A stretch of DNA of 33,538 bases from the IMG/VR virus record IMGVR_UViG_3300000117_000118, positions 1-33,538 of that record, one strand, 5' to 3'. This DNA comes from a virus. This document shows positions 1-33,538 of the stretch, piece by piece. The first letter of the stretch is position 1; each line of letters begins with the position of its first letter. Below the pieces are notes generated by a model. That model was not told the origin of the DNA and made no database searches. It saw only the letters and a list, made by a program, of their open reading frames with translations. A program made the position numbers and the translations under genes.

Positions 1-618
1 CGTTAACGCTATACCCGTCGAGCCTCCCGAAAAGCTCAGTGTGGGTGTCCAAGTTCCAGTCTGATAAAAAGCGTCAAAATCAAGCCACGCACCCGAATTC
101 AGCATGCCACAGAGTGGGACCTCGTTGGCTGCGGTGCCTACGTTGGGTATTTCAAGCGTGGTTTTCCCTTCATCAACCGTGCCTTTTCCATCAAGGATGT
201 TTGCAACGTCAGGAACCTTCTGCCAGATCGAACCATCATAAACCACGGCATCTCCAGCAGTAAAACTGATTGATCCTGCTCCAAAGTTTACGGAACCAGA
301 ATCAGATGCGTAATAGGTGTATCCTGCTGTACCTGATCCATTGGCAAGCGTTGGTGTGTTACTGGATGCTGCCCAAGTCCCTTGATAGCTAAAAGCTGAA
401 GCAGGCCATTGACTTGAATCAACCTTGTTTGATGCATCAAGGGTGGCAAGTTTGTAAGTGCTCGGAGCAGCATTAAACTCATCAGCAACAGTGCTGAGAA
501 AATCCGATTTTTCTATTTTCCTTGCTCCGCCTATAGACCCCGAAAGCATGATGAAGTCATCAGCATTTAGGCTGCTCGCACTGTTTGGTAAATCTTTGAC
601 TCGTATGTAAGTTGGCAT
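1..618 (-). CDS. Tail-fibre-like structural protein, 3' end outside window
   Basis: Open frame from an ATG at 618 that runs off position 1 with no stop, giving 206 visible residues. It begins MPTYIRVKDLPNSAS and continues with Ser/Gly/Thr-rich sequence. Near the edge is a GTWTPTLSFSGGSTG segment, a pattern common in phage tail-fibre and other virion fibre proteins (family knowledge, weak homology by eye). The N-terminal part is typical of the virion-attachment end of a fibre, and the missing C-terminus would hold the receptor-binding part. It lies downstream of the capsid genes, after a 54-codon gene. A head fibre is an alternative. Function is inferred from composition and position. Confidence 0.55.
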   Translation of the reverse strand, partial: MPTYIRVKDLPNSASSLNADDFIMLSGSIGGARKIEKSDFLSTVADEFNAAPSTYKLATLDASNKVDSSQWPASAFSYQGTWAASSNTPTLANGSGTAGYTYYASDSGSVNFGAGSISFTAGDAVVYDGSIWQKVPDVANILDGKGTVDEGKTTLEIPNVGTAANEVPLCGMLNSGAWLDFDAFYQTGTWTPTLSFSGGSTGIALT

Positions 619-632
619 TTTTTTTCAAATGT

Positions 633-797
633 TTAATCTTCGCTGAAGGCATGAATCACCGTGCCGTCATCAGTGATTATCAATTGTTCGCTGATTTGTG
701 TCTCAATCGGGTTATATGTGCCTTCCTGACTAATAGCCTCTGATCCTGCTTGTCGCAGAATGTCAATGATTGCAAAACCTAATCCGAAAAGACTCAT
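633..797 (-). CDS. Small conserved-position protein, 54 aa
   Basis: ATG at 797 overlaps the TGA of the upstream 103-aa gene (ATGA overlap), and the frame ends at TAA 633-635, 14 nt before the fibre gene. The product begins MSLFGLGFAIIDILRQAG and has an acidic C-terminus. The N-terminal 15 residues are hydrophobic, and the rest is polar. I do not recognise a family. Coding status rests on tight coupling within the structural operon and the overlap style shared by many genes here. Confidence 0.6.
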   Translation of the reverse strand: MSLFGLGFAIIDILRQAGSEAISQEGTYNPIETQISEQLIITDDGTVIHAFSED

Positions 798-1105
798 GTG
801 GCTGAAGCAAGCAGACCGTGAATCGGTCCAGTTGAGGTGACTTGAATTGCTGTTATATTATACGGCAAGAATGATCCTGCTGGATAAGTTCCTGCAAGAT
901 TGCCTTCAGCACCTGTTGCTGTCGCACTTGCCACGGTTGCGTCACCGTAAAAATAAACGCCTAGCAAATTCAGCCCCGTGTAGCTTGTGCCTGATGCAAG
1001 GACTTTGGGACGGTATGGTCCATTGCTTAAATTGATTTTGGAGAGAACATCAAACTCTGTATCCTCTGCTTGAATGAGTGGGGCTGAAAAATCTCTGCTT
1101 GGCAT
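794..1105 (-). CDS. Probable virion structural protein, 103 aa
   Basis: ATG at 1105. The protein is rich in Ala, Gly, Ser and Thr with little charge, as is usual for small virion proteins. It lies directly downstream of the major capsid gene, separated from it by a stem-loop at 1128-1158. I do not recognise a family. Position suggests a head decoration, head-fibre base or minor capsid component. It overlaps the following 54-codon gene by 4 nt, so the two are probably translationally coupled. Confidence 0.6.
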   Translation of the reverse strand: MPSRDFSAPLIQAEDTEFDVLSKINLSNGPYRPKVLASGTSYTGLNLLGVYFYGDATVASATATGAEGNLAGTYPAGSFLPYNITAIQVTSTGPIHGLLASAT

Positions 1106-1127
1106 ATCAGTTTTTTAAATTTGTAAG

Positions 1128-1158
1128 CATGGGGTACAGAATTAACTGCACCCCATGC
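1128..1158 (-). terminator. Stem-loop downstream of the major capsid gene
   Basis: In minus-strand RNA this is a 13-bp stem (outer GCATGGGGT/ACCCCATGC, inner GCAG/CUGU) with a 5-nt loop. One pair is G-U in the minus-strand RNA but a mismatch in the plus-strand RNA, so the minus transcript is the more likely user. The tail (TTACAAATTT) is not a strong U-run. It may be a leaky terminator or 3'-end stabiliser that raises capsid mRNA over downstream genes. Confidence 0.6.
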
Positions 1159-1178
1159 ATGGTTGGCGATTAGTGGAC

Positions 1179-2093
1179 TTAGCTGGAGGTAACTGTGAGA
1201 CGCTTGACGCCTTCAGAGTTTGTGATCGCGAATTGTCTGTTCCAGTCCACTGCGACAATATCGGATCGAGAACCTTCCTCACGGTAAGTTCTCACGGATG
1301 TGATTCCACCACGACCAGTTGTGAAGGTCTTGGCGAATGATGGATCTTCCATGGTTGGGTTTTGATCAGCATAAAACAAGAAAACGTCAGATCCAACGAA
1401 TCGTGCTTTACTCTTGGTTGCTTGTGGTTGTGCTGAATTGTAAAGCAAACCACCGATCTGAATTTCGCAAGGGAAAATCAGAACATTGCTAACCATGTCC
1501 CGTGTAATGCTGGCAAAACCAGACTTGAATCGAGCCTGAGTTTTAGCGTTGTCACGCATGATCTGCCAAGCAAGGGTTCCCATCAGAATGCGATTAGGTC
1601 TGCGACCCAATGCAGTTTCCAATGCTACCAACTGCTCGTCGAGCTGTTCGATAGGATCAGTACTTGCGTTCCAAGTTCCTTTGCCACCTTCAGCAGATAC
1701 GTTTGCTTTGATGTAGGTGAATAGATCCTTTTCATTGCTCAAGGTTGCGGATGAAAGCAAAGAACGAACTTTGCTCTGCTGCAACCCGACAAGATCAGCA
1801 GTGTCTTCACGCTCGAAATCATCAATCGGATTTTCCAAAGCATGAGGCTCAAGGTTCAACTGACCGTCAGAGGCTAACCAAGGAATCCTTGTTGCAGGTC
1901 CACCGATTGCTCGTTGGGTTTCGTATGTCTGCCATGAGTTGACTTCATTGTAGATCTTGTAGCGACTCCTTGCGGATGGTGCCACAACCTGTGGGGCAAT
2001 AAAGTTTGCCTGTGAAGACTCAAGATCTGGTATGATCGCTTGAGCGTATGACGTTAGTAATGGGTTTCCTGATGCGCTGCTTATTGCACTCAT
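1179..2093 (-). CDS. Major capsid protein (HK97-fold, probable)
   Basis: A 304-aa protein in the right place for the major capsid subunit: after protease/scaffold and decoration genes. It has a mixed alpha/beta composition with no signal peptide or membrane segment. The sequence resembles phage major capsid proteins of Mu-like head modules, with a middle segment of the kind LETALGRRPNRILMGTLAWQ and a C-terminal region ending in short beta-strand-like stretches. Assembly would be with the 131-aa decoration protein and the gene-internal scaffold. No frameshift or truncation is visible. The length is typical of this head family. Confidence 0.85.
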   Translation of the reverse strand: MSAISSASGNPLLTSYAQAIIPDLESSQANFIAPQVVAPSARSRYKIYNEVNSWQTYETQRAIGGPATRIPWLASDGQLNLEPHALENPIDDFEREDTADLVGLQQSKVRSLLSSATLSNEKDLFTYIKANVSAEGGKGTWNASTDPIEQLDEQLVALETALGRRPNRILMGTLAWQIMRDNAKTQARFKSGFASITRDMVSNVLIFPCEIQIGGLLYNSAQPQATKSKARFVGSDVFLFYADQNPTMEDPSFAKTFTTGRGGITSVRTYREEGSRSDIVAVDWNRQFAITNSEGVKRLTVTSS

Positions 2094-2114
2094 TATTTTT
2101 CCTTTGTTTTACGA

Positions 2115-2510
2115 TTAAGCAGTCACACCAGAAACGTCGAGAAGACGTGCTTTAATCATGGCACTATTGCTGCCTGATTCCAAAGCTTGTGCTGCAAAGT
2201 TTTTGCTCGATGCTGTAGCCTTCCAAGTCCCATCAGTATGGGTTCCCAGAAAGGTTCCTGCATTTACAGTTCCAGCAGTGCTGTGAAGTTTGACATAAAT
2301 CACTGCATCGATTCCTGCCAATGCTACACTTGACTTGCTACCTGCTGCTGCACCATCAGTGATTACCCCGACTGTATCAACTGCAGTCTGTGAAGTTTGA
2401 AGGGCTGCTTTGCCTGAAGAAAACTTCACGGCATAACCTTCCTTATCGGTTTGATCTTCGTTCGCTTCAAGCGTAACGAGTAACTGTTGTTTACTAATTC
2501 CGTATTGCAT
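2115..2510 (-). CDS. Capsid decoration / cement protein, DUF2190-like
   Basis: A 131-aa protein rich in Ala, Gly, Ser, Thr and Val with few charged residues. Motifs such as GVITDGAAAG and an Ala/Gly-rich middle match the DUF2190-like capsid cement proteins found next to Mu-like major capsid genes. It lies between protease/scaffold and capsid genes, the usual head-module order. It probably binds the outside of the capsid lattice after expansion. The assignment rests on composition, size and context. Confidence 0.7.
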   Translation of the reverse strand: MQYGISKQQLLVTLEANEDQTDKEGYAVKFSSGKAALQTSQTAVDTVGVITDGAAAGSKSSVALAGIDAVIYVKLHSTAGTVNAGTFLGTHTDGTWKATASSKNFAAQALESGSNSAMIKARLLDVSGVTA

Positions 2511-2524
2511 TTAAATTCCTTTGA

Positions 2525-2995
2525 TTAAGCTTTGAAAACGTCAGGTTGACTTTCACGAGCGAGACGAAAAGCGTCTTCACCAGAGATTGCTGGGTTCTTT
2601 GCCCTGATTTCGGAAACAGCAGCAAACATTAAATCTTTTGGATTCTTTGCGGTGACCTGATCAGGATTGTTTGGAGTGATTCTGCCAGTAAGTTCAGCAA
2701 CTTTGGCATTTACCTGAGATGGCATTGACTCGATGAATGTTTTTGCATTTTCCATATCACTAGCAGCAATTGCTTTCAATGACTGGATTGCTTTTTCATC
2801 CTTTGCGTTCAGCTTTCCTGAAGTAACAGCAGCATCAACCAGATCATTGATTGATCGGTCTTTTGCTTCTTTCTTCATTTTCTCTGATTCTTCTTCAGTG
2901 GCTTTATATTTAGCTTTGAGCTTATCCATTGCTTCACGCAATTCTTTGTTTTCAGCCTCAAGCTTTTCCATTTTCTTTTTTTCGTCTTCCGACAT
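2525..2995 (-). CDS. Nested scaffold protein from internal start
   Basis: Inside the protease gene, an in-frame ATG at 2995 begins MSEDEKKKMEKLEAENKELR. It is preceded by AAAGGA with a 7-nt spacer (AAAGGAACCAAACATG), better than most starts here. The resulting 156-aa protein is the coiled-coil scaffold half, with the same stop as the full protein. Separate production of a scaffold from an internal start is established for Mu Z and lambda Nu3. Use of this start is inferred from the ribosome-binding site and the domain boundary. Confidence 0.6.
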   Translation of the reverse strand: MSEDEKKKMEKLEAENKELREAMDKLKAKYKATEEESEKMKKEAKDRSINDLVDAAVTSGKLNAKDEKAIQSLKAIAASDMENAKTFIESMPSQVNAKVAELTGRITPNNPDQVTAKNPKDLMFAAVSEIRAKNPAISGEDAFRLARESQPDVFKA

Positions 2996-3562
2996 GTTTG
3001 GTTCCTTTGTTTTTGCGTTGGATTCGGTTGGCAATTGTGAGGCCGAAACGAATCGTAAATCTGTATTTGAAATATCTTTAGCAGCCATGACTGCTGCAAT
3101 TTCCCTGAAGGCAGGACGGTTAACCAATCCACCTGCATTAGGAGTTGTGCCTATGACTTTACCTTTTGAGTCAGTAAGAAACGTAGGAGAAAAACGCTTG
3201 TAGCTTCCACCTTTTAGAGCTTCAGCACCTTCGGCAGACCATTTGACTTTTGCACGTATCCCTCCATGGTCAGGATCATCTCCACCCCAAAAGAAACCCT
3301 GCACCCATCCTGATGCATTTTCATCTGAGTGATTAAAATCGATGTAAGTGTCAAAACCTTGAGCCTTAATTTCCTCAAGGGACTTATTCAAAGAATCAAT
3401 AATATCTTCGGTAACTGTGACGGTTAGCTTTGTGGGCTTGCCATCTTTAGAAGCATTGATTGTATGCTCACCTGCTGGCATCCACTGAATGTCCGCTGGC
3501 ACATTTCCCTCGACATGAATCTCATTGCCGTAACTAGCATTGATTTTTGCAAATGTAATCAT
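2525..3562 (-). CDS. Mu I-type prohead protease with C-terminal scaffold
   Basis: A 345-aa protein with two parts. Residues 1-170 match the Mu-like prophage I protein family: an IDFNHSD segment (74-80, candidate catalytic His78), GWVQGFFW, a YKRFSPTF segment (candidate Ser125) and NAGGLVNRPAF. Residues from about 189 onward are a charged, coiled-coil scaffold-like region rich in Lys and Glu. This is the protease-plus-scaffold layout known from Mu I/Z and lambda C/Nu3. It would cleave scaffold and capsid proteins during prohead maturation. An internal start for the scaffold alone is given separately. The start overlaps the upstream stop by 4 nt. Confidence 0.85.
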   Translation of the reverse strand: MITFAKINASYGNEIHVEGNVPADIQWMPAGEHTINASKDGKPTKLTVTVTEDIIDSLNKSLEEIKAQGFDTYIDFNHSDENASGWVQGFFWGGDDPDHGGIRAKVKWSAEGAEALKGGSYKRFSPTFLTDSKGKVIGTTPNAGGLVNRPAFREIAAVMAAKDISNTDLRFVSASQLPTESNAKTKEPNMSEDEKKKMEKLEAENKELREAMDKLKAKYKATEEESEKMKKEAKDRSINDLVDAAVTSGKLNAKDEKAIQSLKAIAASDMENAKTFIESMPSQVNAKVAELTGRITPNNPDQVTAKNPKDLMFAAVSEIRAKNPAISGEDAFRLARESQPDVFKA

Positions 3563-4131
3563 TCTTGTGCTGCGATTGTTTCAAGTTCCTCATAAACCCC
3601 CTCTGAAAAAGCTTCCATAATTTCTTCATCAGTTGGTAAAGCGTTTTTATTTGGCTTTTGATTAACAACCTCTTTCAGCAAATAGTGAGGTTTTATTTCA
3701 CCGTCAAGGTTTTCTGCTAATAAAAAATTACCTTTTTTGCTTTTGATCCTGAAAAGCCTCTTGCCAGTTTCCTGTTCAAAAACAGAAACACGCTTGTCAT
3801 AAGCTTGTTTTGAGATCGGGATTGTTAAAAATTTGACCCTTTTTGCCCTTATCATTCCCCCGTACAATTTTTGAGCGAAACGGAAATCAGTGATTGCAAT
3901 GAAAAGATCATCACCTTGCCAAACTGGAGGACGAACAGATGATCGGATTTGAGTCCAGAAGTTTGTTCTTCTTGCCCCTAACTTATTAGGTTCCTTTGCA
4001 TTTTTTAGGGCAAAATGCTTCCGCAAAGAGTCGTATACTTTGAAAGCTCCAACATAACTCAAGTCACGATAAGTTTTTTTTTCTGAAAGATCCTTAAGAT
4101 TTTTCGGGATCTCGATTTGCACTCCTATCAT
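3559..4131 (-). CDS. Virion morphogenesis protein, Mu gpG-like
   Basis: The ATG at 4131 (MIGVQIEIPKNLK) is chosen because AGAGGAA lies 8 nt upstream. A longer frame to 4275 would lie inside the portal gene. The product is 190 aa. Residues in the pattern YGGMIRAKRVKFLTIPIS and RLFRIKSKKGNFLL match phage virion morphogenesis / tail-completion proteins of the Mu gpG and P2 S type. These act at the head-tail interface or in tail completion. It overlaps the portal 3' end by 38 nt and the protease start by 4 nt, so it is likely co-translated. Confidence 0.7.
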   Translation of the reverse strand: MIGVQIEIPKNLKDLSEKKTYRDLSYVGAFKVYDSLRKHFALKNAKEPNKLGARRTNFWTQIRSSVRPPVWQGDDLFIAITDFRFAQKLYGGMIRAKRVKFLTIPISKQAYDKRVSVFEQETGKRLFRIKSKKGNFLLAENLDGEIKPHYLLKEVVNQKPNKNALPTDEEIMEAFSEGVYEELETIAAQE

Positions 4132-6112
4132 CAGGGAATTCCTCTGTAAAAGATTGAAGTCGATCAAATGCTCCATTAGCAGCAGCAGCACCCATTGCTG
4201 ATTCAAGTGAACCCTGCAACGCATCCTGATCCAGTGAGTCAAATAATTCAGGCATTGATTCCGCAAGTTCACCAATTGCCTCGATTACTTTTGCATCATC
4301 AATGCTTTCGTTCATTGCCATGGACATAACCTTAGCGAATGCAGGTCGTGCAGGGGCAAGCCACTCAGCAGATACTCCCGTGATTGACTCCATGACTGTA
4401 TCAACTAACCTGTCATTTTGTGCAGGAATCCCTTTGGCTTGCACCAATGAGTCATCACCACATCCGCAATCATCAGGCTCATCTTCGATTAGTCCTGTCC
4501 ATTCTGAAGCATCAAGCACATCCTGAACCGTCTTGCCCTTTTCCCACATTTTGCAGGACCAGTAACGAGGTTTCCACTTTGGACCAGCATCATCGCACTT
4601 GTGTCTGCTTCGGAAGTTTTTACGGTTTTGATCGTCATCTCGTTTGATTTCCATATTAGGATCACCAAACTTAACAAGAACGGTATTGCCTTTGTCATTT
4701 TTTACATAGACCCCGAACTTCTTTTTGTCACCTTTGGGAAGTCGAAAAGGATCGTTTAAATTAGCTTTGGGTTCCTTGGCTTGAACTGTATCTTTGCCGA
4801 AAAATGAAGGTTCAGGAACACTTTGCTTTATTACGGGTTCCCCGACTTCAGGTATGCGTATTTTGTGCCTTTCATAGATCTGATCTTGCGGCAATTCCAT
4901 CCCCATGCTTATGAGTATCTGATCCCTTGTTGCCATCTGGACGGGATCTTCAGCGGATTCAAATTTGGTTTCAAGATAAGGAACCTCATCAGTATTGCCG
5001 TAGTTTAAAGCAATCGTCCTACGAATAATTTGATCGTTTACATTTTGTGCTGCCCAATTGCAAGCATCCTGCAAGTTATCCAGCCTGACCGTAGCGTGAA
5101 CATCTCCCAATGCCCTCGACCCTGAATCACCTACATCGGTTGTCAATGTTTGCCCAAGTATTAAAATGTCGCACACTCGATCCGCTACGTTAATCAGATG
5201 ATTTTGTGGATTGTCAGTCCCTCCTTTTGCAGCCTCAAGCAATTGCACTTCCGACCCTTCAGGGATCATTGCGTAACCAGCAGCAGCCAAATCACGCAAC
5301 CATGCCTCTAAACTTGTTCGATCATTTTCAGAAAGGTTTTTGCCGTACTTGGCTACACGCAATGGAATCCCGAAAATTTGAGCGTAACGCATTAACCATT
5401 GACGCCCAAAAATCATGCCTGACCACCAAAATGCAAGAACCCTGCTGAATCCATAAGTAAGCGGATTACCTGATCTGGTCTTGTATCTTCCAACTAAAAA
5501 TTTAGCATCAGGCATTTCAACGTAACCACCAGCACCACCTCCACCAGTGCCAATATTACGCAACATGATTTCAGTCCCAGATGAGTCATATCCCCAATAT
5601 TTAGGATGCACCCAGTAGCTTGACTTTGGGCATATTTTACCATCTTGAACATCCCACATTATTTCCTGAATCGAGATACCTTTGCCAACAGCATCGCAAA
5701 GATCGTAAACCATATCTTCAAATCCGTTCTCATTTCGCTTCGGAACAGGACGCATGTTATCAATCACGTATCGCACGAATTCAGCTTTTTCTTGCGCTGA
5801 AGCAGTGGGTTCCTTGCCCTGTTCAGCAAACGGTTGCACAATGTATTGCGCTCTTGATGCTGCTTTTTTGATCTCATGTAGATTCTTGGCGAGTCGAGGC
5901 CAAGTGTCTTCCATGATGGAATAAAGATCGTTTAAGCTTTGAGGATCTCCCGTAAATGCAGACTGAAGCAATCCACGCACTTGTGCAGGATCTAGTTTCT
6001 CATTTAAAAACGGGTGAAACTTTTCATTAAAGCTTGGCATGATGATCCGCTCAGATACATCTGCCTTTTTTGATCCTCTTTTTCTGACTGCTTTCTTTAT
6101 TGCTTCTGGCAT
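4094..6112 (-). CDS. Portal protein, DUF935 (Mu gp29-like), with C-terminal extension
   Basis: A 672-aa protein. The first ~430 residues match DUF935 portals of Mu-like phages: a Trp/Pro-rich N-terminus, GISIQEIMWDVQDGK, and the GWVHPKYWG-like region. Portals form the dodecameric channel at the capsid vertex. Residues from about 460 form an extension not needed for a portal: a FGVYVKNDKGNTVLVKFGD segment followed at roughly 495-522 by a Cys/Trp-rich motif (RHKC...RYWSCKMW), then a DDCGCGDD segment and an acidic helical tail. Similar Cys/Trp motifs occur in other phage head proteins (from memory). The start is 1 nt after the terminase stop. Confidence 0.85.
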   Translation of the reverse strand: MPEAIKKAVRKRGSKKADVSERIIMPSFNEKFHPFLNEKLDPAQVRGLLQSAFTGDPQSLNDLYSIMEDTWPRLAKNLHEIKKAASRAQYIVQPFAEQGKEPTASAQEKAEFVRYVIDNMRPVPKRNENGFEDMVYDLCDAVGKGISIQEIMWDVQDGKICPKSSYWVHPKYWGYDSSGTEIMLRNIGTGGGGAGGYVEMPDAKFLVGRYKTRSGNPLTYGFSRVLAFWWSGMIFGRQWLMRYAQIFGIPLRVAKYGKNLSENDRTSLEAWLRDLAAAGYAMIPEGSEVQLLEAAKGGTDNPQNHLINVADRVCDILILGQTLTTDVGDSGSRALGDVHATVRLDNLQDACNWAAQNVNDQIIRRTIALNYGNTDEVPYLETKFESAEDPVQMATRDQILISMGMELPQDQIYERHKIRIPEVGEPVIKQSVPEPSFFGKDTVQAKEPKANLNDPFRLPKGDKKKFGVYVKNDKGNTVLVKFGDPNMEIKRDDDQNRKNFRSRHKCDDAGPKWKPRYWSCKMWEKGKTVQDVLDASEWTGLIEDEPDDCGCGDDSLVQAKGIPAQNDRLVDTVMESITGVSAEWLAPARPAFAKVMSMAMNESIDDAKVIEAIGELAESMPELFDSLDQDALQGSLESAMGAAAANGAFDRLQSFTEEFPDDRSANRDPEKS

Positions 6113-6113
6113 T

Positions 6114-7352
6114 TTAGAATCCTATTCCATGTTGTGCTGCTGATTTTTGGTTGCCCAATTTAAAACCTTTTGCGGATCGTATGATCCCGTCCGTATTTCC
6201 TCTACGCATTCTTTCCACTGCTAAAGCCAATGCCATGACTCCATCGTCATGCATTCCTTCTGGTGCAGAGTATTTTACACCTCCTCCTGCCATGTATTCA
6301 TAGCTAAAGCTTTCAAGCTCAGATTTTAAACTTACATCAAAAAACTTGACTCTGCTTTGCTGGATAGCAGCCCTAAGTCCCATCATCAAGGATTGTTTGC
6401 TGGTGCTTGAGAATTTGAAACCCTCAAAATTGTTCCCCTCCGCAATCAAATCCTCAACGATTGGATCACCAACTCCCGTGCTATCAACTAGTGCAGGGAC
6501 ATAATCAGTTTCTTTGATAATGCTTTCTTTTGTCTCTGCCCATGGCTTTTGAAAGCGAATGTTTTTGGTCTGGCAACCGTAATCATCAAGCCCAACGCCC
6601 CAAGTCCAGTCATGTGATTTTGCAAGATCCCAACCAAACCAAGCAGTTTGATGAAAACTTTGATCAATGAAGCAATGCCTAATTGCATCGACTCCAAAAG
6701 GATTTCCCCCATCATCAGCAGGAACTCCCAAATATTCCTGATTATAAATTGCTTCGGGAAGTTCTTTTTGTGCGTCTAAAAGTTCTGCTTCAAGATCGGG
6801 GATCGTAGGATTGTCCTTGGTGCCTAGTCTCCAGCTTATCCAATCATCATTTAATTTCTGCCCTCTCAGGAACATCTGGTGAAAGTAATTGTGACCTTTT
6901 GGAGTTCCCAAGACCCATGCCTTGCCTTTGTAATCGGTGAGAGTTGGGCGTATATCTTGTTCCCATTTAGTTTTTAAATCCCTGACAACGGAAGCTTCAT
7001 CAATGATCACTCCATGGTATTTTCGACCACGACCAGCGTCTGGTTTTTCAAGGGACCAGAAATCAATTCGTCCTCCATTGATGAGATGCACCTCTCTAGT
7101 GTGCTTATCAGTATTTTTTACTATTGGAGCAAGTTGGCGTGTGATCTCAGTCCATTGCTCTGACATGAGCTTGTAGGTTGGAGAAAACCAACCGTATGTC
7201 TTGCCAGCAATTCCTGAAAATAAAGCAATGTGAAGACCTAGCGTAGTTTTTCCAAAACGTCTTCCACACTGAAGAACATTGAAACGCTTTGCATGGTTGA
7301 GGATTTTGGCCTGACCAGAATGCGGTTCAGGAATGTTAATGTCCTTATTCAA
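6114..7352 (-). CDS. Terminase large subunit
   Basis: A 412-aa packaging motor. The Walker A motif is GRRFGKTT (30-37), Walker B is VIIDEA (115-120), and a coupling motif LGTPKGH lies near 148. The C-terminal RNase H-like nuclease has candidate metal-binding acids at Asp242 (GWDLAKSHD), Asp290 (LVDSTGVGD) and Asp369-370 (MHDDGVMAL). The length is normal. It cuts concatemeric DNA and pumps it through the portal encoded next. Its start overlaps the small subunit stop by 4 nt. Confidence 0.95.
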   Translation of the reverse strand: MNKDINIPEPHSGQAKILNHAKRFNVLQCGRRFGKTTLGLHIALFSGIAGKTYGWFSPTYKLMSEQWTEITRQLAPIVKNTDKHTREVHLINGGRIDFWSLEKPDAGRGRKYHGVIIDEASVVRDLKTKWEQDIRPTLTDYKGKAWVLGTPKGHNYFHQMFLRGQKLNDDWISWRLGTKDNPTIPDLEAELLDAQKELPEAIYNQEYLGVPADDGGNPFGVDAIRHCFIDQSFHQTAWFGWDLAKSHDWTWGVGLDDYGCQTKNIRFQKPWAETKESIIKETDYVPALVDSTGVGDPIVEDLIAEGNNFEGFKFSSTSKQSLMMGLRAAIQQSRVKFFDVSLKSELESFSYEYMAGGGVKYSAPEGMHDDGVMALALAVERMRRGNTDGIIRSAKGFKLGNQKSAAQHGIGF

Positions 7353-7768
7353 TTTTCAAGCCACTTGGGAAGTGATACTTCTTTTCCACCCATGGTAATG
7401 TTGACCGTAACTTCCCCTGAATTCTCAACTTCAACTTGCTCTTTCATTCCGCAAAAGTTCTTTAGGGCAAATTGAAGAAGTGAATCACGATCTTCCTTGA
7501 TTGCCCTTCGGAGTAGCTTCATGCGTAAGCTTTGAGAAGTTTTTGCCTTGCCCTTGCGATACTCAGCAGCAAATTCAGAATCAGGTTTGACGAACTCACG
7601 ATTTACGGTCTTCACTGAAATCTTAAGAATGCCAGCAATGTCTGCCTGAGTTAAACCTAGTTGACCGAATCCTTCTGCCATCTCTACTGGCAACGGTTTG
7701 TAAGGCTTTCCAGCTTTTCTGGTTTTTTTAGCAACTGCTCTATTTCCGTTAGTTTTTACAGATCTCAT
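7349..7768 (-). CDS. Terminase small subunit
   Basis: A 139-aa basic protein immediately before the large subunit. After a Lys-rich N-terminus it has an HTH-like segment (LTQADIAGILKISVKTVNRE, about 38-57) and then a helical oligomerisation region. That is the layout of small terminases, which recognise the packaging site on phage DNA. Its start overlaps the dioxygenase stop by 4 nt, placing a DNA-modification-type gene in the packaging operon. Confidence 0.85.
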   Translation of the reverse strand: MRSVKTNGNRAVAKKTRKAGKPYKPLPVEMAEGFGQLGLTQADIAGILKISVKTVNREFVKPDSEFAAEYRKGKAKTSQSLRMKLLRRAIKEDRDSLLQFALKNFCGMKEQVEVENSGEVTVNITMGGKEVSLPKWLEN

Positions 7769-8604
7769 TTTTTCTTTTTCTTGAAAGCAGAAACGTAACC
7801 TTTCGTTTCCATCTTTGTGCGTAGCTGTCTGCTTCTAGCGATTTCTTCACCCATGGGCAAGCAACTCCACATGCGTTGCAAGGAGTAGTAAACAATGCTG
7901 AATCTCCTAGCAAATGAGCTTGTTTTGATTATTGGGGTTACGCCATGTAAAATATTCTGACCATCGAAAAAGAAAATAGAATTATCAGCAACCTCTACCT
8001 TAACCCCATACTCAGGCAAGGAAAGATGCCCTTGCTTGATTCCCTTTTTCATTACGATCATCGCACTCCATACGTTTTTATAATTACCTGCATCGAAGTG
8101 ATAGCAAAGAGGATTGTTGTCGTTCACGATCCCCGAAGTGAAAGGAGTTTCTTTGATCGTGAACTCTGGCTTTACTTTTTGTGCAGTAAGATTTGAATGT
8201 TTCTCATGTAAGCTTGCGTTATAAGTTTGGTAAACTTCGGAAGCGATTTTGCCCCCCTTCACAAACGCACCATGTTCTTGCCTTTGTTGTCGCATCAAAC
8301 TGGTCGATGAACAAAAATTCTTGCGTGGACTTCTTGGGCTATAACCAAAGATCCTGCTAGTGCTTATTATTCCGCTTAGTCTATTTGAATGCTGAAACTT
8401 TGTTTTAATGCAAGCATTCCATAACTCACCAAAGAATTTCTTTTTGTTCTTAGGCTTGCAATATAGAGCGATTAATTCCCCTGTTGAATCATCTTCAATG
8501 CAGCATTCTTCGGTGATTAATTTTTTGCAGTCATCTTCGGATGCAGATTTCTTGATGTAGCGTTTGTAATCAATATCAAGCTTTTTCAACTTCAGCTTTT
8601 TCAT
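7765..8604 (-). CDS. TET/JBP-family 2-oxoglutarate/Fe(II) dioxygenase
   Basis: A 279-aa protein with a double-stranded beta-helix dioxygenase signature. It has the iron-binding H169-x-D171 (YHFDAGN), a distal H220 (LHGVTP) and an Arg at 233-234 suited to binding 2-oxoglutarate. A GYSPR segment near 87-91 and QGHLSLPEYG near 191-200 are typical of the TET/JBP phage branch, which oxidises 5-methyl groups of cytosine or thymine in DNA. The first 60 and last 30 residues are Lys-rich. The gene overlaps the ParB-like gene by 29 nt and the small terminase by 4 nt. No DNA methyltransferase or nucleotide hydroxymethylase is visible, so the substrate is open: thymine, or 5-methylcytosine made by the host. 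Family assignment is fairly sure. The reaction is inferred. Confidence 0.8.
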   Translation of the reverse strand: MKKLKLKKLDIDYKRYIKKSASEDDCKKLITEECCIEDDSTGELIALYCKPKNKKKFFGELWNACIKTKFQHSNRLSGIISTSRIFGYSPRSPRKNFCSSTSLMRQQRQEHGAFVKGGKIASEVYQTYNASLHEKHSNLTAQKVKPEFTIKETPFTSGIVNDNNPLCYHFDAGNYKNVWSAMIVMKKGIKQGHLSLPEYGVKVEVADNSIFFFDGQNILHGVTPIIKTSSFARRFSIVYYSLQRMWSCLPMGEEIARSRQLRTKMETKGYVSAFKKKKK

Positions 8605-9241
8605 AAAGATCCAAAAGATAATTTAAAACGTCTACGTTAGTTTCCAATTGCTTTGTGCGCCTGATGCTTTCGAGTTTCTCGATCACCAACTCGTATTCTT
8701 CTGGACCGTATAGCAAAAGAATTTGCCTCACATCAGAATTTGCATATGCTTCAGCGATTTCCTCCCTAGTAGATTCGTTTTCTTGACCATGGAGCATGTG
8801 ATCATTTTCCATCTGGCTTTTTAGTAAGCTATTGATTTCTTCCGCATCAAAACCAGTTAAGTCCAAATCAAAGTCATCAAAAACATCATCAAGCAATAAT
8901 CCTTTCAAGGCATCGGTATCAGCTTCGGCAAGTTCAGCAATGCGATTATCAGCGATCATATCGGCAACCTCAGATGCTTCATCTTTGTAATCTTGAACAT
9001 CGACAGGAACTTTTTCTGTCTTGAGAAGCATGGCAGCAGCAAGGCGACCATGACCTTTTACAACAAACCCCGAACGCTTTGAAACTGTGATCGGGTTTCT
9101 CCATCCTTGATGCTGGATTATTTTTGCAAGCAAACGAATCTGCTCTGCTGGATGGGTATTGTAGTTTCGTGGATGCTCAACCAATGAGGTTGGATCTCTA
9201 AGTTCGGTATGTGAACAATGGATCTTTATTTTTTCGCCCAT
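8576..9241 (-). CDS. ParB-like nuclease domain protein
   Basis: A 221-aa protein. Residues 15-110 form a ParB N-terminal domain: HPRNYNTH (23-30), an HQGWRNPITVS segment, and KGHGRLAAA (62-70) in place of the classical GERR box. The C-terminal half is acidic and helical. Stand-alone phage ParB-domain proteins often neighbour DNA methylases, TET/JBP dioxygenases and terminases. The domain family can bind DNA and hydrolyse CTP, and some members are nucleases. Here it probably targets or assists the overlapping dioxygenase or DNA packaging, not partitioning. It overlaps the Mu F-like gene by 16 nt. Confidence 0.8.
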   Translation of the reverse strand: MGEKIKIHCSHTELRDPTSLVEHPRNYNTHPAEQIRLLAKIIQHQGWRNPITVSKRSGFVVKGHGRLAAAMLLKTEKVPVDVQDYKDEASEVADMIADNRIAELAEADTDALKGLLLDDVFDDFDLDLTGFDAEEINSLLKSQMENDHMLHGQENESTREEIAEAYANSDVRQILLLYGPEEYELVIEKLESIRRTKQLETNVDVLNYLLDLYEKAEVEKA

Positions 9242-10092
9242 AATAATTTATTGCCTTTAAGCTTCATGGATTTGCCTAATGCTTTCCGCAACTTTTTGAA
9301 GATTCCCGAATCCATGCTGTCTTTATTTACGCTTAGTTTTTTATTGAATGCAGATTTTGGTGATTTAATTTTTTGATCTTTTTTGATCAACCCCAAAGAA
9401 ACTGCCTCCCTTCTTCCAACCTCTTCAACATCCATCTGACTATTGAACCCCCAAGGTCCATGGGGAACTTGAAAACCCCCGATGTCCTTTTTGTTCATCT
9501 CAAGCCAAAATTTTGTATCATCCTTTAACCTTACCTGACCTTCATTCTGCTGGTGCAATGGTCTTGGAGTTTCAACCCATCCAACCCTGACAAATCTCCA
9601 TGCAGGGTAAGCATTAGTTACGGAAGGATCGACCGAAGCTTCAAAGTTAGCGTATCCGTAAGCTGATTGGATGTTGGCATCATAAATCAATTTCAATCTT
9701 CGGTTAGAAGCTAGATCAGTTATCTCAGGGATTAAACCTCTTTGCCCCCTGCCAAGACCGTTTGGCAAAGGATCTCCCATGCCTTCTTCTAAAGCTAAAT
9801 CCTGAATAAGCTTCACAAAATCAGCTCTGCCTCCAACCTTAAAAGCTTTTGACGGCATTCCTTCAGGACTAAAAACATCCTCTGTTTTGCCTTCCAGAAA
9901 ATCAACTAACTGTTTTTTTGCGTATGACAAAAACCTTGCTGATGCGACTCTTGAACTAAAAAAAGATCGATCACGAATAGCAGAGGACAATTCAGCCCAT
10001 TGCTTTGAGGTTAAACGTGACGCGATCTCCTTGCGTGATTTGAGTTTCTTGATTGCTTCCTCAAATCTTATTGGTGCGATATTGTAACTCAT
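9226..10092 (-). CDS. Minor head protein, phage Mu F-like
   Basis: A 288-aa protein. Residues about 130-220 match the Mu F / SPP1 gp7 minor head domain: an RLKLIYDANIQSAYGYANFE helix, an AWRFVRVG strand, ETPRPLHQQNEG and a conserved GFQVPHGPWGFNSQ segment. These proteins sit near the portal inside the capsid and assist morphogenesis. The usual place is next to the portal. Here ParB, dioxygenase and terminase genes lie between, so those genes may be an insertion into a standard head module. Confidence 0.8.
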   Translation of the reverse strand: MSYNIAPIRFEEAIKKLKSRKEIASRLTSKQWAELSSAIRDRSFFSSRVASARFLSYAKKQLVDFLEGKTEDVFSPEGMPSKAFKVGGRADFVKLIQDLALEEGMGDPLPNGLGRGQRGLIPEITDLASNRRLKLIYDANIQSAYGYANFEASVDPSVTNAYPAWRFVRVGWVETPRPLHQQNEGQVRLKDDTKFWLEMNKKDIGGFQVPHGPWGFNSQMDVEEVGRREAVSLGLIKKDQKIKSPKSAFNKKLSVNKDSMDSGIFKKLRKALGKSMKLKGNKLLWAKK

Positions 10093-10388
10093 TAAAACGG
10101 AATATCATCCTCAGTCACCTTGGGCGATTCATTTCTTGAAGCATCCACTGGAGATTGAGAGGAATACTGCGACCCTGTTTGGCCTGATTCCAAGGTTGCG
10201 TTTCCAACGATAGCACCCTTGATACCCTTGTCCCTTTCCTCTTTAGGAATGCTTTGAACAACCATGTGCGTATCTCCGTATTGTTGATTTGGAGATTCAA
10301 AAAGTACTAGATCCAAGTAAGTTCCTTTTTCCCCTTTAAAAAGATATTGTTTATCTATTTTTTCTACGTTTATTTTTATTCGGTTCAT
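10092..10388 (-). CDS. SSB-like small protein with DDIPF tail
   Basis: A 98-aa protein starting MNRIKINVEKIDKQYLFKG and ending in an acidic tip DDIPF. That tip is the same kind of C-terminal peptide that bacterial SSB uses to recruit partners. The N-terminal 60 residues look beta-rich, compatible with a small OB-like fold. Between them is a Ser/Gln-rich linker. I recognise this as a small phage protein type often near recombination genes. ssDNA binding is inferred from the tail and the neighbourhood. It overlaps the upstream gene by 38 nt. Confidence 0.6.
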   Translation of the reverse strand: MNRIKINVEKIDKQYLFKGEKGTYLDLVLFESPNQQYGDTHMVVQSIPKEERDKGIKGAIVGNATLESGQTGSQYSSQSPVDASRNESPKVTEDDIPF

Positions 10389-10596
10389 TTCGTTTTTTCT
10401 GTTCTACTTTTTCTTGTTTATGGTTTGGTAAAAAGAATTTCTGATTTGTTTCTTCAAACAACCCTCTGCCTCTTGGCATCCCCCTTTTATCAAAAAACTC
10501 ATCACATGCCTTGTTAATCATCTCAATGTCACCTTTCTTCAGACCAAAGTAATCGGCTGCATACGGATCGAGATCATCTAGCAAGTCATCGTCCAT
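10351..10596 (-). CDS. Hypothetical charged protein, 81 aa
   Basis: Begins with an acidic stretch (MDDDLLDDLDPYAADYFG) and ends in a very basic tail rich in Lys, Arg and Asn. No domain is recognised. It overlaps the SSB-like gene by 38 nt in another frame and shares a 1-nt junction with the short MazG-like gene upstream, so it is part of the same operon. The opposite charges at the two ends suggest binding to nucleic acid or a protein partner, but nothing more can be said. Confidence 0.55.
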   Translation of the reverse strand: MDDDLLDDLDPYAADYFGLKKGDIEMINKACDEFFDKRGMPRGRGLFEETNQKFFLPNHKQEKVEQKKRNEPNKNKRRKNR

Positions 10597-10808
10597 TAAG
10601 TATCATTAAGCTTCTGCCTGATCCCTTGCAGGTAATACCAGAGATCGAGGACTTCTTCTTCAGCATGATCAAGAAGATTTGGTTTCTCCCAAAGGTTTCC
10701 GCCATGTTCTTTCTGACCTGCCATGTATTTATTTTTAGCAAGTATCTGGAATCTTTTAAGTGCCTGATCCATGCTCTCTGCTTGCTCTTTGGAAATATCT
10801 GAATTCAT
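10596..10808 (-). CDS. Short MazG-like (all-alpha NTP pyrophosphatase) protein
   Basis: 70 aa with the pattern KYMAGQKEHGGNLWEKPN followed by HAEEEVLDLWYYLQG. The EExxDxWYY helix is one half of the metal site of all-alpha NTP pyrophosphatases. The first E-x-x-E helix of full MazG domains is missing or replaced, so this is a reduced member, perhaps dimer-dependent. A full MazG-like gene is 340 nt away. Such enzymes clear non-canonical or excess dNTPs. Activity is uncertain. Confidence 0.55.
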   Translation of the reverse strand: MNSDISKEQAESMDQALKRFQILAKNKYMAGQKEHGGNLWEKPNLLDHAEEEVLDLWYYLQGIRQKLNDT

Positions 10809-10975
10809 AAGACAATTTTATTTGTTAGTTGTTTCGCCAAAAATTTTAAATACCCTTGCCGAATCTTGTCGAGCTTATTGTCAAGAAAAATGACACGAGT
10901 TTGAATTGTCTTTTTAGAAAGTGAGTGGGGAGGACCATCACCCCCTCCCCCATATCTCAGAGATTCGATGGTATT
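10805..10975 (-). other. Open frame continuing past the in-frame TAA of the 69-aa gene
   Basis: After the TAA at 10976-10978 the same frame stays open for 56 codons and closes with a TGA that overlaps the next ATG (ATGA), exactly as real genes in this phage do. It has no ATG, GTG or TTG near its 5' end. The translation is protein-like at the end (VIFLDNKLDKIRQGYLKFLAKQL). It could be the second half of a gene broken by a nonsense mutation, a readthrough extension, or chance. A stem-loop (10927-10950) lies inside it. Confidence 0.3.
10927..10950 (-). terminator. GC-rich stem-loop after the 69-aa gene
   Basis: A perfect 7-bp stem GGGGAGG/CCTCCCC with a 10-nt loop, about 25 nt downstream of the TAA at 10976. 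On the minus strand it is followed by ACTCACTTTCT, not a clean U-run. It may be a weak terminator or processing site. It could also simply be Gly/Pro codons if the open frame across it is translated. Confidence 0.35.
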
Positions 10976-11185
10976 TTACTTTTGTTTTTCAGGTTCCACA
11001 CACGTGGGCTGAAAGTGTTTCTCCACCTCGTATACCGCCCTATTCAGCTCTCCGTGCAAACCGTCATTGTCATAGGATCTTGGGACGTAGCAAAGGACTG
11101 TCCTTGCTACCTTACAAAGATTTAAAACCTTTTCATCTTTGTTAATGTGACTAAGCTTTGTCTGCTCTTTCGTTTGCTTGCTCAT
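10976..11185 (-). CDS. Hypothetical protein, 69 aa, possibly truncated
   Basis: ATG at 11185 lies inside the end of the MazG-like gene (35-nt overlap). The N-terminus is Lys/Gln-rich and polar. The middle, ARTVLCYVPRSYDNDGLHGE, is more fold-like, and it ends EPEKQK. No family is recognised. The same frame continues open for 56 codons after the TAA, so the gene may be the first half of a ~125-codon gene with an in-frame stop. Coding status is likely but not certain. Confidence 0.45.
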   Translation of the reverse strand: MSKQTKEQTKLSHINKDEKVLNLCKVARTVLCYVPRSYDNDGLHGELNRAVYEVEKHFQPTCVEPEKQK

Positions 11186-11507
11186 TTGAATACTCCCCCT
11201 TTGAATATCTCTTTTGGAGTTTTGAAATGTTTTCCATCAAGGTTTCAATTCTGGTGAGGTTAAGCGATTGCCTCAATCCCTCCATGTAAAACTCCAAGTC
11301 ACCAAGTTCCTCGATTACATTTTCAAGGTCAAGTGGCTTTTGATAAATCGCCCATTTCTTGATTGCGTCAAGCAACTCTCCAGCTTCCCCTGCAATTCCT
11401 ATTGCCATGTGCAGAGCATCAGCTTGTTCAGGCTTTAATTCGTTGATGATTTCTTTAGATGATTTTTTAAGATCACTAACCAGCGTTGAATGTTCAAAGT
11501 TACTCAT
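11151..11507 (-). CDS. MazG-like nucleotide pyrophosphohydrolase
   Basis: 118 aa, all-helical. Both metal-binding helices are visible: GIAGEAGELLDAIKKW (E-x-x-E type, about 37-52) and VIEELGDLEFYMEGL (E-x-x-D type, about 64-78). That is the MazG / all-alpha NTP-PPase fold. Phage members hydrolyse dNTPs or alarmones during infection. In phages with modified bases they may also clean unmodified nucleotide pools. The gene is coupled to a DnaA-C-like HTH gene upstream by a 4-nt overlap. Confidence 0.8.
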   Translation of the reverse strand: MSNFEHSTLVSDLKKSSKEIINELKPEQADALHMAIGIAGEAGELLDAIKKWAIYQKPLDLENVIEELGDLEFYMEGLRQSLNLTRIETLMENISKLQKRYSKGEYSNEQANERADKA

Positions 11508-11806
11508 AATTCGTTTTTAAATTTCGGTATTGCTACTGATTCAATTTCTTTAATTCTCTGTTTTAATTTTTTGTCGATGGTTAAAAGTTTTCTGATCGTC
11601 TTGTCCGCATAATCAGCAGATCCTCTGGTCCTGCCAAATCTGGCAGCAGTGTAATGCATTCCCGTGTGAGTGTGCTTCATTACTAAATACATCGCAACCA
11701 TTCTGGCTTCGCTCACGGGATAAATTCTGCTTCTACCCATAATTTCAGTTGCGCCAATACCGTAGCTGTCAGCAGTTGCGTTTATAATTGGCTCGACGAT
11801 AATCAT
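11504..11806 (-). CDS. DnaA C-terminal-like HTH protein
   Basis: 100 aa. A region ARMVAMYLVMKHTHTGMHYT followed by AARFGRTRGSADYADKTIRK resembles DnaA domain IV, where a helix-turn-helix precedes the DnaA-box-reading loop. The classical DHSTV signature is replaced by GSADYAD. Stand-alone phage versions occur in replication blocks and probably bind DNA. No AAA+ ATPase part is present. The gene overlaps both neighbours by 4 nt. It may act with the DUF1376-like protein at a phage origin. Confidence 0.65.
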   Translation of the reverse strand: MIIVEPIINATADSYGIGATEIMGRSRIYPVSEARMVAMYLVMKHTHTGMHYTAARFGRTRGSADYADKTIRKLLTIDKKLKQRIKEIESVAIPKFKNEL

Positions 11807-12396
11807 ACAGCACCACCCATCCGCTTAAGCCAGTTGGTCATGTCAGCATACTGATCCCTGACTGGTTTGTTTTGATACAAAAAAAGTTGCATTGCTCTGA
11901 GAGTTCTCCAGCAACCGTGCGGTCTTTCCCATACCATTGTGACAAACATCTCATCAAAAATAATGCTTGCAGATCCATTCATTCTCCGAAGTGCATCACA
12001 ATAATTTTTCATGTGCTTTCTGAGATTTGCCATCAAACCAACCTCTTGTTTTTCAGTCAGGTTTGAAACACCTTCATCAGTAACTCTCATCAGCTCCACA
12101 GCAATCGCTTGCATCCCGTCCTTGCTTGCAAGATACATTTCACGGGTAGTCCCACAATTATCGCAGCAAAGACCTTTAAGGGCCATTTTTACGACTTTAA
12201 CTCCAAGGTATTTATCAGCATCTTCTGCGTCTCCATGCTCACGCCATTCCTGATAAGCATCTGGATGGATAACTGCTTCAGCCATGCGACCGCATATCCT
12301 GCATGAGCGCACCTCTTTGGGCCAATCCCTTGTAACAACTTTCTTTTTGGCTTTAGAGGTAAAGTTTTTAATTCCCCATAGTGTGTCATCAATCAT
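11803..12396 (-). CDS. Zinc-finger-type hypothetical protein, 197 aa
   Basis: Contains two Cys pairs, CRICG (about 33-37) and CCDNCG (about 76-81), that could bind one zinc ion. A helical C-terminal part follows. No enzyme motif is visible. It lies between a replication-organiser-like gene (8-nt overlap) and a DnaA-C-like gene (4-nt overlap), so a role in replication or DNA binding is likely from context only. It could take the place of a helicase-loader, but no Walker motif is present. Confidence 0.65.
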   Translation of the reverse strand: MIDDTLWGIKNFTSKAKKKVVTRDWPKEVRSCRICGRMAEAVIHPDAYQEWREHGDAEDADKYLGVKVVKMALKGLCCDNCGTTREMYLASKDGMQAIAVELMRVTDEGVSNLTEKQEVGLMANLRKHMKNYCDALRRMNGSASIIFDEMFVTMVWERPHGCWRTLRAMQLFLYQNKPVRDQYADMTNWLKRMGGAV

Positions 12397-13171
12397 CGTT
12401 TAGTCTCCTTAGTAATTCATCGGCTGATGCTCGTTTTCGCTTTGGAGCATTGCCTTGTGTTTTAATATTCTGCGATCTTGTTTTCCAGTTTTGGAGTTTT
12501 GATTTCCAATTTATCAAAGCCCCGTATTTATTTAGCCAATAATTATTGTCATTGTGCCAGTTGTAAAATGACTCTGCCGTTTCTCTAAGTATCCCACGCA
12601 TTTGAGCAAGATCCCAGACTTCATCCCATGTAGGGATTTCAGCGGAGCGATCATCTCTCTCTTCCTTAGAGAGAGTAGTTATTGGTAATGGTAGTGGTAG
12701 TGATTTAGTTGCTCTACCCTTGGTAGTGGAGTTCAATTTTCCGTTTAACTGATTAGGTTCTCCAGTCACCTCTTCACTTACTACTGCACTTGCGTTGCTT
12801 TCGTTGATTTCCAGATACTTGCGCTTATTTTTTGCGCTCTTTTTACCACCCCTGCTGCAATTCAAAATGCGTTCTTTATATTCCAAGTAGTCATCACAAA
12901 GTCGATTGTTTTTGATGAAAACTTTTTCATTTTCAGTCCAGATTTCACCAACTTTTGCATCTTCAAGTTCAGCCAAAATTCTTTTAGCTACCCGTTTAGG
13001 GCATCCTAAGACCCTTGCCCAAATGTCGATCCTGTGACCTGATACGCCAACTTCATCAGCATTTGCGAGATGACAAAGTATGTCCATCCATGCCCCCTTT
13101 GCCTCAAGGCTTAGAATCCTTGTGTCCTTCAGGTAATCTGCCCAGAAGAATTGCGAGTATGGAATCCCCAT
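12389..13171 (-). CDS. Replication-organiser-like protein (DUF1376-type)
   Basis: 260 aa. The N-terminus (FFWADYLKDTRILSLEAKGA, WMDILC, GCPKRVAKRILAEL) matches phage proteins of the DUF1376/YdaU and replisome-organiser type, which carry a winged-helix region. A basic, poorly structured middle (GGKKSAKNKRK) follows. The C-terminal part (ETAESFYNWHNDNNYW and later) resembles phage replication-initiator C-termini. It probably binds the phage origin and recruits host replication proteins. It begins 1 nt inside the end of the RHH gene, with an AGGAGG-like site upstream. Confidence 0.65.
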   Translation of the reverse strand: MGIPYSQFFWADYLKDTRILSLEAKGAWMDILCHLANADEVGVSGHRIDIWARVLGCPKRVAKRILAELEDAKVGEIWTENEKVFIKNNRLCDDYLEYKERILNCSRGGKKSAKNKRKYLEINESNASAVVSEEVTGEPNQLNGKLNSTTKGRATKSLPLPLPITTLSKEERDDRSAEIPTWDEVWDLAQMRGILRETAESFYNWHNDNNYWLNKYGALINWKSKLQNWKTRSQNIKTQGNAPKRKRASADELLRRLNDD

Positions 13172-13320
13172 TACTGCACCTCCTTCATGCCCTTCACAAA
13201 TTCCTTGATCAGTTCCTCAACTATCTCTTGGATCTTCAATCCCTGATAGGCTGCTGCAATTCGTAATTCCTTGTGGAGATCCTCACTGATCACCAGAGTT
13301 TTCGTTGTTCTTGTTTTCAT
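13171..13320 (-). CDS. Ribbon-helix-helix protein, 49 aa
   Basis: A small frame from ATG 13320 to TAA 13171. The sequence TKTLVISEDLHKELRIAAAY then QGLKIQEIVEELIKEFV has the strand-helix-helix pattern of Arc/CopG regulators. It is the first gene of the replication operon and ends with an overlap into the next ATG (TAATG). A candidate promoter lies at 13331-13358, so it may repress its own operon. Confidence 0.7.
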   Translation of the reverse strand: MKTRTTKTLVISEDLHKELRIAAAYQGLKIQEIVEELIKEFVKGMKEVQ

Positions 13321-13330
13321 AGGTTCTGTA

Positions 13331-13358
13331 ATTATGCAAAATTGTAATATTAAGTAAA
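13331..13358 (-). promoter_or_regulatory. Candidate sigma70 promoter for the replication operon
   Basis: On the minus strand: TTTACT, 16 bp, CATAAT. The -10 element is the same CATAAT seen in the early promoter at 18805. It ends 11 nt before the RHH start codon, leaving a very short leader, so transcription start and translation start would be almost adjacent. A weaker match than the four early promoters. Confidence 0.4.
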
Positions 13359-13394
13359 GGCTATTTTCAACTTAGTTTCTTGCCTTTTGTGATC

Positions 13395-13422
13395 TTGACC
13401 TGAAGGGATTTTGTGCTACGTT
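13395..13422 (+). promoter_or_regulatory. Candidate plus-strand promoter of the small RNA
   Basis: TTGACC, 16 bp, then TACGTT, with an extended -10 TGC just before the hexamer. It points away from the minus-strand genes and toward a strong terminator at 13471-13508. No plus-strand ORF follows. The predicted start point is near 13429. Confidence 0.45.
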
Positions 13423-13428
13423 AAGTCA

Positions 13429-13508
13429 ACTAGCTTCCCATAGGTTAGTTGCTACAATCATAGTCACCTTCTCCCCTGATGCGCTATTCATCAGGGGAGT
13501 TTTTTTTT
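13429..13508 (+). ncRNA. Candidate small RNA, ~80 nt
   Basis: The interval between a plus-strand promoter candidate and a perfect intrinsic terminator holds a 5' stem (CAACTA 13427-13432 with TAGTTG 13446-13451), an open linker (13452-13470, ending AGTCACCTT) and the terminator stem. That is the usual layout of regulatory small RNAs. The linker can pair with the ribosome-binding site of two early genes. The alternative is a minus-strand leader with a hairpin, since the other strand reads as hairpin, AAGGTGACT, ATG. Not tRNA-like. Confidence 0.45.
13471..13508 (+). terminator. Strong intrinsic terminator, plus strand
   Basis: A perfect 11-bp stem CTCCCCTGATG/CATCAGGGGAG with a 7-nt loop, directly followed by nine T. 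It works on the plus strand only. The minus strand has the A-run before the hairpin. No plus-strand protein gene ends here. Its T-run reaches the stop codon of the minus-strand gene at 13507. Confidence 0.8.
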
Positions 13509-13656
13509 ACAGATGACTTTTGATTTTTGAAAGAATCCAGTCCCCCCTGCTCATTGACTTTTTAAGTTTATCAATTCGCTTCCATTGATCCTCTGTTAGC
13601 GTGATCATTTTTGGAATCTTTAAATCACCGTTTGGTGGTCTACCAAGTTTTTTCAT
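13507..13656 (-). CDS. Small RHH-like protein, 49 aa
   Basis: Starts MKKLGRPPNGDLKIPKMITL and continues with two predicted helices (EDQWKRIDKLKKSM and DWILSKIKSHL). A strand followed by two helices fits the ribbon-helix-helix class, and the GRPP start is typical of small phage DNA-binding proteins. Its ATG overlaps the stop of the VRR-NUC gene (ATGA). A regulatory role is likely but not shown. Confidence 0.6.
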   Translation of the reverse strand: MKKLGRPPNGDLKIPKMITLTEDQWKRIDKLKKSMSRGDWILSKIKSHL

Positions 13657-13943
13657 TGTAGCTTTCTTGTTTCAAATAATTCATTGATAGCATGGATAGC
13701 TTCTTCGATTGAAGTTACAACAATCGCATTGCCTCTCCATGCTCGATGCCATTCAACCTGCCTTGAGGTTAGCTTGCCCTTTTTGGTTTTGATTTCGATC
13801 AGGATATTAATTCCATTTCGACCAACCAAAATATCAGGGCAACCCTTACCCACTGCTGAAAGATCCTGAACGGTGCAGCCAGATGAACGCAACCCCTGCA
13901 CGATCTGCTTGTGGTTCGCATCCACTCTGGCTGCTCGTCTCAT
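13653..13943 (-). CDS. VRR-NUC domain nuclease
   Basis: 96 aa, about one VRR-NUC domain. The PD-(D/E)xK site is visible: GKGCPDILVG with Asp37, ILIEIKTKKG with Glu50-x-Lys52, and SRQVEWH with Gln62. Stand-alone VRR-NUC proteins are common in phages and cut branched DNA such as Holliday junctions. Here it sits with an annealing-type protein and an exonuclease, consistent with recombination-dependent replication or resolving DNA before packaging. It overlaps both neighbours by 4 nt. Confidence 0.85.
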   Translation of the reverse strand: MRRAARVDANHKQIVQGLRSSGCTVQDLSAVGKGCPDILVGRNGINILIEIKTKKGKLTSRQVEWHRAWRGNAIVVTSIEEAIHAINELFETRKLQ

Positions 13944-14101
13944 GGTCTTCGGTAGATGCTTGACTCACGTTTTTGACCCTCATATTCAAAGGTCACCACA
14001 TCCTCCCCAAATAATCCCTCTGAGATATTTAGCACCTTAACATCATCGAGTGATACATGGAGATTCCCGATCATGACGTATGCATTTTCTTCATTCTTCA
14101 T
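13940..14101 (-). CDS. Hypothetical protein, 53 aa
   Basis: ATG at 14101 overlaps the TGA of the DGQHR-type gene, and its own TGA overlaps the VRR-NUC ATG. It starts MKNEENAYVMIGNLHVSLDD and looks beta-rich (VVTFEYEGQKRESSIYRR). No family is recognised. Coupling at both ends makes it a real gene. Confidence 0.65.
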   Translation of the reverse strand: MKNEENAYVMIGNLHVSLDDVKVLNISEGLFGEDVVTFEYEGQKRESSIYRRP

Positions 14102-14934
14102 AACGCATTAAATAAAGATTCCTCATTATCATCTCCAAGAACCCTTGGTAGTTTTTTCCCAGCTTCAAACAAGTAACTGCCTGCTCTCTTTCTTCCATGC
14201 ACGCTGCGATTAAACGTATCAATGATCAGTCCGAATCTTGAGTATTTAGTTAGAAATCCTCCATTGAAATTGGATTTCTGATTTTCATCAATGATTCGAT
14301 TCCTTAGAGACAAAACAGGACTTCCTTTTTCAAGCCCTACACCAGTGACAAACTGCCTGATGAATTCCTCAACCTTCTCCCTCATCCCGTTTTTAGAAGC
14401 GATGAAATGCAAGGCACTCAAAGTTGCACCACCAATCATTCTTGGAGTTTGTTTCATTTCGCAAAAAGATGCGGAAGTAAGAATAAATCCATTTTGCTTG
14501 ATGAACTCCAATACCTTGTAAGGCGACTGAACATTCATTCTTGACTGTGGTCGATTGTAATAAGCGTGCAGCGTTGTTGCTGCCCCTGCAAGCAAAGTTG
14601 TGTTTTTGTATCCATGAATTGTCAGAATGTCAGATGTTCTGCGAACGCACCGATCAACGTCAATGTGATTGATCATTTCAGGCTCGATCTCAGTAACAAC
14701 AACTGTTTTACAATCGATCCCCGAATCAGCAATGCCTAGCAGCCTATGCTGACCGTCCAGAATATTTCCATTCCTGTCTATTTTTATGCTGTCACCATTA
14801 TGCCTCCACAAACCGTTTTTGATTTCCTCACTTATTTTCTGCCAGTGATCTTTTCTGACTTTTCTGTTTCGTCGATTTGCTCCAAGCAGTTTTTTTGCAA
14901 TACTTGGGGTTACTGTTTCAATTTTTGCTATCAT
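14098..14934 (-). CDS. ParB-like / DGQHR-motif phage protein
   Basis: 278 aa. The N-terminal 120 residues form a ParB/sulfiredoxin-like domain with the box LDGQHRLLGI (Asp60, Gln62, His63, Arg64), then EIEPEMINHIDVDRCVRRTSD. The C-terminal part is helical (REKVEEFIRQFVTG). This is a widespread phage protein of unknown activity. The box resembles the phosphate-binding box of ParB-type proteins, so nucleotide or DNA-end binding is possible. It is the second ParB-fold gene in the window, and its box differs from the GHGR of the first. Confidence 0.65.
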   Translation of the reverse strand: MIAKIETVTPSIAKKLLGANRRNRKVRKDHWQKISEEIKNGLWRHNGDSIKIDRNGNILDGQHRLLGIADSGIDCKTVVVTEIEPEMINHIDVDRCVRRTSDILTIHGYKNTTLLAGAATTLHAYYNRPQSRMNVQSPYKVLEFIKQNGFILTSASFCEMKQTPRMIGGATLSALHFIASKNGMREKVEEFIRQFVTGVGLEKGSPVLSLRNRIIDENQKSNFNGGFLTKYSRFGLIIDTFNRSVHGRKRAGSYLFEAGKKLPRVLGDDNEESLFNAL

Positions 14935-14949
14935 AGTTTTTGTTTCTTT

Positions 14950-15225
14950 TTAGTTTGTCAGTTTCCATACTGCTGACCTGTTTCTTGTTTCACTGGATCT
15001 TTCAATCCATCCATCTCTTGCAAGTTCAGTAAATCTTCCTGAAACTGTATTAAGCTGTCTTCCTGATTTCTCAGCATATTCTTTGGCAGTAATCCCTGCA
15101 TCCATCGCTTGCCCGATTGCCTCAAGGACTGATCGTCGAGCTTGAGCCATGGATGGAAGTGCTGCTTGATACGCAAGTTTTGAATGCTTATCTCCTCCAT
15201 GTTTTCTTTCACAAATATCACTCAT
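14950..15225 (-). CDS. Winged helix-turn-helix protein
   Basis: 91 aa from the ATG at 15225, chosen because AGGAGG lies 5 nt upstream. Upstream GTG and ATG codons are too close to it. The region RRSVLEAIGQAMDAGITAKE then YAEKSGRQLNTVSGRFTELA followed by RDGWIERSSETRNRSAVWKL is a clear winged helix with a wing ending in a basic strand. This family is common in phage replication or regulation blocks. It probably regulates its own operon. It overlaps the exonuclease end by 8 nt. Confidence 0.7.
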   Translation of the reverse strand: MSDICERKHGGDKHSKLAYQAALPSMAQARRSVLEAIGQAMDAGITAKEYAEKSGRQLNTVSGRFTELARDGWIERSSETRNRSAVWKLTN

Positions 15226-15868
15226 CATCACCTCCTGCGATCCAAGGCAGCATTTTCTTTAATACTTCCATGGTAAGATCAAGATCGTGCTTCAGGTAAT
15301 CGATTGCAAATTTAGGGTTAGTCTCAAAGAGTTCCGCAAAATTTGCGCCTGATCCCGTCTTGCCTCCTATGCCTAGCATGGTGCAAAGTTTATCAAGACT
15401 TATTCGTTGCTCCCTGTTTCCGCAAGAATACACTTCCATCAGGTCCGTGAACTTATTGGGCCAATACCGATTTTCTCGCATCGGAGTCCCAACGGTTACG
15501 CCATGAACAAGTGATCTCCGAAAAAGAAAAGGCAAATCAAAACCGTGCGAATTAAATCCCACCCACTTTCTAGTATGATCATTGGTTGACTGATCCCAAA
15601 ACCATTGGAGCAATTCCTTTTCGGAAAGTTCCCGTTGATCTTGGATCACTGTAAGACCTTCTTCATTTTTGATCCCGATGGCAAGAACCTGTCCCGTCCT
15701 TGCATCCAGTGCTGCTTTTTCAAACCACTTAGTTTGCTGCTCCTCAATTTTTGCCTGTATCTTTTCTTCATCTTTCCAGTTAGATGGAGCAAAAAATTGT
15801 GGCATCATATCCTCTAATTGCTCAACAGGCAATGGACCTGTTTCAATGTCGAATACGTTGTAATTCAT
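15218..15868 (-). CDS. 3'-5' exonuclease, DEDDy (PolB-like) family
   Basis: 216 aa. Exo I is VFDIETG (Asp7, Glu9), Exo II is WVGFNSHGFDLPFL (Asn106, Asp111), and Exo III is YLKHDLDLT (Tyr191-xxx-Asp195). These match the stand-alone 3'-5' exonuclease relatives of family B polymerase proofreading domains. No polymerase domain is attached. It overlaps the preceding annealing-type gene by 4 nt, an exonuclease/annealing pair like many phage recombination modules. Confidence 0.85.
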   Translation of the reverse strand: MNYNVFDIETGPLPVEQLEDMMPQFFAPSNWKDEEKIQAKIEEQQTKWFEKAALDARTGQVLAIGIKNEEGLTVIQDQRELSEKELLQWFWDQSTNDHTRKWVGFNSHGFDLPFLFRRSLVHGVTVGTPMRENRYWPNKFTDLMEVYSCGNREQRISLDKLCTMLGIGGKTGSGANFAELFETNPKFAIDYLKHDLDLTMEVLKKMLPWIAGGDDE

Positions 15869-16734
15869 GATTTCGCCTTTCTGTTTGTTGTTTTTGTTTT
15901 TGTGTCTTCAAAGACAATATTGTCATCATCTTCTTCGATCTTCTTTTCTGGAAGTGATCGGATCGTAAAGTATGTTTCACGATTGCTTTCCCCATCCTTG
16001 ATCGAAGTAAAAATGGAACGAAGTTGATTTAATCCATCTTCATCGATTGCATCTAATTTGTAGCCAAGGTATTCTTCAAGCATCTCAACCGAAACGCTGA
16101 TGCTTGTAAATGCGTTGACCATCTTACGGCAACGGTCTGCTATTGGTTCAAGACCCTTGCTCAGTGTTAGTGTGCATTGACGTAGAGCTTCCTCAACTAT
16201 GTCAGCAGGGATCACATTAAGAATACAAGCTCTCATGCGTCTTGCTCCCATGTTTGCCACAAGCTCATAAATGTCCCTTTCATCGGTCAACTTCTTCGGT
16301 CCTTGCTTGGTATCCCGTATGTGTCGCACCTGAAACACCGTAGTCCTTTTGACGTTTGTCTCCATGTCCCAACAGTATGCCATAACTGAGGATTCACCTC
16401 CTGATCGATCAAGCTCAAGCAATCCAAAATCCATGTTGCCCCAATTCTGAGCCAGAACCTCTGCAAGTCGTATGCTTGGGCCAATGACCATTCCTCCACC
16501 TCTTGGATATGCATACGTAGCTTTTTCAGCCAGAGTCTTGCGCTTGCAACTTTCCATTATGTTTCGGAAAGCAATATTCTGGTCCCTAGGAAACCTCTTT
16601 GCCACTGCCATCGCTGCCTGAACCTCTGCTGCTTTGCGTGACTGCTCAGTGCTTATCATCGCATTAGGGGTTGACGATGATGGGGAATTTGATACGTTCA
16701 TGTTTAGCAATTCGTTGCTGTTTTGTTTATTCAT
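15865..16734 (-). CDS. Conserved phage recombination-type protein (possible annealing protein)
   Basis: 289 aa. The core from about residue 40 (AMAVAKRFPRDQNIAFRNIM, YAYPRGGGMVIGPSIRLAEV, ELVANMGARRMRACILNVIP) is a well-conserved phage family I recognise from many phages. The C-terminal part is acidic and polar. The pattern of RGG and conserved basic motifs, the size, and the linkage to an exonuclease and an SSB-like protein fit a RecT/Red-beta-like single-strand annealing protein. I cannot confirm the fold by eye. Confidence 0.5.
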   Translation of the reverse strand: MNKQNSNELLNMNVSNSPSSSTPNAMISTEQSRKAAEVQAAMAVAKRFPRDQNIAFRNIMESCKRKTLAEKATYAYPRGGGMVIGPSIRLAEVLAQNWGNMDFGLLELDRSGGESSVMAYCWDMETNVKRTTVFQVRHIRDTKQGPKKLTDERDIYELVANMGARRMRACILNVIPADIVEEALRQCTLTLSKGLEPIADRCRKMVNAFTSISVSVEMLEEYLGYKLDAIDEDGLNQLRSIFTSIKDGESNRETYFTIRSLPEKKIEEDDDNIVFEDTKTKTTNRKAKS

Positions 16735-16757
16735 AGTAATATTTGTTATTCTGTTTT

Positions 16758-16788
16758 CGATGGTCCTTCATTGGGCCATCGTTTTTTT
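16758..16788 (+). terminator. Plus-strand intrinsic terminator in the leader of the 289-aa gene
   Basis: A 9-bp stem CGATGGTCC/GGGCCATCG with a 6-nt loop and seven T on the plus strand. One pair is U-G in plus-strand RNA but A-C in minus-strand RNA, so the hairpin is better on the plus strand. No plus-strand gene precedes it. It may block antisense transcription or end a short antisense RNA. Confidence 0.6.
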
Positions 16789-16817
16789 ATACCTTAAGAT
16801 TAGACTTTATTCAATAA

Positions 16818-16982
16818 TTATTTAAAGGTAATTTTCTTAGGGCGTGGACCTCCTGCAAGCTCATAGTCTGACATGGCATCCCTGATTGCACCGCTCAGGG
16901 TTTTGCCGTTCAATGCTGCAACTTTTTTCCATCGCATTTTGTCCATCGCGTTTACCTTGATCATTATGTTTTCTTTTTTCAT
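16818..16982 (-). CDS. Small RHH-like protein, 54 aa
   Basis: Begins MKKENIMIKVNAMDKMRWKK and continues VAALNGKTLSGAIRDAMSDY. This is a strand followed by two helices, as in ribbon-helix-helix proteins. It ends with a basic tail. The start follows the lysin stop by 2 nt with AGAAAGTAAAA upstream. Probably a small DNA-binding protein. Its target is unknown. Confidence 0.55.
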   Translation of the reverse strand: MKKENIMIKVNAMDKMRWKKVAALNGKTLSGAIRDAMSDYELAGGPRPKKITFK

Positions 16983-16984
16983 TT

Positions 16985-17395
16985 TTACTTTCTAAGTTTG
17001 TAGAATTTGTGCTGCCCAATGTGAGCAACTGGTTTTTTGTTCTTTGCCCAATACGGTTCATTGATCACCGTTGAATAATAATGATCCGCATAATTTATTT
17101 TTTTTCGATTCATCTTGTTAATGTTTTCCTCCAGATACAAAGCCCATCCTGCCATGGGCGACTTGTAAAGATGCTGAAGATCCGATTCTGATTTGCCGTT
17201 CCAACAACTAAATTGCTTTCTTTGAAGGCAAACCTGTTCAGGTGTAATCCCTCGATTGATTGCCCTTTGATTGATGACACAAGCGACTGCTGCCATCCCG
17301 TCCTGACCTTCTCCCCTCGCCTCGGCAAGGATGGTCAATGCAACCACCCCAGCTTGAAGATCAAAACCAATTAGGAAGATCATCAAGAATTTCAT
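16985..17395 (-). CDS. Cell-wall hydrolase, SleB/CwlJ family (endolysin)
   Basis: 136 aa. The Hydrolase_2 signature is clear: LAEARGEGQDGMAAVACVIN with catalytic Glu25, a QFSCWNG segment, HYYSTVINEPYW and the C-terminal IGQHKFY. These enzymes cut peptidoglycan glycan strands. The first 20 residues are hydrophobic after MK and may act as a signal or signal-anchor, so export could be Sec-dependent rather than holin-dependent. Unusually it lies in the early/replication part and not beside the holin and lipoprotein at 33 kb. Confidence 0.8.
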   Translation of the reverse strand: MKFLMIFLIGFDLQAGVVALTILAEARGEGQDGMAAVACVINQRAINRGITPEQVCLQRKQFSCWNGKSESDLQHLYKSPMAGWALYLEENINKMNRKKINYADHYYSTVINEPYWAKNKKPVAHIGQHKFYKLRK

Positions 17396-17754
17396 GCTCC
17401 GTAGAACTCAACTTCGTTCGCAGCATACCATCCTGTACTCCCATCAGATGATTCCAGCTCAAAACTTCTCTTGTCTGCCTCCTTGATGGTGCCTGTCCAT
17501 CCATAGTCATCAGTGCAGACCACCTTCATGAAGTCCCCGACTTTTGGTTTCACGTAATACGTGATGAAGTTGAAACTGTTACTCTCATAATTCGTCGTAT
17601 GGTGAGTGTAGCCCTCCCCGAACCTGCCCTTGTATTTTCTCAGGTATCCATCACCCTTCCGACTCACGTACCCCCTTTCCTTGCTGGTGTGGTGCTTGAC
17701 GAATCCTTTCTTCATCAAGCTTTTGAGTTCTTTCATAGTATTTTTGTTTTCCAT
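17392..17754 (-). CDS. Hypothetical protein, 120 aa
   Basis: The start is set at ATG 17754 (MENKNTMKELKSLMKKGFVK) because AAAGG lies 8 nt upstream. A GTG at 17763 is less likely. The first third is very basic with many aromatic residues (YVSRKGDGYLRKYKGRFGEG). The second half is an SH3-like beta pattern (VGDFMKVVCTDDYGWTGTIK). It overlaps the lysin ATG by 4 nt. No family is recognised. Its leader shares AAAGGTGACT with the gene at 19748. Confidence 0.55.
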   Translation of the reverse strand: MENKNTMKELKSLMKKGFVKHHTSKERGYVSRKGDGYLRKYKGRFGEGYTHHTTNYESNSFNFITYYVKPKVGDFMKVVCTDDYGWTGTIKEADKRSFELESSDGSTGWYAANEVEFYGA

Positions 17755-17755
17755 T

Positions 17756-17917
17756 TCAGTCACCTTTCCTTAATTTTTTAATCATTTCTTTCACTTTATC
17801 GATTCGCAAATCATGGTATATTTTCCATCCGTGCTCCTTGTTCCTTCCCTCCATGATAACCTCAAGATCCTCAAGGTAATGTGCAATCTTAAGTGCTTCA
17901 ATTGCGGTTAACTTCAT
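17756..17917 (-). CDS. Hypothetical helical protein, 53 aa
   Basis: Begins MKLTAIEALKIAHYLEDLEV and is one long helical pattern with a basic end (KVKEMIKKLRKGD). An AAGGAT ribosome-binding site precedes the ATG at 17917. It lies 1 nt upstream of the next ATG, so the two are coupled. No family is recognised. Confidence 0.55.
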   Translation of the reverse strand: MKLTAIEALKIAHYLEDLEVIMEGRNKEHGWKIYHDLRIDKVKEMIKKLRKGD

Positions 17918-17935
17918 GTAATCCTTTCTATTTTA

Positions 17936-18172
17936 TTACAGACAAAACTTCAGCTTATCTTCCCTTGCTGCATGTGCCATTTCGATGGCGTAACTTTTTG
18001 AAACCTTCACGCTCACTACTCCCATCCCAAATTTATTGGTAAACCAACTAGTCCCTTTTGAGGTTACGGGATACAACTCAACATGAGTGTCCTTGAAGGT
18101 GTGGCTTTTTGCCGAAACGTCTGCTGCTTCGTTAAAGTCCCAGCATCTTAAATCTTCACGTAATATTTTCAT
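17936..18172 (-). CDS. Hypothetical protein, 78 aa
   Basis: Follows stem-loop 18197-18210 in the early array, with AAAAGGA before the ATG. A mixed alpha/beta product (MKILREDLRCWDFNEAADVS; a WFTNKFGMGVVSVKVSKSYA strand region). No recognised domain. Small unknown proteins in early phage arrays often target host functions. This is inference from position only. Confidence 0.5.
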   Translation of the reverse strand: MKILREDLRCWDFNEAADVSAKSHTFKDTHVELYPVTSKGTSWFTNKFGMGVVSVKVSKSYAIEMAHAAREDKLKFCL

Positions 18173-18196
18173 AAATCCTTTTCTTTTGAGGTTAAA

Positions 18197-18210
18197 GGGG
18201 CCGAAGCCCC
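18197..18210 (-). repeat. cUUCGg stem-loop, copy 1
   Basis: In minus-strand RNA: GGGGC-UUCG-GCCCC, a 5-bp stem with the very stable UUCG loop closed by C-G, 5 nt after the stop of the 94-aa gene. The tail CCUUUAACC is not a U-run. Confidence 0.8.
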
Positions 18211-18215
18211 GTTTG

Positions 18216-18500
18216 TCAGACCTTGATCAACTCTGAATCTTCTTTCGTCCATAAGGGACCAAAACTCCATATCCATGGTGGAGTATCGTAGCTCATGTCT
18301 TCTTCTAGGCAGTACCAGTCGTGTTTCTTTTCGTTCCTATACCACATCATGAGGTAATGCTTTCCTCTATACTTAGAGGGAACCTCATACCCGTTGCAAG
18401 CCACTACATACTCAGCGTTTTTGTAGGGAACCGTGTAGGTTGCGCCATCTGGCATCGTGTATGTTACGTTGCCTGCTTCCTCATTCCTGTTAATATTCAT
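18216..18500 (-). CDS. Hypothetical protein, 94 aa
   Basis: Begins MNINRNEEAGNVTYTMPDGA. Beta-rich at the start, then a Tyr/Trp-rich acidic C-terminal half (YDTPPWIWSFGPLWTKEDSE). The composition is unusual with many aromatic residues, as in phage proteins that mimic or bind host surfaces. No family is recognised. It is preceded by CAGAAAGG before the ATG and followed by stem-loop copy 1. Confidence 0.5.
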   Translation of the reverse strand: MNINRNEEAGNVTYTMPDGATYTVPYKNAEYVVACNGYEVPSKYRGKHYLMMWYRNEKKHDWYCLEEDMSYDTPPWIWSFGPLWTKEDSELIKV

Positions 18501-18538
18501 TTTGGCCTTTCTGTTTTTGTTTCTGTTTAATTTATTTT

Positions 18539-18742
18539 TTAAATCGGCTCATGGTATCCGAAGCTGTCTGCTATCTTAACCAGTAGGTTTGTTGCTTTCT
18601 CAACTCCACCTACGTCATGAGCAAATTCGCTACTACCTTCAGCTCCTTCGTAGCTGTATCCCTCCCGTGTCTTCCGGTCGTAGATCCACAAGGTGTCATC
18701 TTCCATCTCACACTCGTATCGGTTGTAAAAAACTTTCTTCAT
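18539..18742 (-). CDS. Hypothetical acidic protein, 67 aa
   Basis: First gene after promoter 18805-18833. Starts MKKVFYNRYECEMEDDTLWI, then YDRKTREGYSYEGAEGSSEF and a helical end. Net acidic. No family is recognised. As the promoter-proximal gene it should be made early and strongly. A DNA-mimic role is a possibility only. Confidence 0.5.
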   Translation of the reverse strand: MKKVFYNRYECEMEDDTLWIYDRKTREGYSYEGAEGSSEFAHDVGGVEKATNLLVKIADSFGYHEPI

Positions 18743-18804
18743 TTTGTTTACCTTTCTTTTTTTGTTTTGTTTCTGTTTCCCCCTTTCTCCCTCTTACTAC
18801 CTAT

Positions 18805-18833
18805 ATTATGCCACACTAACCTGTATTTGTCAA
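18805..18833 (-). promoter_or_regulatory. Early promoter P1
   Basis: Minus strand: TTGACA, exactly 17 bp, CATAAT, followed by ATAGGTAGTAAG. One of four near-identical promoters (with 19806, 21181, 22189) that share GGTATTGACA upstream and a (T)TAGTAGTAAG-like start region. Drives the 67-aa gene and downstream genes. Confidence 0.85.
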
Positions 18834-18851
18834 TACCTTTTTCAATCTTTT

Positions 18852-19103
18852 TTACAATACAATGTGATTGTATCTCGCTGGTGACGTCATGAGTCGAGTA
18901 TTGTCGTATATCCTAACACCATCCATCCAATTACTTGGATCAGGTGAAAACCTTACCGTTGGATTTTTGAGTGATACGGGAATGGTCGCCCATGATAAAC
19001 TACCATCGTAGTCATCGTAACCACCCGTGAACGGTTTCACGGGTGCGTTAAATTTTTTTGCCAGTTTGAAGAATTTTTTTCCCCTTCCGAAAATGTGCGT
19101 CAT
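18852..19103 (-). CDS. Hypothetical basic protein, 83 aa
   Basis: Begins MTHIFGRGKKFFKLAKKFNA, a basic, possibly amphipathic N-terminus. Then VKPFTGGYDDYDGSLSWATI and a Pro/Arg-rich C-terminal half. A perfect 10-bp stem-loop (19022-19045) lies within the coding region. The stop is 19 nt upstream of the P1 -35 box. No family is recognised. Confidence 0.5.
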   Translation of the reverse strand: MTHIFGRGKKFFKLAKKFNAPVKPFTGGYDDYDGSLSWATIPVSLKNPTVRFSPDPSNWMDGVRIYDNTRLMTSPARYNHIVL

Positions 19104-19125
19104 ATATTTGCCTTTCTTTTGATTA

Positions 19126-19141
19126 GGGGACCGAAGTCCCC
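19126..19141 (-). repeat. cUUCGg stem-loop, copy 2
   Basis: Minus-strand RNA GGGGAC-UUCG-GUCCCC, a 6-bp stem. Compared with copies 1, 3, 5 and 6 it has an extra A-U pair, and the stem and loop are kept: a compensatory change that points to selection on RNA structure. It lies between the genes ending at 19149 and starting at 19103. Confidence 0.8.
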
Positions 19142-19148
19142 GATTAGA

Positions 19149-19469
19149 TTAAGCGGTAAGTGCAAGTGGATTACAGTAAAGCGTCATCTCATCCCTGTAA
19201 TCGATCTCCCATCCAAGCTCAGAAAAAATCTTATGGAACTCGTCACCAACATCACCTCCAAAACCAGTAAGGTTGTAAAGGTACCAGTAGAGAGTTACTT
19301 CAAGTCTGTCCTTCTTAAATTTAACCCAACTCACAAACTTTGATTCATCTCTTAAGTCGCTATCGAGGTGCCAACTAGTGTCCAAACCTATGTCGTTCCA
19401 CTTGGTGCAAAATGCCTCAAACTTTTTATTGAGGATTTTCAATGTATCAGCTTCTAATTTATTCATCAT
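19149..19469 (-). CDS. Hypothetical protein, 106 aa
   Basis: Starts MMNKLEADTLKILNKKFEAF. A mixed alpha/beta protein with VSWVKFKKDRLEVTLYWYLY and a GFGGDVGDEFHKIFSELGWE region. It has no recognisable catalytic motif. It is followed by stem-loop copy 2 and preceded by copy 3 of the array. A first in-frame ATG pair (ATGATG) makes the exact start uncertain by one codon. Confidence 0.5.
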   Translation of the reverse strand: MMNKLEADTLKILNKKFEAFCTKWNDIGLDTSWHLDSDLRDESKFVSWVKFKKDRLEVTLYWYLYNLTGFGGDVGDEFHKIFSELGWEIDYRDEMTLYCNPLALTA

Positions 19470-19501
19470 TTTATTTTTCTTTCTGTTATTTGTTTTAAGT
19501 G

Positions 19502-19515
19502 GGGGCCGAAGCCCC
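19502..19515 (-). repeat. cUUCGg stem-loop, copy 3
   Basis: Minus-strand RNA GGGGC-UUCG-GCCCC. On the plus strand it is followed by GTTTTTTA, so this copy alone could also act as a plus-strand terminator. It lies 5 nt after the stop of the 75-aa gene. Confidence 0.8.
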
Positions 19516-19520
19516 GTTTT

Positions 19521-19748
19521 TTATTTAATATCGGCAATTACTCTGTCCAGTGCTGCAATGTCCAAACAGGGTAAATCCCATGCTACGTTGTCCATTGTTC
19601 CATCATTCTCAAAGTCGTAAATCAGGGACTCTGCAAAATTTGAGTATGATTTAAATTTTTTGGCTAGGTTGTATAGCCATGAATCATTCCCGATCCATAA
19701 GGCTACATTCCAAGTCTCCCAGTTTTTCCATCCGTTAAATTTTTCCAT
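19521..19748 (-). CDS. DUF7249-like small phage protein, 75 aa
   Basis: The start is set at ATG 19748 (AAAGG 8 nt upstream). The sequence opens MEKFNGWKNWETWNVALWIG, the hallmark of a small phage family (GWKNxETWNVxLWI) I recall from cyanophages and other environmental phages. Function is unknown. Trp-rich, acidic C-terminus. First gene after promoter P2. The leader AAGGTGACTA matches the complement of the linker of the candidate small RNA. Confidence 0.65.
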   Translation of the reverse strand: MEKFNGWKNWETWNVALWIGNDSWLYNLAKKFKSYSNFAESLIYDFENDGTMDNVAWDLPCLDIAALDRVIADIK

Positions 19749-19805
19749 TTTAGTCACCTTTCTTTTTTTGTTTTTGTTTTCCCCTTCCTTCCCCTTACTA
19801 CTAAT

Positions 19806-19834
19806 AATATGCCATAAATTAATACTTTTGTCAA
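19806..19834 (-). promoter_or_regulatory. Early promoter P2
   Basis: Minus strand: TTGACA, 17 bp, CATATT, then ATTAGTAGTAAG. The -35 context GGTATTGACA is the same as in P1. Drives the 75-aa gene and the following genes. Confidence 0.85.
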
Positions 19835-19859
19835 TACCTTTTGAATGATTTATTACGAT

Positions 19860-20069
19860 TTAATTTATTATCGAGTCCGCAATTTCCTCCTTAACTCGTT
19901 CCATTTGCCTTTCCAGATTTTCATCAGTAGGCATCCTGCCTTCATCACGCCATGCGTACCATTCATCCTTCCACGTCTCAAACATGTCATTGATTCGATC
20001 AATTAGCATCATCGTGGAAATGTCCTGATCGATTTGAATGTCATCATATTTTATTTTTCTTGCGCTCAT
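19860..20069 (-). CDS. Hypothetical acidic helical protein, 69 aa
   Basis: MSARKIKYDDIQIDQDISTM then a helical stretch (LIDRINDMFETWKDEWYAWR) and an acidic C-terminus ending in DSIIN. It lies after DUF932 and stem-loop copy 4. No family is recognised. The strong negative charge over a short helical protein may suit nucleic-acid mimicry. This is an inference only. Confidence 0.5.
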   Translation of the reverse strand: MSARKIKYDDIQIDQDISTMMLIDRINDMFETWKDEWYAWRDEGRMPTDENLERQMERVKEEIADSIIN

Positions 20070-20135
20070 AATTTTGCTTTCTGTTTTTTTGTTTATCGAC
20101 CTGCCTCATCAGTGCTGGGTGGTCAGTCCCAGCAG

Positions 20136-20151
20136 ACGGGGTTGCCCCCGT
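20136..20151 (-). repeat. GNRA stem-loop (copy 4 of the array) with adjacent stem
   Basis: Minus-strand RNA ACGGGG-GCAA-CCCCGU: a 6-bp stem with a GCAA (GNRA) loop, 7 nt after the DUF932 stop. A second stem CTGGG/CCCAG lies next to it at 20115-20132. Same position as the UUCG copies but another stable tetraloop. Confidence 0.7.
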
Positions 20152-20157
20152 TTCGGC

Positions 20158-21129
20158 TTAGTTCATCACCAGTTCACCAAGTGCTACCGTTTCTTCAAAC
20201 CGTCCATGGTCGAGCAGGTTGCTCATTGCTTCGGTCTTGCGGTCTGCCCCTCTGCCCATTTCGGAGTTGTAAATCCGATTTCCAAGGCTGCTATTTTTCG
20301 CAATCTCATGCGTGTAGAAGTCTGTCACTGCACTTAGGAGATCACTGCGATCGTTTCCGTTATTGCCTTTGCCGTTGCGGAACAGATCATCAATCCGATC
20401 TATTCGGTTGCGCTTGTGAGTGGATAATTCATCCAGCGTCTCAGCTTCAAATCCTGCAATCCATCGCTTGGCGATGACTGGTTTGACTTCCATCTCTGAT
20501 AGTCGATCAAAAGCGTGTTTGAATTCTGCATGGACCCCGATTGCCCCATCTACCAGTTTTGCAATGTCTGGAAACCTTGCCATGGCGTTTTTGGTGTGTC
20601 GTAGCTTGAAGCTGATGCCCGTGTTTTTTGCATCCAAGTTGAATCGGAAAGTATTGTCGCACACCGTGCAGACGTTACTGGTATTCACCCAGAGGACACT
20701 TGACTTGTCGTGTCCGTTTCCGAAGTTCAGGTATGGTTTGAACTCCCTGCCTCCCGTAGCGTAATCCTCCAACCCTTTCAGCTTGATCGAGCAGAACACC
20801 CTGCCTCGATTTCTGACTGATCCTACAGACTCAAGCTCATGGTCAGTTCCAGCGATGCAATCATAGACCAGATCCAGAAATGCCTCGTTGTCGATGGGCT
20901 TAAAGGTTTTCGGGTTATACGGTTTCCCGATGGTGATCTTGCTATCGTCACTGCACCCTAGGATGCTGTACCCTGATGGGTTGTAGGACTCATCATAAAG
21001 AGGTCGCTCGATCAGATCCCAGTCTCTCAGCCAGTTGTTATCTATGCTGAGATCCTCACGGATCTCTGTCAGTCCGTGCCATGCCATCTTTTTTGCCTCG
21101 TGTTTATCCAGTGTTTCAATTCTATGCAT
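20158..21129 (-). CDS. DUF932 / phage-plasmid-like protein
   Basis: 323 aa. It opens with MAWHGL (about residues 15-20), typical of the DUF932 phage/plasmid-like family (TIGR03299). It continues with beta-rich segments and conserved blocks such as GREFKPYLNFGNGHDKSSVL, WVNTSNVCTVCDNTFRFNLD, and a helical C-terminus. The biochemical function is not established. In phages and plasmids these genes are usually expressed early. The largest gene of the early array, driven by promoter P3. Confidence 0.65.
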   Translation of the reverse strand: MHRIETLDKHEAKKMAWHGLTEIREDLSIDNNWLRDWDLIERPLYDESYNPSGYSILGCSDDSKITIGKPYNPKTFKPIDNEAFLDLVYDCIAGTDHELESVGSVRNRGRVFCSIKLKGLEDYATGGREFKPYLNFGNGHDKSSVLWVNTSNVCTVCDNTFRFNLDAKNTGISFKLRHTKNAMARFPDIAKLVDGAIGVHAEFKHAFDRLSEMEVKPVIAKRWIAGFEAETLDELSTHKRNRIDRIDDLFRNGKGNNGNDRSDLLSAVTDFYTHEIAKNSSLGNRIYNSEMGRGADRKTEAMSNLLDHGRFEETVALGELVMN

Positions 21130-21180
21130 TAGTTGCCTTTCTGTTTTTTTTGTTTCGGTTTGTTTTCTTAATCTACTAAT

Positions 21181-21209
21181 AGTATCCCATACATATTGAC
21201 CTTTGTCAA
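21181..21209 (-). promoter_or_regulatory. Early promoter P3 with operator-like dyad
   Basis: Minus strand: TTGACA, 17 bp, GATACT, then ATTAGTAGATTAAG. The -35 lies inside a perfect inverted repeat at 21193-21212 (ATATTGAC-CTTT-GTCAATAT). A related dyad covers the -35 of P4. Drives DUF932. Confidence 0.8.
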
Positions 21210-21220
21210 TATCTTTTTAA

Positions 21221-21391
21221 TTATTTCTTTTTTGCTTTTAGATCAGCATTTTTTGCATCAGCAAGTCTTGCCATCCGCTTCAGCTCCATGGTCACGTCCC
21301 TGATTCCTTCAGGGTTATCCGTGTTCCTGATAATTGCGATCAGGGTTGGTACCATTTCTTCCCAAGTTGGAGTCATATCAATTGTTTCCAT
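21221..21391 (-). CDS. Hypothetical protein, 56 aa
   Basis: METIDMTPTWEEMVPTLIAI then IRNTDNPEGIRDVTMELKRM and a Lys-rich tail. A TPTWEEMVPTLI-type start is common in small phage proteins I have seen, of unknown role. It follows stem-loop copy 5 and precedes promoter P3. Below the usual 60-codon cut-off but well supported by its leader CAGAAAG. Confidence 0.6.
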   Translation of the reverse strand: METIDMTPTWEEMVPTLIAIIRNTDNPEGIRDVTMELKRMARLADAKNADLKAKKK

Positions 21392-21415
21392 AAATATTCT
21401 TTCTGTTTAAGTTAA

Positions 21416-21429
21416 GGGGCCGAAGCCCC
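21416..21429 (-). repeat. cUUCGg stem-loop, copy 5
   Basis: GGGGC-UUCG-GCCCC in minus-strand RNA, followed by TTAACTTAAACAGAAAG, then the next ATG. The hairpin and leader are identical with copy 6 over more than 30 nt. Confidence 0.85.
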
Positions 21430-21433
21430 GATT

Positions 21434-21640
21434 TCAGACTACCCTTTTACCTGTATCCAGTTCGTATGCGCGAATGGACTCATCAGCGTACTCGTAATCG
21501 TGGTTTATTGTGCATACGCAATCGTAGCATAATTTTTTGTCGATTCGGATCATTGGTCGAACGATCCTTTTTGCTGTCAATCGGTACTCAGCATCATGTT
21601 TGTTCTCATGTTCAAATTTCTTGCAATGGGCGCAAATCAT
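21434..21640 (-). CDS. Small zinc-finger-like protein, 68 aa
   Basis: Two Cys pairs, ICAHC near the start (3-6) and LCYDC (38-41), could hold one zinc ion. Between them is a basic region RLTAKRIVRPMIRIDKK. Followed by an acidic helical end. Small phage zinc-finger proteins often bind DNA, RNA or host polymerase. The family is not identified. Confidence 0.6.
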   Translation of the reverse strand: MICAHCKKFEHENKHDAEYRLTAKRIVRPMIRIDKKLCYDCVCTINHDYEYADESIRAYELDTGKRVV

Positions 21641-21664
21641 ATTTTTTCTTTCTGTTTAAGTTAA

Positions 21665-21678
21665 GGGGCCGAAGCCCC
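21665..21678 (-). repeat. cUUCGg stem-loop, copy 6
   Basis: Same GGGGC-UUCG-GCCCC stem-loop and the same TTAACTTAAACAGAAAG leader as copy 5, 7 nt after the stop of the 76-aa gene. Confidence 0.85.
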
Positions 21679-21685
21679 GATTGTG

Positions 21686-21916
21686 TTAGGCTAATATTGT
21701 TTCAAGTCTTTCGATAAGAAGTCTTTCACACTCATCCTCAAAAAGTTCCAGAGCGTAATCAAATTTCTCAGCGTCATCCGAGTGATACAACCCTAGGTAA
21801 TCATCATTGAACCCCATTTCGAAGTGCATCAACTTTTCGGGTGATTCGTACCATCTCAGTGCATGATCAATGGTTACTTCTGCTTTGATAATTTCTTTGA
21901 TCTTTTTCTTTGTCAT
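21686..21916 (-). CDS. Hypothetical acidic protein, 76 aa
   Basis: MTKKKIKEIIKAEVTIDHAL, then RWYESPEKLMHFEMGFNDDY and an acidic helical C-terminus (DYALELFEDECERLLIERLE). Its start context GAATTTATGACAAAGAAA is the same as the start of the 21-aa gene at 22026, so the two 5' ends are probably duplicates. No family is recognised. Confidence 0.5.
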   Translation of the reverse strand: MTKKKIKEIIKAEVTIDHALRWYESPEKLMHFEMGFNDDYLGLYHSDDAEKFDYALELFEDECERLLIERLETILA

Positions 21917-21938
21917 AAATTCTTCCTGTTTAAGTTAA

Positions 21939-21955
21939 GGGGAGTCTTGCTCCCC
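21939..21955 (-). repeat. Stem-loop copy 7 (divergent loop)
   Basis: Minus-strand RNA GGGGAG-CAAGA-CUCCCC, a 6-bp stem with a 5-nt loop, followed by the same TTAACTTAAACAG leader as copies 5 and 6. The stem changed by compensatory bases and the loop is not a stable tetraloop. Confidence 0.65.
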
Positions 21956-21960
21956 GTTGT

Positions 21961-22026
21961 TTATCCTTTACCTGTCATCAGGTTGATGAAATCTGTGATT
22001 AAATCTTTAACTAATTTCTTTGTCAT
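21961..22026 (-). CDS. Micro-ORF, 21 aa
   Basis: ATG at 22026, after AGAAAGAATTT. The product is MTKKLVKDLITDFINLMTGKG, an amphipathic helix pattern, and it ends at TAA 21961. It may be a real microprotein or the remnant of a duplicated gene start, since its leader and first codons copy those of the 76-aa gene downstream. Confidence 0.4.
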   Translation of the reverse strand: MTKKLVKDLITDFINLMTGKG

Positions 22027-22053
22027 AAATTCTTTCTGTTTTGTTTTTTTGTT

Positions 22054-22140
22054 AATGCTTACAGTGCCTTGATAATGTGATTGATGATCACTGCTACCAA
22101 AGGGATGATCGGTAAGCTTTTTGCAAATACTGTAAGCATT
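22054..22140 (-). repeat. Perfect 12-bp inverted repeat spanning the 26-aa gene
   Basis: Arms AATGCTTACAGT (22054-22065) and ACTGTAAGCATT (22129-22140) are perfect reverse complements, 63 nt apart. The right arm holds the start codon and the left arm the stop codon of the 26-aa gene. In mRNA the arms would pair and hide the start codon. The ribosome-binding site lies just outside. Confidence 0.75.
22059..22139 (-). CDS. Hydrophobic microprotein, 26 aa
   Basis: The ATG at 22139 is chosen because CAGAAAGAAAACAGA lies upstream. A longer frame starting at 22241 would begin upstream of promoter P4 and is unlikely. MLTVFAKSLPIIPLVAVIIN then HIIKAL forms one hydrophobic segment with a positive residue near the N-terminus, suggesting a single-pass membrane peptide. 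First gene after P4. Its start and stop codons sit in the two arms of a 12-bp inverted repeat. Confidence 0.55.
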   Translation of the reverse strand: MLTVFAKSLPIIPLVAVIINHIIKAL

Positions 22141-22188
22141 CTGTTTTCTTTCTGTTTATTGTTATTGTTTGTTCCTCTTACTACTAAT

Positions 22189-22217
22189 AATATGCCATAT
22201 TTATTGATAAACATCAA
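22189..22217 (-). promoter_or_regulatory. Early promoter P4
   Basis: Minus strand: TTGATG, 17 bp, CATATT, then ATTAGTAGTAAG, the same start region as P2. It drives the 26-aa gene and the array. Its -35 is the right half of a dyad TTGAT-N4-ATCAA (22204-22217) and overlaps the opposing promoter P5. Confidence 0.8.
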
Positions 22218-22232
22218 GAAAAATCGTAATAT
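22204..22232 (+). promoter_or_regulatory. Divergent promoter P5 for the glycosyltransferase
   Basis: Plus strand: TTGATA (22204-22209), exactly 17 bp, TAATAT (22227-22232). Its -35 lies in the P4 spacer, and the P4 -35 lies in its spacer. RNA polymerase could not sit on both. The start point would be near 22239, about 40 nt before the gene. Confidence 0.6.
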
Positions 22233-22278
22233 ATTTTTCAATATGTCTTGCCATTGACTGACCTGTTAGGATGCTTGT

Positions 22279-23340
22279 GTGAGGGGAATGTTTAAGGATA
22301 AATCAAAAGGTGTCGTGAATGAATTCGTGATCGACTCAGATTACAACCAGTGCAATGGCTACGGAGATCTTTCAAGAAACTTCACAAAGGTTCTGAACAA
22401 GATGATGCCAATCAAGATCAACTCACCCTTGCATTATCATGGGTACCTTGACGAGCTTGGTTACGGCAAGCAGATCATCAGAGGCAATCCCACAATCATT
22501 TCATCCCTTTCAATCCAGCCAACCTTCTCGATGATGCGTCCTCCAATCGGTCAGAAGAACGCGATCTTTACGATGTTTGAAAGCTCAAAGCTTCGACCTG
22601 AATGGATTCAAAGAATTAATTCTTTTGACTTGTGCCTGACTCCATCCACCTACAACAAAGCACACTTTGAAGATCAGCTTGCAATCCCTGTCGCTCATAC
22701 CTTAATGGGATATGACCAAAATATTTTTACTTTCCACCAAGCAAAATCATCTGGACCTTTTGTTTTTGGTGCTGCTGGTCACGTTGGACATGGTCGAGCG
22801 AGGAAAGGGATCGAGCGAATCATTGACTGGTTTCAATCCGCATTCCCAAAAAACAAAGAAGTGCGGTTGAAAATTAAAATTAACGCATGGGATGAAAATG
22901 ATCTTGCTGCCAGTGATCCTAGAATTGAAGTTATTGAAAAGGATATTTCTGAAACTGCTTGCCGTGACTGGTTGAGATCCTTGCATTGCTACGTGGATGG
23001 AAGCACTTCTGAAGGTTGGGGCATGTGGACACAAAATGCAATGGCGACAGGCAATGCGGTCATCTGCACTAATTATTCTGCACGAAATGATTATTTAAAA
23101 TTTGGCAACCACATCCCCATAGGTTACAGACTGATTCAATCCTCTGGTCAATATAAAGGCTTAGGTCATTGGGCAATGCCTGATCGAAGTGATGCGATTG
23201 AAGCAATGCGATGGGCTTTTAAAAACAGGAACCAATGCAGGACGATCGGCAAGGCTGCTTACGAATCGGTTAAGCACATGACTTGGGATGCTTCTGCAAA
23301 ACTTATTTTGAGATCAATGAAAAGAAAAAGTTTGATTTAA
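22279..23340 (+). CDS. GT-B (GT4-like) glycosyltransferase
   Basis: 353 aa from GTG 22279 (AGGA 8 nt upstream). An in-frame ATG at 22288 is an alternative with a poorly spaced GAGGGG. The C-terminal half has the GT4 pattern: a GHGRARKGIERIIDWF segment (the RKG motif at 175-177) and GSTSEGWGMWTQNAMATGNA, where Glu245 is kept but the second Glu of the usual E-x7-E is replaced by Asn/Gln. It transfers a sugar from a nucleotide donor. The acceptor could be an oxidised DNA base, a virion protein or host surface glycan. It is the only plus-strand gene and has its own promoter. It ends tail-to-tail with the zinc-ribbon gene. Confidence 0.8.
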   Translation: MRGMFKDKSKGVVNEFVIDSDYNQCNGYGDLSRNFTKVLNKMMPIKINSPLHYHGYLDELGYGKQIIRGNPTIISSLSIQPTFSMMRPPIGQKNAIFTMFESSKLRPEWIQRINSFDLCLTPSTYNKAHFEDQLAIPVAHTLMGYDQNIFTFHQAKSSGPFVFGAAGHVGHGRARKGIERIIDWFQSAFPKNKEVRLKIKINAWDENDLAASDPRIEVIEKDISETACRDWLRSLHCYVDGSTSEGWGMWTQNAMATGNAVICTNYSARNDYLKFGNHIPIGYRLIQSSGQYKGLGHWAMPDRSDAIEAMRWAFKNRNQCRTIGKAAYESVKHMTWDASAKLILRSMKRKSLI

Positions 23341-23621
23341 TTGCGCCATAGTTGGCGAGGACATTTTGCAACTTCAAATTTTGCCTTGCGTCTCATGTAG
23401 CAACCGCAGATGCTGCAACGTATTTCCTCTCCCCTGACCCTGACATGCTCGCAATCAGTGCAGGTTTTAATTCGTTGTTCGAAAGTTTGTGAATCAACTA
23501 ATTTAAATCCGCTTTTTAAAATCGAACTTCCATCCTTAATAACATTTTTTGCCATGTTTTTAGCACTTGGCATTTTTTTCTCAGCAGGTCCAAAGGTAAG
23601 CACTTTTGTTCTCCTGATCAT
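23337..23621 (-). CDS. Zinc-ribbon protein, 94 aa
   Basis: ATG 23621 (MIRRTKVLTFGPAEK) overlaps the stop of the FN3-like gene, with AAGGA upstream. A TTG at 23651 is rejected. The C-terminal half has CTDCEHV, then CSICGCYMRRKAKF and CPRQLW, a four- or five-Cys zinc ribbon of the kind often found in small phage structural-region proteins. It shares TTAA with the stop codon of the converging glycosyltransferase gene. Function is unknown. Confidence 0.65.
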   Translation of the reverse strand: MIRRTKVLTFGPAEKKMPSAKNMAKNVIKDGSSILKSGFKLVDSQTFEQRIKTCTDCEHVRVRGEEIRCSICGCYMRRKAKFEVAKCPRQLWRN

Positions 23622-24088
23622 GATTGTATCGTCCTTAAGTAAGCGATCCAAACTGAGTCCCTGACCAGTTGTGAATTTGAATCCGTTGATCCGTATGAGA
23701 TTTGATCATAAGCGTAACTTGTGCCATCCGCCAAAACAGGTTTCGTAATCGAGAAACTTTGAACATCAGCAACAGTAGGTCGATGCATGTCGATCGTGAC
23801 TGTTGTGCCAGAATAAATGCCCCCTGAATCCCCTGCACTGACAGTATAATACCATGTTGCTGCAACGTATGGTTCTTCTGCATCAGTTGTATCGTAAACA
23901 ACAATAGGAGCAACGTCTGAAAAAGATGTTGAAGTAACCCTTCCTACCTCAATGCGATCTGCAAAGGTTACATGATCCTCATATCGTGTGATCTGATAAA
24001 ATGTTGCACCAGTCACTGCATTCCAAGTCAACCCAATAAATGGACCTGATCGCGTCCAGACAACATTTGATGGAGATCCAAGGCTCAT
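23618..24088 (-). CDS. FN3-like tail protein, 156 aa
   Basis: Begins MSLGSPSNVVWTRSGPFIGL, followed by TWNAVTGATFYQITRYED and a YYTVSAGDSGGIYSGTTVTI segment. The repeated hydrophobic/aromatic strands fit a fibronectin type III-like domain, common in phage tails and used for weak surface binding. It overlaps the stop of the 1257-aa gene by 4 nt. The last protein of the tail operon except the zinc ribbon. Confidence 0.65.
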   Translation of the reverse strand: MSLGSPSNVVWTRSGPFIGLTWNAVTGATFYQITRYEDHVTFADRIEVGRVTSTSFSDVAPIVVYDTTDAEEPYVAATWYYTVSAGDSGGIYSGTTVTIDMHRPTVADVQSFSITKPVLADGTSYAYDQISYGSTDSNSQLVRDSVWIAYLRTIQS

Positions 24089-27000
24089 ACCAAAGGCACG
24101 TTGATTACTGCTCTCATTGTGTCAAAAACGATTCTTCTTTGCGCTGAAGAATTTACTGAGCATCCTCCAGACCCATTTCTTAGCAAGTCTCCCGTTTGCG
24201 GTTTGGGTGCCTCAAGCGTGCCTCCTAACACTGTTTCACAGTTTACGGTTATGCTTTGCTGCTGCTGGAACTCATACCATTGAGTACCGTCTGAAGGTAT
24301 TTTCGCACTGCATGGCAGTTCACTGCTCACAGCAGTCGCTACACCCTTCTGAAACTCAACGTCAACTGCCCCCATGTAACCGTAGCTTTTATTAGCTAAT
24401 GTTATCATGTCTTGCAGGTCATCTGGCAACGAAAATTTTGCCATGTTCTCAACCGTTGTTTCACCAAACGCAATCTCAAATTCAACATCTGTCCTTACAA
24501 CGCTAATTCCGCAATCCCCTGATGAATTTGTATCGAGTGAAGCAGTTTTGTTACTCGCAAGGATCACCGCAAAATTACACGTTCCAGAAGGCACATCATA
24601 ATTCCATGCGGTTGTATTGGTATTCGTCCACGTTAAATTATCTGGCAAGGTTGCGCCCTGAAGGTAAAGGCACGAAGGAGCATCTGGAGTTGGGTGGAAA
24701 GCTGAATACGATTTGTTTCGATGCTTGATACCTAAGATCGGCAAATCAACCCTTGCTCTGGTTAAAAGATTTAATGATTTTGCGACCTGATTAAAATGGT
24801 CAGCGTAACACTCCATTTGCGCAAAAGGTCCGAACCCTTCCCAATTATAACTGTCAGCAACTTCTGGATGCATCGTGAACCAACGGTTGTCCATCGCTTG
24901 CAGCATTAAGCTTGAATACTTGTAATCATACATCCTTTCCTGACCGCAATAAGGAAGGCTTGGACATTCAGGGTCAGTAAATTGACTCAAGTTTGCATCA
25001 CTATTTTGATCAACGTATCCTTCACAAATCGCCCTAACGATAAACCCTGACCAAAGCATATTATCAATGGTCATCCTCGTGTCATGCTGATCAAGATTTA
25101 CATTACCATCTGCATAGACTTTAGGCATCTGCTTCGTGAAATGAAAACGAGGAAAACATGCCCCATTATAAATATTGGCTTGCCAATCGCTTGTTGTGCT
25201 GGCATCTCCTGACTGGTCACCAATCCTAAGAGCACATTGAGCCCCCCCTGCTTTGTATCTCAAATACTCAACAACGGCATTCTCATCAGATCTGGCTGCT
25301 GGTGGACCTGCTGGAGTTCCAGCCGTATTATCATCCACATTCATGTATGCCGTCCTGCTGGATTGGGTGTTTGAGATTGCCTGTGAAGCTACGTTATCAT
25401 TTCTTCGTAATCTCCCCTTGAGTTCAACCGCAACCAAGCTTGTTGCAGGATCATACGTGACGCTCTTCAGCTCATAATCAGGAACGTAAATCTGGCAAGA
25501 TTTATAATGACTAACAGTGCCTTTGCATTCAGTTGGGTCAGGATAGTCTTGGCAATCAACAGTATTATCTCTTGCTGGCAATGAAACTCCTGCTGGAAGG
25601 TCACCAGAAAATGAACTGTATGAAGGTTGATTGGTTCCTAAAACATAGCGGTATCCACTTGGGTTTTCTTGCCGATTAATTGGTTTGGTTTGCCTTGCGT
25701 AAACGTGATTGCGAATCTCCTGCCCTTGATCACTTACTTGCCCCCAACTATTACTGAGCAATGTGCAGCGATCCACAAACATTCCATCACGATCTGCAAA
25801 GACACTTGGCTTATAGATGCTTGAGTCACTGTCCTTGTAAGGAAGTGTCTGAAGGAATACCTGCCATTGATTTGTCTCCCCTTGTTTCGGGGCTTCGTCA
25901 ATTAGAATCTCATGCTCGTAAACTTCAGGAGTGCCTGTAAGCACTGTCCAATTATTATGGGGATAAGTCCCTGTAAAAATATCATTTTCAGACAGTGGAA
26001 TCCCATTGTAATCAATGGACGCACCTGATCCAGTGACCTTGTATTTTACTCCAGCTTTTACAAATCCACTTGTGATTGCTGTTGGACTTGGTGCAATGCC
26101 CTCAAAAACGTCGATGTTAGTATCAGCAGATCCACCTATAAATGTTTGAAATCTTTTAAAATAGAAAACTGAATTGCCTTCCGAATTGACTTCATATCCT
26201 TGTAGTAAATCCCTTTTTGCAAGTCTAAGACGATCATGCACAATCCTCCGCACTTCTTCGTATACTGGATTTTTCCAGATGCCTTTTTGGTCCTGATCCT
26301 TGATGCCCGTCCTCAAATAATTAACTGCCATGCCATGACGCTGATAACTATCCCAAATGCCCTTGGCATCAGCTTCCTCATGACCCCATCCATCCATCGT
26401 TTGATTGCGACTGGATGCCATTCTCAGAACCGTATAAGCGTCCTGAATGCGTGGAGTCATTGCCATGATCTCAGCAATTTCAACATAGGCATCCTCCGAA
26501 GCACCATATGATTCATTGCACTTTACCTGAATGACTGACCCTTCAGGAAAAACAGCAGGGAAATAATAACTTCTGCTTGGTTCCGTTCCAGCGTCCAATT
26601 TTAACGTGTAAACGAGATTGCCATTAACGTAGATCCCAAATGTCTTTGGACTTGCGATGACTGTTCCTACGTTTGTGGTTGCAATCATTCCAGCAAAACA
26701 AAACCCCGTGCGGATCGTGTGAGTTGTACTTGCAGGACTTGAGTTAACAACCTGCCCATTGACGCCACTTGCCGTTCCTGCTGGAAAATCAAATTGTGGA
26801 TATTCAGACGTTAATCCATACGGTCCTGATCCGTAAGCAGGAGCAAGGTAATACTGCTGAGTAAAGAAGTTTTCAAAACGGAAAGCATCTGTTTGCGGAT
26901 TCCATGAAGGTTCCTTGCGTTGACTTACACTTCCATTGTCAGCACCCCGAAATTCTGAGGCATAAGCATCTACTGCAAAATCAAGTTGTCCCCCACGTTC

Positions 27001-27858
27001 ATGATTTAAAAATGCGTTGGTGGTGTATGGTCCCTCGACGTAGTCATTGTATGGGAGAACGGTGGTTGTATCATCGTAATGGTAAAGCGTGTATCCATAT
27101 ACCCCTGCAAACCAACCTTGAATGGGCTTGCTATAGTTTGGGCAATTTGAAGTCCCTGATCCGCTTTTGTCAGGGCATGTATTATAAACGCAATCATCCC
27201 CTGAACTTATGTTTCTGAACTTAACCAAATACTCCGCATAATCAGGATCGTTGCATAAACCTACAACATCTGGACCTGCTTGAAAGCCCCCGTATCCTTT
27301 AAGATACGAAAACATCTTGCTGTAATTTATCTTGTAATATTGATCCGCACTTGCAAGAGCATTGGCGTATGTTAAATCGTCCCTTGAAGATGGAGTAACT
27401 CCCCTTTGGACTTTGGCAATTTCCCAGTGATCCAGATCAGAAACTGGTGCACCACTAGCCTGTAACTTAATCCCTGTTTGCTCAATCGGATCATAATTCA
27501 TCCGATCAGTCTCATTGTAAATATCAAGACCTTCATTGCCGAATACAAACGCTGCAATGGGATTTGAAGCATTGATCCCCCCATTAGTTCCTACGTCAGT
27601 TTGAGGCCAATTCTGAGCGTTGTTAGGATTCATATGGGACCAGTGCGACCACCATTCGTCCCTTGCTGGCTGCTGCAATCCACTTCCTAAGCGGATGAAT
27701 TGAAAGAGGGAGTCAGCATACCAAAAGAGTCGCCAACTAGGGTCAGCGACTCCATTCTTCAGTCGATCATTTATGCTTTCAGCCAACGCATTGTATTGTG
27801 CGCTGCTGATCGGTTCACCTGCTTTGACTGTAGGGACTCTCTTGTATGTAAAAGCCAT
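24085..27858 (-). CDS. Giant tail-associated protein, 1257 aa
   Basis: Starts MAFTYKRVPTVKAGEPISSA and is rich in Asn, Tyr, Trp, Asp and Gly, as secreted or virion fibre proteins are. No transmembrane segment or catalytic motif is seen. Cys residues are frequent (for example DDCVYNTCPDKSG), which may form disulphides. It follows tape measure and other tail genes, and the size is right for a tail-tip hub or receptor-binding protein. I recall proteins with similar N-termini in environmental phages, without known function. The largest gene in the window. Confidence 0.6.
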   Translation of the reverse strand: MAFTYKRVPTVKAGEPISSAQYNALAESINDRLKNGVADPSWRLFWYADSLFQFIRLGSGLQQPARDEWWSHWSHMNPNNAQNWPQTDVGTNGGINASNPIAAFVFGNEGLDIYNETDRMNYDPIEQTGIKLQASGAPVSDLDHWEIAKVQRGVTPSSRDDLTYANALASADQYYKINYSKMFSYLKGYGGFQAGPDVVGLCNDPDYAEYLVKFRNISSGDDCVYNTCPDKSGSGTSNCPNYSKPIQGWFAGVYGYTLYHYDDTTTVLPYNDYVEGPYTTNAFLNHERGGQLDFAVDAYASEFRGADNGSVSQRKEPSWNPQTDAFRFENFFTQQYYLAPAYGSGPYGLTSEYPQFDFPAGTASGVNGQVVNSSPASTTHTIRTGFCFAGMIATTNVGTVIASPKTFGIYVNGNLVYTLKLDAGTEPSRSYYFPAVFPEGSVIQVKCNESYGASEDAYVEIAEIMAMTPRIQDAYTVLRMASSRNQTMDGWGHEEADAKGIWDSYQRHGMAVNYLRTGIKDQDQKGIWKNPVYEEVRRIVHDRLRLAKRDLLQGYEVNSEGNSVFYFKRFQTFIGGSADTNIDVFEGIAPSPTAITSGFVKAGVKYKVTGSGASIDYNGIPLSENDIFTGTYPHNNWTVLTGTPEVYEHEILIDEAPKQGETNQWQVFLQTLPYKDSDSSIYKPSVFADRDGMFVDRCTLLSNSWGQVSDQGQEIRNHVYARQTKPINRQENPSGYRYVLGTNQPSYSSFSGDLPAGVSLPARDNTVDCQDYPDPTECKGTVSHYKSCQIYVPDYELKSVTYDPATSLVAVELKGRLRRNDNVASQAISNTQSSRTAYMNVDDNTAGTPAGPPAARSDENAVVEYLRYKAGGAQCALRIGDQSGDASTTSDWQANIYNGACFPRFHFTKQMPKVYADGNVNLDQHDTRMTIDNMLWSGFIVRAICEGYVDQNSDANLSQFTDPECPSLPYCGQERMYDYKYSSLMLQAMDNRWFTMHPEVADSYNWEGFGPFAQMECYADHFNQVAKSLNLLTRARVDLPILGIKHRNKSYSAFHPTPDAPSCLYLQGATLPDNLTWTNTNTTAWNYDVPSGTCNFAVILASNKTASLDTNSSGDCGISVVRTDVEFEIAFGETTVENMAKFSLPDDLQDMITLANKSYGYMGAVDVEFQKGVATAVSSELPCSAKIPSDGTQWYEFQQQQSITVNCETVLGGTLEAPKPQTGDLLRNGSGGCSVNSSAQRRIVFDTMRAVINVPLV

Positions 27859-27878
27859 TGCAGAGAGTCATACCAGAA

Positions 27879-28097
27879 TTATGACCAACGTGCAACAAGG
27901 TCAGATACGACTGGTGCGGATTTGCTAATCGGTTGCGGTCTTCGCAACTGAGTGGATCTTGTGGTTCCTCTGGTTGTTCTGGAGGTCATCACTCCATTGC
28001 TCACCATCTGATCTTGGCGTGCAGTTCTTTCAATCAGCATTCGTATGTTGCTGCTGATCTTTCCAGACCCTTCAGGCTTTTGAATTATTGCTGGCAT
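27879..28097 (-). CDS. Small basic tail-region protein, 72 aa
   Basis: The start is set at ATG 28097 (MPAIIQKPEGSGKIS), 4 nt after the upstream stop. A longer frame to 28142 would lie in the previous gene. Rich in Arg, Ser and Thr (TSRTTRGTTRSTQLRRPQP), probably disordered. It may be a tail-tip accessory or assembly factor. No family is recognised. Confidence 0.5.
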   Translation of the reverse strand: MPAIIQKPEGSGKISSNIRMLIERTARQDQMVSNGVMTSRTTRGTTRSTQLRRPQPISKSAPVVSDLVARWS

Positions 28098-28101
28098 ATT
28101 A

Positions 28102-28473
28102 TTATTGAGCGATTGCCAATGCACTTGTGCCTGAACCGTCAACAGTAATTGTTACCTTTCCTGTTGTGGGATCTCGAAAAGCTTCGGCATTATCCACGTA
28201 TTGAGTTACACCATCTGCCACTGAGTATGTTTTGCTAGTTGGGGCTGATCCAATTGCAGCCAACCCTGAACCTGCTGGCACGGGAACAGTAAATACGAAT
28301 GCCCTTGATGAGCCAGATGCATTTTTAAGAAGCACACCAATTGTACCTTCCCATGCATATTCGACCCCGTTTGATGCACCCGATACAAGGCCCGTGTAAC
28401 TTGCTGAATTTAAGTTAATTCCTGCACTGTCATTTGCTTTAGGATCTGTGACCGATAATGTTTGTGCTGCCAT
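28102..28473 (-). CDS. Tail structural protein, 123 aa
   Basis: MAAQTLSVTDPKANDSAGIN and many Ala, Gly, Ser, Thr and Val residues. Beta-rich with no Cys. The composition is typical of small virion proteins. It lies between the 320-aa and 72-aa tail genes. It could be a tail-tip or decoration subunit. No family is recognised. Confidence 0.55.
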   Translation of the reverse strand: MAAQTLSVTDPKANDSAGINLNSASYTGLVSGASNGVEYAWEGTIGVLLKNASGSSRAFVFTVPVPAGSGLAAIGSAPTSKTYSVADGVTQYVDNAEAFRDPTTGKVTITVDGSGTSALAIAQ

Positions 28474-28482
28474 AATTTTGTT

Positions 28483-29445
28483 TTAATAAGTTGCAAGGTC
28501 GTAAGTGAATTCGTTGAACCAGTAGCGACCATAATATTCTCGATTTACAATAAACTGATTCAAAGTTGTTTGCGTTTTTTGAATTGGCTGCTTGTGCCAA
28601 TACGGAACTCCTGAGACAACAATCCCTGCTGGAATTGTCTCATTGTACAGCAATGGTTCATACGCCATTTGTGCAGGTGCAACCATTCGATTTACATTTT
28701 GAAACATTTTGGGCCAAAGGCTAAAATTAAAATCAGCAGTAACGGTCACTTCATTCCTGATAACCCATTGAGGTTCCTGAAATGCTTCCTGCCCCAATAA
28801 AAATGCTTGAGCATATTTTGCTGCCAGATCATTAAGCTGGGTAATACTTAATCCAGTGTTTGGGTAAATCCATGCACCATTTGCTAAAGGGCGATGCCAC
28901 CTGATAAGACCGTTGGGGCCAACGTCCATCTGATCCAGCGCCCCTTGAGTCTGACCAGCAGAAGGATCGGGATTGTATTTAGTCGCCTCAATCATTTTGA
29001 CCTGATCAAAGTTAAAAACACGATCATTCAAATTGTTGCGATGATAGTCTACGAAATGCTCAATCATGTTCGTCCACCCTGCTCTTGCTTTATCCAACAA
29101 GATCGCATTGGGGTGAGTCGAGATACGAGGCTCAATCATGTTTGAGTCAAGTGTCCATGTGGATAACAGTTCAATATTACCGTACTTGACTTCAACCTCC
29201 CAATAAGGACCAGATTCTTTTGTGGAGAGTTCCTTGATCCAGCTTGCGTCAGGGAAGTAAGACGATGGATTGTTTTTTGCGTTGGTGACAACCGTTGGAT
29301 GCCCCATCCATTTATCAGTAATCTCCCAAGATGGATTATTGGGGTCACCGCTTTTAAAAGTAGACTTGTCAACAAGTGACAGTGTCCCCCCGTTTGCGAA
29401 GGGTTTGTAAACTCCCGAACTTGGATCTGTTACAAAATAAGGCAT
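28483..29445 (-). CDS. Tail protein after the tape measure, 320 aa
   Basis: Begins MPYFVTDPSSGVYKPFANGG. Trp, Tyr and Asn are frequent (WIYPNTGLSITQLND, EYYGRYWFNEFTYDLATY). It starts where the tape-measure gene stops (TAATG overlap). In this position siphophages carry the distal tail protein or a tail-tip component. Homology to either is not visible by eye. Confidence 0.55.
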   Translation of the reverse strand: MPYFVTDPSSGVYKPFANGGTLSLVDKSTFKSGDPNNPSWEITDKWMGHPTVVTNAKNNPSSYFPDASWIKELSTKESGPYWEVEVKYGNIELLSTWTLDSNMIEPRISTHPNAILLDKARAGWTNMIEHFVDYHRNNLNDRVFNFDQVKMIEATKYNPDPSAGQTQGALDQMDVGPNGLIRWHRPLANGAWIYPNTGLSITQLNDLAAKYAQAFLLGQEAFQEPQWVIRNEVTVTADFNFSLWPKMFQNVNRMVAPAQMAYEPLLYNETIPAGIVVSGVPYWHKQPIQKTQTTLNQFIVNREYYGRYWFNEFTYDLATY

Positions 29446-30599
29446 CAGAGTTTTTCGTTAAGAATCTTGTTCTGATTAAACAAAAGTTTATCCATGCTGT
29501 CTGCTTTAAAAAGTTGCCTTCTTTGCAACCTAATTGATTCCGATTCTCCAGCACTCGCAGCAAGCCCAACTCTTTGCAGTGAAGAAATGTTTTGTCCACT
29601 CCTGCTCATTCTTTGCGTAAGCAAGTCAAGCATGGTCCCCCGTCCTGTCAATCTTTCACCCATTAGATTTTCTCCCCCATCTTCCAAAAGTTCTGTTCTT
29701 TTTTTAACTTTCTTTTCACCCTCTAATGAAGCAATGCTTGCAATCTCAGTAGCTTCCGCTTGCGTAGCCCCGTCCAAAATTGCCCCTACTCGATTTGTAA
29801 CCCAAGAAAACCCAAACCTCAACAGCTCCAATTGATCGTTTACAAATTTTAAAGATTTACCTGCTAATTCCCCGAAAGTTTCAAATGGAGTAATCGCCTT
29901 GATTACCTCCTCTGCCATCACTTTCACTGTTGCAATAAACCTTCTGCCTTGATTGTTGATAACCTTAAAAGTGCTTTCCTCAATAATTCTGCCCGAATCT
30001 TTTGCAAGTTCTCTAAAATTCTCAAATCCTCCAGCAAGTTTGATTGCTACGTCTGCACCATCCTGACCTAAAACAGCAATAGCAGCCCTAAACTGTCGCG
30101 CATTGATGCCCCCCTCATTTAACCTTTTGCTTATCACATCAAAAAGTTGATCAGGCCGAAGTTTCTGGATTTCTTCAATACTTAAACCCAAGTTTTGCAT
30201 GTCAGCAGACAAAATGCCTTGAGCTTGCGCCCGTGCAATACCCTCGATTGCTGACCTTATTGCCCCCATTGCAAGACCAGTCTCACGTTCAGCAATTGTT
30301 AATTCTTGAGCTTTTTCAAGAGAAACCTCGATTGCTTTTGAAAGTTTTTTCGCATCTTCTACGTGGTTGTGAATGAATCCCCTGCTTTGAAATACTTTAT
30401 TCAGCAATTTGTAAGCAGCAGCAGCGAGACCTATCCTTTTAGTCAACCGCGAGACCATAACATTCACCCCATCAAATGCGCTCCCTGTTTTTTCTGCTTC
30501 ATCCCCAATTTTATTGGTTTCATTTTGAACCTTTTTTGCAGCATTGACTGCATCCGAAGGATCACCAACAAACTTTACTCCTACTTCTCCTTCAGGCAT
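29445..30599 (-). CDS. Tape measure protein (short)
   Basis: 384 aa, largely helical. It begins MPEGEVGVKFVGDPSDAVNA, followed by coiled-coil and Ala-rich helices (KAIEVSLEKAQELTIAERET), a pattern typical of tape measures. The position after a chaperone-like gene and before tail-tip genes agrees. At 384 aa it is short, implying a short tail (very roughly 1.5 Angstrom per residue, about 60 nm, from the usual tape-measure rule). It overlaps the upstream gene by 8 nt with AAGGAG before its ATG. Confidence 0.75.
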   Translation of the reverse strand: MPEGEVGVKFVGDPSDAVNAAKKVQNETNKIGDEAEKTGSAFDGVNVMVSRLTKRIGLAAAAYKLLNKVFQSRGFIHNHVEDAKKLSKAIEVSLEKAQELTIAERETGLAMGAIRSAIEGIARAQAQGILSADMQNLGLSIEEIQKLRPDQLFDVISKRLNEGGINARQFRAAIAVLGQDGADVAIKLAGGFENFRELAKDSGRIIEESTFKVINNQGRRFIATVKVMAEEVIKAITPFETFGELAGKSLKFVNDQLELLRFGFSWVTNRVGAILDGATQAEATEIASIASLEGEKKVKKRTELLEDGGENLMGERLTGRGTMLDLLTQRMSRSGQNISSLQRVGLAASAGESESIRLQRRQLFKADSMDKLLFNQNKILNEKL

Positions 30600-31182
30600 T
30601 GCTCGACTCCTTCATTTTTGATTGTAAGAATTCACGCCTTGCAACTTGCTTGTCTGACACAAATTCAAGTTTACCATGGGCAACCATTGCACCAAGAGCA
30701 TCATTGACCGCAAGCTTGTAAGGCATGTCCATTACTTCCGTTGCGGAGTAACCCCATTCAGACATGAGCATCCAACGAATTGTTTGCAGCCATGACATTG
30801 ACTTTTCTTTTTCTGACCCTGCATCCTCTTTTTGCCAAATGTCATAAGACACATGCTGCCATGCCCAATACCTATAAAAGTCATTCAAGACTGTAACATG
30901 CAGACCACTTTTTTTGTTAATGTATTTCCCAACCTTCACAACAAACTTTTGTTGCGCTGGTGATCCCAGCAACTTGTAGGATTCTTGGTGATCGTTTTTT
31001 AGAACCCAAATTGCAGTTGCCAGATCCCCTGCTTGCAAAACCTGATCAGACTCAACAGCAGGATGCCCTAACCTACACAACAATGCATAATGCCCAACTG
31101 TCATGGGCTGCAAACGATACCGCCAGACCCTCACGGGTGCTGGCAGCATCATCTTGGCATATGTTGTGTTACCAGTGATCAA
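30592..31182 (-). CDS. Probable tail assembly chaperone, 196 aa
   Basis: Lies between the tail tube and tape measure genes, where siphophages encode the assembly chaperone. Helical, begins MITGNTTYAKMMLPAPVRVW, with MSWLQTIRWMLMSEWGYSAT and a charged C-terminus. A programmed frameshift is usual here, but no clear slippery heptamer is visible, and the next gene simply overlaps by 8 nt. Assignment by position. Confidence 0.5.
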   Translation of the reverse strand: MITGNTTYAKMMLPAPVRVWRYRLQPMTVGHYALLCRLGHPAVESDQVLQAGDLATAIWVLKNDHQESYKLLGSPAQQKFVVKVGKYINKKSGLHVTVLNDFYRYWAWQHVSYDIWQKEDAGSEKEKSMSWLQTIRWMLMSEWGYSATEVMDMPYKLAVNDALGAMVAHGKLEFVSDKQVARREFLQSKMKESSNA

Positions 31183-31183
31183 G

Positions 31184-31651
31184 TTATGAACTAATTACTG
31201 AAAGAATGCTTGTTGAACCTGAATCTGCTGTTGCTGATATTTTACGCAAGGTCATTGTTCCTGTTTTCCAACCCTGATTACTACCTGTGACAGACCCAGA
31301 AATAAAATTGTATGACCCATTTAGTTCAGCATTGTCCATTGCTTCCAAATCAATCCTTGTCATTAGTGTAGGCATAATGATTGCTTTTGCGTTGCTAATT
31401 GCATCCCCCCCCAGCTCAAAATTGATCTGCAATTCAAAATTTGCATAGGCATAAGCTTCAGCTTGCAGTAACCCGTTCTGGTCAAATCCTTCAACTGAAC
31501 CTGCCATGGAAGGAGTAAACGTGTAGCCTGTGATAACGCATAAAGCGTTAGCATCAAGTGTGGGCCAAAATGTGCTATTTGATGCTGCGTGTGTTTTAAT
31601 GTTTCCAGAGATGCCGTAAACTCTAGCTTTTGTTCCGTATAAAATACTCAT
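31184..31651 (-). CDS. Major tail tube protein (probable)
   Basis: 155 aa, beta-rich, few charges. Begins MSILYGTKARVYGISGNIKT, then VITGYTFTPSMAGSVEGFDQ. The size and the strand-rich Gly/Ser/Ala composition fit a siphophage tail tube subunit, and it stands between tail completion and chaperone genes. No tail sheath gene is seen next to it, so the tail is non-contractile. The stop is 1 nt from the next start. Confidence 0.65.
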   Translation of the reverse strand: MSILYGTKARVYGISGNIKTHAASNSTFWPTLDANALCVITGYTFTPSMAGSVEGFDQNGLLQAEAYAYANFELQINFELGGDAISNAKAIIMPTLMTRIDLEAMDNAELNGSYNFISGSVTGSNQGWKTGTMTLRKISATADSGSTSILSVISS

Positions 31652-31654
31652 TTT

Positions 31655-32110
31655 CTAATATGGTTTTGGTGTTTTGATTTGAATGTTTCCCGTGACCGTA
31701 AACCGCTCGACGAACCTTTGCTCTGATGTTTCAGAATTAATTGCCATGTTGTAAAAGTTGCTAGTCGATCCATCTACTACTAGACAGTGCAAATCGTTTG
31801 CAATTTCCCACGCAACATCTAACCCTGAAACACCTTTCCCCCATGGACCTGCATTGAACTGATCGTTCAACTGTAGCTCGATTAAGATCCCCATTTGCCA
31901 TGTATCCCGATCAAGCTGAATGACTGATCCAGTTTTAATAATAATCCCAAAACCAACTTTCTTGAGTCCTGCTTCAAGCTCATTAGTAAGGTTTGAACCT
32001 CTCCATAGTTGAATAGGGATTGCACCAGATTCGTCAATGCTATTTGCGACCATTGGGATCTTGCTGATCCTGTCGTAAACAGATTGCTGAATTTGATGAA
32101 AGATATTCAT
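31655..32110 (-). CDS. Tail completion / terminator protein (Mu gp37-like)
   Basis: 151 aa. It starts MNIFHQIQQSVYDRISKIPM, with alternating strands and helices and a QMGILIELQLND segment. Proteins of this size right after the gp36-like connector and before the tube are Mu gp37- or gp10-like tail terminators. The stop of the connector overlaps its ATG. Function is assigned from position and general shape. Confidence 0.6.
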   Translation of the reverse strand: MNIFHQIQQSVYDRISKIPMVANSIDESGAIPIQLWRGSNLTNELEAGLKKVGFGIIIKTGSVIQLDRDTWQMGILIELQLNDQFNAGPWGKGVSGLDVAWEIANDLHCLVVDGSTSNFYNMAINSETSEQRFVERFTVTGNIQIKTPKPY

Positions 32111-32613
32111 TAGTAGTTTATGTGGTCAATGGACCCACCAGCAAACTCGTAATGCGCACGTGATTCACTGTCTGGAATTAATGGTTCAGCAATTCCAAAG
32201 TTCCCTTGAGCAACATCCCGAAGCCTTTGCATTGCCTCATCGTAACTAGTTCGACGTTGCTCTCCTATGTCCAAGAGATCACCACCAAGACGCTTCCAAA
32301 CCTCCACCACTAAAAGATCAAGGGTAGTGCTAACCAAGCTCTCAGGAACAGTGCCAGATGGTCCTAATGTATATCTACCAGATGCATCGATGTAGCCACG
32401 CACCATGTTAGTCGTGCGTGTAATTGCAGGGGCAATCAGGTCTTCAAAAGGTGGTTCAGTCATGATGCCAACCCCTTGATCATTTTCAATCAACTCAGCT
32501 TGATCCGTTTGAATGATTGAACCGATTTGCTTTTGAAGTCGAGCAACAGACTCAACCTCTGAAGCAGCCATGACCTGATACATGTCATTAGTTGTGAGCG
32601 TTACCCAAGCCAT
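32110..32613 (-). CDS. Head-tail connector, Mu gp36-like (DUF1320-like)
   Basis: 167 aa. Helical N-terminus (VESVARLQKQIGSIIQTDQA), AITRTTNMVRGYIDASGRYT, and a helical end (EAMQRLRDVAQGNFGIAEPL). It matches the DUF1320/Mu gp36 pattern: residues in an AxxxxxxxxxGYI helix, an LVVEVWKRLGG helix, and a Tyr-x-x-Ala-x-x-x-Leu helix. These proteins complete the head after packaging and join the tail. Confidence 0.75.
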   Translation of the reverse strand: MAWVTLTTNDMYQVMAASEVESVARLQKQIGSIIQTDQAELIENDQGVGIMTEPPFEDLIAPAITRTTNMVRGYIDASGRYTLGPSGTVPESLVSTTLDLLVVEVWKRLGGDLLDIGEQRRTSYDEAMQRLRDVAQGNFGIAEPLIPDSESRAHYEFAGGSIDHINY

Positions 32614-32614
32614 T

Positions 32615-33076
32615 TTAAATAAGATCTAAAAGTTTTCTGATGATTGAAAAGGTTCCGTTTTTCTTTTGGGATTTCTGAATCCCTTTAAGCAACCCATCAA
32701 CATCGATTTTGTTTCGACGAAGTTCTGTCTTGAATTGATTTCCTGCATCCAGTGCTGACAAGGTTGCATCCTTATATTTTTTTCCCCGAACCATTGCCCC
32801 AATGCTTAGGATGCTCATGGCAACAAAAGTAATTAATGATCCAAATGGAACACCAATTTGCTTGGGCAACTCGGCAACTGCTTTTGTTCTTGAGCTTACA
32901 ACCCAATTGGTTTTGGTAATAACAACCTGAGCAGGTCCCATGGCAGTGCTGACAGTGTTTGTTTCAAAAGAGTATTCAGGCGTATAGACTTTATCACTTA
33001 AGCTTTCAAGTTGAGCGCATCCCGTAAAAAGAAGCAGCCCCGTCAATGAACCGATGACAATTGTTTTTTTATTCAT
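32615..33076 (-). CDS. Lipoprotein with membrane segment, spanin-like
   Basis: The start is set at ATG 33076 (MNKKTIVIGSLTGLLLFTGC). The signal peptide ends in a lipobox with Cys20. A second hydrophobic segment (SLITFVAMSILSIGAMV, about residues 90-106) is followed by a basic helical tail. A protein anchored in the outer membrane by lipid and in the inner membrane by a helix is the layout of a unimolecular spanin (u-spanin), which joins the two membranes at lysis. It is right after the holin-like gene. The 163-aa start upstream is less likely. Confidence 0.6.
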   Translation of the reverse strand: MNKKTIVIGSLTGLLLFTGCAQLESLSDKVYTPEYSFETNTVSTAMGPAQVVITKTNWVVSSRTKAVAELPKQIGVPFGSLITFVAMSILSIGAMVRGKKYKDATLSALDAGNQFKTELRRNKIDVDGLLKGIQKSQKKNGTFSIIRKLLDLI

Positions 33077-33245
33077 GATCTCTTCGATTGTAATCTCTGT
33101 AAGCATGAAGCGTTTTGATCACTGCATACGCAAGCGAAGCCAACCCTATTCCAATTTGAATAAACACATTAATTTCTGTGAGCGTCACACTTACCCCCAA
33201 AGCACTCACCAGACCCAGCTTTATATGCTCCGCCCAATTGCCCAT
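33069..33245 (-). CDS. Holin-like membrane protein, 58 aa
   Basis: ATG 33245 (MGNWAEHIKLGLVSALGVSV). Two hydrophobic segments, LGLVSALGVSVTL and VFIQIGIGLASLAYAVI, are joined by TEIN and followed by a charged tail (KTLHAYRDYNRRDHE). Two short membrane helices with a charged C-terminus are typical of class II holins. It overlaps the lipoprotein gene by 8 nt. The endolysin lies elsewhere (16985-17395). Confidence 0.65.
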   Translation of the reverse strand: MGNWAEHIKLGLVSALGVSVTLTEINVFIQIGIGLASLAYAVIKTLHAYRDYNRRDHE

Positions 33246-33255
33246 GGTTAATCTT

Positions 33256-33538
33256 TCAAGCCCAAATTCTTTGTGGGTGATCAGGATAGACTTTAAAAGG
33301 TTCCAGTGTAGAACCGTCCTCACCAACCAGCCTCACGTTCACAAAATATCCCTCCTCGTAAACAGGCGGCGTTAACTCGTGGCCCTCGTCATCGAATGTA
33401 GCTGGAGTCAACACGACCTTCGGCAGGATGTCCGTGTTCCTGAAGTTTTGTTCCTTCTCCCACTTGATCGGCACGGGATTGTCAGGATCAGTTCGATCCC
33501 ACTCCACTGGCACCTCGGTATACAGCACTGAATCTGCT
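33256..33538 (-). CDS. Partial gene at right edge
   Basis: The frame is open to the window edge, so the 5' end is outside. The visible 93 residues include EVPVEWDRTDPDNPVPIKWE and end DHPQRIWA. A GTG at 33528 is a possible internal start. It is hydrophilic and acidic with no membrane segment. It precedes the holin. A fibre-end or fibre-assembly protein is possible. No family is recognised. Confidence 0.45.
   Translation of the reverse strand, partial: ADSVLYTEVPVEWDRTDPDNPVPIKWEKEQNFRNTDILPKVVLTPATFDDEGHELTPPVYEEGYFVNVRLVGEDGSTLEPFKVYPDHPQRIWA

Follow-up and report, generated by a model that had tools for sequence, protein, structure and literature searches.

The window, the whole stretch of 33,538 nt analysed here (IMG/VR virus record IMGVR_UViG_3300000117_000118, positions 1 to 33,538), comes from a virus that infects bacteria. 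It contains a run of genes for a MuF-like minor head protein, a ParB-domain protein, a predicted TET/JBP dioxygenase (below, TET), the terminase small (TerS) and large (TerL) subunits and a portal protein, the first five of which overlap (Table 1). An initial annotation made from the sequence had described the 279-aa reading frame with its overlaps of 29 nt with ParB and 4 nt with TerS, all of which are present, and was right to place it in a packaging operon, since head gene, ParB, TET, TerS, TerL and portal are consecutive. It missed that the modification enzyme and the tail of ParB are exchanged as a unit among phages of this lineage.

Table 1. Features of the window, and genes that stand in place of TET in sister phages
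Feature	Position or locus	Strand	Evidence
MuF-like minor head protein, upstream of ParB	9226..10092	-	Pfam, PHROG
ParB/Srx-domain protein, 221 aa, overlapping TET by 29 nt	8576..9241	-	ORF, PHROG
ParB N-terminal domain, residues 1-131, 93% identical in sisters with other modification enzymes	8849..9241	-	Sequence comparison
ParB C-terminal tail, TET-linked type, exchanged with the effector in sisters	8576..8848	-	Profile scores
TET/JBP 2OG-Fe(II) DNA pyrimidine dioxygenase (predicted), 279 aa	7765..8604	-	Pfam, alignment, model, PDB comparison
TET Fe ligands H169, D171, H220	8098-8100, 8092-8094, 7945-7947	-	Alignment
TET 2OG-binding Arg (candidate), R234	7903-7905	-	Alignment
Exchangeable segment, ParB tail plus TET	7773..8847	.	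Breakpoint comparison with sisters
TerS, overlapping TET by 4 nt	7349..7768	-	ORF, PHROG
TerL	6114..7352	-	Pfam, PHROG
Mu-type portal protein, downstream of TerL	4094..6112	-	Pfam, PHROG
ABC ATPase and GNAT in place of TET	L136, L139, L148, L149, L154
One TAGT in place of TET	L137, L157
Two glycosyltransferases in place of TET	L140-L142
N4/N6-methyltransferase fused to the ParB domain, no TET	L138
C5-methyltransferase in place of TET	L145, L155
C5-methyltransferase, AsnB-type and CmoA-like genes in place of TET	L144, L153
Mom in place of TET	L147, L151; L150, L152 (by sequence)

The TET/JBP protein

The 279-aa protein is a TET/JBP oxygenase with an intact metal site. It matches the Pfam profile Tet_JBP at 2e-12 (47.1 bits; curated cut-off 34.9), and the profile is matched by 53/53 of its relatives. 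The first relatives were aligned and used to search IMG/VR, which confirmed 178 relatives; 80 of these were retrieved. Within bacterial genomes, relatives were found only in Siphonobacter and one Ignavibacteria MAG. Across an alignment of 53 diverse relatives H169, D171, H220 and R234 are invariant; R233 is not. The HxD motif at 169-171 and H220 proposed initially therefore stand; of the arginine pair 233/234 offered with them only R234 is invariant, which makes it, and not R233, the candidate for binding 2-oxoglutarate.

A structure model built from the 53-sequence alignment has a pLDDT of 95.1 and a pTM of 0.90, replacing a discarded model from 12 sequences (pLDDT 39). When it was compared with the PDB, the best 26 matches were all to CcTet, NgTET1, TET2 and CMD1, with FTO and AlkB proteins next; the predicted double-stranded beta-helix fold is closest to TET/JBP enzymes. 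Such a fold search had been suggested as a check, and the model falls among the TET-type 2OG oxygenases, so that profile, model and structural matches bear out the TET/JBP assignment. A PDB sequence search gave a weak match to CMD1 alone (0.026), which we did not use as sole evidence. PHROG 6059 matches at 2e-41 under the label ‘queuine tRNA-ribosyltransferase’, which is ruled out by the TET/JBP fold and family. Many RefSeq phage TET/JBP proteins (e.g. Coopervirus gene 2) carry the name queuine tRNA-ribosyltransferase or DpdA-like. Comparison with a sister genome indicates purifying selection on the genes here (for TET, dN 0.004, dS 0.077).

ParB-TET operons in other phages

Among TET loci with 900 nt or more of sequence upstream, ParB precedes TET in 57/59 and overlaps it in 36. 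Overlap lengths, most commonly 35 or 29 nt, equal 2 modulo 3 in 51/54 overlaps; the frame offset is therefore conserved. The search for the same gene order that had been proposed finds ParB-TET-TerS-TerL again in Mycobacterium phage Nigel, where ParB-TET starts the terminase operon as in the window (TET is Coopervirus gene 2) and nothing stands between TET and TerS. Gordonia phage Wooper and Rhodococcus phage Tonitrus share this start but add an amino-acid:DNA transferase (ADDT) and a 5hmU-kinase-like gene after TET. A published genome note presents ParB, TET, aGPT-PPlase2 and 5hmU kinase as one predicted thymidine-hypermodification system, named for Tonitrus (PMC11955845). ParB-TET operons are thus already known, and the window TET itself adds one more member.

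The modifier slot beside TET

Genes around TET were classified in 88 loci, near-copies included. The slot holds a glycosyltransferase in 35, mostly of the TAGT family (PF20691 is matched by 16 of 24 tested), an FkbM methyltransferase in 15 (all tested match PF05050), an ADDT and/or kinase with or without a FAD enzyme in 16, and a Fic protein in three. None of these is found in the remaining 19, and in 14 of the 19 TET runs directly into TerS. The window is empty at this position, as its TET and TerS genes overlap, leaving no room for another gene. Slot content changes 32 times along the TET tree versus 34.3 with shuffled labels and is therefore almost independent of TET ancestry. Loci L047 and L049, for instance, have 89.5% identical DNA over ParB-TET and 83-92% over the terminase region, with a glycosyltransferase in one slot and FkbM in the other; among TETs in the same synteny, the one nearest to the window's (L034, 64%) also has FkbM in its slot. 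No TAGT-like gene was found in nine FkbM records, which are fragments, and FkbM may thus methylate the hydroxymethyl base itself.

For wider negative searches we used the window together with its sister genome G002 (L014, 38.3 kb), whose ends are related (175 bp at 95%) and bridged by G001; it is thus nearly complete, and circular permutation is probable. An alignment search for the TET-associated glycosyltransferase PF20691, in which positive controls were found, detected no member in either, nor did either match PF18724, sought for the 5hmU kinase and ADDT/aGPT-PPlase of thymidine hypermodification operons. The only glycosyltransferase in the window (22279-23340, plus strand) was rejected as a DNA glucosyltransferase: it is GT4-type, on the opposite strand near tail genes and unrelated to the TET-linked glycosyltransferases. 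With the slot empty, the earlier suggestion that the DNA is perhaps glycosylated finds no support. The GT4 gene is 73% identical between window and G002, and its flanks 91-94%. At 10782-13417 G002 carries FkbM and another methyltransferase gene missing from the window, in a variable region beside a tail protein.

Thymine or 5-methylcytosine

As the initial annotation had noted, no DNA methyltransferase or hydroxymethylase is visible: neither DNA C5-methyltransferase (PF00145) nor thymidylate-synthase-type hydroxymethylase (PF00303) was found in the window or G002. C5-methyltransferase is present in 3/58 TET records and in 0/19 more distant ones, a rarity that favours thymine as substrate. PF00303 was not found in 30 records searched, including complete kinase/ADDT phages; among 13 records mostly of the kinase/ADDT type, including the complete phages Wooper and Tonitrus, none had a thymidylate-synthase-type hydroxymethylase, so that the visible source of 5hmU in them is TET. 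Amino-acid:DNA transferase and 5hmU-kinase-like genes occur in about 16 TET loci, none of them in the window's own subclade, and 5hmU is the substrate of the 5hmU kinase with its partners in known phages (PMC6449724). By gene content, then, thymine is the favoured base.

In L055 (1158-4741), and also in L056, a C5-methyltransferase lies between two ParB-like genes, followed by TET and a Fic gene in the slot; this Fic protein could nucleotidylate the hydroxymethyl base. Such loci mean that use of 5-methylcytosine (5mC) can evolve and that, across the family at large, 5mC has to be counted among the possible substrates.

Avoidance of palindromes was considered as a substrate clue and rejected. 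In the window CCGG is seen once versus 33 expected and GGATCC 0 times versus 11.6, and GATC and AATT are not avoided, which at first suggested that T-containing sites are protected; but the pattern is common to sisters with other cassettes and so carries no information on TET. Lineage-wide, GTAC is strongly avoided; CCGG, GGATCC and CTCGAG are avoided in the window's subgroup.

Exchange of the cassette in sister phages

A search with the window TerL found sister phages whose TerL is up to 97% identical and whose ParB N-terminal domain is 93% identical, yet which carry other, Pfam-confirmed DNA-modification genes. TET was found nowhere in the 17 sister records, three of which are 31.7, 34.6 and 37.1 kb long. 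The replacements (Table 1) sit between ParB codon ~131 and TerS. Breakpoints between window and sisters are sharp, at 8835-8853 on the left and in most cases 7770-7776 on the right, and recur in independent contigs; DNA identity around them is 75-80% upstream and 82-91% downstream. ParB tail and TET are thus exchanged as one unit with sharp borders. TAGT-type glycosyltransferases at L137:6783-7649, L140:8112-9550 and L141:2363-3813 occur without TET or a visible source of hydroxylated base.

The ParB protein and its tail

The initial annotation had recognised a ParB-domain gene with a ‘GHGR’ box beside TET. The box is at residues 63-66, and PHROG ParB families match at up to 1e-34, with Pfam ParB_N sub-threshold (0.0039, 17.6 bits). 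A second, weakly ParB-like protein lies at 14098-14934 (PHROG 5931, 3e-50).

Residues 9-106 are nearly invariant over all cassette types; the tail beyond residue ~131 tracks the effector. Scored with an HMM trained on 73 ParBs from TET loci outside the window lineage, the tails of the window and L143 reach 64 and 74 bits, versus 10.8 bits or less for eleven tails linked to other effectors. Like tails accompany the same effector over different ParB/TerL backgrounds, with 27/32 identities for CmoX-like, 31/55 for ABC-GNAT, 67/82 for two-glycosyltransferase and 44/83 for TET cassettes. The TET-type tail is also kept in TET loci whose ParBs are only ~34% identical, and in 14/14 loci with an intervening glycosyltransferase, FkbM or kinase gene between ParB and TET (50-82 bits), which favours functional pairing over plain physical linkage. 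The association of tail and effector is not a universal rule, because the Mom-linked tails of L147 and L151 are unlike each other. The L147 tail has weak partial similarity to the TET type (10.8 bits), so that this type may extend beyond TET. Most simply, ParB would be the docking adaptor of an exchangeable modification cassette, a role to which these correlations point.

Proposed mechanism and alternatives

Taken as a whole, we think it probable that TET hydroxylates a pyrimidine of the phage DNA through a ParB adaptor within an exchangeable cassette. Late in infection, ahead of packaging, TET would hydroxylate the 5-methyl group of a pyrimidine base of the phage genome; conversion of thymine to 5-hydroxymethyluracil (5hmU) is the likeliest case. 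The invariant N-terminal domain of ParB would contact phage DNA or a phage site and its variable tail would recruit the modifying enzyme, tail and effector, which together span the interval from ParB codon ~131 to TerS, being exchanged as one cassette. Relatives would swap in other chemistries as counter-defence (TET with a decorating enzyme, Mom, methyltransferases, CmoX/CmoY/CmoA-like genes or glycosyltransferases). As TET is alone in the window's cassette, with no recognised decorating enzyme, the predicted end product is a bare hydroxymethyl base (5hmU or 5hmC). We infer DNA as the target, thymine as the base, ParB as a DNA-bound adaptor and resistance of the modified DNA to restriction as the benefit.

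The base could instead be 5mC, made by a methyltransferase of the host, or of the phage but encoded outside these contigs, and oxidised to 5hmC. The closest solved structures are indeed of 5mC enzymes, L055/L056 pair a C5-methyltransferase with ParB and TET, and phage TETs acting with C5-methyltransferases have been described, as cited in PMC12730594. Dependence on host methylation would however be unusual for a strategy kept in hosts as different as actinobacteria, Siphonobacter and Ignavibacteria; with C5-methyltransferases in so few TET records and none in near-complete G002, and with thymine-type downstream enzymes in about 16 loci, we regard 5mC as an unlikely substrate here. Far less probable still is action on RNA, protein or host DNA: 2OG oxygenases are versatile, the activity on phage DNA is a prediction, and the PHROG label names a tRNA enzyme, but that name is unsupported in the face of the TET/JBP fold and family, and nearly all alternative occupants of the locus are DNA-modification enzymes.

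ParB and effector might also be mere neighbours, ParB providing conserved DNA for homologous recombination while having a separate job (e.g. nicking or packaging), and the tail hitchhiking by adjacency. The breakpoint does fall where the conserved ParB domain ends, with the tail adjoining the effector. Against this stand the TET-type tails retained despite intervening genes or strongly diverged ParBs, and the direct fusion of the ParB domain to a methyltransferase in L138; we put this explanation about as low as that of 5mC. Returning to the docking reading, we entertain tentatively a more general plug-in system, in which the invariant ParB domain would mark or clamp phage DNA and exchangeable tails would dock TET, Mom, N4/N6- and C5-methyltransferases, CmoX-type sets or glycosyltransferases, so that one recombination event would change the DNA chemistry. 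A second slot, in the TET version, would swap the decorating enzyme, including FkbM without a detectable TET-type glycosyltransferase, which would give an undescribed base, 5-(methoxymethyl)pyrimidine.

Relation to known systems

The window TET shares with the 5mYOX-type TET/JBP members NgTET1, CcTet, TET2 and CMD1 the fold, the HxD...H metal site and the distal Arg, but is only 10-15% identical to the solved ones and has ParB in place of a C5-methyltransferase partner. Its predicted reaction, putting a hydroxymethyl handle on T, is also the first step of the thymidine hypermodification pathway (5hmU kinase, aGPT-PPlase/ADDT; PMC11955845), but in the window TET rather than a nucleotide hydroxymethylase would provide the handle, acting on DNA, and no downstream enzymes are found. 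It differs from the C5-methyltransferase-coupled phage TET systems, there being no such methyltransferase in the window or G002, and from the TET-TAGT glycosylation system, whose TET-associated glycosyltransferase is absent.

ParB-domain genes often neighbour phage DNA-modification enzymes and are frequent near the CmoX/CmoY/CmoA 5-carboxymethylcytosine system, their role being stated as unknown (PMC12783734). The C5-methyltransferase, AsnB-type and CmoA-like sets of sisters L144 and L153 resemble that system, whose chemistry differs from that of the window, with a cytosine methyltransferase homologue in TET's place. Mom (phage Mu) and ABC-GNAT genes fill the same ParB-TerS interval in sister phages; Mom is an adenine modification, and these enzymes are unrelated to TET. 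The literature searched, which excluded the main earlier operon survey, contained no description of whole chemistries being exchanged behind one invariant ParB domain whose tails are effector-specific, and priority is not firm.

Sister phages that differ in their cassettes amount to a natural swap experiment and suggest a generic ParB N-terminal domain with an enzyme-specific tail. Judged from its gene context, the window TET is likely a thymine hydroxylase needing no methyltransferase, which would be useful in its own right. If tail docking is true, it would explain how phage base chemistry can change fast and would offer a modular handle for steering DNA-modifying enzymes.
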